Shown here piece after piece: positions 1 through 49,682 of a stretch of 49,682 nt of DNA (position 1 is the first letter of the stretch; each line of letters starts with the position of its first letter). Made by a program: the position numbers and the translations under genes. Under the pieces are notes generated by a model. That model did not search any database, had not been told where the DNA came from, and saw only the letters and a program-made list of their open reading frames with translations. The stretch spans positions 1 through 49,682 of the forward strand of contig BLSF01000124.1 of NCBI GenBank assembly GCA_012862575.1, given 5' to 3'. The stretch comes from Parietichytrium sp. I65-24A (taxonomy: Eukaryota; Sar; Bigyra; Thraustochytrida; Thraustochytriidae).

Positions 1-1100
1 TTGCACACCCTAATCTAGGTGGGCAGGATAAGGCTCTGTATCCAAATTGCACTTGAATCTCATTTCGCGACGGTCAAAGTGTACTAGCCGTGGTTACAGA
101 GATGCACAACCTCATTTGCAGACTTGTCTAGTTGTGCTTCCGCGGTGTTGAGTCACTGGAAATGCACGGGGGTCATGAGGTTCAGTGCGTTCGCGGATGT
201 CCCGCAGGAACACGGTCCCTCCGCCGACCTAGGGCATTTACTCCTTTTCTCATTCACACTTCTAGCACTTGGTCATTCTGCGTCTTAAAAGAGCCAGACC
301 TGGGATGACCTGGGTACCACTTTAACGTTGCAGCATGCACTTCATCAACTGAAGAGGGACAGTGTCCAGTGGTCATACTGTATTGCGTGCAGGAAGAAGA
401 CACAGTTAGAGCTATGGCGAAACAAATCGCTTGAAATTAGAAACACCGATTTTTCTGGGCCACTGTTCAGTAGGCACTGTCGTTCGCTCTTTTCGTAATG
501 TTGACCAACACTGCAAATCACCAGCTTGAATTGGCTTGCGTTTGCACTGTTTGTAGATTATGAATTTCATAATAATTAAAACTATTGTACACGAATAATA
601 ACAAAGTATAAGAAAATGTTGAACTGTGAGTGAAATCATTATCTCTTAAAAATTAAGAAGTGAAAGACACGGCCTTCCGGGACATCGCATTGAAAAGGTG
701 TCAAGTTTCACTGAACATACCGTACTAATACACGTTGGTTGTGCAATTTTTTGGGCGTTACGTTACTAGGTACCGGTACGAGTATCCCAAATGGCCACTA
801 GTCTGGATAGTCAGATGGCAACGGGCGGTTACGGGTAGTATTATCCTTATCTTGGACGGTATAATATCCAGTAGGACCATTCCCCTGAATTCTACTAAGT
901 ACGGAGATCTCAGTGAGCGAGTGGGCAGGAGCTGGCGAAGCGGAGGGGGCGATTCAAATCGCCTCAAAATGAATGAAATCGAAGCGAAAAGACGTTCACT
1001 TTGTCTTATCATCTGATGTTCAAGTTGATTAAAGCTTTTGAGACTCTATATATAGAGATCGATCTCGGGTTTGCGGGCTTGGCCGAGCAGGATCCAGACA
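1..1100. repeat. Dispersed ~1.1 kb direct repeat, copy A
   Basis: This stretch is nearly identical to 5290-6420 and starts with the same TTGCACACCCTAATCTAGG word. The copies differ by scattered substitutions and small indels; for example copy A has about 11 extra bases near 301-315 and lacks a short segment that copy C has near 6010. The copy may extend left of the window. It contains a GTACCGGTAC palindrome near 770 and a TATATA run near 1050. No long reading frame is shared and conserved, so a non-coding repeat, perhaps a solo LTR or non-autonomous element, is likely. The right border is approximate, because similarity fades between 1070 and 1100. Confidence 0.85.
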
Positions 1101-2085
1101 AAAGGAGAGGCAAGCATCGGCGCCACAAGGACGCGAGAACCAAATTATCTAGATGCCCCATTCGCGAGCATCATATCGACAAGGAAAGCGATCGCAGAGA
1201 GGAAGAACACAAGCACATCATCGGGAGACGGCAGATAGCACACGCACTGAACAAAAAGCGGAGACCGCGCCGCTGAAGAACCTTCTCCGCTAGGAGGCGC
1301 CCGTGGCGCTTGGCGGCTTGGCGGAGTGGATTGACCCGGAGGGGATCAAAAGCTGTTTCTGGTGGATGTGGACACCGCGCAAGGTAGAGCGGCAGAAAGC
1401 CAGCAACAAGGACGACTGTGCATATTTATGCAGAGACCGCCAGCCTTGGCCACGCCTACAATCACGATTACTCTACGCGCTCGTGGCGATCGCGAGCATT
1501 GCGAAGAGGATATATAGGATGTCCATCATCGAAGATCATCAACTCTTGATCAAGACGAGTTGCGCAGTTTGCACGTTGCTGCGTCTCGCCTCTCCCGACT
1601 ATCCACCAGTCACATGTATATGGCTGTTGCCTCGCAACTAGTGAGGTACACCACCTTGCTACCACATACCATAGCATAACGCAGGTACAGTAAGGGTACA
1701 CACCCTCGCATACCAATTCCCGGCTTATCAATATGTTACCTGATGGAGTAGCTGGTGGCTATGTGGCTACTCTTTGGCAGGTAGAGGGTGTTGCGGTTTT
1801 GCGATGTTGAGATTGCAGTGTCGCGGTTTTGCGATGTCGCGATGTGTTATCTGTGGTACTATCTGATGTGCTAGTAGCTGTGTTGTGGTAGCTGCTGGCT
1901 TTCTTTGGCTTTCTCTCATTTTGTGATCTGAAAGGGATTGCAAATGGCAATGTGGGGAACAGGGAAAATTGGCGCAGTTGAAAGGCTGTCGACTTGACTG
2001 TGAAGAGAAAGAACGTACTCACTGGCAGACCCAGAATTGGCGCTGGCATTGGGGAGGCGGGAAGAACGAGCGGGGCTAGGAAGAG
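1101..2085. other. Gene-free spacer before the membrane protein gene
   Basis: No convincing coding region is visible. The short frames here are rich in charged residues and match no family I know. At about 1788-1836 a 20-base word containing GCGGTTTTGCGATGT is repeated twice with small differences. The last 100 bases, which are purine-rich, probably hold the promoter and leader of the gene starting at 2086. Confidence 0.5.
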
Positions 2086-2841
2086 ATGGGGAAGAGACAC
2101 GTGGACCTCAGCGGCACAGTGGGCGCCGTCCCCGGGGCGGTGAGCGCCAGTGTGCAGTCTGCACCCCTGGATTTTCGGAGTAGAGTGGCGCCGTTTATTC
2201 AGCCGGGGCATGGCGAGCTGCTGCACGCCTTTGGTGTGGAACCGGCGGTCGTTGAAAAGTCTGAAAGGGATGTGCAACGTGTGAGACGTCTCTTTATTTC
2301 AATTGTCGTGTGCATATTTGCTTTTGTACCCATTGTTGCGTTGTCGACCTTTGTGGCTATAGTGGGCATCCCATATATTTTGTTTGGACTTCTCCCGTTT
2401 CTGAGCATAGCCTTCGGATTTGGGTATTGTTGCTATTCAATAGCGGGTCGGAATCTTGGAAACATAGAAGACATGGTGTACTTTGTTACAACGCGGGGAG
2501 TTGGCTCTATCTGCCCATACCCTTCCAGCGCCAATTCAAATGAAAAGTGGTCAACGCAACTTGGCTTTGTAGAAAAAGTGACCTTCTACGAGTGGGACGA
2601 TGTGATAGAGATCTCGACGCCAACAGAGGCCGAGTTGTTCTCAAGCTTTATATATGGACTTATTCAAGTCAAGACCAAACATCAAAGGCTTATTGTTTCT
2701 GGTGGCGGTGATTCTGGCCGTGTCCGATCCCAGAATTTCAATTTGGCCCTGATCATTTTGCAGCCTTATGGTAGCCAGTACCAGGACATGTTGATGGATG
2801 CGTGGAGAGACCACCAAGCCACGCAAAACTCCAAAGTATGA
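2086..2841 (+). CDS. Hypothetical membrane protein with two adjacent TM segments
   Basis: The frame encodes 251 residues from an ATG at 2086. An N-terminal cytosol-like stretch (1-65) is followed by two hydrophobic segments at about 68-88 and 90-118 that probably form a hairpin in a membrane. The soluble C-terminal part (about 120-251) alternates short hydrophobic strands and charged turns. A hydrophobic pair followed by a beta-rich tail recalls bacterial PH-like membrane proteins, but I see no diagnostic motif, so that is only a guess. There is no signal peptide. The gene lies between repeat copy A and the protease gene, which converges on it from the opposite strand. I do not recognise the family. 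The length and clean reading frame argue that it is real. Confidence 0.7.
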   Translation: MGKRHVDLSGTVGAVPGAVSASVQSAPLDFRSRVAPFIQPGHGELLHAFGVEPAVVEKSERDVQRVRRLFISIVVCIFAFVPIVALSTFVAIVGIPYILFGLLPFLSIAFGFGYCCYSIAGRNLGNIEDMVYFVTTRGVGSICPYPSSANSNEKWSTQLGFVEKVTFYEWDDVIEISTPTEAELFSSFIYGLIQVKTKHQRLIVSGGGDSGRVRSQNFNLALIILQPYGSQYQDMLMDAWRDHQATQNSKV

Positions 2842-3424
2842 CTTTTTTGGAGCACGTCTACTTCTACGGCGTATACTTAAGGTCGTTTGCGTCAAATGTT
2901 GCTGCAGAAATGTCGACTAGCACTTACAGCGTTTAGACAGGTCTACTCTTCCTGACAATTCAAATACTTTTCCTCGACTCATTTGATCCACTCCATCTTC
3001 TGATAGGTTATTTTGCTTTACAGTTAATTTATATTTGATTTCTACAGTGGATGTCGCCCCATTACCGTCAAAGTCCGTATGTGAGCGCCTCTCAGCGAAC
3101 GAGGCTTTCAAAAGGAGTCAAAGAAATAAATTTGGTGGGCTCCAGAACTCAGTTCAAGGGGGTTGGATTGCTGCACATCCAAGTTTGGAATCGCTCAAGC
3201 TTTTTGGAGCAACGGACTTTAGCAGGTCTTGCTCGGCGGCAGAATGTAGGAATGATGGATGGACTCTGCGGGAAAAAAATACGGGAAACCAAGCCGGAAT
3301 AGGATGGGGTGAGGTACTTACGATTCGAAGTGTGGTGACGAATGGATCAAGATGTTATAGAAAAGGGTAGTATCAAATTTCGTATCTCATGGTATGACGA
3401 TATTTTAACCGATAGCGTTGTCCA
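2842..3424. other. Intergenic space between convergent genes
   Basis: This 583-bp stretch lies between the stop of the membrane protein gene and the stop of the first protease gene. Two short overlapping frames near 3035-3370 have no recognisable content. I see nothing else than the presumed 3' untranslated regions of the two genes. Confidence 0.45.
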
Positions 3425-4738
3425 TCAATCAAGAAAGACGCCTCCGTGGTTGTTGTACATGTTGAGCGATCCCGAGCCAGAGCAATCCTTGCGAAGCTTA
3501 AAGTATCCGCCTTGGCCCCATCGAGATCCCCAACTGTTCTTCACGTTGAAAACCTCCCAGGTCTGACCATTTGCCATTCGCACTGCGTTGTTCCACCCAG
3601 TCATTGTCACAGCATGGGTCATTCTGTTACCCCCGGTGCAAGGGTAAACTCCACTCACGTACGACTGCAGCGGTCCACCATTGAGCACAATCACCATTGG
3701 AGCCATATCCAAAGCTTGCGAAAATCCGTGGTTGTTCGCCGGTGGGCGACCCCAGTGCGAGCTTCCTGTGGTATAACGAGGGCCGGCAGGGCAACGATTG
3801 GTATCTACCCCAGCATAAGGCAGATCGCTTTCGAACATAAAACCATTGCATGTTTGCCTGTTGAAGTACGTGCTTGGCCATGCTCCATTGCATTGATTTC
3901 CTCCAGTACACTCCAAGTTGTATTGCTCCGAAAGGTCAGTGTTGCCACTGTGGTACCCAATGTTGCCAAACCAGTTGATCACAGAGCTCTCCGCAGCTGC
4001 GGTGACCGCGAAAGAACTGCAAGACCCACAGCCACCTTGATTCTTCACTGGCGTGACGAAACTCGAGCCATGAGAATTCCTCCAGTCGAACGCAGGCTTG
4101 GTCTTGTCGTAGGAGTAGTACGGAAAGTCTACCTTGCCACATCGGATGTGTGAGAGCTCGCGGTACTTGTTACTTCCGTCTTCGTCGACGATGTCATCAG
4201 GGACGTCCTCGGGAAAATTCTCGAATGGGGTGAGGAAGAGGGTCTCGAATTCGCCGCTGGAGAGATGGCTAAACTCGGTTATACCGAAAAGGGTCTCACC
4301 ACCACCTTCCAAACTATCCTTCAAGGCTTTCTCCACGTTGCCTCGAAAGATTTCCACGCGCTGTTTGAAGGCAGAGTCGCTAGACATTGCCTCCTCCAAG
4401 AGTTTCACGGACTGCGGATTGGAGCCTTTGTACTCTGCAGCAAACTTTAGCTCTCTCTCGAGGAATGCTTTAAAAGCTTCCTCGGGATTTTGGAGAGCGA
4501 GCTGGAGCTCTCTGAGCGTATCTTCGCGGAGCTTTTTGAACTCGTCGAGGTCAAAGTCGGTAAAGCTAGACTTCACTGGGGCTGGTTCCGTTCCATCTTT
4601 TGGTGGCTCGGGTGCCGAGACTTCATCTTCGGTTTGCAGGATGCGAAGTGCGGCACCACCGCTACGCAGCGAGGTGACATCCGCTCGGGCGCAGTGGCAA
4701 AGGGCTGCGAACAACACGGCAAACGATATTTTGGCCAT
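3425..4738 (-). CDS. Papain-family (C1A) cysteine protease, cathepsin-like, copy 1
   Basis: The 437-residue preproenzyme starts at an ATG at 4738. A signal peptide covers about residues 1-19 (AALCHCARA near its end), so the product should enter the secretory or vacuolar route. The propeptide resembles the I29 inhibitor fold, with FKQRVEIFRGNV near 124-135 and FGITEFSHLS at 151-160. The mature domain begins near FDWRNS (217-222). Catalytic residues are visible: oxyanion Gln234 (KNQGGCGSC), Cys240, His375 (MTHAVTMTGW) and Asn401 (VKNSWGSRWG). The residue after the catalytic Cys is Ser, where papain-type enzymes nearly always have Trp. The neighbouring gene at 6483-7709 is a same-strand paralogue with the same domain order and similar motifs, which points to tandem duplication. 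It presumably cleaves peptide bonds in an acidic compartment. Confidence 0.93.
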   Translation of the reverse strand: MAKISFAVLFAALCHCARADVTSLRSGGAALRILQTEDEVSAPEPPKDGTEPAPVKSSFTDFDLDEFKKLREDTLRELQLALQNPEEAFKAFLERELKFAAEYKGSNPQSVKLLEEAMSSDSAFKQRVEIFRGNVEKALKDSLEGGGETLFGITEFSHLSSGEFETLFLTPFENFPEDVPDDIVDEDGSNKYRELSHIRCGKVDFPYYSYDKTKPAFDWRNSHGSSFVTPVKNQGGCGSCSSFAVTAAAESSVINWFGNIGYHSGNTDLSEQYNLECTGGNQCNGAWPSTYFNRQTCNGFMFESDLPYAGVDTNRCPAGPRYTTGSSHWGRPPANNHGFSQALDMAPMVIVLNGGPLQSYVSGVYPCTGGNRMTHAVTMTGWNNAVRMANGQTWEVFNVKNSWGSRWGQGGYFKLRKDCSGSGSLNMYNNHGGVFLD

Positions 4739-5084
4739 CTTTCCTTACTTAGTGTAGGGATCGATCGAGGGCTCTTTCTGAACTGCTTTTGCTTTCGTCT
4801 CAAGTTCTTCGGGTCGCTCGGGTCGCTTTTTCGTTTGGTCCTGGATTCGATTTCTGTTTTGGGGTTTGCTGGTGTTTTGATTTGGGTTTTGCTGGTGCTT
4901 TGATTGCTGCTCAACAGCTCGCAGACTTGGCTTGGTTTGGCGTGAACGTATTGCAAAATGTACGACAGACTCTTTCTAGTCCAAAGAACAAGGGCGTTCG
5001 GAAAGAGACTTTCTTTAGATCTTTTGCTGACCTTCTCCCGCTGATCTACAGCGTCTTTGCCACTTGCCAAATTTTGTCTTGAAA
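4739..5084. promoter_or_regulatory. Upstream region of protease gene 1
   Basis: These about 350 bp separate the start of protease 1 (minus strand) from the truncated repeat copy B. The stretch is rich in TTTTG/GGTTTG words and holds no gene. It should contain the promoter and 5' leader, but I cannot point to a specific TATA box. Confidence 0.4.
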
Positions 5085-5280
5085 TTGCACACCCTAATCT
5101 AGGTGGGCAGGATAAGGCTCTGTATCCAAATTGCACTTGAATCTCATTTCGCGACGGTCAAAGTGTAGTAGCCGTGGTTACAGAGATGCACAACCTCATT
5201 TGCAGACTTGTCTAGTTGTGCTTCCGCGGTGTTGAGTCACTGGAAATGCACGGGGGTCATGAGGTTCAGTGCGTTCGCGG
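5085..5280. repeat. Truncated repeat copy B (196 bp)
   Basis: The stretch matches the first 196 bases of copies A and C almost perfectly; one clear difference is GTAGTAG where A and C have GTACTAG. It stops abruptly after GCGTTCGCGG, directly before the N at 5281, and copy C begins nine bases later. Either this is a true partial tandem copy or the two contig ends at the N overlap and were not merged. Confidence 0.85.
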
Positions 5281-5281
5281 N
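5281..5281. other. Single ambiguous base (N), probable assembly join
   Basis: This is the only non-ACGT base in the window. The sequence on its left (copy B) and right (copy C) starts with the same repeat, as expected where an assembler failed to resolve a repeat. Distances across this point should not be trusted. Confidence 0.9.
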
Positions 5282-5289
5282 CAATTGAA

Positions 5290-6420
5290 TTGCACACCCT
5301 AATCTAGGTGGGCAGGATAAGGCTCTGTATCCAAATTGCACTTGAATCTCATTTCGCGACGGTCAAAGTGTACTAGCCGTGGTTACAGAGATGCACAACC
5401 TCATTTGCAGACTTGTCTAGTTGTGCTTCCGCGGTGTTGAGTCACTGGAAATGCACGGGGGTCATGAGGTTCAGTGCGTTCGCGGATGTCCCGCAGGAAC
5501 ACGGTCCCTCCGCCGACCTAGGGCATTTACTCCTTTTCTCATTCACACTTCTAGCACTTGGTCATCTGCGTCTTGAAAGAGCCAGACCTGGGTACTACTT
5601 TAACGTTGCAGCATGCACTTCATCAACTGAAGAGGGACAGTGTCCAGTTGTAATACTGTATTGCGTGCAGGAAGAAGACACAGTTGGAGCTATGGCGAAA
5701 CAAATCGCTTGAAATTAGAAACACCGATTTTTTCTGGGCCACTGTTCAGTAGGCACTGTCGTTCGCTCTTTTCGTAATGTTGACCAACACTGCAAATCAC
5801 CAGCTTGAATTGGCTTGCGTTTGCACTGTTTGTAGATTATGAATTTCATAATAATTAAAACTATTGTACACAAATAATAACAAATAATAAGAAACGCCGA
5901 ACTGTGAGTGAAATCATTATCTCTTAAAAATTAAGAAGTGAAAGACACGGCCTTCCGGGACATCGCATTGAAAAGGTGTCAAGTTTCACTGAACATATCG
6001 TACTAATACCTTACATGTGCGATGCACATTGGTTGTGCAATGTTTTGGGCGTTACGTTACTAGGTACCGGTACGAGTATTCCAAAATGGCCACTGGTCTG
6101 GATAGTCAGATGGCAACGGGCGGTTACGGGTAGTATTATCCTTATCTTGGACGGTATGATACCCAGTAGGACAATTCCCCTAAATTCTACCAAGTAGGGA
6201 GATCTCAGTGGACAAATCGCAGACCAGTGAGCGAGTGGGCAGGAGGGGACAATTTGAATCGCCTCAAGATGAGTGGAATCGAAGCGAAAAGATGTTCACT
6301 TGGTCTTATTATCTGATGTTCAACCTGACTAAAGGGTTTGAGACTATGATTTATGTATATATATAGAGAATTCGATCTTTCCTGGGTTTGGGGCTTGGCC
6401 CGGATCGAATGGACCGCCAA
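5290..6420. repeat. Dispersed ~1.1 kb direct repeat, copy C
   Basis: This is the complete partner of copy A (1-1100), with the same order of landmarks: the start word, a TAATAATTAAAAC AT-rich block near 5850, the GGTACCGGTACGAGTA palindrome near 6062 and a TATATATATAGAG run near 6355. It ends about 60 bp downstream of the stop codon of protease gene 2, which is read on the minus strand, so it forms the 3' flank of that gene. Confidence 0.87.
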
Positions 6421-6482
6421 TGTGGTGGGCGAGCGGAAGGTTCGGCGTGAGCGGCCATGGAAATCAGGCGACAGGTGAAGGC

Positions 6483-7709
6483 TCAAGGAAGGTATACACC
6501 TCCATACGAGTTGTACATGTTTAGCGATCCTGATCCGGTGCAGTCCTTGCGGGCCATGAAATAGCCACTCTTTCCCCAGTTTGCGCCCCAACTGTTCTTG
6601 ACGTGGAACACCTGCCAAGTCTCTCCACCGGACATCTTCACCTTGTCGTTCCAACCGACGATGGCAACTTGGTGGTTGATGGAGCCTTTAGCGCCACACG
6701 GGAAGACCCCATCAACGTACGATTGGAGCGGATCCGCGGCGATTGCAATGGCCACAAGGCCTTTCTGCAAAGCTTGTCCAAAACCTTCCTCATGAGCCGG
6801 GGGTACAGCCCAGTGCTTGCTTCCAAAAAGCCACCGCTGTTGGTTGGGGCAGCTGTTTGTGTCCACTGCTTTGTATGGTAGCTCGCTTTCGAACAACGCG
6901 CCGCTGCAGGACATTCGCTCAAAGTAGTCCTTTGCATATGCTCCTTTGCACTGATCTCCGGACTTGCACTCTAGGTTGTCTTGCTCGGAAAGGTCCGTGT
7001 TGCCGTTGTGGTAGCCGAGGTGCTCATACGCAGTGCAAAGCGAGGTCTCTGCGGCAGCGGTCACTGCGAACGAGACACAAGACCCACAGGATCGTTGGTT
7101 CTTCACCGCGGTGACGTAGCTCTTGCCGTTCACGTCTCGCCAGTCAAAGTAGGGGGGCAGTTTCTTTCCGTCAACGTATGGGAACGAAGTCTTGCCGCAA
7201 GACGGCTCGCTTGATAGCTTTGCGCTATCGCTGTCATTTGCCAGGCCGCCGAGCTGCGCTGTGTATGCATTGAGAAACTCTTCCTTGGACATGTGGCTAA
7301 ACTTGGTGATACCAAACGTCGTCTGTCCGTCAGACTCCTCGTTCATCTTTTGCGCAGAAGCGAGGTTTTCCTTGAAAGTGTACAAGCGATTGCGAAATGC
7401 TTGAGCACTCTGCAGCGCCTCCTTCGCAAGATCTCCGACAAGGCCAGGCTCCTGCGAATTCTCGCGGAGAAAGCGTCTGAACTCGACTTCGGGACTAGTC
7501 AGCGCTTCGTCAAGAATTGCCAAAGTGGCATCGCGAGTTGCAGTCATCTCGTCGAAGTCAGCGCTGACATAACCGCCAGGCCTCTCTTCCCCTCCTTGAT
7601 GCGTCGGCGGCTCGAGCATACGATCAGTATCCCCAAAACGAAGCAGCACTCCAGACACGCCTCGTTGAGCCATCGCTCCGAAGATGAGAAGAAGTGCAAG
7701 CTTGGTCAT
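6483..7709 (-). CDS. Papain-family (C1A) cysteine protease, cathepsin-like, copy 2
   Basis: I take the first in-frame ATG (7709), which gives 408 residues beginning MTKLALLLIFGAMA, a clear signal peptide (about 1-20). The propeptide carries AFRNRLYTFKENLASAQ (104-120) and FGITKFSHMS (132-141), both I29-like. The mature domain starts near YFDWRD (187-192). Gln205, Cys211 (NQRSCGSC), His346 (SINHQVAIVGW) and Asn372 (VKNSWGANWG) form the active site. The residue after the catalytic Cys is Val instead of Trp. The LSEQDNLEC and ELPYKAVDTN blocks match the paralogue at 3425-4738. Same strand, adjacency and a repeat between the two genes suggest a tandem duplication. Both copies look intact, so both may be active secreted or vacuolar proteases. 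Confidence 0.93.
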   Translation of the reverse strand: MTKLALLLIFGAMAQRGVSGVLLRFGDTDRMLEPPTHQGGEERPGGYVSADFDEMTATRDATLAILDEALTSPEVEFRRFLRENSQEPGLVGDLAKEALQSAQAFRNRLYTFKENLASAQKMNEESDGQTTFGITKFSHMSKEEFLNAYTAQLGGLANDSDSAKLSSEPSCGKTSFPYVDGKKLPPYFDWRDVNGKSYVTAVKNQRSCGSCVSFAVTAAAETSLCTAYEHLGYHNGNTDLSEQDNLECKSGDQCKGAYAKDYFERMSCSGALFESELPYKAVDTNSCPNQQRWLFGSKHWAVPPAHEEGFGQALQKGLVAIAIAADPLQSYVDGVFPCGAKGSINHQVAIVGWNDKVKMSGGETWQVFHVKNSWGANWGKSGYFMARKDCTGSGSLNMYNSYGGVYLP

Positions 7710-10051
7710 TTTGCGTTCCTGTTTGCTGCTCTTGCCCAATTCGACTCGGGCTCGCTCCTGTCTTTCTGCTTGCTCTTTTTAGCTTTGCTGATTTGGTTTG
7801 TTTGCTGGCTGCTGATTGGGTTCTGCCTTGAGTTTCATCGAGATCGATCTCATCCAGGATTCCGTGGTTTCATGCGGACAAGAATTGTGAAGGTCGCATT
7901 ACAAGCCCTCGCCTTGCAAGCGTGCAGCGCTGTGTCTCATTTGCATTCCTTCGATGTGTCACACCGTCTTGGCCGACTGTCCACCTCGCTGGGCCACGGA
8001 GTATTGGAAGCTGAGAGATGCGGAAGCTTGACCATCTTTTCGTGTTTTTGAAAACCCGTGTCGGAGCCGTTGCTTGAACGACACACCCGGACTGAGAGAA
8101 AAAACCGCATTTGGGATTTGAGATCCGGCCCTCCTCGCGGGCCGGCGACTTGGCGCAAAAGTAAACGTATTGATCGGCAGTCTGCGGCCCTTGCCTTGGT
8201 TTGATTTCAGTTGGACGAGAGCAGCAAGCCACTCGCATTCAACGAACATACGCTCTGCGCGTGCATCGACTTTCAGATCTACATAGAAAAATTCAAATCC
8301 CATCTTGCATTGCCCTTTAATCCTTCTTTGCCACTTTCAACCCTTGCGATCCCGCAACATCCTGGTCCTTCCTGGTCCTGGCAAAACAACAAATTATACA
8401 CATTTCGTTGCACGAGTACTAGTACTGCCTAACATCGATGATTGCGTAAGGTTTGTAAGGTTGGTCGCCACAAGCGCAGCACGGGCCATCCAGCTAGTCA
8501 ACTGGCATACCGGTACCGGTACTTGTATTCTGTAGCCTTGTAGGAGAGAGCTTGCGACTTGCATCGCAGGGCAACAGACAAAGACAAAGACCGACACAGA
8601 CATGGACGCGACGCAATCGCTGATGCCGATTCGCAAACTTTGAAAGCATCGTCACCAACGGTACTTGTACTGCTGGACACAGGTTTTTGCCAACTTGCCG
8701 CCATCGAAACGATTCACTGCGCAAACTCGGCTGACTCCGTATAGCGTGTTTAGAGCTACACAGTTGCTTGTGTTCCGAGTTATAGTTCGCTAGCGACTAG
8801 ATACTGGGGCGGGATAGAGTATGATGTTCCATCTCTCGACAAAGACAAGCGAGGAGTGTGAAGACTTGGAAGTCATTGGAAGTTGCTCATCACACCCTTT
8901 TCAACCGCCCAGTGCGACGCCGGTCGCAATACTGCCCGAGCCGGGACATGGCTGGCAAGTTGCCCATCGCCTGCTGGGAATGGGGTGGGTTGAGATAAGC
9001 TTCGCTTCACTGTCAGTTGCAGCTCGCAGCGGGTTGCTGAACGAAAGGGTGCCTTTCCCGCCCGCTTGCACAGAGCCTTCGCTGGCCTTGCGGACCGGAA
9101 AGCTGTAAAAGAAAAAAGGAGTAGGCAACGGCGGCTCGCGGTTCGCGGCTCGTGGGTGGGCACTTTCTTTGTGTGGGAATGGACTTTGGTTTGTCCGAAC
9201 GGGACATTGGGACGGCTGTCAGGTCGTGGATGTCATTTAGCAAATGCTCTTGGTTGCCCAAGCCAGTCGGTCATGGGAGAGAGTTCGAACGGTTTTAGTG
9301 GGAGGAGGCGTGGTTTCCGCTTCGTATCGTTGGTCAATGCGGGGAAAGTCAGGCATCGGTCGAAGAAGGGGGAGTCAATTAAGCTCTCTCGGCAACAAGA
9401 TTGATTGTCCTGCTGGGCCAGGGTGCCCAACTTAATTCTGACGAGTCGTTTTTCAAGCAGGAGCAGGAGGCGTTGGCTAGCTTTCGACACCAGAATGGCA
9501 ATGAGTCCTCTCTCAGTGATAGGGAGCGAGCCCAGCGGAGCAATTTCGAAACAGCGGTTGCACAGTCGCCGATCTCCGGTATAGTGTAGTACCTGGCTTC
9601 AGCATTACGTGCTCTTCTGACGGATCGCACCGCCTGCTGTTGTCAAGACGCCGAGCCAGTACTAAAACCGTATGGGGATGGCCCTTAGCCCTCGAAGATC
9701 ACGCTGCTGCTGCAGGGCAAGGGGGGTGCACAGTTCCAAGGCCTACATTCTTCTAGGCACATACTTTCAAAGTCGCACATTCGCGCTCCGTTCCGCTGCT
9801 CCTCTCGGGTGAACCATCGTGTTTGTTTACCCTGCCGAACATGCGACATCGATGGCCGTATCTATCCTCCCTGCCATTCATTTCCAGGTTAGGCGCTGAA
9901 GGGACCCCTCGAGATTGCGCCACTAAGAACAGAAAGAAAGGAAGGCCCGGGAGGCCACGCACTTCATCTCTCCTCGCCAGGCCGGTCTTCTACCGGCCTT
10001 GACCTTTGTCCCGCCGGGCCAAGATTGACCATGGGGATTTTGGTGGGCCCT
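7710..10051. other. Gene-free region between protease 2 and the sirtuin
   Basis: The first 300 bp probably hold the promoter of protease 2. The remaining frames are short, overlap on both strands and show no family motif. Features seen are a CATACCGGTACCGGTACTTG palindromic word near 8509 and a perfect hairpin at 9979-9999. I find no tRNA, rRNA or other RNA gene here. Confidence 0.45.
9979..9999. other. Perfect GC-rich hairpin downstream of the sirtuin gene
   Basis: AGGCCGGT and ACCGGCCT form an 8-bp perfect stem around a 5-base loop (CTTCT). It lies about 50 bp beyond the sirtuin stop codon and so probably within its 3' untranslated region. A role in 3'-end formation or mRNA stability is possible, but nothing else supports it. 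Confidence 0.4.
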
Positions 10052-11062
10052 TCAAGCTTTTGAAGGCAGAACCCCGGAATTGTTACAAGTGTCTATAACC
10101 TTTTGAAATTTTAGCTTTCGCTTCGACTCCAATCCACGTAGCATACCTTGAATTAAGACAGTTGTGATCGCGTCACAATCGCCGTACAGTTCGCTTGTGA
10201 ATGGTGGGATTCCAGGTTTCAGTTTGACTGGTTCGCGATTCACTAAAACTCGAGGAGTGTCTTCTGAGACAAGGGAGAGTATACTTGACATTGGCGCCAC
10301 CTGAAGAGACGTTCCCATCACGAGAACCATATCAGCCTTTTCGCAATCTGTAGCAAGTTGCTTAAAAACCCTTCCCGGGATTTCCTCACCAAAAAAGACA
10401 ATCGCAGGTTTAAGCACTCCAGAGCACTTTTCTTTCTCGCACCGTGCAACAGACTGCTGGCGAACGTACTTCTCGACCACTGCGCGCGGATAGGACTTTT
10501 TGCACTTGAGGCAGGACGCCTTCTCGAGCGTTCCGTGGCACGTGACAACCTTCTTCAGCCCCGCAACCTTCTCGAGGCCGTCTATATTCTGCGAGTATAG
10601 CTTCACCAACATGCCCATTCGTTCAAGCGCGAGCAGGAACCGATGCGTGGGCGACGGCGCGATCATCGCTTGCGGGTATAGCACCTCGGCGAATTTGTAA
10701 AACGGCTCCGGATCGTCTTCAAAGTATTCCATGTCGAACAGGCATTCGGGCTGCGGCAGAAGCAGCCCCAGTTCCTCCACCATTTTATATATCCCCGTGC
10801 TCGACCTAAAGTCCGGGATGCCGCAGCTCTGGCTGATTCCGGCGCCCACCAGGACGACCACATTCCGCGCTTTGCTCAGCTGCATCGCCACCTTCTCCAG
10901 CTCGTCCCCGAGCTCTGTCCCACTCTCCACCGAGCCCTCTGCCTTCACTTGAGCCTTGCCATCCGCAGCTTTTCCGAGCCTGCCTCGCGGTTTCTTGGCC
11001 TTCTTGCGCGAGGCGTCGTCCGCCACGGGCTCGCCTTTGCGCTTAGCCACTCGTATCGGCAT
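10052..11062 (-). CDS. Class I sirtuin, NAD+-dependent protein deacylase
   Basis: The first in-frame ATG gives 336 residues. Sirtuins remove acyl groups from lysines with NAD+ as co-substrate. The Rossmann core shows GAGIS (73-77), PDFRS (83-87), QNIDGLE (158-164) and the catalytic His176 (CHGTLE). The zinc module has Cys184, Cys187, Cys208 and Cys213. GTSLQVAPMSS (250-260) is the late NAD-binding block. The spacing and motifs fit class I (Sir2/Hst2/SIRT2-like). The N-terminal 50 residues are basic and include KKAKKPRGR, a likely nuclear localisation signal, so chromatin is a plausible target. The reading frame is open upstream but offers only non-ATG starts. The start position may be off by one or two bases. 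Confidence 0.93.
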   Translation of the reverse strand: MPIRVAKRKGEPVADDASRKKAKKPRGRLGKAADGKAQVKAEGSVESGTELGDELEKVAMQLSKARNVVVLVGAGISQSCGIPDFRSSTGIYKMVEELGLLLPQPECLFDMEYFEDDPEPFYKFAEVLYPQAMIAPSPTHRFLLALERMGMLVKLYSQNIDGLEKVAGLKKVVTCHGTLEKASCLKCKKSYPRAVVEKYVRQQSVARCEKEKCSGVLKPAIVFFGEEIPGRVFKQLATDCEKADMVLVMGTSLQVAPMSSILSLVSEDTPRVLVNREPVKLKPGIPPFTSELYGDCDAITTVLIQGMLRGLESKRKLKFQKVIDTCNNSGVLPSKA

Positions 11063-12188
11063 TCTTTTATTAACAAAAGCAAGCAGCACGTACGCGGTAC
11101 GCAAAGGTGTACGCGAGAAACTGCGACTTGAACTGTACAACGAGTCTCAATGTGAACTGACGTTCCGGTGGGGAGTGTACACGACACGGTGTTGGTACAA
11201 GGACGCAACGCAAGGGGGTTTTAAAGAGTGTGATCAAGAGTGGCAAGAGCAAAGCGAAAACTGCAATGCAAAAACATTCGATGCTCGCTGCGCGCGTGCC
11301 CCAAGCATTTGGCCAGAATTCAGCAAAGGCCTCATGACTCTCATGACGTTGTGAACATAGCCTGTCATGGCAAGTCAACAGTGCAGAGGACAGCAATATC
11401 TCTTCGGCTGTAGGAATTCAAGACAGAACGCTTGCTCGGGCAATCTCAACCTCAAACAGAGCCTCCGCGGCCAGGCCTACCATTCCCTCTCTCTCTCCTC
11501 TCTCGCGTTTGAACGCTTTGTTCTGACTATGCGAGCCATCGCTCTCCAAAATCTGCAACGATTTATCAGAAGCATTTTTCTAGTGCATGTCAAAGTTGAG
11601 CGGCCACTTGTCTTTTGTCGGGATTGGGACTCTTTTGGTTGATTGGGCCGTGAGTGAGATGAGGGTTGGTGTGGGAATTGTGGGAGCTGGTGTCTCCCGA
11701 GTGAATGAGTAAACTATAAACTTAAGCCCAGATGTCAGATCGTCGGAGTAGTCGGAGTCTTGATTGCCCAAGTCTTGGATGAAGTGGCCAATCAGTCTGA
11801 CTCCGCGAACACTGCATGCATGAAACGTCCTGTTTTGTAATACGAAATTACGTGGTATCGCGGTATTACTGACAGTACCGGCAACCTGTAAAAGTCGTGA
11901 GTCATGAATCATGAATCATGAATTATGAGTGATGGCTAAAGTCGAAGACCAGGATGAGAGCGACTACTGGGTTTCATCAATAGCAAAGAACAAGAGATTG
12001 TTGAACTGCAAGTAGGAATATTCATTTTTACTTTTTATTGTTGCTTTCGATCAATGATGAACGTGTTTTGGTCAGGAGGTTTGACAGAGTGAGGTTTGAC
12101 AGAGTGAGCCTTGTACAGTCAGTCATTGGCTGAGATTTGAGTGCAGTGAACTACTAGAATCACACGTACCAGCACGTGTGTACCAGTC
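11063..12188. other. Gene-free spacer, sirtuin upstream region
   Basis: The part next to 11063 should hold the sirtuin promoter. A short repeat of TCATGAATCATGAA units lies at about 11899-11925. No reading frame shows recognisable content and no RNA gene is seen. Confidence 0.4.
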
Positions 12189-12612
12189 CTAAGCCTTTGC
12201 AGGTTTAAGTTTGGTCTCTCGCTGTCCGAATTGAAGAAGAACCGGCGGATTGGACGCGTTCAAGGCGCGACTGAATCGCAAACAGCTCGCGAAAATCATC
12301 TTCGCAATCGGCGTTGTGTAAAAGGTCGCGGTGGCGACATATGTATACGGAATGAGACTCGTGTGACATGAAACTCTAAGGGAATTGATGCAAAAATCAA
12401 AATTGCTTTGGTTACCTGGTTTCTTCCGAAGAAAGATCATGACCGATGAGACAATGTCCTCGCACAACGATAAAAGTCACGGGAGCTAACACGCCGCCAA
12501 ATTCATAAGTCTGTGCGCAGATGCTGTTGTTGTGAATATGTGATTTATAGGGGAAAAGATTTAGACTGTCGCGCGCAGCAAACTTCATAACATAGCGAGA
12601 ACGTGATTCCAT
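12189..12612 (-). CDS. Possible small two-exon gene, unknown product
   Basis: Two open frames on the minus strand, 12612-12416 and 12375-12189, join in frame if a 40-nt segment with GT...AG ends (12415-12376) is removed. The spliced product would have 127 residues. The segment starts GTAACC, ends CCCTTAG and is T-rich, and its size matches the well-supported 41-nt intron of the SpoVS-like gene. Without splicing the first frame stops immediately after the donor. I do not recognise the product; a weak likeness to the late part of tensin-type C2 domains is not enough to name it. An in-frame stop just before the first ATG means that upstream exons are possible. Chance is a serious alternative. 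Confidence 0.3.
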
Positions 12613-13365
12613 GACTCATAAACGTGTGCCAGCATAGCCTCTTGGTCCAGAAAGAAATAAATTTCGCACATGGACACATCACCTATCACCAAACTCGAAA
12701 ATAGTCCTCTCAAACCTCATTTGACTCCACCTTGTCAAAACCGCGGAGTTGTAAATTTCGCGCCATGCCAACCACAACTGTTTGCGACACTTTGCAATAA
12801 GCAGATGCTCAAAAAAAAGCCTGTGCAGGAAACACCGCCAAGAGAATTTATAATTCCGAGCATGATCCTTCGTTCCAAGTCATTGTCCAGTTTAGATTAG
12901 CGACACAGGGATATGGACAGTAAAGGTACAGAGTTTGCGGACGCAGACATTGAAACGAACTCTCTAGCCGTGAGATCATAAAGCGGCGTGCAAATCGGCC
13001 ATCAAGCACTGCAAAACGATATTTTCTCCTCACTAATATTCGTAACGCCAGAAAGCGACAGAGCATTTCCCCCATTCTCTGCACAACGTTACACCACCAG
13101 ATGTTGCTTTGCTGATCAACATACACGACGCATAACCTCTTCGCGTTCATTGATATCTTCTCTCTCCCTCTCTCTTCCCTACCTCTCTCTCTCTCCACCA
13201 GTAGTCACTTTCCGCTTTGAACTGCCCGAAACAAAATCTGCGAGCGGACGTCCGAGTCGTTGCGAGGCCACACGGCCTGTCCACAGCACCGGCGCGCGAG
13301 AGTGGAGTAAGTGAAACGATCTGAATGTACACCCACCTCTCCTCGCGCGTCTGTGTCGAGCGCTC
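12613..13365. other. Spacer with CT-rich tract
   Basis: The stretch contains a CTCTCT-rich microsatellite at 13159-13197. A minus-strand frame starting near 13150 runs about 100 codons without similarity to anything I know. It could be an unspliced exon belonging to the weak gene at 12189-12612, but I cannot connect them. Confidence 0.35.
13159..13197. repeat. CT microsatellite
   Basis: Imperfect CTCTCT tract; low-complexity, non-coding. Confidence 0.8.
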
Positions 13366-14345
13366 TTAGATTTGGTGGGAGAGCACGAAAAACTGCATCG
13401 CATTCGCAGAGGTACCATTCTCAAAGTCGATGACGCAAAATTCCGGCTGAAATTCGAGGTCAAGACCATCGTCCTGTTTTATGTATGCAAATAGAATATT
13501 ATCACCATCAAGGTCAGTATCACGTCTTACCACCTGTGTTCAAAGAAAAAGAAAAAAGTGCACGAGAGACTTACCGCAAGGTATTTGCGACCAAAATAAA
13601 TTGCATCCACTGCACGGAAGACTGGATTCTGACCAACCGCTGTTATTTTCACCCGCTTGTTTTCTCGTACGTTCTTGGCGATCGCCCCAGCAAGCTGAGA
13701 GGTGCCAGATTTTCCGGCAGACTTTAGGGTTTGGTGCGCAACATTCTTGGATTGCACCCGAACGAGCACTTTCTTGAGATTGAGCAATATGAGATCCTTG
13801 ATATCCCCACCTGGCTCACCACGATGAACCTCGACAACCAAATCGATTGAATTATCTTCCAGATACGACCTTGCAATGGCGATGGCTTTAACAGCCTGAT
13901 TTACGGATGCAGGGCCAACAGCACTCAGGATTGGGGGCTCCGCCTCGCGCGACGTGTGGGCGATGGAGCCAGCCAGCTGCTTGACCGGGCTAGAAGATGC
14001 CACAGAGAGCACCTTTCTTCCTTCGGCAAACGCTGGAAGGCCCTTCGACAAGCTCAGAGCTCCACCTTTGCGGCTCCGTGTCTCTGGCTCCTGTCCTCCT
14101 GTTGCACTACTGTTGTTGTTGTTGTTGTTATTGTTGTTGCTGCTGCTGCTGTTGCTGCTGCCGCCGCCAAGGTGACTACCGGTTACACCGTTGTGTATGC
14201 CTCCCTGAAGGTGATGGGTTGCGGCATCCATCATGCCATGCGGCATCCCGCGATCTATCGATGTGTCTGCCCTACTTTGCGAAGTAATACCGCTATCATC
14301 CGCGCCGCTGTTCTCGCCCATTCCCAGCGCGCTCTGCAGATTCAT
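13366..14345 (-). CDS. Tandem SpoVS-domain (Alba-fold) protein, two exons
   Basis: The gene consists of exon 1 (14345-13575) and exon 2 (13533-13366), separated by a 41-nt intron (13574-13534) with GTAAGT donor, a T-rich stretch and ACACAG acceptor. Splicing is in phase 0 and gives 312 residues. The N-terminal 105 residues are low-complexity, with a run of 9 Asn flanked by Ser and Gly. Two related domains follow: about 110-195 with SAVGPASVNQAVKAIAIAR (141-159), and about 196-300 with TAVGQNPVFRAVDAIYFGRKYL (starting at 235). The first motif closely resembles bacterial SpoVS (IGAGALNQAVKAVAIARG). SpoVS proteins adopt an Alba-like nucleic-acid-binding fold; in bacteria they influence sporulation. 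Here DNA or RNA binding is inferred. The first in-frame ATG is at 14345. Confidence 0.8.
13534..13574 (-). other. 41-nt spliceosomal intron in the SpoVS-like gene
   Basis: On the minus strand the segment reads GTAAGT at the donor, then CTCTCGTGCAC, a T-rich stretch and AACACAG at the acceptor. Removing it continues the second SpoVS-like domain for 55 more codons to a TAA. Reading through it gives a hydrophobic-phenylalanine run and an early stop, which looks artificial. Confidence 0.8.
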
Positions 14346-15020
14346 CGCGACTTGTCTCTTGCTTGCCACCCGCCAAGTCCTTCTCGTCTTTTCGCGCTCG
14401 CACAGCGCTGTCCACACGCTCTTAGCTCCTTCCGCTCCACCAAGTGCTCTCCGCGCTCTTGGCTTCCTTTCCGAACTGCCGACTACTGCCGACACTCCGC
14501 ACTCTTTCACTCTTTCACTCTTTCACAATTTCGCTGTTTTGTCGCTCTGCCGGCGAAGCCACGCCCGTCTTGTGCACTGTGGTCACAACCAACCTCTAGG
14601 TAGCGACCGCAGAGAGCTGCTGATGACTGACTGATGGAGTTGATTGATTGATAGATAGGTCAAATCCAAAGGAATTCGGGGCTTGCGGGCCTGCGACCTT
14701 GGCCTACCTCTCTCTATCTCTCTATCTCTCTTGCTGCGCTCTGTATACGCCGTCCGTCTAGGCTAGTGCTCGCCCTCTGGTAGCTAGCACTCCGCTCTCC
14801 TGCAGACGACCGTACTCAGGGTAGCCTCCTTCTTGGTCAAGCCTTCACTGACTGTGTGAGAGTGCTACAACCACCTCGGATTAAGGTTTAGTGCTCTCAC
14901 AGGCACTGTCTCTGCCACTTTGTGCCACTCTGTGCCACTGTGGTCGTGTGGTGGATGAGTGGGTGAGAAGGTGAGTAGAATTTAGAATTTAGTTGAGTGA
15001 CTGATTGATGGGTGGTGCCT

Positions 15021-15193
15021 TCACTCTCACTCTCTCTCTGTCTTTCTGCACCTTCTCTTTCTCTCTCTGTGTCAAGTTCTCTTTCACGTCCTCTCAGAGT
15101 CCCTTTGTTCTCTCTCTCTCTCTCACCGGGTAATGGACGTGAGGAAGAAAGGGGTTTGGCTCCCGCCTTCTCTCTCTCTCTCTCTCTCTCTCT
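15021..15193. repeat. Long CT-rich microsatellite region
   Basis: Runs of CTCTCT broken by short unique words; reading frames through it give Ser/Leu-rich or Glu/Arg-rich peptides on the two strands, which are artefacts. Confidence 0.85.
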
Positions 15194-16718
15194 TGCCGCG
15201 TTTGGTACTTGTGTACCAGCACCTCTCTTTTGCGAGCTTGACAATTAAATTTGCTCAGGTTTTCGATCAAATTTTGCTCAGGGTTTCGATCGAGCTTTGG
15301 CGGAAAGTTAGCTCTAGAATGAGGCAAGGTCAGGTCAGGATTGTGACTCGCGAGGGCAAGTGTCAAGTAACTGGTCGTTTCGAACGCGCTGCGCGGCGAA
15401 TTCCTGAACTGCAAAGACTGCAAAGCTTGGAAGGCTGTATCGTCTTTCGTTTCTTTGCTTCTTTGTTTGACCCGGAGATGACCGAGCCTGTTGTTGTTGT
15501 TGTTCTTGTTGGGAGAATGCGCACCTAGTATGCTACACGCTGTATGCGGCGGCAGCTGACTGACTGGCTCGCTCGCTCGCTCGCTTGCTGCTGGCCGACT
15601 ATTTTGCCGTCCTTTTTTTTTATCTCTTTCTTCTTGCTGTTTACGTTCGCTTCCGCGCAAGGCCAAGAAGAGTTCCTACCAACTCACGGTCAAAGCTTTG
15701 TCTGACTGGGCAAAGCAGCGAGCTCTGCTGTTGCCGGATGACGGATGACGGATGAGGTGATGGGGAATTGGATGTGTTGACTTTGGTAGATTGGCAGATG
15801 GGCAGCGAATGAATGAAAGCTTGAATGAATGCGCGCCAAGTCAATGGAGCTTTGGGTGTCCTTTTCTTTCTCTGAACACACAGGGCTGGACTGTTGCAGG
15901 CCTTGCTGCGAGCCCTTCCTATTTCCTTCCAAGTTCCCCCACCGCTCGCTGACTTGCGTCCTGAAGTGTGCTGCCGCTCTGAACGGCACCGGTGCGGAAG
16001 GGAAAACGGGGAAAACGGAGAGAAATGGAGATTGCGGACGATGCGTATTTCGCGCGTTGTGCGTTGTGCGTTGTGCGTTGTGGTTTCTGGATCAAAGATT
16101 GCACACGACGCCTTTCTGTTTCTGTTTCTCTTTGTATTTGCATTTGCATTTGCATTTGTGTTTGTTACGAGCTTTTGTCGACGAGGAGGTTTGATTCGTC
16201 TGTCCATTCTTCAACCTTCTACGATCTCTATGATTCCAGGACTTTGGCTAAGCTAGGATCTAAAGTTGACGATGGACCAAGCACTATTTCACCGTCGATT
16301 GACTGTGAATGAATGAAAATGAATTGAAAAGATGGCAAACGCAGAAAGGAAAAGGCAAAGAGGAAGGAAAGAAAGAAACGCGCAAGGTGGTAACAGCGAA
16401 GAACATTGAACGGATGATGGACGGGACTGACGGGACAGAGTTGATTTAAAAAAAGGATGAATGATGGATAGATATGATGGATGGATCGATCTACTGATCA
16501 GTTTACGAGTCAGCGAATTCCAGTATAGCTGAGCACCTAGTCCTCCTAGCCGCCGCGCTACAGCAAACGAAAGAAGCGGCAAATAGCGTCAGAATCAGAG
16601 TCAGCGAAAAGACCAACTCTGCGATGCGTCTTCCACTCTCTTTTTTACCATCACCTGATCGCCGCTAAGCTATGCATAAACTTATCGCCACTGTCCATCT
16701 GAACTGCATATCTCCCTT

Positions 16719-16753
16719 TTCTCTCTCACTCTCACTCTCTCACTCTCTCTCTG
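16719..16753. repeat. CT microsatellite
   Basis: CTCTCTCACTCTCACTCTC-type tract. Confidence 0.8.
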
Positions 16754-18116
16754 CTCCATTTTTTCCTTTTCTTTCCGTCTTCATTTTCTTCCTCTGTCTC
16801 CTCTGCGCCGCCCTTCTCTTTCCCAGCGGTCCAGACACCACGGTAAGAGGGTGGCTAGCATGCGGGGGAATGGAAGGAAGGGAAGGAGCGAGACAGACTT
16901 CGACACTGCGGGAGAAAGAAGGAGTTGAGTCGCTGAGGTAGTAGAACCCCTTATCGCGCCGGTACTTCAGGGGGAAAGGGAAGGGTTCCGTTCTTCTCTT
17001 TTCTCTTGTACCCCAGAATCGGCACCGGTATAGTAATAGAGTTTTACTGTGCTGTATGAGTAGACGTCTTTACACTCTAGTTTCTATTAGTTTCTTCTCA
17101 TTCCACTTGTTGCTGTCAATTTCTTCAGAGTCTCCGGAGCTAAACTACGGAACAGTACCGATAGCCCAAGACGTACTATCTATTTAGATTAGAGTAGAGT
17201 ATCCATATCCTATAAATTCTGTGTAGTGATTGATACTCTAGATAGTAAGTATGTAGAAATCACTACCGTGTCCACACGTGTGTCCATATCCAATTAATTA
17301 TTTCACTTTGGTGGACGGACTTTTGGGAAAGGAAAATCGAGCACGTCGTCTGCCCATCACTCTGTCCATCAACTGGCCATTGGATGCGCGATTTCGTTTC
17401 TTTGTTCACAGTCAAATTAACAAATGTTTGACTTGCGTGGAGAATAAATTAACTTGGCGCGGAAAAAAAACTAAGAAAAATAAAAAAAGAAGGCAAACCA
17501 CCCCCCAGGATCTCGGGGAAAATGGATCAACGTCAAACTACAAAAGCGACTAATAAGGTACTTAAAGAGGGGACCCCATCCACCGCACCGTAGAGCATAT
17601 TTACCCCAATGCTATAGAACTCGTATCTTCTCTTAGTGTATTCGCACTGTGATTTGCTTGCCAGACAGCCAGACAAGCGATTGAGGATGCCATCTTGTCC
17701 TTACAGTGACAGTGTTCAGGTACACAGTTAGACGCGTTTTGTGAAACTAAGAGTGATTTACAGTTGGAATGAGAAGACCGCTATTACGCGTTGCGGTCAC
17801 AACAAAAGCGGAGACAGCGACATCTGTGAAGGGAAAGTATGGGCCGAATGTCTCGCGAACAGCACGCAGTGCACGCAGTGCACGAAGGCAGGCGGCCAGC
17901 TCTTACCTCTACTCTCGTCGGTAGTCGACACAAGACCGACAACAGGTGAAAGACATCGGGAATCCGCGGGAATGATGCGATTCAAGCCTAGCTTTCTTGG
18001 CTTTCTGGGCCATCTGGGCGAGGTGATTCCCTTTGATAAGTTGAGCTTGCTGAGTATAACTTCCTCCGTCGCAAGAAATCCTTGCTTGTCCATCGTCATT
18101 CGTGTTGATTCGCCAC

Positions 18117-18150
18117 TGTGAGTACTGTGAGTACTGTGAGTACCAGTACA
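18117..18150. repeat. Decamer repeat TGAGTACTGT
   Basis: About three direct copies of a 10-nt unit containing GTAC, followed by a GTACCAGTAC word. Confidence 0.75.
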
Positions 18151-18240
18151 GTGTCAAGCATTGCTTCTGTTGAGTTGATTTGATTGAAGACGCGATAAGA
18201 GCGCATAGTGTCTTGTCTGGGAAGGAAAGCGGCCACTTGC

Positions 18241-18360
18241 CTCTTTCTTTCTTCCCCTTACTTTCCTTGCCCGGTACACCTCCTCCTCCTCTCTCATGCT
18301 CCTTCATTCCTTCCTTCCTTCACTTCCTTCCTCCCATCCTTCCTTCCTTCTCCCCTTCTT
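18241..18360. repeat. TTCC/CTCC pyrimidine tract
   Basis: Nearly pure pyrimidine stretch built of CTTCC units; low-complexity. Confidence 0.8.
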
Positions 18361-20395
18361 CTGATGGCTCACAGTCCGGGAAGAACTCGCGTTTGTCTGT
18401 GCTAGTTTTGTGGAATTCCGAATTGCATGAAATTCCGCGGAAAAGCTTAATTGGTAGGCTCCTTTCTAGCGTCTCTTTCCTCGCAGACAGTGGAGCGCAG
18501 GACCGCCAAGTTGTGGGCAAACGGCCGCTCCGAGTTGGCCTGGATTCCATCTCCTTCTTCTTCTTTCCGCAGGGTGGTTCGCTGAACTCTGCGAATCTCG
18601 CACCGCCACCGAGGCATCCTAACGAGGAATATGCTACTGCTACCCGCGGGTTCCTTCATTCTCCCGCGGTCATTCTCTTCTTTTACAGTGTTTGGAAATG
18701 TTGGAATTAATGTTTGGGTTTTGACAATTTACGAGTGCGCAGGGCTGGTGAGAGCTGAGAATTCCATCTATCGTCCTCGTCCTCGTCGTTTGGGAAATAC
18801 CTCGCGCTGACTGCTTGGCTGCTTCTCGCTGGTCCGTAAAGTCCGTACTGTCAGAACCTGGTACCCGTGATAACCTGTGTTAACTTTCCAAATTGCGTTC
18901 CTCGGTGGTGGAAAATCCCATCAGGTCCATCAGTAACACTCTTGAATTTCGCGTACAGTCCCCCAAAACTCCGACGTGTGTCATTGTCCCAACACAGATG
19001 GCTACGTCTTCAAGTAGGAAGGTCCAAATTGGGTAGAACTCTGGTTGTCCTGCGGGAAAGGGAAGTGGCAATTCAAAGATGGTTTTCTAAGAACTGCATT
19101 TCTTCTTGGTCTGCCGTTGCTAACAAGACAATAAGACCGGTCCCTGACTCGCTTTGCACTGTCAGTAAGAATAGATTTGTAAATGAATAAGTAAATGTTT
19201 TATTTCCTCCTTTTCCTGCAAGTGCTGCAGAACTACGCGCATACACTCAGTGCTAAAAAGCTCTTGCACAGTGCGTCGTGAACATGTAGATCTAGTAGCC
19301 AGAGAACCAGGGAAAGAACCGGCCGAACTGGAATGACGCATAAACTGTGGTGTCGAATACAACGCATTCAAACGGTTTCCGGGTTTAGAATCTTCAAAAC
19401 ACTTTCAAAACTGCGAGCCCTCTTTTCGGATGGCGCCCATCGGGAAGAAAAAGAATGCAGCAAGCATTTTTGCTGAAAACTGAAACTGCCAGACTAGGCT
19501 AGAGCTAAAGATTGGTATTAACTGTAAATGCTTCTTCTTCTTTCCCAATTATAATTTTCCCGCTCAACAGTCTCCATAGGGCCACAGGGCTTACATTAAT
19601 ACTTCAGCCAACGATTCTCTAGCGAACAGGGAGTTGCTCCTCTTTGTGATGAAGTTGTTTGTGGTTCCAAGTCAGCAGATCAGAACTCAGAAGTTATGAA
19701 AGCTTTTTACAAGTTACTTGAACTTTGAACAAGACGTGAAGTTTGGAACTCAACAGTTCCAAAGGCACTCTCTCTCTTGTACTCACAGTCCAGAGAAAAG
19801 AACGTAACGTTGCAACTACTGTCCTCGCTCACGCAAAACTGCAAAACTGCAACAAATCCGTTAATCAAGCCTGATAACAATCGTTAGTAGCAGTGGCGCA
19901 TAGCCTCCTTCCTTCCTTCTCCTCCCCCTCCCTCGAGAGACTCGCATCAATAACGGGAATTGCTGAAAAGTCCTAGTGGCACCTACCCCCTTCCTCCTCC
20001 TTCAGCAGCCATTCTAAGTTATCTTTTTATCAGTTTTATTACTATAAGCAGTATGAGCAGTATGGTAAATAAATAGAAGATTATTTCAATTATTTCAAAA
20101 TCAAGCCATTCCTGTCACTGCGAAAAACATTCAACAAAAGAGCAAAACCCCAAAAAAACGATACGTTCAAATCTCTGAAAGAAATCTTCTTCCATCTCTC
20201 CTTCCTTGCGCGACAAACTCAGCGATAAGGAAAGAAGGAAGAGAGAGAGAGATGAGAGGAAGATGAGAGGAAGAAGATGGAAAATGCAGCCCTGTCGAGG
20301 CCCTACATAGTGGAACGGGCAAGCGAGCGAAGAGTCGGAACGAAAAGCAGGCTCTCACTTCTCTCACTCATGAATCCACAAACTCACACAGACCA

Positions 20396-20450
20396 GCCAC
20401 ACAACATTTCACAACAGCACACAACAGCACACAACGGCACACAACGGAAA
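20396..20450. repeat. AGCACACAAC minisatellite
   Basis: About four imperfect copies of a unit of about 10-11 nt, AC-rich on the plus strand. Confidence 0.7.
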
Positions 20451-21556
20451 GAACGGAATGAGTATGCCTGGCGGTTTTGCTTCCACGAGTCCAGCTCTCA
20501 CAGACCTCACAGATTCACAGACCTCAACAGTGTAATTTGCGATGCGATGGGTGTACTAGTAGCGACTGGCATTAGCAGCATCGCGCTGTGATCGCGTGTG
20601 TGCGTTTGAAGATGGCAAGAAGGCCAAGATTTCCCAGCCAGGGAACTACGAGGAGATGAGCTCACACAGAGTGACCGCGGGCTCATTCTTCTTTCTGCCT
20701 TGGCTTTCCCTTGCTCTCAGGGAATCGCTGAATTGCGATTGCGATTGGCAACGTGAGTTTTGAGCCCTCTTTTCGTCAAGGGCGAAGGAACAATCTGGAA
20801 AATGGCATTCGATCTCTTCCTGTATCAGTTCTTTCTTTTATGTATTTTTTTCCTTCCTTCCCTTCCTCATTCTCACCCTTGCTTCATCGCGTGAAAGCGG
20901 ACCACAGTTCGCCCGACCTCGTTGAAAGCCGGCTTTACTTGCATATGGAGGGTCGAAATGAATAGTATTAAAACTCGCACACATTCACGAGCCACTCGGC
21001 ACGCGAGGGAAGATGCATGAGAAACGAAAAAGGGGGATTGAAGAGGAACCCGGTCCTGCTTCGGAGCTTCGGAACATGCGTCGGCGCTTGCGCGCTTTAC
21101 CTTATGGTCGAGTTTCGATTTGACTTCCTTGAAATGTTCGAGTCTTTCGTTGGCCACATCGCTGAACGCTCAGCTTTCGGACCCAGCTTGCTTCGACGCC
21201 GAACTGCGTGCAATTTTTGTTCTGGGTACGACTGCTCGCTGCGTTCCCTTGGCCAACCCCTTTCTTTTTTTGTTCATTCATTCACAGGAACATGAATTTG
21301 CAAAAGTATATTTTCAGAAAAAGCTAGAATTTAGATTTAGAATTTAGGATTTGTACAAGTCCACATAACTTTGTATTTTTTATATTTGATTCGCGTGCAT
21401 CAACATAATTAACACAAAAGCAGACTCTTCTGTGACAAGGGAAGACGTAAAGTTGCGGCCCTTGGAAAACCAATTGCAAAGTCAAATTGAAGAGATCGGT
21501 TTTTCAACCGTCTCTCGAAATTGGCCGTCCAGATCGCTCGAGTTCTGACATGAGGA

Positions 21557-24322
21557 TTAGTGACCTCGGCGCCCTTTGTTCCGTTTCTTGTTCTTCGGAG
21601 ACTGTGCCGCGTCGACTCCGGGGGAAAAGGGTTTCTCGGCTTGAGCAGGGATTGACGAGCTGAGAAATGTAGTGGTGCTTGGGATGCCCTCGGTTGATGT
21701 TGCCTCGACCGGCGTCTCTTTCCTTGAGCTCGATGTGCTGCTGTCGCCGCAGTCACTGTCGCTGGTGGTCTTCTCATCCTTTGCTGGTGAAGAAGGAGCG
21801 TCTTGCTTTGGCTCACCTTCATCTGATGGATTAAAACTGGTATCCACGCAAGTCCGCATCTTGAAGCAAGCCTGCAAGACGTCGTCATTATACCCGTGCT
21901 CGTAATCGTACTCGTACTCGTACTCGTCACTATCGGGGTCCTCGTCACAATCGGAGTCCTCTTCCTCGCTTGAGGCCAAATCAGTGTGGAATCCATACCT
22001 ATTCATGTATGCCATTATCGCGGCACGCGTACTCTCGGGCACTGAGGAGAACTCTTCATGTTGCACATCCCGAAAGAAAGTGGGTGCGGGTGGATTGTGA
22101 TCCCAAAACCCATAGTCACCATCGTCATCCTCCTCCTCATCATCATCCTCCTCATCATCATCATCATCCTCATCATCATCATCATCCTCATCCTCTACTT
22201 CTACTTCTTCTTCACTTCCTTTCGAGGAAGAGTCGTCAAAGGGCGTACCTTGCCTCTTGCGGGATTTACGCTGATCGTCAACCTCACGAATATTCTCTGC
22301 ATCTTCATCGTTGCTATCTTTGGATGAGTGGGATTCACCTTCGCCTTCAGTTTTTGACGGCAGTGCTTCCTTCACCTTGTCTTGATTCGAGGTTTGGGAT
22401 TCGGCTCTGGCGCTGCTTGCTGATACAGCCTCTCCTTCTACCTCACATTTCGGGGCTGGAGGGTTCACTGGCGGGGCTGGAGGATTCACTGGCGGGTTCA
22501 CGGGCATTTCATTGCTCGGCCCTGCCTTATCCTTCTTCAGATTGCGTTCAAAAACGGCCTCCTTCCCCCCATCTCGAGCAGAGCGAACTCTCTCCGCAGC
22601 AGCACGCTTTGCATAAGAGCTCGCCATCTCCTCTTCAAAACCGCTCGGAGACGGACTCTCTGGAATACCCTGCTCAGGCATAGTGACCTCTTCTACCACC
22701 TTCAAATTACTGAGTGGAACGAGAGCATCCGGTGCAAACCAGGCCATCCGCACCATTGAACCGTAGAGCCCGGCAAGTTGGATATCAAGGGGATTATTGA
22801 CACTAGACTCCCACGGAAAATCCAGAGTTGAGTCATAAATGATCCTCTTGTTGCCATTGAGAAGTACCTCTCGTGCTTCATTCAGCCTTTGGAATCGCAT
22901 TTGGGCACGCGCAATGTCCCCGTCAGACTTTCCATGCTTGTCAGGGTGCCACTTAATTGATTCCTTCCGGAACGCGCGCTTGATCTCCTCCGTTGTGGAC
23001 TTCCGCTTTACCCCAAGAACCTGATAATGATTCGCATCACGATGTGCCTTCGCAAAGTTCAATTTGTCGGCCCACTTTGCACGATTCTCTGCGGAGTTCA
23101 TGGAACTCAGTCGATCATAGTCCTGGGTAGATCGCTCGTAATCGAGCAGCATGTCATAGCATTCCGAGCGCAATTCAAGCGCATTCTCGTAATTCTCGTC
23201 CTTCTGGATTGCCACCGTGCAATCTTCTATCGTCTGCATCAGGTTGCCAAGCTTCATACACACTTTAGCGCGGTTGTAGTGAAGCCGTGAAATATTCGTG
23301 TCATTAGAGATTCGTGGGTTTTTCTTCCAAATGTCGACTCCCAAGGAGAAGCTTCTATAGGCGCCGAAAAAGTTCTCCGCCTTATACTGGCGCAAGGCGA
23401 GAGCAGAGCTATTCCAGAACATGACGGCTGGACTTTCAAAGAGCTGGGAGACACTTTGCGGTGAAAAAGAGATCGAGAAAAATTCGGAAGACTGTGTGCT
23501 TTCAGCAAGATCCTTTGGCGTCTGCCCCTCAGGAGTCTTAATCGTTGAGTCCGCACCTTTGCTCAACAGTGCCTTTGTAGTGTCATACTTGCGGAGTCTC
23601 GCAGCATGGTGAAGCGCAGTGCGGCCGTGAATATCGGTTCGGTCAATTTCGACTCCTGGTATTGCTAACAAGATGTCCAAAATCTCCTTAGAGCCTTTCG
23701 CGGCGGCATTATGAAGCGCAGTACGCCCCCCTTCGGACGCTGGCTTTGCAGCGTTCACGTCTGCTCCGTGCGCGATTAGCAGACGCACCGCATCCAATGC
23801 AAAAAGTCCGTGGGAGCTGATCTCGAGAAGTGCTTTGCCATATATGATCTCGTTTGACGTTTTACGCCTCGGATCAGCACGTGGGGCTAGCGTTCTCTGA
23901 ATGACGCCAAAATTTCCATTCTTAGCAGCGGCCAGAAAAGCCTCCTCCTCAATTTCTTCGGGGATATCTTTCACAGAAAACGAGAACAGCTTGGCAGGAT
24001 TCTTTTCCGGTGGTGTACTCGCCTTCCTCAGCTTGGCCACCTCGAACCTGAGCGACACAACATCGTGCCTAAATTCTTCCGCCCTCTCTATCTCCTTCTT
24101 GCTCTTTTCCTTCTCCTCTTGCAAATTCTCCTCTAGCAGCTTGACTTGCTGCTTTAATAACGCTAGCTCCGCCTTCAGCGACGCGCACTCGGACTCCTTC
24201 ATTTCAAGACTTTCCTGCGCAGCATCCTCCGCGTCCTCCGCTGCTCTCAACCGATCCCGCATCATCCGCTCGGAGGACTCCAACTCCCGCGCCAGACTGC
24301 GCATACGATCCGGAAGCGACAT
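21557..24322 (-). CDS. Ankyrin-TPR-DnaJ protein with acidic tail (type III J-protein)
   Basis: The first in-frame ATG (24322) gives 921 residues. In order: coiled coil (about 10-100), ankyrin repeats (about 125-275, with AHGADVN, GRTALHNAAAKGS and GRTALHHAARLRK), TPR-like helices (about 300-425, with NRAKVCMKLGN and ENALELRSECY), J domain (431-500) and a long disordered tail. The J domain carries the essential HPD at 459-461 (KWHPDKHGKS), so it should stimulate an Hsp70 ATPase. The TPR part may bind Hsp70/Hsp90 C-termini, as in DNAJC7-like proteins, and the ankyrin repeats may select clients. The tail has PVNPPAPP repeats near 640, an Asp/Glu run near 730-755 and an EYEYEYDYEH stretch, and ends basic. 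The acidic run is encoded by an ATC/CTC microsatellite. I know no standard family with exactly this order. Confidence 0.9.
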   Translation of the reverse strand: MSLPDRMRSLARELESSERMMRDRLRAAEDAEDAAQESLEMKESECASLKAELALLKQQVKLLEENLQEEKEKSKKEIERAEEFRHDVVSLRFEVAKLRKASTPPEKNPAKLFSFSVKDIPEEIEEEAFLAAAKNGNFGVIQRTLAPRADPRRKTSNEIIYGKALLEISSHGLFALDAVRLLIAHGADVNAAKPASEGGRTALHNAAAKGSKEILDILLAIPGVEIDRTDIHGRTALHHAARLRKYDTTKALLSKGADSTIKTPEGQTPKDLAESTQSSEFFSISFSPQSVSQLFESPAVMFWNSSALALRQYKAENFFGAYRSFSLGVDIWKKNPRISNDTNISRLHYNRAKVCMKLGNLMQTIEDCTVAIQKDENYENALELRSECYDMLLDYERSTQDYDRLSSMNSAENRAKWADKLNFAKAHRDANHYQVLGVKRKSTTEEIKRAFRKESIKWHPDKHGKSDGDIARAQMRFQRLNEAREVLLNGNKRIIYDSTLDFPWESSVNNPLDIQLAGLYGSMVRMAWFAPDALVPLSNLKVVEEVTMPEQGIPESPSPSGFEEEMASSYAKRAAAERVRSARDGGKEAVFERNLKKDKAGPSNEMPVNPPVNPPAPPVNPPAPKCEVEGEAVSASSARAESQTSNQDKVKEALPSKTEGEGESHSSKDSNDEDAENIREVDDQRKSRKRQGTPFDDSSSKGSEEEVEVEDEDDDDDEDDDDDEEDDDEEEDDDGDYGFWDHNPPAPTFFRDVQHEEFSSVPESTRAAIMAYMNRYGFHTDLASSEEEDSDCDEDPDSDEYEYEYDYEHGYNDDVLQACFKMRTCVDTSFNPSDEGEPKQDAPSSPAKDEKTTSDSDCGDSSTSSSRKETPVEATSTEGIPSTTTFLSSSIPAQAEKPFSPGVDAAQSPKNKKRNKGRRGH
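22116..22204. repeat. Coding trinucleotide tract (acidic run)
   Basis: CATCAT/CCTCAT repeats on the plus strand encode the Asp/Glu run of the J-protein on the minus strand. Such tracts are prone to length variation, but the frame is intact here. Confidence 0.8.
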
Positions 24323-24595
24323 TTCTCCTATTTCTCCAACTCTGTCCGAATATGAATGTATATACCAAAATACACTCCCTGCTCCTCGTTTCCCCTCTTC
24401 TGCACCCGCTCGCACTCTTCAATACACAACACGAAATGCACAATGCACAACAGCCTGATAACACAACAACAACGCAACAATGCAACAACGAAAACGAAGT
24501 TCAACAGCTCCCTCTCCGCGACAAGTCCTCGTGTGACCACGTCCCTATTCCCTATTCTCCCTATTCCCTATTTCGTATTCCCGCTCCTCTTCCAC

Positions 24596-24667
24596 CCACT
24601 GTGACCACTGTAACCACTGTAACCACTGTGACCACTGTAACCACTGTGACCACTGTGACCACTGTGA
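24596..24667. repeat. 9-nt minisatellite, 8 units (CCACTGTGA/CCACTGTAA)
   Basis: Eight perfect-length direct units alternate between CCACTGTGA and CCACTGTAA. It lies in the spacer upstream of the J-protein start. The units are adjacent with no spacers, so this is not a CRISPR array. Confidence 0.9.
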
Positions 24668-24702
24668 ACGACTCCGCTGCGTTCGCTCGCTCAGTCCGAC
24701 CC

Positions 24703-24825
24703 ACTCTCCTGGGTGCGCGTCGGAGAGTTAAAGTGTCCGCGGCGAGATGGCCGAGACAGCTCGGGATACACGGGCCTGCGGTAGGGGCTGATTACCAGTG
24801 GGTAAGAGTCCGCCCGCCACTCTCC
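24703..24825. other. GC-rich structured island with mutually exclusive stems
   Basis: GGAGAGT at 24722-24728 can pair with ACTCTCC at 24703-24709 or with an identical ACTCTCC at 24819-24825. Between them CCGAG-ACAG-CTCGG (about 24751-24764) forms a hairpin. Part of it (GATGGCCGAG) looks like the D arm of a tRNA-Ser/Leu, but no T arm or B box follows, so a tRNA is not supported. It could be an unrecognised structured RNA. Confidence 0.25.
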
Positions 24826-24871
24826 TGCTTGCCGTTTAATTTGGCTATTGCAGTGCCAGTGGTCAATCTCT

Positions 24872-24909
24872 GTCTATCTATCTATCTATCTATCTATTTA
24901 TCTATCTAT
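24872..24909. repeat. TCTA tetranucleotide microsatellite
   Basis: About nine units of TCTA with one interruption (TTTA). Confidence 0.9.
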
Positions 24910-26000
24910 TGGACGTTCTTCTTGGACAAATTTTGTTCTGAATTGATTTTGTTGATATTTTTTAAAAGAACTGTAAAATGAAAGATATCGCTTTGGGCTC
25001 CAAAGCATGGTTTTTTAATTCGTATAAGACAGTGTCAGCTCCTGATTAGGATCTTTAACCATCATGGTGCGTTTGGCGGATTGCATTCTGCCAAATCTAA
25101 TGCTAATTTTCAAAACAATGAGGACGCGCATAGACTTTCCAGGACTGTATAGTTTATCCCATAAATTCCTTATTTCATTTTCAAAAGGTCTACTAGATGC
25201 GGTAGCCACATGATGCATTTGAATTTTCCTTTCTTTCTAATTCTAAAAGCTTTCGTTGAGAAAAGGCGTTCTAAATTCTACAAATTTTACCAAAGAAAAG
25301 AGAAGACACTGTGGTGTGGTTTGGAACTGAATATCGTCGCCACATCGTCGGTTCCAAACGATCCGTTCGAGCTCTCTTCAAGTTGGTCACAGCCACGACT
25401 GCGTTCCGACCGGTGCGCTCTCCACACTACACTCCAGAGTTCTTCCACACTGCACTCCAGAGTTCTTAGCGTTCAATGTTTCTTTTCAAGATCTTTTGCA
25501 GGAAGGCATCAGGTCGGTTCTGAAGCCACGGTACTCGAGTACTCAATTCTGGTGCGCGTGGCTTCGAAACACCTCTTGGGACATCTTGAGACAGGGGGAA
25601 AGAGCACCGCGATTTGGAAAGGCAAGGTTACATACAGGATCGGAGACCATGGCGTCCAGCAGCACCTCCGATTGTGCGCTGCTGGGCTAAGTCGACAGCT
25701 GGAGATAACGATGCCCACGACTCTCACTCAGGTCATGCAGAAGACGTATCGCACGTATCTACGCGCAAGTATGCGCAAGTCGACTTATAACGTCAAATTA
25801 GGTCAGGTTGGTAGCAGCGCAAGGTGCGTTTGATGAATTGCAAACTACATGGATCTAGCTTAGCTCGAGATAGGAGTCGGCATCATGTCCCGAGAAACAG
25901 TGCAGTGTGGTGGGAAATGGCACAATCTGCGCTTTCAATCGAAGGAACTTGAATTTTGGTCAGGTGCTGGCTCGAGTCGGAAGCGCAGAGCAGGCACGCC

Positions 26001-27161
26001 ATGCTGGTGAGGTCGCTGGCCGTAGCCGTCTTGGCAGTGGTGGCCGTTCTCGTGGGAAGCTTCTGCAAAGGGTTTTTCTCTGAAGAGGAGCTCAACTCGT
26101 GCACGCTAGTCCGGGAGCTGTTCAACAAAGGGTGTCATGACTATGACGTGCTGACGCGAGACGGATACATCATCAGCTTGAAGAGGATCGTGGATGCGCA
26201 TGGAGAGAAGCGCGCTGACAGCGGGCCTCCCGTGCTGCTCGTACATGGTCTGGCAGACTCGTCAGCGACGTTTGTTCTCAGCGGAAGAAATTACAGTCTA
26301 GCTGGCGCTCTGGTGAACCACGGCTATGATGTATGGATGCTTGACAAACGTGGGAGGTCGCCTTACAGACACAAAGAGTTTGTATCAGAGACTTTCTGGG
26401 ACTTCTCCGTTGACGAAATGGTCGATTTCGATATTCCAGATGCGATCACCTTTATAGCAGAAGAAACGAAATACCAGATCGCTTCCGTCATTGGCCATTC
26501 CCAAGGGGGCGTTATCGCTGCTCTGACACTAGCAACTCACCCAGAGGTTTCGGAACGGGTGAATTCTCTTGTCGCGCTGGGCAGCCCTATCGGAACGTGG
26601 GGGAACAAGATCAACTTGCCACAGATTCCCAATGTTGTTGCCGACTGGGTTCACCCTGGTGTATTGTTTGGGGTGTTCAGACGAGTCGCAGGCGGATTTT
26701 GCTCTGTTGTCCCATCCCTCTGCTCCGAACTGCTGTGCTTGACGTCAGGCTGTGGCGATTCCACGAACTTCGACCCCCAAACAACCTGGCGTGCACTATC
26801 GTTCTACCCTCAAGAAGCTTCGATAAGAAATCTTCAGCACCTCTTGCAGTGCGACAAGTCTGGCCATCTCCACAGGTTTGATTATGGGCCAGAGGAAAAC
26901 AAGAAGAGATATCAGCAGGAAGTTCCGCCGCGATTCGACCTCTCCACCCTCGAAACTCCGACGGCATTATACTATGGGTTATATGATAAATTTGTGGCAA
27001 AAACTGCATTTGAGGACGCCGTAGCTGCGCTTCCAGCTCAAGCGGTGAAAGTGGCGAATGGCTCGTTGCCTTATGGACACGCAGACTTTATTTGGGGTCT
27101 AAATGCAAAAGATCTGCTGTATCCATCCGTCTTATCGTTCATATCCGACTATGGCTCCTGA
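26001..27161 (+). CDS. Acid lipase family alpha/beta-hydrolase (gastric/lysosomal acid lipase type)
   Basis: The first in-frame ATG (26001) gives 386 residues. A hydrophobic segment at about 5-22 is a signal peptide or membrane anchor, so the enzyme probably acts in the vacuole, ER or outside the cell. The AB-hydrolase lipase lid-type N-terminal motif appears as VLTRDGYIISLKRI (50-63). VLLVHGLADSSATF (78-91) is the oxyanion block. Ser167 sits in the nucleophile elbow GHSQGG, Asp329 in YGLYDKF and His360 in LPYGHADFIWG, forming a full triad with the family's typical spacing. It should hydrolyse triacylglycerols or sterol esters. Length is close to the usual 380-400 residues. The gene is divergent from the J-protein gene and convergent with the YTH-like gene. 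Confidence 0.93.
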   Translation: MLVRSLAVAVLAVVAVLVGSFCKGFFSEEELNSCTLVRELFNKGCHDYDVLTRDGYIISLKRIVDAHGEKRADSGPPVLLVHGLADSSATFVLSGRNYSLAGALVNHGYDVWMLDKRGRSPYRHKEFVSETFWDFSVDEMVDFDIPDAITFIAEETKYQIASVIGHSQGGVIAALTLATHPEVSERVNSLVALGSPIGTWGNKINLPQIPNVVADWVHPGVLFGVFRRVAGGFCSVVPSLCSELLCLTSGCGDSTNFDPQTTWRALSFYPQEASIRNLQHLLQCDKSGHLHRFDYGPEENKKRYQQEVPPRFDLSTLETPTALYYGLYDKFVAKTAFEDAVAALPAQAVKVANGSLPYGHADFIWGLNAKDLLYPSVLSFISDYGS

Positions 27162-27656
27162 AATTATTTAAAAAAATAATGCGAAAGTTTTTCGCAACTC
27201 TCCCTCTCGCATACGTTTTTGGAAAACTCTTCGTTTTTGTCACCAAGAGCAGGCACAACACGACTCGATATTCAAGTCAGTTTCTCCGCTTTGCTAGTGA
27301 TGGTATGGTGGAGACGACGGGTCCAAATACATCGGGGCGACGAAGACGCCGAGTGAGAAAGGAAGCTGGAAAGCAGAAAGTTTCATACGTACGTAATACG
27401 AGGGGAAAAAAGGTATTGGTTGGGAAAAGGGAGAAAGAGATGGCACCAAGAAGAACGCCAAGACACATTCGAGCGCCAGGATCAAATACAGAGCACTGCA
27501 CATCGCAACAATGCAGTGAGCATGTACAGCACCACTATATCAAAGCTTTCGAAAAAAATATGGTTCGACCCCAGCAGCCTATGAAGTACATCACCAGCAA
27601 GCTAAAGGTCAGTCAGAGACAAGCTAACGAGAAGAAATCATCTCGGTCTGCGCAGT
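27162..27656. other. Intergenic space between convergent lipase and YTH-like genes
   Basis: A 495-bp stretch that should hold both 3' untranslated regions. It begins with an AT-rich TTATTTAAAAAAATAATG block near 27165-27182. An open plus-strand frame from an ATG at 27180 runs into the YTH-like gene on the opposite strand and has a basic, unstructured composition, so I do not count it. Confidence 0.4.
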
Positions 27657-29681
27657 TTACTTTTCGGAGGAGGCAGGAGCTGCTGGAGCTGCGTCCTTAT
27701 CATCCGCTCCTGAGCTCGGGGACTTTTTCGCTTTTCCCCGCTTATGCTGGATTTCAAAAGTGTACTGACCACGTAACGTGAGAGCCCCATCACTGCCCTC
27801 CACCTTTCGGGACTGAGGCTTTCCAGTAGCGCGCCCCCCGCGCCCTCCACGACCACCTGGCCCTTCATGGCGGTGGCCGTTGTTATCCTTGCGGTCATCG
27901 CCGGATCCCTGGGCACGGTGACCCCCGGCGGTGAGGCCATGCCCTCCATCGTGGCCACCACGACCGCGACCACGCCCACGGCCGCGGGGTCGATCCTCGC
28001 CACCCCCGGTACGGTCGCCTCTTCCGCCTCGCGAGGTAGAGGAAGAGTCGTGCCCACTTGGGCCGCCAGGCTGCTGCGAGCTGGAGTAATAGCTTCCGCC
28101 GCGGCCGCCGCGTCCTCCCCGGCCGCCGCGTCCACCAGAGCCGAATCTCGTGCTCGCACCCCTGCCACGGCCACGGATGTACGGTGCGTTTGGTCCTCGA
28201 GAGCGAGGTCCACCACAGAGCAAATTCGTTTGAATCGGCGCTCTGTTCTGCTGTTCTGCAGCAGCGTATTCACCGTAGTCAAGCAAGATTCCGCCATTCA
28301 TCTTTTGCCCGTTCACGACTCCAAAGGCGGTGTCACCTGTAAGATTGTCCACCTTGTACACCCTTGGCCCATCGTAGGCGCGCTGCGGGCGCGGCGCCTG
28401 CTCGCCGTCGCCAGTCGAGGCCTTGCCCTCTTCATCTTGACCGGCGGCACTGCTCTTGTTGGTATTTTCTTCCACGGCCTGATCGCCCTCAGCGTTTGGA
28501 GCGCTGGAGGACTCCTCCCCGTTTTCAGACTCCTTGACAGCGCTCTCCTGCGAGCTCTGCTCTGCTTCTTCTGATTTCGCCCCATCGGCGCCGCCCGCTT
28601 GGAGCTGATTGGCGTTTCTACCGCGGTAATTTGGGTTGCTGAGATAATTGACGTTCTTGAGCAGGTAAATCGGAATGTCTCGGATAAAGATCCACCTGAG
28701 CTGAACAAACTTCTTGTCAGAGTCAGGCACTGGCAAGAGCTCGGACATCATTTCAGCCACACCGACAACCTTTCGAAGGGATGGGATGGTCATAAATAGA
28801 ATCACTGGTCCGAGTCCAGCACTGCTACCAATAGACTTTTCTAAAAGCTCTTCTGACTCTGGAGTGTCCACGATCCATGCTGACCTCTTGATATATTGAA
28901 ACACCTCCATCTCGTTCTCGCACTGGATGACAATGTACTCTCCGCCTCGCGGCTTTGGTTGATCTACGTTCACGTATGCAAGAAAATTGAGCGAGCAGAT
29001 TGTTCTAAGATGCTTGGCGCGAATATCCACCTCGCTCCACTCTGCTGGGAGAGTCTCGCCCTGAAGGATCATGTTGTGAATTTCCTGGGGCAAATTGCAC
29101 TGCATGGAGAGAATGTGGAAAGGATCCATTCCGTAACCTGTCGCCGTATTAAAGATGTACTGTGCCTCCAAGAACAACTGGGCGCTCTTCTTGACGGATT
29201 GCACCCAGGACTTGGGGTCCACAGCATTTCGCTGGGTTGAGTTGGCGGCATTCGTGCCATCTCCCGCATCTGCGGAAGGACCAGCGTCGCTGCCGTCCTG
29301 CTTTTCCTGGTCCTCCGGGTTCTTCAGCAGACCAGCCCAGGACTTGGCCGAGTCTTCGACCTTGAGCTCACCCATCTCTTTTTCCACGCCGGTTTGGTCC
29401 TTTCCGTCCTGATCAGAGCTGCTGGTTGGCTGTTGCGGCGGAGCGTGGTGCATCATCGGCATTGGCATCGGCATCTGGCCGTACATTGTTGGCTGAAACA
29501 TCATAGCTTGCATCCCATAAGGAACTCCAGGCGTGTAGTACGGATCGTATCCTGGCGCGCCTGGCATTGCCCCATAGTGCGGCATGTTGTAAGCACCGGC
29601 ATGTGGCGCATGCTGCTGTTGCTGCTGCTGCTGCTGCTCCTCCGAGCTGCCGTCAGCGCCCTCGTGATGACTTTCTGACAT
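27657..29681 (-). CDS. YTH-like domain RNA-binding protein with RGG tail
   Basis: The first in-frame ATG (29681) gives 674 residues. The N-terminus (1-90) has a Gln run and a Pro/Met/Tyr/Gly-rich, prion-like region, as in YTHDF proteins. A partly helical region (about 155-240) follows. Residues about 245-345 resemble a YTH domain: EYIVIQCENEMEVFQYIKRSAWIV, GPVILFMTIPS, VVGVAEMMS (305-313) and FVQLRWIFIRDIPI (325-338). YTH domains read N6-methyladenosine in RNA with a tryptophan cage. Trp269 is present, but the segment that normally supplies the other two Trp is shortened to a few residues without Trp. The tail has acidic Ser/Glu-rich and then RGG/RGRGRG-rich parts (about 500-640), expected to bind RNA or to be arginine-methylated. 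It is probably a cytoplasmic RNP component. The YTH assignment rests on motif likeness only. Confidence 0.75.
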   Translation of the reverse strand: MSESHHEGADGSSEEQQQQQQQQHAPHAGAYNMPHYGAMPGAPGYDPYYTPGVPYGMQAMMFQPTMYGQMPMPMPMMHHAPPQQPTSSSDQDGKDQTGVEKEMGELKVEDSAKSWAGLLKNPEDQEKQDGSDAGPSADAGDGTNAANSTQRNAVDPKSWVQSVKKSAQLFLEAQYIFNTATGYGMDPFHILSMQCNLPQEIHNMILQGETLPAEWSEVDIRAKHLRTICSLNFLAYVNVDQPKPRGGEYIVIQCENEMEVFQYIKRSAWIVDTPESEELLEKSIGSSAGLGPVILFMTIPSLRKVVGVAEMMSELLPVPDSDKKFVQLRWIFIRDIPIYLLKNVNYLSNPNYRGRNANQLQAGGADGAKSEEAEQSSQESAVKESENGEESSSAPNAEGDQAVEENTNKSSAAGQDEEGKASTGDGEQAPRPQRAYDGPRVYKVDNLTGDTAFGVVNGQKMNGGILLDYGEYAAAEQQNRAPIQTNLLCGGPRSRGPNAPYIRGRGRGASTRFGSGGRGGRGGRGGRGGSYYSSSQQPGGPSGHDSSSTSRGGRGDRTGGGEDRPRGRGRGRGRGGHDGGHGLTAGGHRAQGSGDDRKDNNGHRHEGPGGRGGRGGRATGKPQSRKVEGSDGALTLRGQYTFEIQHKRGKAKKSPSSGADDKDAAPAAPASSEK

Positions 29682-30895
29682 GTTTGGCCGCACTCCAAAT
29701 GATAGACTCAAGCACAACGCCTACGCACGCAATGCCAGTCCCACACACAGAGACACGGCTGCACAGAGACTTATATATATATATACCCTACGCGAACGCG
29801 AACTCGAGCACGGATACAACAAACACGTGCAAGTTCGTGTTTGACTTGACTCTATTCACCGTATTCCCACTGGACCAGATTCGCGTTCAATTCAATTCCC
29901 GCTCTCTAACGCAGACCTTGCCTCACGATCCCACGCCCAACTCCTTATTCCACAACCGCTTACCACCCTTGCCTGCCCTTGCCCTAGCCCTTGCCCTTGA
30001 ACCGCGCGCACGTACCCACGCACGAAAGCCTATCTGCACTAATGCTGAGCCTAACGACACCCCACACCTGTGTGTCCGCGAACCTTCCTTCCTTCTCCCA
30101 GCGAGCCTTCCTTGTCCTGCGCAGTGTGGGTGAGAGGAGAAAAACTTGGATACCGATGACTTGGATCCTGCCGCAGCAGATCACCAAGTACGCCGTCAAT
30201 GCCCTCGGTGGACGCTGTGCCGCTGCTGGGTCGCGAGCTGGATTTGAATTTGCTCCGCTGCTTCTAACGTTTACGGTGAGCATAGGATAACGCACGCCTC
30301 AGGGGCAGACAGGGAGGTAGTGGGCGCCTTCCGTATGGCTGTCTGGGATTCGTGAGGTTCCTCGCTGGGGCCTATGCCCACACATATTTACCACAGTAGC
30401 AGAGGGTTAGGGTTCGCTCCCGTACTTCAATAGGAGAACAAGTAGGACTAACCATACTCTAAGACTCTTCAGGAAACTGTCTTAATACTGTTTTCGCGGG
30501 AGGAACGAATTATGAGGCGCTTCCATAATGCAGTTACTATTGTATCCAGTATCAAAGCTCGTGGAGAGCGCATTTTGGATACCCAAAAAGAATTATCCAC
30601 GGACCACCATGGACCACCCTCTCTGTCCGGTGGTACTTTATACTAGTCCCACTACTACTACTACTACCGGTACCGAGATAGAGAGTGCTAACTCAGCTAT
30701 GTTAGAGCGGAGACGGATCCCGATCAAGATGCACTTTTGGCTCTGAATTGGGACCTCACAGAGTTGGGCCACGGCGTACTTTGGCACGTGCGCGAGGACC
30801 GCGCATTAGGCTAGGTTTGGTTAGTCTGGGTTAGGTTGGTTTGGTGAGGTTGGGTTAAGTTGGGTTAGGTTAGGTCGGGCCGCGGAGGGGGGAAA
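29682..30895. promoter_or_regulatory. Divergent promoter region between YTH-like and phosphatase genes
   Basis: A 1.2-kb spacer between two divergent starts. A TATATATATATATA run (about 29772-29785) lies roughly 90 bp upstream of the YTH-like ATG. On the other side a TTAGG/TTGGG-rich stretch (30806-30878) ends 17 bp before the phosphatase ATG. An ACTACCGGTACCGAGA palindromic word lies near 30661. No gene is seen. Confidence 0.5.
30806..30878 (+). repeat. Degenerate TTAGG/TTGGG repeat, telomere-like
   Basis: The stretch consists of GGTTAGG, GGTTTGG, GGGTTAAG and GGGTTAGG words with irregular spacing. It is G/T-rich on the plus strand and directly precedes the phosphatase start. It resembles degenerate telomere repeats, but could equally be a promoter element. 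Confidence 0.55.
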
Positions 30896-32497
30896 ATGAG
30901 GCGGTGGGCGAAGGCGGTGGCCGCGCTGGTGGCGTTGGCGGCGTGCGTTGCCACTGGCGCGAACGGGTTGGAAGCGTTTGAAGCGTGGATTCCGAGACGC
31001 GTGCATGGGCGCGGAGAGAAGTTTGACCTGCGAGTGACGAGGGCAGCGGGGCGGAAAGGGTACGACAAGGTGCGCGTGAGCGCGATCAGCGAAGGAGCGA
31101 AGGAGTTTGGAGACTTTGAGTTCGAGTACTCGGCGCCGTTCAAGTACAAATGGACGAATGCGTACGATCTGGGGACGCTGGGCGTGGCCTGCGACGCAAA
31201 GTCCGTGAAAGCGAGGTTTGTAGCTGAAAATGACGCTGCGTGCCTCGTGGCGTGCAATGAGAAGGAGGGGTGCGAGTTCTACACGTATTATGGGGACTCG
31301 CAAAGGCTTTGCGAGCTTGCGGACTCGTCCTGCGAGTTTGTAGAGAACAAGACGGCGGTTGCAACCTACAGAAACTTTGGCCAGCATTACCTGCACACCG
31401 CTGTCGTCTCAGTGAAGCCGGGAGAGAAGACCTCGTTTCAAATCGGAGGCGAAACTGTCACGGTTAACCTACCAGAGGAAGGAAAAGCCACCTCTGGTAT
31501 TGTGTGGGCAGACCCGTGCTTCTCTGAGCGGTGGGTTGGCTGTCCTTTTTCGAAGATGTGGAATATCTTTGAATCTTCTTACGAACTAGTGAATGCCGTC
31601 GGCCTCGACGATGACGTGCACTTCTTTCAGATATTGGGGGACAACTTTTACGATCAGGACGGTCGCCTCAACAAGGCCATCTTTGACCGCTTCTCGCTGC
31701 AAGCCAAGTCGAAATTTATCCAGGCCACCCTCGGCAATCACGATATCTGGGTTGGTGGGGGCCCTCCTGGGGGTCCGCACGATCAGTATGGCCATGGTTA
31801 TATGCAATTCTACGCCCAGGATACACTAGGATCGAACGGAAGCATCCCCTTCGACTTCTCAGTCGACCCCAGCAAGGTCAAGGCAGGCACCATGCACAAC
31901 GAATTTAAAAATGTGGCGGAAAACTTCTTCTTTTACCACAACCTTGGTAATCTAGGCTTTGTTGGATACACCGGAGCAGCAACCTGGGAAGATACGGAAC
32001 CACTCATGGTAGAGGCGTGCAAGTACTTTGAGGAGTCGAAGCCTGCGATTATTTTTCTCGTCGGACACTGGAATGAACCTGGGGATGGATGCGATGTGGG
32101 AATGGATGTCCCGAAAGTGCGAGCAAAGCTGTTGTCCATCAAAGGTTGCGATATAGGCGATAGACTGAAATACCTTGACGGCCACGAGCACTGCAACTAT
32201 GTGCAAGAGAATGGACTGAACGAACCAGTGGGCTTTATGACCGGTGGCCATGGCATGGGAACTGCTGGTTGCCTGCCAATGTACGGGTTCACCTACATTC
32301 AAACCACTGACGACGGCAAGCTGCGAGTGTATCATTTCGAAGAGCGATCTGTGATGAGGAACTCACAGATTGAAATTATAGAGTGCATCAAAAAGTACAG
32401 CTCGGTGTCAAAATGCACTCACTTGGGAACACTGTGGCTCGAGACTGAAATCCCGTCCAGTCTTCGTGGTTACGACTTTGTACAAAGCCTGAGCTAG
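30896..32497 (+). CDS. Secreted calcineurin-like metallophosphatase with PAN/apple-like module
   Basis: The 533-residue product starts with a signal peptide (about 1-24, ending ATGANG). A cysteine-rich segment at about 96-160 (Cys99, 116, 120, 126, 139, 146) resembles a PAN/apple module, usually involved in carbohydrate or protein binding outside the cell. The phosphoesterase domain shows GDNFYD (248-253), GNHD (280-283), VGHWNE (389-394) and GHEHCN (429-434), which match the metal-binding blocks of calcineurin-like phosphoesterases. The expected first block (DxH) before 240 is not clear; Asp206 is a candidate. The enzyme probably uses two metal ions to hydrolyse phosphate esters at the cell surface or in the secretory path. 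The fusion of PAN and phosphatase suggests attachment to the cell wall or polysaccharide, which is inference. Confidence 0.88.
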   Translation: MRRWAKAVAALVALAACVATGANGLEAFEAWIPRRVHGRGEKFDLRVTRAAGRKGYDKVRVSAISEGAKEFGDFEFEYSAPFKYKWTNAYDLGTLGVACDAKSVKARFVAENDAACLVACNEKEGCEFYTYYGDSQRLCELADSSCEFVENKTAVATYRNFGQHYLHTAVVSVKPGEKTSFQIGGETVTVNLPEEGKATSGIVWADPCFSERWVGCPFSKMWNIFESSYELVNAVGLDDDVHFFQILGDNFYDQDGRLNKAIFDRFSLQAKSKFIQATLGNHDIWVGGGPPGGPHDQYGHGYMQFYAQDTLGSNGSIPFDFSVDPSKVKAGTMHNEFKNVAENFFFYHNLGNLGFVGYTGAATWEDTEPLMVEACKYFEESKPAIIFLVGHWNEPGDGCDVGMDVPKVRAKLLSIKGCDIGDRLKYLDGHEHCNYVQENGLNEPVGFMTGGHGMGTAGCLPMYGFTYIQTTDDGKLRVYHFEERSVMRNSQIEIIECIKKYSSVSKCTHLGTLWLETEIPSSLRGYDFVQSLS

Positions 32498-32720
32498 TCC
32501 TTCGACTCCGAGGTATCTGCATGACGACCTTGTTGAAAAGATCGCTAGCATAATGCGCGTCATGCACGCTTCATGGGGACCAGAGTCTCGCCTCTTTTTT
32601 TTAATTAAAATGATGCTCCACAGATTTTCCTATCAGGTTCAAAGAAATGTTTACATAGATACACTATTTATCAGAACACTCACATTATGGGTCAGTGAGG
32701 GTGATGGAGTGTTGTGTGTT
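32498..32720. other. Short convergent spacer
   Basis: Only 223 bp separate the stop codons of the phosphatase and IQ-protein genes. The sequence is AT-rich in its middle (TTTTTTTTAATTAAAATG near 32590) and must serve both 3' ends. Confidence 0.5.
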
Positions 32721-35700
32721 TTAGTAACTACCAAGGGGAACAAAGACGCGCTCGATATCCTCCAAATCCCCCAAGCCAACTGGTTTGTGCCATTGGCACT
32801 GGCCATTGTACCTGTTTTGATAAAAATACTCTCCGCGACTGGGCTCGTACACCTTTTCGAAGCTCTCGTAGATGAGGAATTTGAAATGCCGTTGGGCCAA
32901 ACGCGCTCGGTAGGCAGACTGAAGCGCCACGGCGGCCTCCTCCCTTGTCCAGACGTGGTTCTTTTCACGTCTTCGTTTTCCGAATTTTATAAACTTGGCG
33001 TTGAGTGTCGGCGGAGGAGTCCAAGAGCTTCTCCCAAGCCACACATAATAGTAACGACAGACCGCAAAGTCGTAATATTTGAACGTTGCGTCGTACAAGG
33101 CACGCACAAATCGTAGCCGGGAAAGGTAATTGCGGACACAGTTCTGGATTACAAGAGCCGATCGATGCTGCATCCTTCGTCGAGCCATCCACCCACGAGC
33201 GATTTTCTGCATCTGAATCGCGGCCAAATGTTGTTTTGCAGCCACGCGGCCAAAAGGGTCCTCGCGCAACTTTTTTGTCTTCTCCTTCATTGCAATGGCC
33301 AGCTTCTGCTTCTTAACGGCACCCGAGACGGCTGCTTTCCGGACCATTTTCCCGGGCAAGTGCATCAAGTCATCAACTCGAGCAACTTTGCGCTCGAAGC
33401 GCTCCATGAATTCTGATTGAGCGATCAAGTTGCCGTACTTGGGACCGAAAGAACGTATCGCTGCAACCTTGAGCAACTTTCCAGCTCTGGTAGTTCCAAG
33501 ATACTTCTTTTCAACACTTTCTTCGGGCAACTTTTCGTTTTCGGATCCATCCAACAGCCGACATCGAAGGTAGTCCTCCGGAACTTCACCTTCGCGCCCT
33601 TCGGCAATTAATTCTTCCGCATAATTGCAGTATTCTTCGCAGACAAGGACTATTTCCTTGATCTCTTCATTGGTTTCCAGAGCAAAGTCATGCACATTGA
33701 GCACCTGATCTTCCGATTCGTCATCGCTGCTAATATCGTCATCGTCACTTTCGTCAAGATCGCCGTCTGAGTTTGGCCTTGGAGCTTTCTTCTTTCCTCC
33801 GAGGAATTTCGGCTGAGCGGCTTCACTCTGTTGCATCTTTTGATACCTCTTTTGCAGTTCTCGGAAGAGGAACGTGGCTGCTTTCATCCTTTTTGCGACA
33901 CCTTTGGCCTCTCGCAGCGCAAGAGGGATATTCTCCGCCTTCACTGCCCTGACAACCTCTGGAAAGTGGTAATGAGCGAATTCGATTTGTTTTGCCTCGA
34001 ACCCAAATTGCTCTTCGCCTATAGAAAAGAAATCGACGGTTTGCATAAGTTTTTGAAAACGGTATTCCAGAATGCCGGGCACAAAACATTCAATGTCATC
34101 TCTGAGCTCATCGAGTTTCGCCCTCCCCGTTTTTGGCTTGATTGCATTCTCAAACTCCTCGAACGCTCTGTAGTCTTCAGCTTCCTCTTCCAAAATTCGA
34201 TTTAACTCGTCCTCAGCAGCCTTAGTTTTATCGTAAACTGCACGTTCCGAGCGTACACGATCTTCCAGTCTCGCTATCTCCTCAGTCGCCAGACGAGAAG
34301 CTTGCTCTTGGGAATTTTGGGTTACTAATCGCCGGTTTTCCAAGAGCTCGAGCTTCGTCCGCAGCTTGCTCAAATACTCCTGAAAGGCGAAGTTGGACTC
34401 GTCTACAGCCGATTGTTGCCATCGAACCATCTCGTTAAGCGGGCCCTCGCTAATGCGAATGTCTTCAGCACACAGTCGCACCTGCGCGAGATACTTTCCG
34501 AGGCCCACTTCCACTGCTCTGAGGGCGCGGTAATTTTGAAGCGCCATTGCTCCGGTCAGTGTGGCGATCAGTTCCTCGCATTTGCAAAACAAGCGGTACC
34601 CTCGAGAAAAGGCTTCCTTTTGGCACTTCAGCAACTTGGTTCTCTTACTTTGGCCGCTCATTACCATAAACCGGATCTCATTCATGGATGCCGTGAAGGC
34701 AGCCAGTTCCTTTTGGGAGAACGATATTTCCTGATTCACTTGCTCAATGGTGACATCGTACTTGCTCACCACATTCTCAGCAAGTCTAATCTTCTCATCC
34801 AAATACTCCGTCTCGAGCCGAAGCATATTGTGCGTGTCGAGATCTTCGACACTTGTCTCAAGCTTTTGTTCTTCAAGTTTTTTTGACGATGATTTCCAGC
34901 GAGATATGTCGTCTACAAGCTCCTGGCGCCTGATTAAGGTGTCTTCAAGAACGTCTCTACTCTGTCTCGCGCGCTCAACAAAAAGCGCTGCTCGGTTTGT
35001 CTCGCTTGCGCATTCTAGCAGCGCCGCCTCCTGACTAATCAGCATCTCCACTTCAGACACTCTGGCCATTTGGACTTGTTTGTAATCGTGAAAGTCAATC
35101 CCGAAAAGCCGTGATGGTGCCATGGAATCTGAGAGTGCTTCCAACACATCGTGATCGAACTGTGCGTTTGCGCAAGTAGAAAGCCGGAAAGGGGTCGTGA
35201 TGCTATGAAACACCTTGTCGAAGGCTTCGTTAATCACCTTTGACGTCCACATTTTTGCAGCGCGGCTGCGACAGCTCATAATATTTCTTTCGCTGCTGAG
35301 ACTCAGATTTACCAGAATTCTCCTGCTAGTAGATTGTTTGATCTGTGCAAACATATCGGGAGTTGTTTGTCCTATCTCGGACATCGCGCGAGCAAAAGCA
35401 AACGCAGCGGAAGAGCGGTCTGTCACTGTCTCCAAGACAGAATTGCTGTTTTCGACATTGACGTCTCGTTCGTAGACTTGTATTTTGTCAACTACGATTT
35501 CATCCTCTCGATTCGTTGAAAGAGAGGATGCCTGCTTTGTCTCTGCCACGGCAAAGCTTGCGAACACGCTTTTCCAAAGGGCGTTGGCTGCTCGCTCTCG
35601 CTCCACACTTGCGAAAGCACTCGGAAGCTTCACCCTCCCGTCCGAGCGGAGAAAAAGCTTTTCAACAATATTGGCCCGCTCGGCCTTGCTCGAGAATTTT

Positions 35701-37946
35701 ACCGACACCAGAAATTGTATAATTTCCAAAGCAAGTCTTTTCGTGCTGCGGACGTTTATGCCTTCACTGGCGAGAGCAGAAGCAAAGCATGCCAGAGTCC
35801 AATTCCCCAAAGAAACGCTCTGATGCAACCCATTCGACAACTGGAATTCCACCCGAAGGTCTCCACTCTTGCTTGTAACTCGGACGCAGCCGAGAACGTA
35901 CTTGCTCGAATTCTCCACTTTAACTCGCGCCGCGCCCTTGAATAGAATTGCTCCTGGAGTTCCAAACAGATGTATTCCAGCCTCCTGATGCTGCATTGCG
36001 CGGTACCAGAACAAGTATTCTCTAAAGCAGCGCTGAATTTTGCTTGCAGCGGTGTGCTTTCTTTGCTCGCTTAAGAACAATACCATTAGCCTGCTTGAGC
36101 GAACTCTGTACTGGTTCTGAATCCGTATTGCTGCACCTCTGCAAATAAGAAAATCGCGACGGTTCAAATACCCCCTAAACGTAGCCTGTATTTGCTTTGC
36201 AGCATGTCGTCGAACCGCCAGACCTTGCGGCCGTCCAAACACATATTTTTTAGCGACGTGCATACGATACGTGGCCTGAATCGCAATCGCGCATTCTTGT
36301 CGCTTTGACCTGAGTCGTCGGGCAGCAATGTAAGCTTTTTGAGCAAGAAGCACTCGTCCAAAACGGGAGATGACCGTCGCAGCAGCCCGGCAATTCTTGA
36401 ACTTTGTGCGTTGACGATGCATTCGCCAAACAGCTTGAAACTTGGTTGCGGCTTGCTTACGCCGATGATTGAGGTTTGCTTTGCTGCGCCCAACTCTTCC
36501 GCGAAAGACCGCCTGGAGCTTGTTCGCGGCACATTGCCTTTGTCGCTCTTCCTTGGCACAAATTATTGACTTGGCCCAAGATTGTATTTTCAAAGCAGCT
36601 CTGCTGCGCTTTAAGTTCAAGATGGTAGTGCACTCAAAGTACCTCCGCAGGGTTTTCTGAATTACAACTGCAGCTACCTCGCGTTGCTCTAGTGCCAAAG
36701 CCGCAAGATGCAGATCGTGCAAGACTTGCACCTGTTCGACGAGCTCTTCCATGCACTCTTGCACGATGGAGTCGCGAATTTTCTGCCTAAATTTGATGAT
36801 CTGCCGCGCAATGTACGCCCGAGCAGCCCTCTGAATGGCGCTAGCCGCATGAAACCGTTTTCTTGCGCTTTTGACAGCCTGCCTTGCGACATACGTTCGC
36901 CAGAACTGCTGCAATCGAAGTGCACCGCGATATTCACTTAGGGTGATACAAAATAAACGCCGAATAAGGTGCCCCCGAGCTAAACTTTGAATCTTTGTTG
37001 CGCTCTTATGCCGTTTCAAGAGCCCGTAGTCCCCGTACACGAGCACCCTTGCCGCAGCCATACGAAACACGGACTGAATTTTGATGATTGCCAAGACTTC
37101 CTTTGACACTACAACATCACCTTCAAGTTGGAGACCAATTCTCTCTAGTTCCTCTGTCACAAGGGTCCCATCGAACACAACCAAATCCGTTCCCCCTGCA
37201 TGCGGGCTGCGGTCCTCGTCGTTATTATTCGCTATAACGGAACCCTGCGCTCTTGCAGAGCCCGCCTTTTTTAATAATTGAGCGGTTGGCTTTTGCTGGA
37301 CAGCGTGACGCAGAAACTGCATCCATCGAAGCGCCAGTCGTTCATCTTCGCAACCCAGCATAACAACTTTTTCCCGCCCAATGTCTGTGGCTCGCACCGC
37401 AAAGGTATGCAGCCCAACTTGCCCTTTTGCAGGATTGTCAAGAATGCGTAGTCCCTGGCTGGACACCACCGAGTGATCATCTAGGCACAGCACCGTCTCA
37501 GCAATTTGATCAGCCGGACTATGAAACTCAGTGAGAGATCGGGTTGCCGGATCCAACACGAAAAATGCCTGCGCCCACTGCAGCGCAGCGTCGAGGCCAT
37601 CAACACTGTGAATCGGTTCATTTGCGAGGTCACCTTTGCGAAAGAGCCAGCCTTTCGCAGCCCCGTAGTCGCCAAGCAAGGCTGGCAGCGGTCTCTGCCC
37701 CATGGCACGTCCAGGCTTTCTCTTTTGAAGTCGTTGAATTTCCTCTTCTTGCAGCTTTTGTGCCTCATCTTTCCCCATCCGCCCAAACGGAGCTGCTCCA
37801 AAAGCCCCGCCGTCTCCTCGCCTGGGCCGCTTTTGGCCATATTTTCTCCGGCTCGCGTGTGGCTTTTCCCGGGTATCGCTGCTGCCGACTGCTTGAGCGC
37901 TCATGAGAGGCGCCAGCAGCGGCGCTCTTCCATTTCGACGCCTCAT
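32721..37946 (-). CDS. Giant PH-IQ-coiled-coil-WW-like scaffold protein
   Basis: The first in-frame ATG (37946) gives 1,741 residues; a second ATG 14 codons later is also possible. A PH-like domain lies at about 96-218 (AAKGWLFRKGD...ERLALRWMQFLRHA). About thirteen IQ or IQ-like motifs follow between 288 and 650, for example IKIQSVFRMAAAR, ATKIQSLARGHLIRR, ANKLQAVFRGRVGR and AKQIQATFRGYLNRR. These bind calmodulin or EF-hand light chains. The central part is alpha-helical with long coiled coils (about 1000-1340) and an acidic run (SDGDLDESDDDDISSDDE). Near the C-terminus three more IQ-like motifs occur, with WW-like segments containing YYYVWLGRSSW and GEYFYQNRYNGQCQWHKP. There is no motor domain, so it is not a myosin. 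A calcium/calmodulin-regulated cytoskeletal or membrane scaffold is the best inference. I do not recognise the exact family. Confidence 0.85.
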   Translation of the reverse strand: MRRRNGRAPLLAPLMSAQAVGSSDTREKPHASRRKYGQKRPRRGDGGAFGAAPFGRMGKDEAQKLQEEEIQRLQKRKPGRAMGQRPLPALLGDYGAAKGWLFRKGDLANEPIHSVDGLDAALQWAQAFFVLDPATRSLTEFHSPADQIAETVLCLDDHSVVSSQGLRILDNPAKGQVGLHTFAVRATDIGREKVVMLGCEDERLALRWMQFLRHAVQQKPTAQLLKKAGSARAQGSVIANNNDEDRSPHAGGTDLVVFDGTLVTEELERIGLQLEGDVVVSKEVLAIIKIQSVFRMAAARVLVYGDYGLLKRHKSATKIQSLARGHLIRRLFCITLSEYRGALRLQQFWRTYVARQAVKSARKRFHAASAIQRAARAYIARQIIKFRQKIRDSIVQECMEELVEQVQVLHDLHLAALALEQREVAAVVIQKTLRRYFECTTILNLKRSRAALKIQSWAKSIICAKEERQRQCAANKLQAVFRGRVGRSKANLNHRRKQAATKFQAVWRMHRQRTKFKNCRAAATVISRFGRVLLAQKAYIAARRLRSKRQECAIAIQATYRMHVAKKYVFGRPQGLAVRRHAAKQIQATFRGYLNRRDFLICRGAAIRIQNQYRVRSSRLMVLFLSEQRKHTAASKIQRCFREYLFWYRAMQHQEAGIHLFGTPGAILFKGAARVKVENSSKYVLGCVRVTSKSGDLRVEFQLSNGLHQSVSLGNWTLACFASALASEGINVRSTKRLALEIIQFLVSVKFSSKAERANIVEKLFLRSDGRVKLPSAFASVERERAANALWKSVFASFAVAETKQASSLSTNREDEIVVDKIQVYERDVNVENSNSVLETVTDRSSAAFAFARAMSEIGQTTPDMFAQIKQSTSRRILVNLSLSSERNIMSCRSRAAKMWTSKVINEAFDKVFHSITTPFRLSTCANAQFDHDVLEALSDSMAPSRLFGIDFHDYKQVQMARVSEVEMLISQEAALLECASETNRAALFVERARQSRDVLEDTLIRRQELVDDISRWKSSSKKLEEQKLETSVEDLDTHNMLRLETEYLDEKIRLAENVVSKYDVTIEQVNQEISFSQKELAAFTASMNEIRFMVMSGQSKRTKLLKCQKEAFSRGYRLFCKCEELIATLTGAMALQNYRALRAVEVGLGKYLAQVRLCAEDIRISEGPLNEMVRWQQSAVDESNFAFQEYLSKLRTKLELLENRRLVTQNSQEQASRLATEEIARLEDRVRSERAVYDKTKAAEDELNRILEEEAEDYRAFEEFENAIKPKTGRAKLDELRDDIECFVPGILEYRFQKLMQTVDFFSIGEEQFGFEAKQIEFAHYHFPEVVRAVKAENIPLALREAKGVAKRMKAATFLFRELQKRYQKMQQSEAAQPKFLGGKKKAPRPNSDGDLDESDDDDISSDDESEDQVLNVHDFALETNEEIKEIVLVCEEYCNYAEELIAEGREGEVPEDYLRCRLLDGSENEKLPEESVEKKYLGTTRAGKLLKVAAIRSFGPKYGNLIAQSEFMERFERKVARVDDLMHLPGKMVRKAAVSGAVKKQKLAIAMKEKTKKLREDPFGRVAAKQHLAAIQMQKIARGWMARRRMQHRSALVIQNCVRNYLSRLRFVRALYDATFKYYDFAVCRYYYVWLGRSSWTPPPTLNAKFIKFGKRRREKNHVWTREEAAVALQSAYRARLAQRHFKFLIYESFEKVYEPSRGEYFYQNRYNGQCQWHKPVGLGDLEDIERVFVPLGSY

Positions 37947-39080
37947 ATACCCCCCGGCGCGTCTGCCATGTGCACGACCTTCCTCGCTTGTCGCATTGGC
38001 GACCAAACCTCGCTCGCCGAAAGCTCCGTTTGTCAACTCCTCGAGCGTTCTCCTGTTCCTATTCTTGCTCCTGCCCCTGCTCCTGGAATTGTTGCTGGAT
38101 GTTGGTGCGCCTAGAAGCTTCTACATCACGATTCAATTTTACTGCAGGGACTGACTGCTCCGATAGCGTGTGATGGTGTGACTCCAATCTGTGTTTGCCA
38201 ACATTGAGTCGCGATTTACAGACAATCTTTCGTTCAACCAAATGCTTTCTTTCACAGCGCCTCGTGACCAGCATCCCAGACACTATTCCGCAACGTCCAT
38301 CTTTTTCCCATCTTGCTCGCCCGTCGGGTCCATCTCGAACATGCAAACCATAGACTCAAGAGCCAAAACTCACCAGTCAGATTCTTTCAGTAATTCACAT
38401 TTATGCTGTTGACTCATCGCATAGTCTTTCTACTAGCTGCAGCTAGCCGACCGCAATCTAGGTTACCAAGGTGTCATAAGGGTTTTCTAGGGGTAACTAT
38501 AAATATATCCGGTGAGACGTGTTGTTTCCAAAGTATTTCGAATTAGTTCCGAGTTGCAAGCTGTCAAAGTTCATTAAGTGCATATAAAAGTTGTGTGAGT
38601 TTTCCATTTGGCCTTTGTCGAGTTTGGGAAGGATAGACGTAGAGTGAGCCGATAGTGGAGATGTTTGGTCAAGAGAAGAATAGAGGCAAGCAAACGAATG
38701 AGTTAGTGAGCTGTGAGTTATGAGTACACTCGCAAAGCGCACAGTCCCATTGGAACAGTGACGGTGAAACTAGAAAGGGCAGGCCGTGTTGTGTCGTGTT
38801 GTGTCGTCCGTATCACGGACACAATCACGGTCTCTCACACGCCGCATCTGCCTCACTTTAGCTCTTGTTTCTCTCTTTCGCTCCGGCGTTCGTCCGTTCG
38901 TCCGTTCGCTCGCAGGCTCTGTCGAGGAGACAGCCGTGGCCTGCGCGAGGAGGAGAGTAGTGCTGTCATATCCAAGGGGGAAAGTGCGCAAACGGGGACG
39001 AATGGGCATGAGACTTTCACTGGCGTAGGAGACCGACCGATCGATCGTTCACACGCCAAGCGAACTGGCGGACTGGCAGC
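37947..39080. promoter_or_regulatory. Divergent promoter region between IQ and coiled-coil genes
   Basis: A 1.13-kb spacer with no gene. Short repeats of GTGTTGTGTC (near 38790) and GTCCGTTCGTCC (near 38890) are visible just upstream of the coiled-coil gene. A TATAAATATATCC word at about 38500 is a possible AT-rich element. Confidence 0.45.
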
Positions 39081-41831
39081 ATGGAGGAGCGACTGGCGAA
39101 GGTTCTGTCCAAAGCGCAGGCAAAGGCCGCGACTGCACTGGAAGATGAGCTGCATCGGGCTCGGGGTCAGCTCGTCGACGCGGAGACCGGGCAGTCCATG
39201 GCAGCAGCACAGGTTCACGCTTTGCGCGCGGAGCTGCAGCGAGCCCAGAAGCAACTTAGCGCCGCGGAAAACCGCGCTCGCGAGCTCACTGCAGCCAACA
39301 GCGCGCTCAGGGCCAAGGCTTCGGCATCGGAGGCGGCCAAGGACCAATCGGAGAAGCGCGCGGTGGCGGCCGAGCGTGATGCAGCTGCCTCTCGGACAAC
39401 AGCGGCCAAGGAGCGCGAACAGGCTTCGCACATGCAGCGCGCTGCGCGGGCCCTCAAGGCCGGTTTGAGGGCGCACGAGTCCCACGACTCTGCTCGCGCC
39501 GCGGAATCGGCATTTCAAGAGGCCCAGCTTCGCGCTGAGCGCGAGGCACGAGCTCGCGATGAGCGGTCGCTAGCTTCGGCCAACTCTCGCGCGCAAGATC
39601 TCCAGCGCAGACTGGAGCTGCAAGAGCGCGAGACTCTCGTCGCGCAAGGGGCATTGGACGCTGTCACCGACGAGCTTCGTGCTCAAGCCGCAGCGAGGGC
39701 GGTTCTGTCCAAGCAATGGCAGGCAGCCCTTAAAGAGATGGCGCGCCGCGATCATGTACTGGAGGCAGCAGAGCGGCGGCGAGCAGATCTCGAGGCCAAA
39801 CTCTCAGCGCAGGCAGGTTCCAGTGGGAACTCGGATGCAGAAGCAAAAGCAGCTCATGCGGCGAAGGAGATCGCGATCGCCAATGCGAATGTAGCTAATG
39901 CGAATGCGAGCGCCATGGCGAACCTGGAAAAGCGCAACACGGAACTTTCACGAGCATTGGCTCTCGCCGAAGATGATGTCCGACGAGCCGAAAAGGATGT
40001 GCGTGAAGGGCGGACGGCTGGAGCAAAGTTACTCGCGATGGTCGAGCGCGAGCAGGAAAAACGAGGTGGGGCAGATAATGCGCGTGATGAAGCCCTCAAG
40101 CAAAGTGCTGTTATTAAAAAAGAGCTGGACGCTACGGAGAGCGAAGCAAGGCGACTCGCAAAACGCTTGGAGGAAGCACAAGACCCACGAAAGGAGGGAC
40201 GGCAGGAGAGACGGATGGCAAAGGCCGAGAATGATGCAAACAGAGCCAAGTACAACGAACAGTTGTCCTTGGAAGAGGCAGAGGCCTCTCGCCGGATGCT
40301 CAGCGATGCGCACAAGAGTACCGAAGAGGCTGAAAAGGCTGTGCTACAGCTTCAGGAGGAGAAGAAAATGCTTCAAGTCACAGTGATGAGACAAAAAGAG
40401 AAGCTTGACCGACTCTCACTCAAGCTCGATGAAGCGAAGAAGGAAAATATCGCCTTTTATAGAGCAAAATCTAGTACGGAGGCCGCTGGCTCCCCGTCTC
40501 GGCTCTCCATCAATCGATTGAGTTCCGACGGGTCAGCAGACGGCATGTCAGGGTCGGCCGATCTCGGGGTGGAGAGCGAAAAGATTCGGAGCATGAGGGA
40601 CAAGCTGAGCGCTGCAGATAAGATTATCAAGACCCAACAGCAGGAAATCGAGGCACTTCGCCTGCACTGGTCCAAAGCGGAGGGCAGCTTGGTGCTCGCC
40701 AACCAACAGATTGCACAGTTCACTCCGCACTTTGAGCACAACAAGAAGGAGTCCAAATTGTTTGCCCACCTTCACGCGAATACAAAGAAAGAGATCGAGG
40801 GTCTAAAGAAGGAGAGCAACCAAGTTGCAGTGGAAGCAGATGTTGCCCGGCTACAGCACCGCAAATTAAACGAGAGAAACGCGAAAATCATCCGCGAGAA
40901 GGACGAACTTACTGTCAAGTTGCAGGACTCGGAATCCCGCATGCAAGCCATGCAAACGACTGCCCAGACAGAGATGAGCTTGCTTCGGCTCAGTCTCTCT
41001 GATGCACGCAAGGTGCAGCGCGAGACCATCCAAAACCAACACGAGCTGCACAGCAAGAGCTTGGCGCTTGAAGGGAAGTATGAGCTTTCAAAGAAGAAGC
41101 TTGAAGACACGAGGGCTAGGGAAGAGGTCGCCCAGCTCGAGGTAGGCAAGCTGAAGAGCAAGATTGTGGACCAAACCCGCGAAATCTCCAATCTTACAAA
41201 GGAGAATCAACTGTTGAAGTCCCAAATCGAAAAGGGTTTGCTGCGGCAAGCTGTGCAAATCGCGCGGCCAAAGTCGGAGCAGGAAGTAATCCAAACAGAG
41301 AAAAGGCATCTTGAGAAAGACTTGAAGAGGAACGCTACTGCGCTAGCAGAGGCTACACAGACTAAATTAGAGCTTGAACACGCGTACACGAAGGAGCGCG
41401 CACGCGCCGAAAGGTTGGGACAAGCATTTCTCGAGAGAGATGAGCAGGCTTTGCAGTTGAGCAATAACCTGCATCACACTAGAGAGGCGTTAGAGCGTAT
41501 GTCTGCCCGATACGCTGCTGCCGTTAATGTTGCGTGTGCTCTGGAGCAGCAGCTTCTTGGCTTGAAGGGCGCCAATCACTTTATTAATTACGAGCTCCCG
41601 GTGGGTGTTCGCCCTTCAAAAGCACTGCGAACCATACTCGATTCAAACACCGCTCGCGTTGAAGGAGCTGAGGGAGAAGAAGAGCCCGAAATCGTGGCCA
41701 CGCCAGAGCAACGAGAGGGTCAGGAAAAAGCAAGCCCAAGTACCCGAAAGCCTACCCGGCCATCAGCCTCCAGTGGCACCCAACCTAAACCAAATGTTTC
41801 CCGCCCTAGTATAAGTAAAACTGACCAATAA
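39081..41831 (+). CDS. Long coiled-coil protein
   Basis: The 916-residue product begins at an ATG at 39081. Nearly the whole length (about 1-790) is alanine-, glutamate- and lysine-rich heptad sequence, for example LRAELQRAQKQLSAAENRAREL, broken by a short Ser/Gly/Asp-rich hinge near 475-500 (SRLSINRLSSDGSADGMSGS). The last 80 residues are disordered and Pro/Ser/Thr-rich. There is no signal peptide, membrane segment or catalytic motif. Such proteins act as spacers or tethers in centrosome-like, Golgi or cytoskeletal structures; the exact role cannot be told. The N-terminal third is more GC-rich than the rest. The stop codon lies inside an AATAAA word. Confidence 0.85.
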   Translation: MEERLAKVLSKAQAKAATALEDELHRARGQLVDAETGQSMAAAQVHALRAELQRAQKQLSAAENRARELTAANSALRAKASASEAAKDQSEKRAVAAERDAAASRTTAAKEREQASHMQRAARALKAGLRAHESHDSARAAESAFQEAQLRAEREARARDERSLASANSRAQDLQRRLELQERETLVAQGALDAVTDELRAQAAARAVLSKQWQAALKEMARRDHVLEAAERRRADLEAKLSAQAGSSGNSDAEAKAAHAAKEIAIANANVANANASAMANLEKRNTELSRALALAEDDVRRAEKDVREGRTAGAKLLAMVEREQEKRGGADNARDEALKQSAVIKKELDATESEARRLAKRLEEAQDPRKEGRQERRMAKAENDANRAKYNEQLSLEEAEASRRMLSDAHKSTEEAEKAVLQLQEEKKMLQVTVMRQKEKLDRLSLKLDEAKKENIAFYRAKSSTEAAGSPSRLSINRLSSDGSADGMSGSADLGVESEKIRSMRDKLSAADKIIKTQQQEIEALRLHWSKAEGSLVLANQQIAQFTPHFEHNKKESKLFAHLHANTKKEIEGLKKESNQVAVEADVARLQHRKLNERNAKIIREKDELTVKLQDSESRMQAMQTTAQTEMSLLRLSLSDARKVQRETIQNQHELHSKSLALEGKYELSKKKLEDTRAREEVAQLEVGKLKSKIVDQTREISNLTKENQLLKSQIEKGLLRQAVQIARPKSEQEVIQTEKRHLEKDLKRNATALAEATQTKLELEHAYTKERARAERLGQAFLERDEQALQLSNNLHHTREALERMSARYAAAVNVACALEQQLLGLKGANHFINYELPVGVRPSKALRTILDSNTARVEGAEGEEEPEIVATPEQREGQEKASPSTRKPTRPSASSGTQPKPNVSRPSISKTDQ

Positions 41832-41832
41832 A
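41827..41832 (+). promoter_or_regulatory. AATAAA polyadenylation-signal-like word overlapping the stop codon
   Basis: The TAA stop of the coiled-coil gene (41829-41831) sits inside AATAAA. If used, the 3' untranslated region would be very short, which fits the convergent TBC-domain gene ending only 205 bp away. Confidence 0.35.
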
Positions 41833-42036
41833 GCTGACGACTACCTCCAAGATTCTTTTATGCTTTTTTGAGAGGTGCGCACCTGTACGCTGATGTCTCC
41901 TCGAGGAAAATATATATTATACAAAGTTTACACAACATCGTTCTAAAAATCAAAGATCCAAAGCATGTTTCGTCGAAGCTCCGTTCGCCGAAATCACATC
42001 CAGAATTATATTTGGACGCGACTCGCAGAGCTCCTT

Positions 42037-43644
42037 CTACCGAGGCTTGTTGCTCGCAGGAGCTTTTCCTAAAAACGTCAGCGAAGCCAGTTGCGAAGGG
42101 AAGCGTAGCTTTTTCAAGCTTTTCTTCATAGCCTCTCTTGTTCCAGATCTTGTTTGCAACTTGTGGGTGGCACTCGTCCCATGCAAGGTGGTGCCTGTCT
42201 GAGCCCCTCCACGCACTGGCTTCGGGTCTTCCGTGACAGCGTCTATTCGCAGCCAACCCTCCTCCTCTTCATCGTCGTTGTCTTCTATGTATGTGTGCGT
42301 GATCCTGTCTTGCACAGTTTGGCCTTGCTGAGCTCCATGATAGCTCGCCGCCGCACCGACATTAGGCGTCGAAGTTGTTGCTGATGGTTGCAGAGGACCT
42401 TGCTCAGTTCCGCCGCTCTGTTCGGCTAGCTGGATGTGATGCAGGAGATTATTGACCGAAGACTTGTGTGCGAGGTATAGAGCCTGAGCGTGGTGTACAA
42501 GTTCTAAAATCTGATCCTCCAAAAGCACCGGGATCCTCTTGATCGCATGCAGGAGCTCAGAGGAATCAGTACAGGCCAAGAGACTGGACCTGAAGCTATG
42601 CTCCGTGAGGATGGACACGCATAAGCAATCTATTAGCGCAAAATCGTCCGGGGTAAAAGCAAATATAGAATCCCAGACGAGAAGCACTTGAGGCAATGGA
42701 ATTTCGCGAGTAAACATGACTCTCATCCACCGGATCAGAAACATGTAAGGTTCGACTCCGAGCGAATGCATGTATGCGGCGAGAACAGGATCTGCACGCT
42801 GCAGCAAGCGGTGCTGAATGTGCTCGAGCCTCCCTGGAAGATTTTCAGGGTGCAAATTGAGTTTCTGTAAGAACTCCACATCCTTCTCCACTTCACACTC
42901 GCTTGAGGCGTCATATATGGGCAAGAGCCTCTGTAATATGCAGTCCAAGAGAACATAAGCGTCGCTTTCGACGTGTTCCATGGAAAATAAATTCCGTAGA
43001 ACGCTAAGATTCCCTGGTTCTCGCATTTCGCCGTCTCCCACAACGTCGGCTGGCATCGATCGCTGCGCCTCTGAGTACTCTGTTTGTAGCATGAACAAGA
43101 GAACCGCAAGAATCTCATTCATCCCTTGCCTGTAGCCCACAGCTGGATGCTGGACCGCCCATACGTGCAGAACACGCAGCACGACTTGCTTTGCCGGATC
43201 TCCACAAGCGCCGACTGAGCTAATCATCAGCTTGGTCCTTTCGATGTCTTTCCAAATCTCGAACTGCACGCCGCTTCTCGAGTCAGGCAACGCACTACTC
43301 GGCGGCACTGCATCCCTCATCCGCGCATACCCAACTCTGCTCGTCTGCGAAGCCGACTCCCACACGTGCCATTCTCCCCACTGCGTCCGAGGCAGCACAC
43401 CCAGCAGAACCTTCCAGCACGCGGACCTCACGTTGCTCTTCCACAAGCCACCGCAGAAGACATGTTGCTGGAAGTCTTGCTCGCTGGTGCTCGCTCCAAA
43501 GAACACCTCCAGGTCTGCAATCAGCTTCTCTGCACCGCCCGCTGCCAGCGCTGCCAGCGGCTCCTGCTTTCCCGATCCTAGCGCTCCCGGCACTTGTACT
43601 TGCTCTTGCTCTTGCTCATCACGGCCACTAGCAGTCTGAAACAT
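42037..43644 (-). CDS. TBC-domain Rab GTPase-activating protein
   Basis: The first in-frame ATG (43644) gives 535 residues. The TBC domain spans about 65-400: LWKSNVRSACWKVLLGVLP (67-85), then the arginine-finger block FEIWKDIERTK with Asp133 and Arg136, and the glutamine-finger block GYRQGMNEILA with Gln173. Later blocks are VESDAYVLLDCIL, LGVEPYMFLIRWMRVMFTRE and VLLVWDSIFAF. Both catalytic fingers are present, so it should accelerate GTP hydrolysis by a Rab protein and control vesicle traffic. The N-terminal DEQEQEQVQV stretch and the Ser/Thr/Gly-rich tail (about 415-535) look disordered. The domain layout recalls TBC1D5-type proteins, but the precise Rab is unknown. Confidence 0.93.
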   Translation of the reverse strand: MFQTASGRDEQEQEQVQVPGALGSGKQEPLAALAAGGAEKLIADLEVFFGASTSEQDFQQHVFCGGLWKSNVRSACWKVLLGVLPRTQWGEWHVWESASQTSRVGYARMRDAVPPSSALPDSRSGVQFEIWKDIERTKLMISSVGACGDPAKQVVLRVLHVWAVQHPAVGYRQGMNEILAVLLFMLQTEYSEAQRSMPADVVGDGEMREPGNLSVLRNLFSMEHVESDAYVLLDCILQRLLPIYDASSECEVEKDVEFLQKLNLHPENLPGRLEHIQHRLLQRADPVLAAYMHSLGVEPYMFLIRWMRVMFTREIPLPQVLLVWDSIFAFTPDDFALIDCLCVSILTEHSFRSSLLACTDSSELLHAIKRIPVLLEDQILELVHHAQALYLAHKSSVNNLLHHIQLAEQSGGTEQGPLQPSATTSTPNVGAAASYHGAQQGQTVQDRITHTYIEDNDDEEEEGWLRIDAVTEDPKPVRGGAQTGTTLHGTSATHKLQTRSGTREAMKKSLKKLRFPSQLASLTFLGKAPASNKPR

Positions 43645-43660
43645 CAACGCACGGCACACG

Positions 43661-43755
43661 TCCGCCAGAACAACACACTACTCACAACTCACAACACACA
43701 GCACACAACTCACAACACACTACCACTGGTACTCACAACTCTCTACTCACAACAG
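43661..43755. repeat. ACTCACAAC/ACACAAC repeat
   Basis: Imperfect units of 7-10 nt rich in AC, directly upstream of the TBC gene start on the minus strand. Confidence 0.7.
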
Positions 43756-44174
43756 AGCCACAGTGCCACAGTGCAAATAAGCCTCAACAGCACAGCGCAG
43801 TTTCGCACTTTTGCTCTCCTCTTTCCGACTGCTCTCTCTCACGAACGCTTGGAAGATCTTGGAAGGGGCAGAGCAGAAGAGCAGAAGGGCAGGAGAGCAG
43901 GACCCGGAGTTCAGCTAAGTAGTGAGGCACAGTCTGTCGCACGTATGCATTTACAAAAACTATTAATAGTTTATTGAGTTAAGCTTACTGGGGACGCCGA
44001 GTACGCGACGAGGACAGTTTTACGTTCACTTATCTCCATTGTCTTCTGCTGCTAGTGTTATCGCCATGCTCCTTCTAGCTACGGCGCAAAACATATGTGT
44101 GCTAGCGTTGTCAGCATACTGGAAAAAGGATTAGAGATTCAACTGATGAGCAAAGTAGGAGTGGTTGTGATGGC

Positions 44175-44182
44175 AAAAAAAA
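44175..44182 (-). terminator. Pol III terminator (T8)
   Basis: Eight consecutive T on the minus strand begin four bases after the tRNA-Pro 3' end, the standard RNA polymerase III termination signal. Confidence 0.9.
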
Positions 44183-44185
44183 GAT

Positions 44186-44257
44186 GGGCCGCTTGGGGAA
44201 TCGAACCCCAGGCCTCTCCGACCCAAACGGAGAATCATACCACTAGACCAAGCGGCC
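44186..44257 (-). tRNA. tRNA-Pro (anticodon UGG)
   Basis: The minus strand folds into a full 72-nt cloverleaf without intron. The acceptor stem is GGCCGCT/AGCGGCC with discriminator C. The anticodon arm is CTCCG-TTTGGGT-CGGAG, giving anticodon TGG (plus-strand 44223-44225). The T arm contains GGTTCGATTCC, which is also the B box. The sequence closely follows the eukaryotic cytosolic tRNA-Pro pattern (TTGGTCTAG, GTATGATTCTC). No CCA is encoded, as expected for a eukaryotic nuclear gene. Confidence 0.97.
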
Positions 44258-45865
44258 ACTTCATCTTGTCTGCATAAGGATGTTGCTGCTTATAAAGCTC
44301 GAAAGTATGCTGACGGAAGAGTTCCAGCATGTTCCAGCAATCGATTGCTTCTTGGACCCGTCATCAGTATGAAGTGTATCTGGCACTACTGGTACTGTAC
44401 GATCATCGTGCAAGCGGGAACATCGGCCATCTCCATCGTGATCATCATGATGTCCAGAATCACAACTGAGCCGTATGGCTCGGGCTATACAGCTGCTCAC
44501 TGTCATTCGCCTCCGCTGGGACGCAATGTGGAACTGGTGCTGTGAAACTGCGACTGGACATCTCTACAGCAAGCTTTGTTGACTTTACATTTTACAACAT
44601 GTACAACTTTAATCTTGATCAAAAGCAAGTTATGATGGACTGCGCATGGCTTTGGTATCTTTGGAAATCTCAAATGGAACCTATGAAACCTCGAAAAACC
44701 TACTGGGAGGCTTCGTCTGCACTGCTTGATGCCGCTTGTAAAGTAAGTCGATTGAAAGTGCATGGGTTTTCGAAACTGACAACCTTCATTTTCCTTTGTA
44801 CGTACTACCAGTACAAAATCGGATACTAAGGTATCAGTACAGTACTCTGTTGAGGAATTGCGAAACTGCAGAATTCAGAATTCACTGTCAGATACAAAAG
44901 CGAGGCAAACAACACAAGTGTTAATAATAGCTTCGAGTCAATACATACCGGTACCCGATACTTCGCTGTCAGCCTGAGTGCCAAGTGGTACTCGTAATAG
45001 ACTTAATATCTACCGCGAAAATCAAACTGCGCTTGCTCTGCTGGCCTTGAACCCTCCAACCACTTATTGACTTTCACGTGGACGTCAGTGGTGTCGGGGC
45101 AGAGACACTAACACTGGCTACTCATTGTGAGTACCGAGTACGTACCTGCTGCTGACTGTGCTGACTGTGAGTGACAAAGTACGTACACGTACTATTCACA
45201 TTAACCAGTACTACTGCGTACTCGCCCTCTTTACCAGAGATCATAGCCACTATTAGTTCCGACACAGAACTAGATAGCACCGGTACACACTGTCTGGAAC
45301 ACTGTTTGCTCTTGTCTGAAATTATCGAGTTGTTGTTGATGTGCTCTGGTTTTAGATTTGTAATAAAGATTTGCCCACAATCTGTCAACAATCAACCAAT
45401 TGAAGTCCATCATCGATCAATCCATCAACCAGTTGAGAAATCGTTGAGAAATAGTTGATGATCAATTCAGCGCAGCGGATGCGTAAGACAAAAGAGACTT
45501 TTGTAGCTTGAGCTCAAGGTAACAAATTCTGCCCAGCGCAGTATCTTGCACTTACTCCAAACTGACAGCGACAGCGATGATCTTCCAAGTTGGAGATGGT
45601 TGGAGTGTCGAGAGAGTGAAGTACAGTACAGTACTGAGTACCGGGTACTAATAATCAATTCTGAGAGCAAGCACGTTCATGCATAGGAAGACGGTGCGCT
45701 GGACGCCACGATTGCCAGTGTACCATGAGGATGAGTCGGAGAAGCCATCCCACTATGCATTGGTTACAGCTGCTCACTTTGCTCACTGTCGTTTGCTTCC
45801 GCTGGAAGCAGGCAGATCCTGAAAGGCAAGTGTACTAGTAGCGTTGTTGTGACGAGATTGACAAG
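44258..45865. other. Spacer rich in GTAC words between tRNA and small membrane protein
   Basis: No convincing gene. A plus-strand frame from 44470 to 44829 carries a splice-like GTAAGT at 44743 and a CTGAC/pyrimidine/CAG acceptor-like end at 44811, but its product is unrecognised. A 30-40-base segment (ACAGCTGCTCACT...CCGCTGG) occurs twice, near 44489 and 45768. GTAC-containing palindromes are very dense at 44795-45290 and 45619-45655. Confidence 0.4.
44795..45290. repeat. Cluster of GTAC-core palindromic words
   Basis: The stretch contains TACGTACTACCAGTAC, CAGTACAGTAC, ACCGGTACCCG, GAGTACCGAGTACGTAC, AAGTACGTACACGTAC and CAGTACTACTGCGTAC. Similar words are found in other spacers of the window and hardly in the genes. 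They may be binding sites or remains of short palindromic repeats. Confidence 0.5.
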
Positions 45866-46219
45866 ATGGAGTTCAACGCCAAAGGTCTCCGTGGCGACGA
45901 GCAGATCGCGCGGCTGCTCGATGCTCGCTCGTTGGTGGAGTTTGCGGACGGAGGCTCCAGCACCACGATTATTTTGGCGGTTGTCGGGGTGATCATCTTC
46001 TTGATAGGCGTGTTTTTCATTTATAAATACGTGTCGAGATCCTCTGAAGCCAAGGAAGCAGACCAAATTGCACAAGACAGGCTAGATGTGCAGCGCGCCA
46101 AGGCGGTCCTCGCGCTTGAAGCACGACCCTCTGAAACAAAGAAAGCAGACCAGATCGCGCAAGACAGGCTAGATGTACAGCGCGCCAAGGCGGTCCTCGC
46201 GCTTGAAACACCCCAGTAG
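45866..46219 (+). CDS. Small single-pass membrane protein with duplicated helical tail
   Basis: The 117-residue product starts at an ATG at 45866. Residues 1-32 are soluble, 34-54 form one clear transmembrane helix (TIILAVVGVIIFLIGVFFIYK), and the tail consists of two nearly identical 29-residue units (60-88 and 89-117) sharing KADQ/EADQ, IAQDRLDVQRAKAVLALE. The units are encoded by an 87-bp tandem duplication (46043-46129 and 46130-46216). They look amphipathic and could form a short coiled coil on one face of the membrane. No signal peptide is present, so the TM helix may act as anchor. I do not recognise the family. The TM helix plus in-frame duplication argues for a real gene. Confidence 0.7.
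   Translation: MEFNAKGLRGDEQIARLLDARSLVEFADGGSSTTIILAVVGVIIFLIGVFFIYKYVSRSSEAKEADQIAQDRLDVQRAKAVLALEARPSETKKADQIAQDRLDVQRAKAVLALETPQ
46043..46216 (+). repeat. 87-bp in-frame tandem duplication
   Basis: The two 87-bp units differ at few bases, most of them silent (for example GTGCAG/GTACAG and ATTGCA/ATCGCG). This indicates a fairly recent duplication within the coding region of the small membrane protein. Confidence 0.9.
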
Positions 46220-46477
46220 CCGACTTGTTCAGGTGGTGCGCGCCGTCAAGCCCATCTCAGACCGTGGTGGCCCAAATGACGCAGCTCTCCATCGCGCGCG
46301 CGCAACATGAAAGCCTCGCGCTTGCACGCGACGACAGACGTATCCAAGGCGAGGCAAGCCGTATGAACCCAATCTAACATATTTCCGACTAAAAGAATCC
46401 AACCTGACTTGCCGATATATACCACGAATCCGTCAATCTTCAAGTTGCCGGGAAAAGGTCAAAATCCGCCTTCAACC

Positions 46478-46534
46478 CTCTCTCTCTCTCTCTCTTTCTC
46501 TTTCTCTTCTTTCATTCTCTCTCTCTCTCTCTTT
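46478..46534. repeat. CT microsatellite
   Basis: CTCTCT runs interrupted by TTTCTC and TTCATT. Confidence 0.85.
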
Positions 46535-46835
46535 GCTTCGTATCGTCGATTGCCGGAAGCTCTTTGCAAGCGCCACTGCCGACAAGTGCTTGGCTGCTTC
46601 CTCGCATGCCATAGCGGCACTTGCGAGTCTTCTTCGCCGGTCGCGCTCCACCGACGTGCGCCTTGCCGCCTTCTCCACTCGACACGTGGTCGCGTGAGCT
46701 CCACCATCTTCGAGCTGACACTGGGGGAACACAACCAGTGTATCTTCCAAAGCCTAGCGCAGGACGTGGGCCCGCACTCAGCCGCGGTACGAGTACCGTG
46801 CTGCGCCAGTGTACGCTCAAGAGAGGCCCAGTGCT

Positions 46836-46884
46836 GTTGCATATTGCATATTGCATGTTGCATGTTGCATATTGCATGTTGCAA
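46836..46884. repeat. 7-nt minisatellite (GTTGCAT/ATTGCAT), 7 units
   Basis: Seven adjacent units differing only at the first base, except for the last base of the final unit. It lies about 200 bp upstream of the CLC start codon. Confidence 0.9.
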
Positions 46885-47081
46885 GGGAGAGCAGCTTACG
46901 TTTGCCCCGAGAGCACTTGTGTGCGGAGACGAGCAGCTCTTAGTTGGTGTTGCCGGAAGGTTGGCAAAGGTGACTGAGCTTGTTTGGAGGTTTTAAGTCT
47001 AGTTTTCAGGATCAACAGGGCTCGAGGAGCTGAGGGCCGACGTCACGGAGTTGTGGGACTGCGAGCTCGCGGGATTGGAGT

Positions 47082-48647
47082 ATGGCAGAGGCTGAGGGGG
47101 TGGACGCCTCGAGCAGTCTGCTCGGGGATGGGTCGGGTGAGCAGGACGGGCAGAGTAGAGTGGAAATGACGTCAGAAGGACCACGACTGACTCGCCGCGG
47201 GCTGTTCAGCGGGAGGAAATTGGTATCGAAGAGGATGATTCTGAGATGTGACGCGCACGCGCAGAACAGGGAGTGCCCGATGTGCAGTGCGTATGCGGCG
47301 CAGAAGGGGTTTTGGAAACGCATAGCTCTACACTCGGTGTTTGGAGCGGTTATGGGAGCCTTGTGCTTCGGAATTACCTGGCCCATGGAGCGGTTGCCTG
47401 TGCTTTGGACGTCTGCTGATTATCCGAGCAGCGCGGAGACCATAGAGATTGGAAACGGTAAGCTGAGGTGGATCGCAATCATATCTGCAACAGGCTTTCT
47501 GGTTGGGGTGTTGAAGGTAGCAATTAAATTTCCGCCCAACCCAACAAGTCTGCTCAAGCAAGTCACCACCATGTACGTGCACCCAGTCGAGGCTGCAAAA
47601 GTAGTTTTGCTCTCCGTGCTCTCCATATCCGGGGGCGCAGCTCTCGGCCCATCTGGTGCCTTGGCTTCGTTCGGAGGAGGCATGGCTCAACTGAGTGCCG
47701 AGTATTACCAGTTGGAGGATGAGTCAATCCAAAAAGCGTGTATTGCCGGGATATCTGCTGCATTTGGTGGCCTTTTCCCGACGCCGATCACCCCGATTCT
47801 GCTGGTTATGGAGCTCGGTCCAACAGACGATGTGCATTCTCACTACATGGCATACTTTACCGACATCGGTGTCAGCGTTCTTTCGTCTTTTACAGTGTAC
47901 TACATCCTGAGTGGCGGCCATCCATACCTTCCATTCTTGCCACTTAGAGAGTATCTCGAACACGACTATTTCCGCTTTCGCGTCGAGCACCTGGCCTACG
48001 CTTTTGCGATTGGGGTTGTTTCTGGCGTCTTGGGAACCCTGCAGCTCTGCCTTGCAGGACTTTCCAAGTATGCTTTCCAAGTGCTCGGACGTTCTTTGGG
48101 AAACAACAAAGCCGCTGTTATCCTTCTCCCTACAGTGGGTGGCCTGCTTGTAGGGTGCCTTTCAATTTTGCTCCCTCTTTCTTTCGGGAGCGGCAACAGC
48201 CAGATTCTTGACGTCATTCGCCTTGCCGATGGTGGCGAGCTCTCTCCTGGGTATCTACTTCTAAGCGCGTTTGGAAAAATGGTGGCAGTGGCGATCTGTA
48301 TTGGAAGCGGCTGGGTCGGAGGAGTCATATTCCCAATGTACTTTATCGGTGTTTGTATGGGACTCGCTGCGTTCCAGCTTGTCGGTGACACAAATCAGTT
48401 CCCTTTACTCTTGTCTTTGTCCTGCTTCATTTGCGCTGTACCTGCCTCGCTATTTCCGATACCTCTCGCGCAGCTCGTCACTGCTGCGTCAATGCTTCAG
48501 CTCGGGGCCGCGGGAACCACTCCGATGCTTTTGGCATCCATGACTGCTAGCTGCATATCCTCCGGCTCCGGATTGCTCTCCAGACTTTTCAAGTATGCGG
48601 AGCGCGAACATCTCTTCGATCACTCTTTCCTGAAACCGAAACCTTAG
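47082..48647 (+). CDS. CLC-type chloride channel lacking gating and proton glutamates
   Basis: The 521-residue product has about ten hydrophobic segments between 80 and 500, typical of CLC proteins. Recognisable blocks are LSISGGAALGPSGALASFGGG (180-200), matching the GREGP region; AAFGGLFPTPITPILLVME (226-244), matching the helix with the proton glutamate; and IGSGWVGGVIFPMYFIGVCMG (407-427), matching the GxFxP pore block. Ser191 stands where the gating Glu normally is, Glu244 aligns with the first Glu of the EE pair, and Leu245 replaces the second. The GSGIP motif is not visible. No CBS domains follow, so the protein is short. It should conduct anions passively rather than exchange Cl-/H+, as has been suggested for plant CLC-e/f-like proteins. 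A 75-residue N-terminal part with several Cys precedes the core. Confidence 0.85.
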   Translation: MAEAEGVDASSSLLGDGSGEQDGQSRVEMTSEGPRLTRRGLFSGRKLVSKRMILRCDAHAQNRECPMCSAYAAQKGFWKRIALHSVFGAVMGALCFGITWPMERLPVLWTSADYPSSAETIEIGNGKLRWIAIISATGFLVGVLKVAIKFPPNPTSLLKQVTTMYVHPVEAAKVVLLSVLSISGGAALGPSGALASFGGGMAQLSAEYYQLEDESIQKACIAGISAAFGGLFPTPITPILLVMELGPTDDVHSHYMAYFTDIGVSVLSSFTVYYILSGGHPYLPFLPLREYLEHDYFRFRVEHLAYAFAIGVVSGVLGTLQLCLAGLSKYAFQVLGRSLGNNKAAVILLPTVGGLLVGCLSILLPLSFGSGNSQILDVIRLADGGELSPGYLLLSAFGKMVAVAICIGSGWVGGVIFPMYFIGVCMGLAAFQLVGDTNQFPLLLSLSCFICAVPASLFPIPLAQLVTAASMLQLGAAGTTPMLLASMTASCISSGSGLLSRLFKYAEREHLFDHSFLKPKP

Positions 48648-48959
48648 AGCTGAAGTAGAGGCCCTGCCGGCTAGAGGTGTTGTAAAGCAGCACACGAAAG
48701 GTTTGAGACACCCTGAAGTTCTTTAGATCCAATTTAAAAAAGCATAGATAGCATTTTACTTGAGTTTTTTTTAGGTCACCCGCGAATCGTACATTGCGGA
48801 TGAAAGCTTGAACTTGAATAGGCGGAACTTCAATCACCTCCTAAAATTTGAACGGAAACTGATCCCGAGTATTCTAGTACCATTGACAACAAAAGTGGGT
48901 CTCTCGGAGTCTTGATGCGTACACTCTTCTTGGAGCAGCTTTGTGCCAGTTGCAGTCGC
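48648..48959. other. Convergent spacer between CLC and zinc-finger genes
   Basis: These 312 bp hold the two 3' ends. An A-rich AATTTAAAAAAGC block lies near 48731-48743. No gene is visible. Confidence 0.45.
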
Positions 48960-49682
48960 TCAGTCAAGACGCATACATGCCCTTTTGCGTTTACACCTGG
49001 TCCACGTGGAAAGTGAGGATTCGTTCCCGCACCATGAAGTTGAGTTGTCCAAAGACCTCTTCTTCCCGCGCGGAGCAGCTACCTTTACGCGCATTGCCTC
49101 GCACCCTTCTGAAGGCTCGCACTCGATCGTAATGACATCGCGCTCGGCGGACAGATCCGCTAACCATTCTGGACTGCATTCTGATTTGCTAAGAACAGAA
49201 AAACTACGCTCTGATACGAATGGCACGCTGTGCGAGTTGGGGTCCCCTTCGCACTTCCGATTCAAGCTCGACTCCTTATGCGGCAGCAGCCTGGTTTCAT
49301 CATCATGCATCACTGGGCTCAGTTGGATGGCCCTGAAAGCTCGAACACGTAGATGAGGCGTAGCGTCTTCACTGCAGCATCTCATCATTTTCCGCTTCAA
49401 ATGAACTGTCCTTAAGTGGCTTCGAAGACGCCCAGCTTGCCCAAACGCTTTCCCACACTCGCCACACTCGAAATTTTTCTGCTTTAAATGAACTGTTTTG
49501 ATGTGCCTTCGAAGATGCCCAGCTTGTCCAAACGCTTTCCCACACTCATCACACACGAAATCTCTCTGCTTCAAATGAACTGTTTTGATATGACTTCGAA
49601 GACCTCCAGCTGCTGTGAATCTATCGCCACACTCATCACACTCGAAATCTTTCTGCTTCAAATGAACTGTTTTGATGTGACT
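48960..49682 (-). CDS. C2H2 zinc-finger protein, partial (5' part beyond window)
   Basis: The frame is open to the right edge, so the N-terminus lies outside the window. It starts with the end of a finger (SHIKTVH) and continues with three complete fingers, each CxECG(D/K)xF...L(R)xHxxTVH with a 28-residue period and a LKQ(K/R)xF linker. Fingers 2 and 3 share CGKAFGQAG. Each finger binds one zinc ion and probably three bases of DNA, so a sequence-specific DNA-binding role is likely. The last about 140 residues lack fingers, contain several Cys, Ser-rich stretches and two basic clusters (GKKRSL, RCKRKRACMR), and match nothing I know. The array period and near-identical fingers suggest recent expansion. 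Confidence 0.9.
   Translation of the reverse strand, partial: SHIKTVHLKQKDFECDECGDRFTAAGGLRSHIKTVHLKQRDFVCDECGKAFGQAGHLRRHIKTVHLKQKNFECGECGKAFGQAGRLRSHLRTVHLKRKMMRCCSEDATPHLRVRAFRAIQLSPVMHDDETRLLPHKESSLNRKCEGDPNSHSVPFVSERSFSVLSKSECSPEWLADLSAERDVITIECEPSEGCEAMRVKVAAPRGKKRSLDNSTSWCGNESSLSTWTRCKRKRACMRLD

Follow-up and report, generated by a model that had tools for sequence, protein, structure and literature searches.

SpoVS is a small domain known chiefly from bacteria and their viruses. The question raised by the locus described here is whether two such domains stand in tandem within one intron-containing gene of a eukaryote and, if so, from where this gene might have come and what its product might do. 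The host of the gene is a eukaryote. Ten long frames neighbouring the gene in the window (the whole stretch of DNA analysed, 49,682 nt in length) were compared with Pfam. Nine gave matches and one gave none, the families, mostly of eukaryotic type, being papain-type protease, SIR2, lipase-like hydrolase, YTH, metallophosphatase, TBC, CLC channel, C2H2 zinc fingers and ankyrin-DnaJ. Among 11 long frames of the window, third-position GC ranged from 0.53 to 0.63, and the exons of the SpoVS-tandem gene (0.56 for exon 1 and 0.60 for exon 2) were alike in this respect.

SpoVS modules of the predicted protein

By reading of the frame, the gene is located on the minus strand, with the ATG at 14345 and the stop codon ending at 13366; the coordinates 13366-14345 of the original prediction are thus those of the coding sequence. 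After removal of an intron of 101 nt, the product is 292 amino acids long and includes two domains. The features are as follows:

13575..14345, minus strand: exon 1, codons 1-257, in which a low-complexity N-terminal region is followed by module 1 and by the first half of module 2
14106..14159, minus strand: Ser/Asn run, residues 63-80, from the translation
13743..14018, minus strand: SpoVS module 1, residues 110-201, from Pfam, the structure model and PDB
13575..13733, minus strand: exon 1 part of SpoVS module 2, residues 205-257, from Pfam
13474..13574, minus strand: probable intron of 101 nt, GTAAGT...AAAACAG with TACTGAC inside, from the splice scan and the completion of module 2
13474..13533, minus strand: disputed 60 nt, intronic in the 101-nt form and adding 20 codons in the 41-nt form
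13366..13473, minus strand: exon 2, which holds codons 258-292 with the stop and encodes the C-terminal hairpin of module 2, from Pfam, PDB and third-position GC

An Asn/Ser-rich region ahead of the modules had also been predicted, and the translation places it at the Ser/Asn run listed above. Long simple repeats rich in CT are located upstream of the gene, at 14970-15200.

The presence of two related SpoVS-like modules in one protein was borne out by Pfam, since both modules matched the SpoVS family (PF04232) above its curated cut-off of 24 bits. The two modules together scored 131 bits in two stretches. Module 1 alone gave 59.1 bits, covering profile positions 2-61 of 83, while the score of module 2 depended on splicing: the 101-nt splice gave 76.4 bits (positions 1-82 of 83), the 41-nt splice 63.3 bits (positions 1-58) and the unspliced frame 49.4 bits (positions 1-53). 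The modules are 42% identical to each other over 52 amino acids, with a Smith-Waterman score of 80 against a highest score of 48 in 2,000 shuffles. When a SpoVS profile built without any sequence from the window was run over the 1,251 stop-to-stop frames (25 amino acids or longer) of the window, the exon 1 frame ranked top with 98.8 bits, followed by the exon 2 frame with 9.1 bits (E 0.084), and no further SpoVS gene was detected among these frames.

In Pfam at E up to 10, the protein matched SpoVS and two weak unrelated families, and no Alba family profile was among the matches; NCBIfam gave no family for it. The sole strong match in a PDB sequence search was SpoVS of Thermus thermophilus (2eh1, 2ek0), obtained through module 1 at E 1.2e-8, and module 2 with the 101-nt splice was aligned end to end with 2eh1, to residue 87, at E 8.9e-12. 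The Pfam matches of both modules, the splice scan described below and the frame scan of the window thus support the predicted occurrence of tandem SpoVS domains in an intron-containing eukaryotic gene, the splice being read from the domain. Judged by its sequence, the protein is a variant holding SpoVS domains and not a canonical SpoVS protein, which is small and of one domain; we do not file it as the latter because the NQxxK motif is replaced in module 2.

Length of the intron

The original prediction had placed an intron of 41 nt at 13534-13574. For the splice scans we used a SpoVS profile made without window sequence from 83 homologues, consisting of 71 distinct viral-contig rows and 12 rows from phage and plasmid records. 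The first scan took in 369 GT-AG pairs, with 190 products reading past the junction, and also the unspliced form. In it the 101-nt intron (13474-13574) ranked first with 121.7 bits, the 41-nt intron third with 103.6 bits and the unspliced form 20th with 99.9 bits. A wider scan with GT or GC donors and lengths of 20-600 nt included 5,732 pairs and 4,386 single-intron products reading past the junction, of which 3,521 were reported. The 101-nt intron again ranked first of the 4,386 products, the runner-up (114.0 bits) used the same acceptor, and the remaining products stayed at or below 104.5 bits. Both introns use the donor at 13574, and it is the 3' end of the predicted intron that we correct: the acceptor at 13474 completes the second domain and outscores that at 13534 by 18 bits. 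With the 101-nt intron, module 2 becomes a full-length SpoVS domain without an insert of 20 amino acids.

The composition of the disputed 60 nt differs from that of the exons. Its third-position GC is 0.20 (4 of 20), against 0.56 and 0.60 for exons 1 and 2, and such a count would arise with a probability of about 0.0006 if the rate were 0.58; its total GC is 35%, and that of the first 41 nt of the intron 37%. It also includes TACTGAC, which we take to resemble the branch point consensus. Thus the intron is probably of 101 nt, on the evidence of domain completion and composition, and the 41-nt form may represent an alternative acceptor.

We consider it rather improbable that the 41-nt intron is real or the main form, giving a module 2 in which 20 inserted residues separate helix 2 from strand 3, or that both acceptors are used for two isoforms. 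The acceptor at 13534 carries a strong pyrimidine tract, better than that of 13474, and the disputed 60 nt is open and in frame. Its codon score is indecisive, 17% of 365 coding windows being as low or lower and 76% of 940 background windows being at or below this score. These points are set against the 18-bit lower score of the 41-nt form in the splice scans, its score lower by 13 bits in Pfam, and the above-noted third-position GC.

Addition of a second intron on top of the first gave 857 products with a best gain of 2.9 bits, and one removing 57 nt from module 1 gave a gain of 2.8 bits; neither is believed. The window contains six intron-like motifs including that of the SpoVS-tandem gene. 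At two of the others that were inspected, no clear coding flanks were found, so that no yardstick was gained from them. One intron-like stretch of 69 nt, GTAAGT...CTGAC...CCAG, is located at 44743-44811 on the plus strand between flanks without a clear coding frame.

Fold and divergence of the two modules

Structure modelling covered module 1 and exon 1 alone, the halves of module 2 being in different exons. The model of module 1, made from 42 rows, had a mean pLDDT of 77.9 and a pTM of 0.71, and showed the order strand-helix-strand-helix-strand-strand with all four strands and both helices; the loop between the last two strands was of low confidence (pLDDT 52-64 in model residues 71-90). Four PDB structures matched this model at E 0.001 or below, all SpoVS, one of which is an entry titled YunD-SP5S from crosslinking MS. 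The best match, SpoVS, gave a TM score of 0.70 by query and 0.82 by target. Alba chains followed from rank 5 (E 1.6e-3 and above), and RNase P/MRP chains (Rpp20/Rpp25, Pop6/Pop7) were among the ranks after the first Alba chains. Module 1 is thus predicted to have the SpoVS/Alba fold, and the matches to SpoVS and then to Alba indicate that the modelled fold is kept despite the rebuilt end of this module. Exon 1 modelled alone was weak (pLDDT 56.3); its top matches were SpoVS at E 2.4e-3 and above, with no structure match at E 0.001.

The AVG glycine, the alanine following it and the helix-2 residues N, Q and K are conserved without exception in the 83 homologues, the viral part of which is 71 distinct rows from the best 80 of at least 167 relatives. 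Module 1 (AVGPASVNQAVKAIAIARSYL) retains the AVG glycine and all three helix-2 residues, while module 2 (AVGQNPVFRAVDAIYFGRKYL) retains the glycine and has lost N, Q and K, the positions of the NQxxK motif being held by F, R and D. The alanine after the glycine is absent from both modules, replaced by P in module 1 and Q in module 2. The second module had been described as the more diverged of the two. This is true for helix 2, but in the C-terminal half it is module 1 that diverges: module 2 matches SpoVS to the end and keeps the canonical hairpin, whereas module 1 leaves the profile at position 61 and continues into a longer, different hairpin unmatched by Pfam. One half thus carries the conserved motif of helix 2 and the other the canonical hairpin, as in a natural dissection of the SpoVS domain.

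With bacterial SpoVS (PF04232; 2eh1, 2ek0) the protein shares the domain family, the predicted fold and, in module 1, NQxxK. It differs in that two unlike domains are joined in one spliced eukaryotic protein, with module 2 lacking NQxxK and module 1 having another hairpin.

Origin and possible function

A scan of viral contigs matched at least 600 stretches, at least 167 of which encode a relative. The best 80 of these were taken, giving 80 matching frames, 71 of them distinct, each with one domain and of at most 125 amino acids. In this they differ from the tandem protein, which nevertheless matches the phage SpoVS family (PHROG 35646) at E 2.1e-18. Phage records gave 12 matches with E no higher than 0.01. 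Plasmid records gave 7 matches, and 17 when searched with a bacterial query at a limit of E 0.001. One phage match, whose two pieces seemed to span 80% of the query, is not a tandem, being a single domain of 86 amino acids. In two scans of prokaryote genomes, 76 and 55 stretches matched the patterns and none encodes a relative; each scan used six short exact peptide patterns, two of six and one of six including presumed intronic residues, and these scans therefore exclude close kin only. The same limit applies to module 2, for which no relative was found in two scans of viral collections, one with the 101-nt product. No tandem SpoVS was found in viral contigs with patterns demanding NQAVKA in both copies at a spacing of about 81-91 amino acids, patterns which would miss the SpoVS-tandem gene itself. 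Within these limited prokaryote, phage, plasmid and viral searches, neither a tandem nor a close relative was detected. No title or abstract opening among the papers listed for SpoVS and eukaryotes describes a SpoVS of eukaryotic origin; the sporulation protein discussed in a passage of PMC8119650 is SpoVK, not SpoVS.

A tree of 32 rows, including 30 of the 83 homologues less than 80% identical, gave the modules long end branches (2.99 and 4.09), a supported place for neither and a long-branch warning on module 2, and it points to no donor. Neither module is more than 44% identical to any of these 30 homologues. Constraining the modules together cost 1.5 log units (p-AU 0.394), so that this grouping was neither rejected nor confirmed. 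Module 1 adjoins viral rows, but these were fetched by their likeness to the query and the placement is therefore no evidence. An old transfer from bacteria followed by duplication is plausible; because the tree places neither module, we infer, rather than observe, both the arrival of the gene from bacteria or phage and its duplication within the eukaryote.

That the gene is bacterial DNA misassembled into the eukaryotic contig, or very recently inserted there, is hardly credible. All SpoVS relatives were found in phage, plasmid and viral-contig records, a weak point in its favour since these collections are without eukaryotes, while the second domain needs splicing, the protein carries a Ser/Asn run, its third-position GC is like that of the neighbours, and both modules show the low identity to the 30 tree homologues given above.

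According to passages of PMC11621453, SpoVS is assigned to the Alba superfamily, dimerisation is a general feature of Alba proteins, and Gly43 is linked to RNA binding. The AVG glycine of both modules would correspond to this Gly43. On the basis of these published facts and the glycine match, we propose pairing within the chain and binding of RNA or DNA; a nucleic-acid-binding role is suggested by analogy, from the Alba-like fold of module 1. A SpoVS gene would have arrived from bacteria or phage, and would have been duplicated and fused in the eukaryote, after which the halves would have specialised. The two modules may pair within one chain, like the dimers of the Alba family, and the pair may bind RNA or DNA, with module 1 as the carrier of the conserved face and module 2 mainly as its partner. 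This reading as a whole, that is, a gene with one 101-nt intron for a 292-residue tandem SpoVS protein of bacterial or phage origin, duplicated into an asymmetric nucleic-acid-binding pair, has in our judgement about an even chance of being right. Set against it are the absence of the conserved alanine from both modules, their mild charge, the weak model of exon 1, the low-confidence hairpin of module 1 that Pfam leaves unmatched, and a tree that supports neither a sister relation of the modules nor a source for them.

As to known Alba pairs (archaeal Alba1/Alba2, Rpp20/Rpp25, Pop6/Pop7), the likeness would lie in the related fold predicted for module 1 and, by analogy, in two unlike partners per unit. 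In those pairs, however, the partners are separate chains and belong to the Alba family proper, whereas the SpoVS tandem is one chain without a match to an Alba profile. More speculative is the possibility that a bacterial or phage SpoVS, domesticated in the eukaryote, forms a single-chain asymmetric pair of Alba type, as a second independent route, from SpoVS and not from Alba, to an RNA-binding pair like Rpp20/Rpp25, and it is equally tentative that one half would supply the NQxxK face of such a pair and the other the canonical hairpin. If true, Alba-fold pairs in eukaryotes gain a source other than Alba itself.

A fair though less probable alternative is that the protein acts as a scaffold or binds other proteins, its fold serving such contacts and not the binding of nucleic acid. 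The match of module 1 to the YunD-SP5S entry, judged by the entry title alone, implies that contact with another protein is possible for a SpoVS-like chain, and the modules are only mildly basic (+2.1 for module 1 and +0.9 for module 2). However, the structure matches of module 1 include nucleic-acid binders, namely chains of Alba, Rpp20/Rpp25 and Pop6/Pop7, and the AVG glycine is kept in both modules.

Some other frames of the window, all on the minus strand, were noted. The frame at 6486-7778 matches Peptidase_C1 at 2.8e-35 and is the papain-type protease, of which the frame at 3428-4744 resembles a paralogue by eye. The frame at 27660-29720 shows a weak match to the YTH domain (3.2e-6) and a long RGG-rich end, and its product is likely, as judged from these features, to be a second RNA-binding protein in the window. 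At 32724-38120 there is an intronless open frame of 1,799 codons, in which repeated IQ-like stretches were seen by eye.
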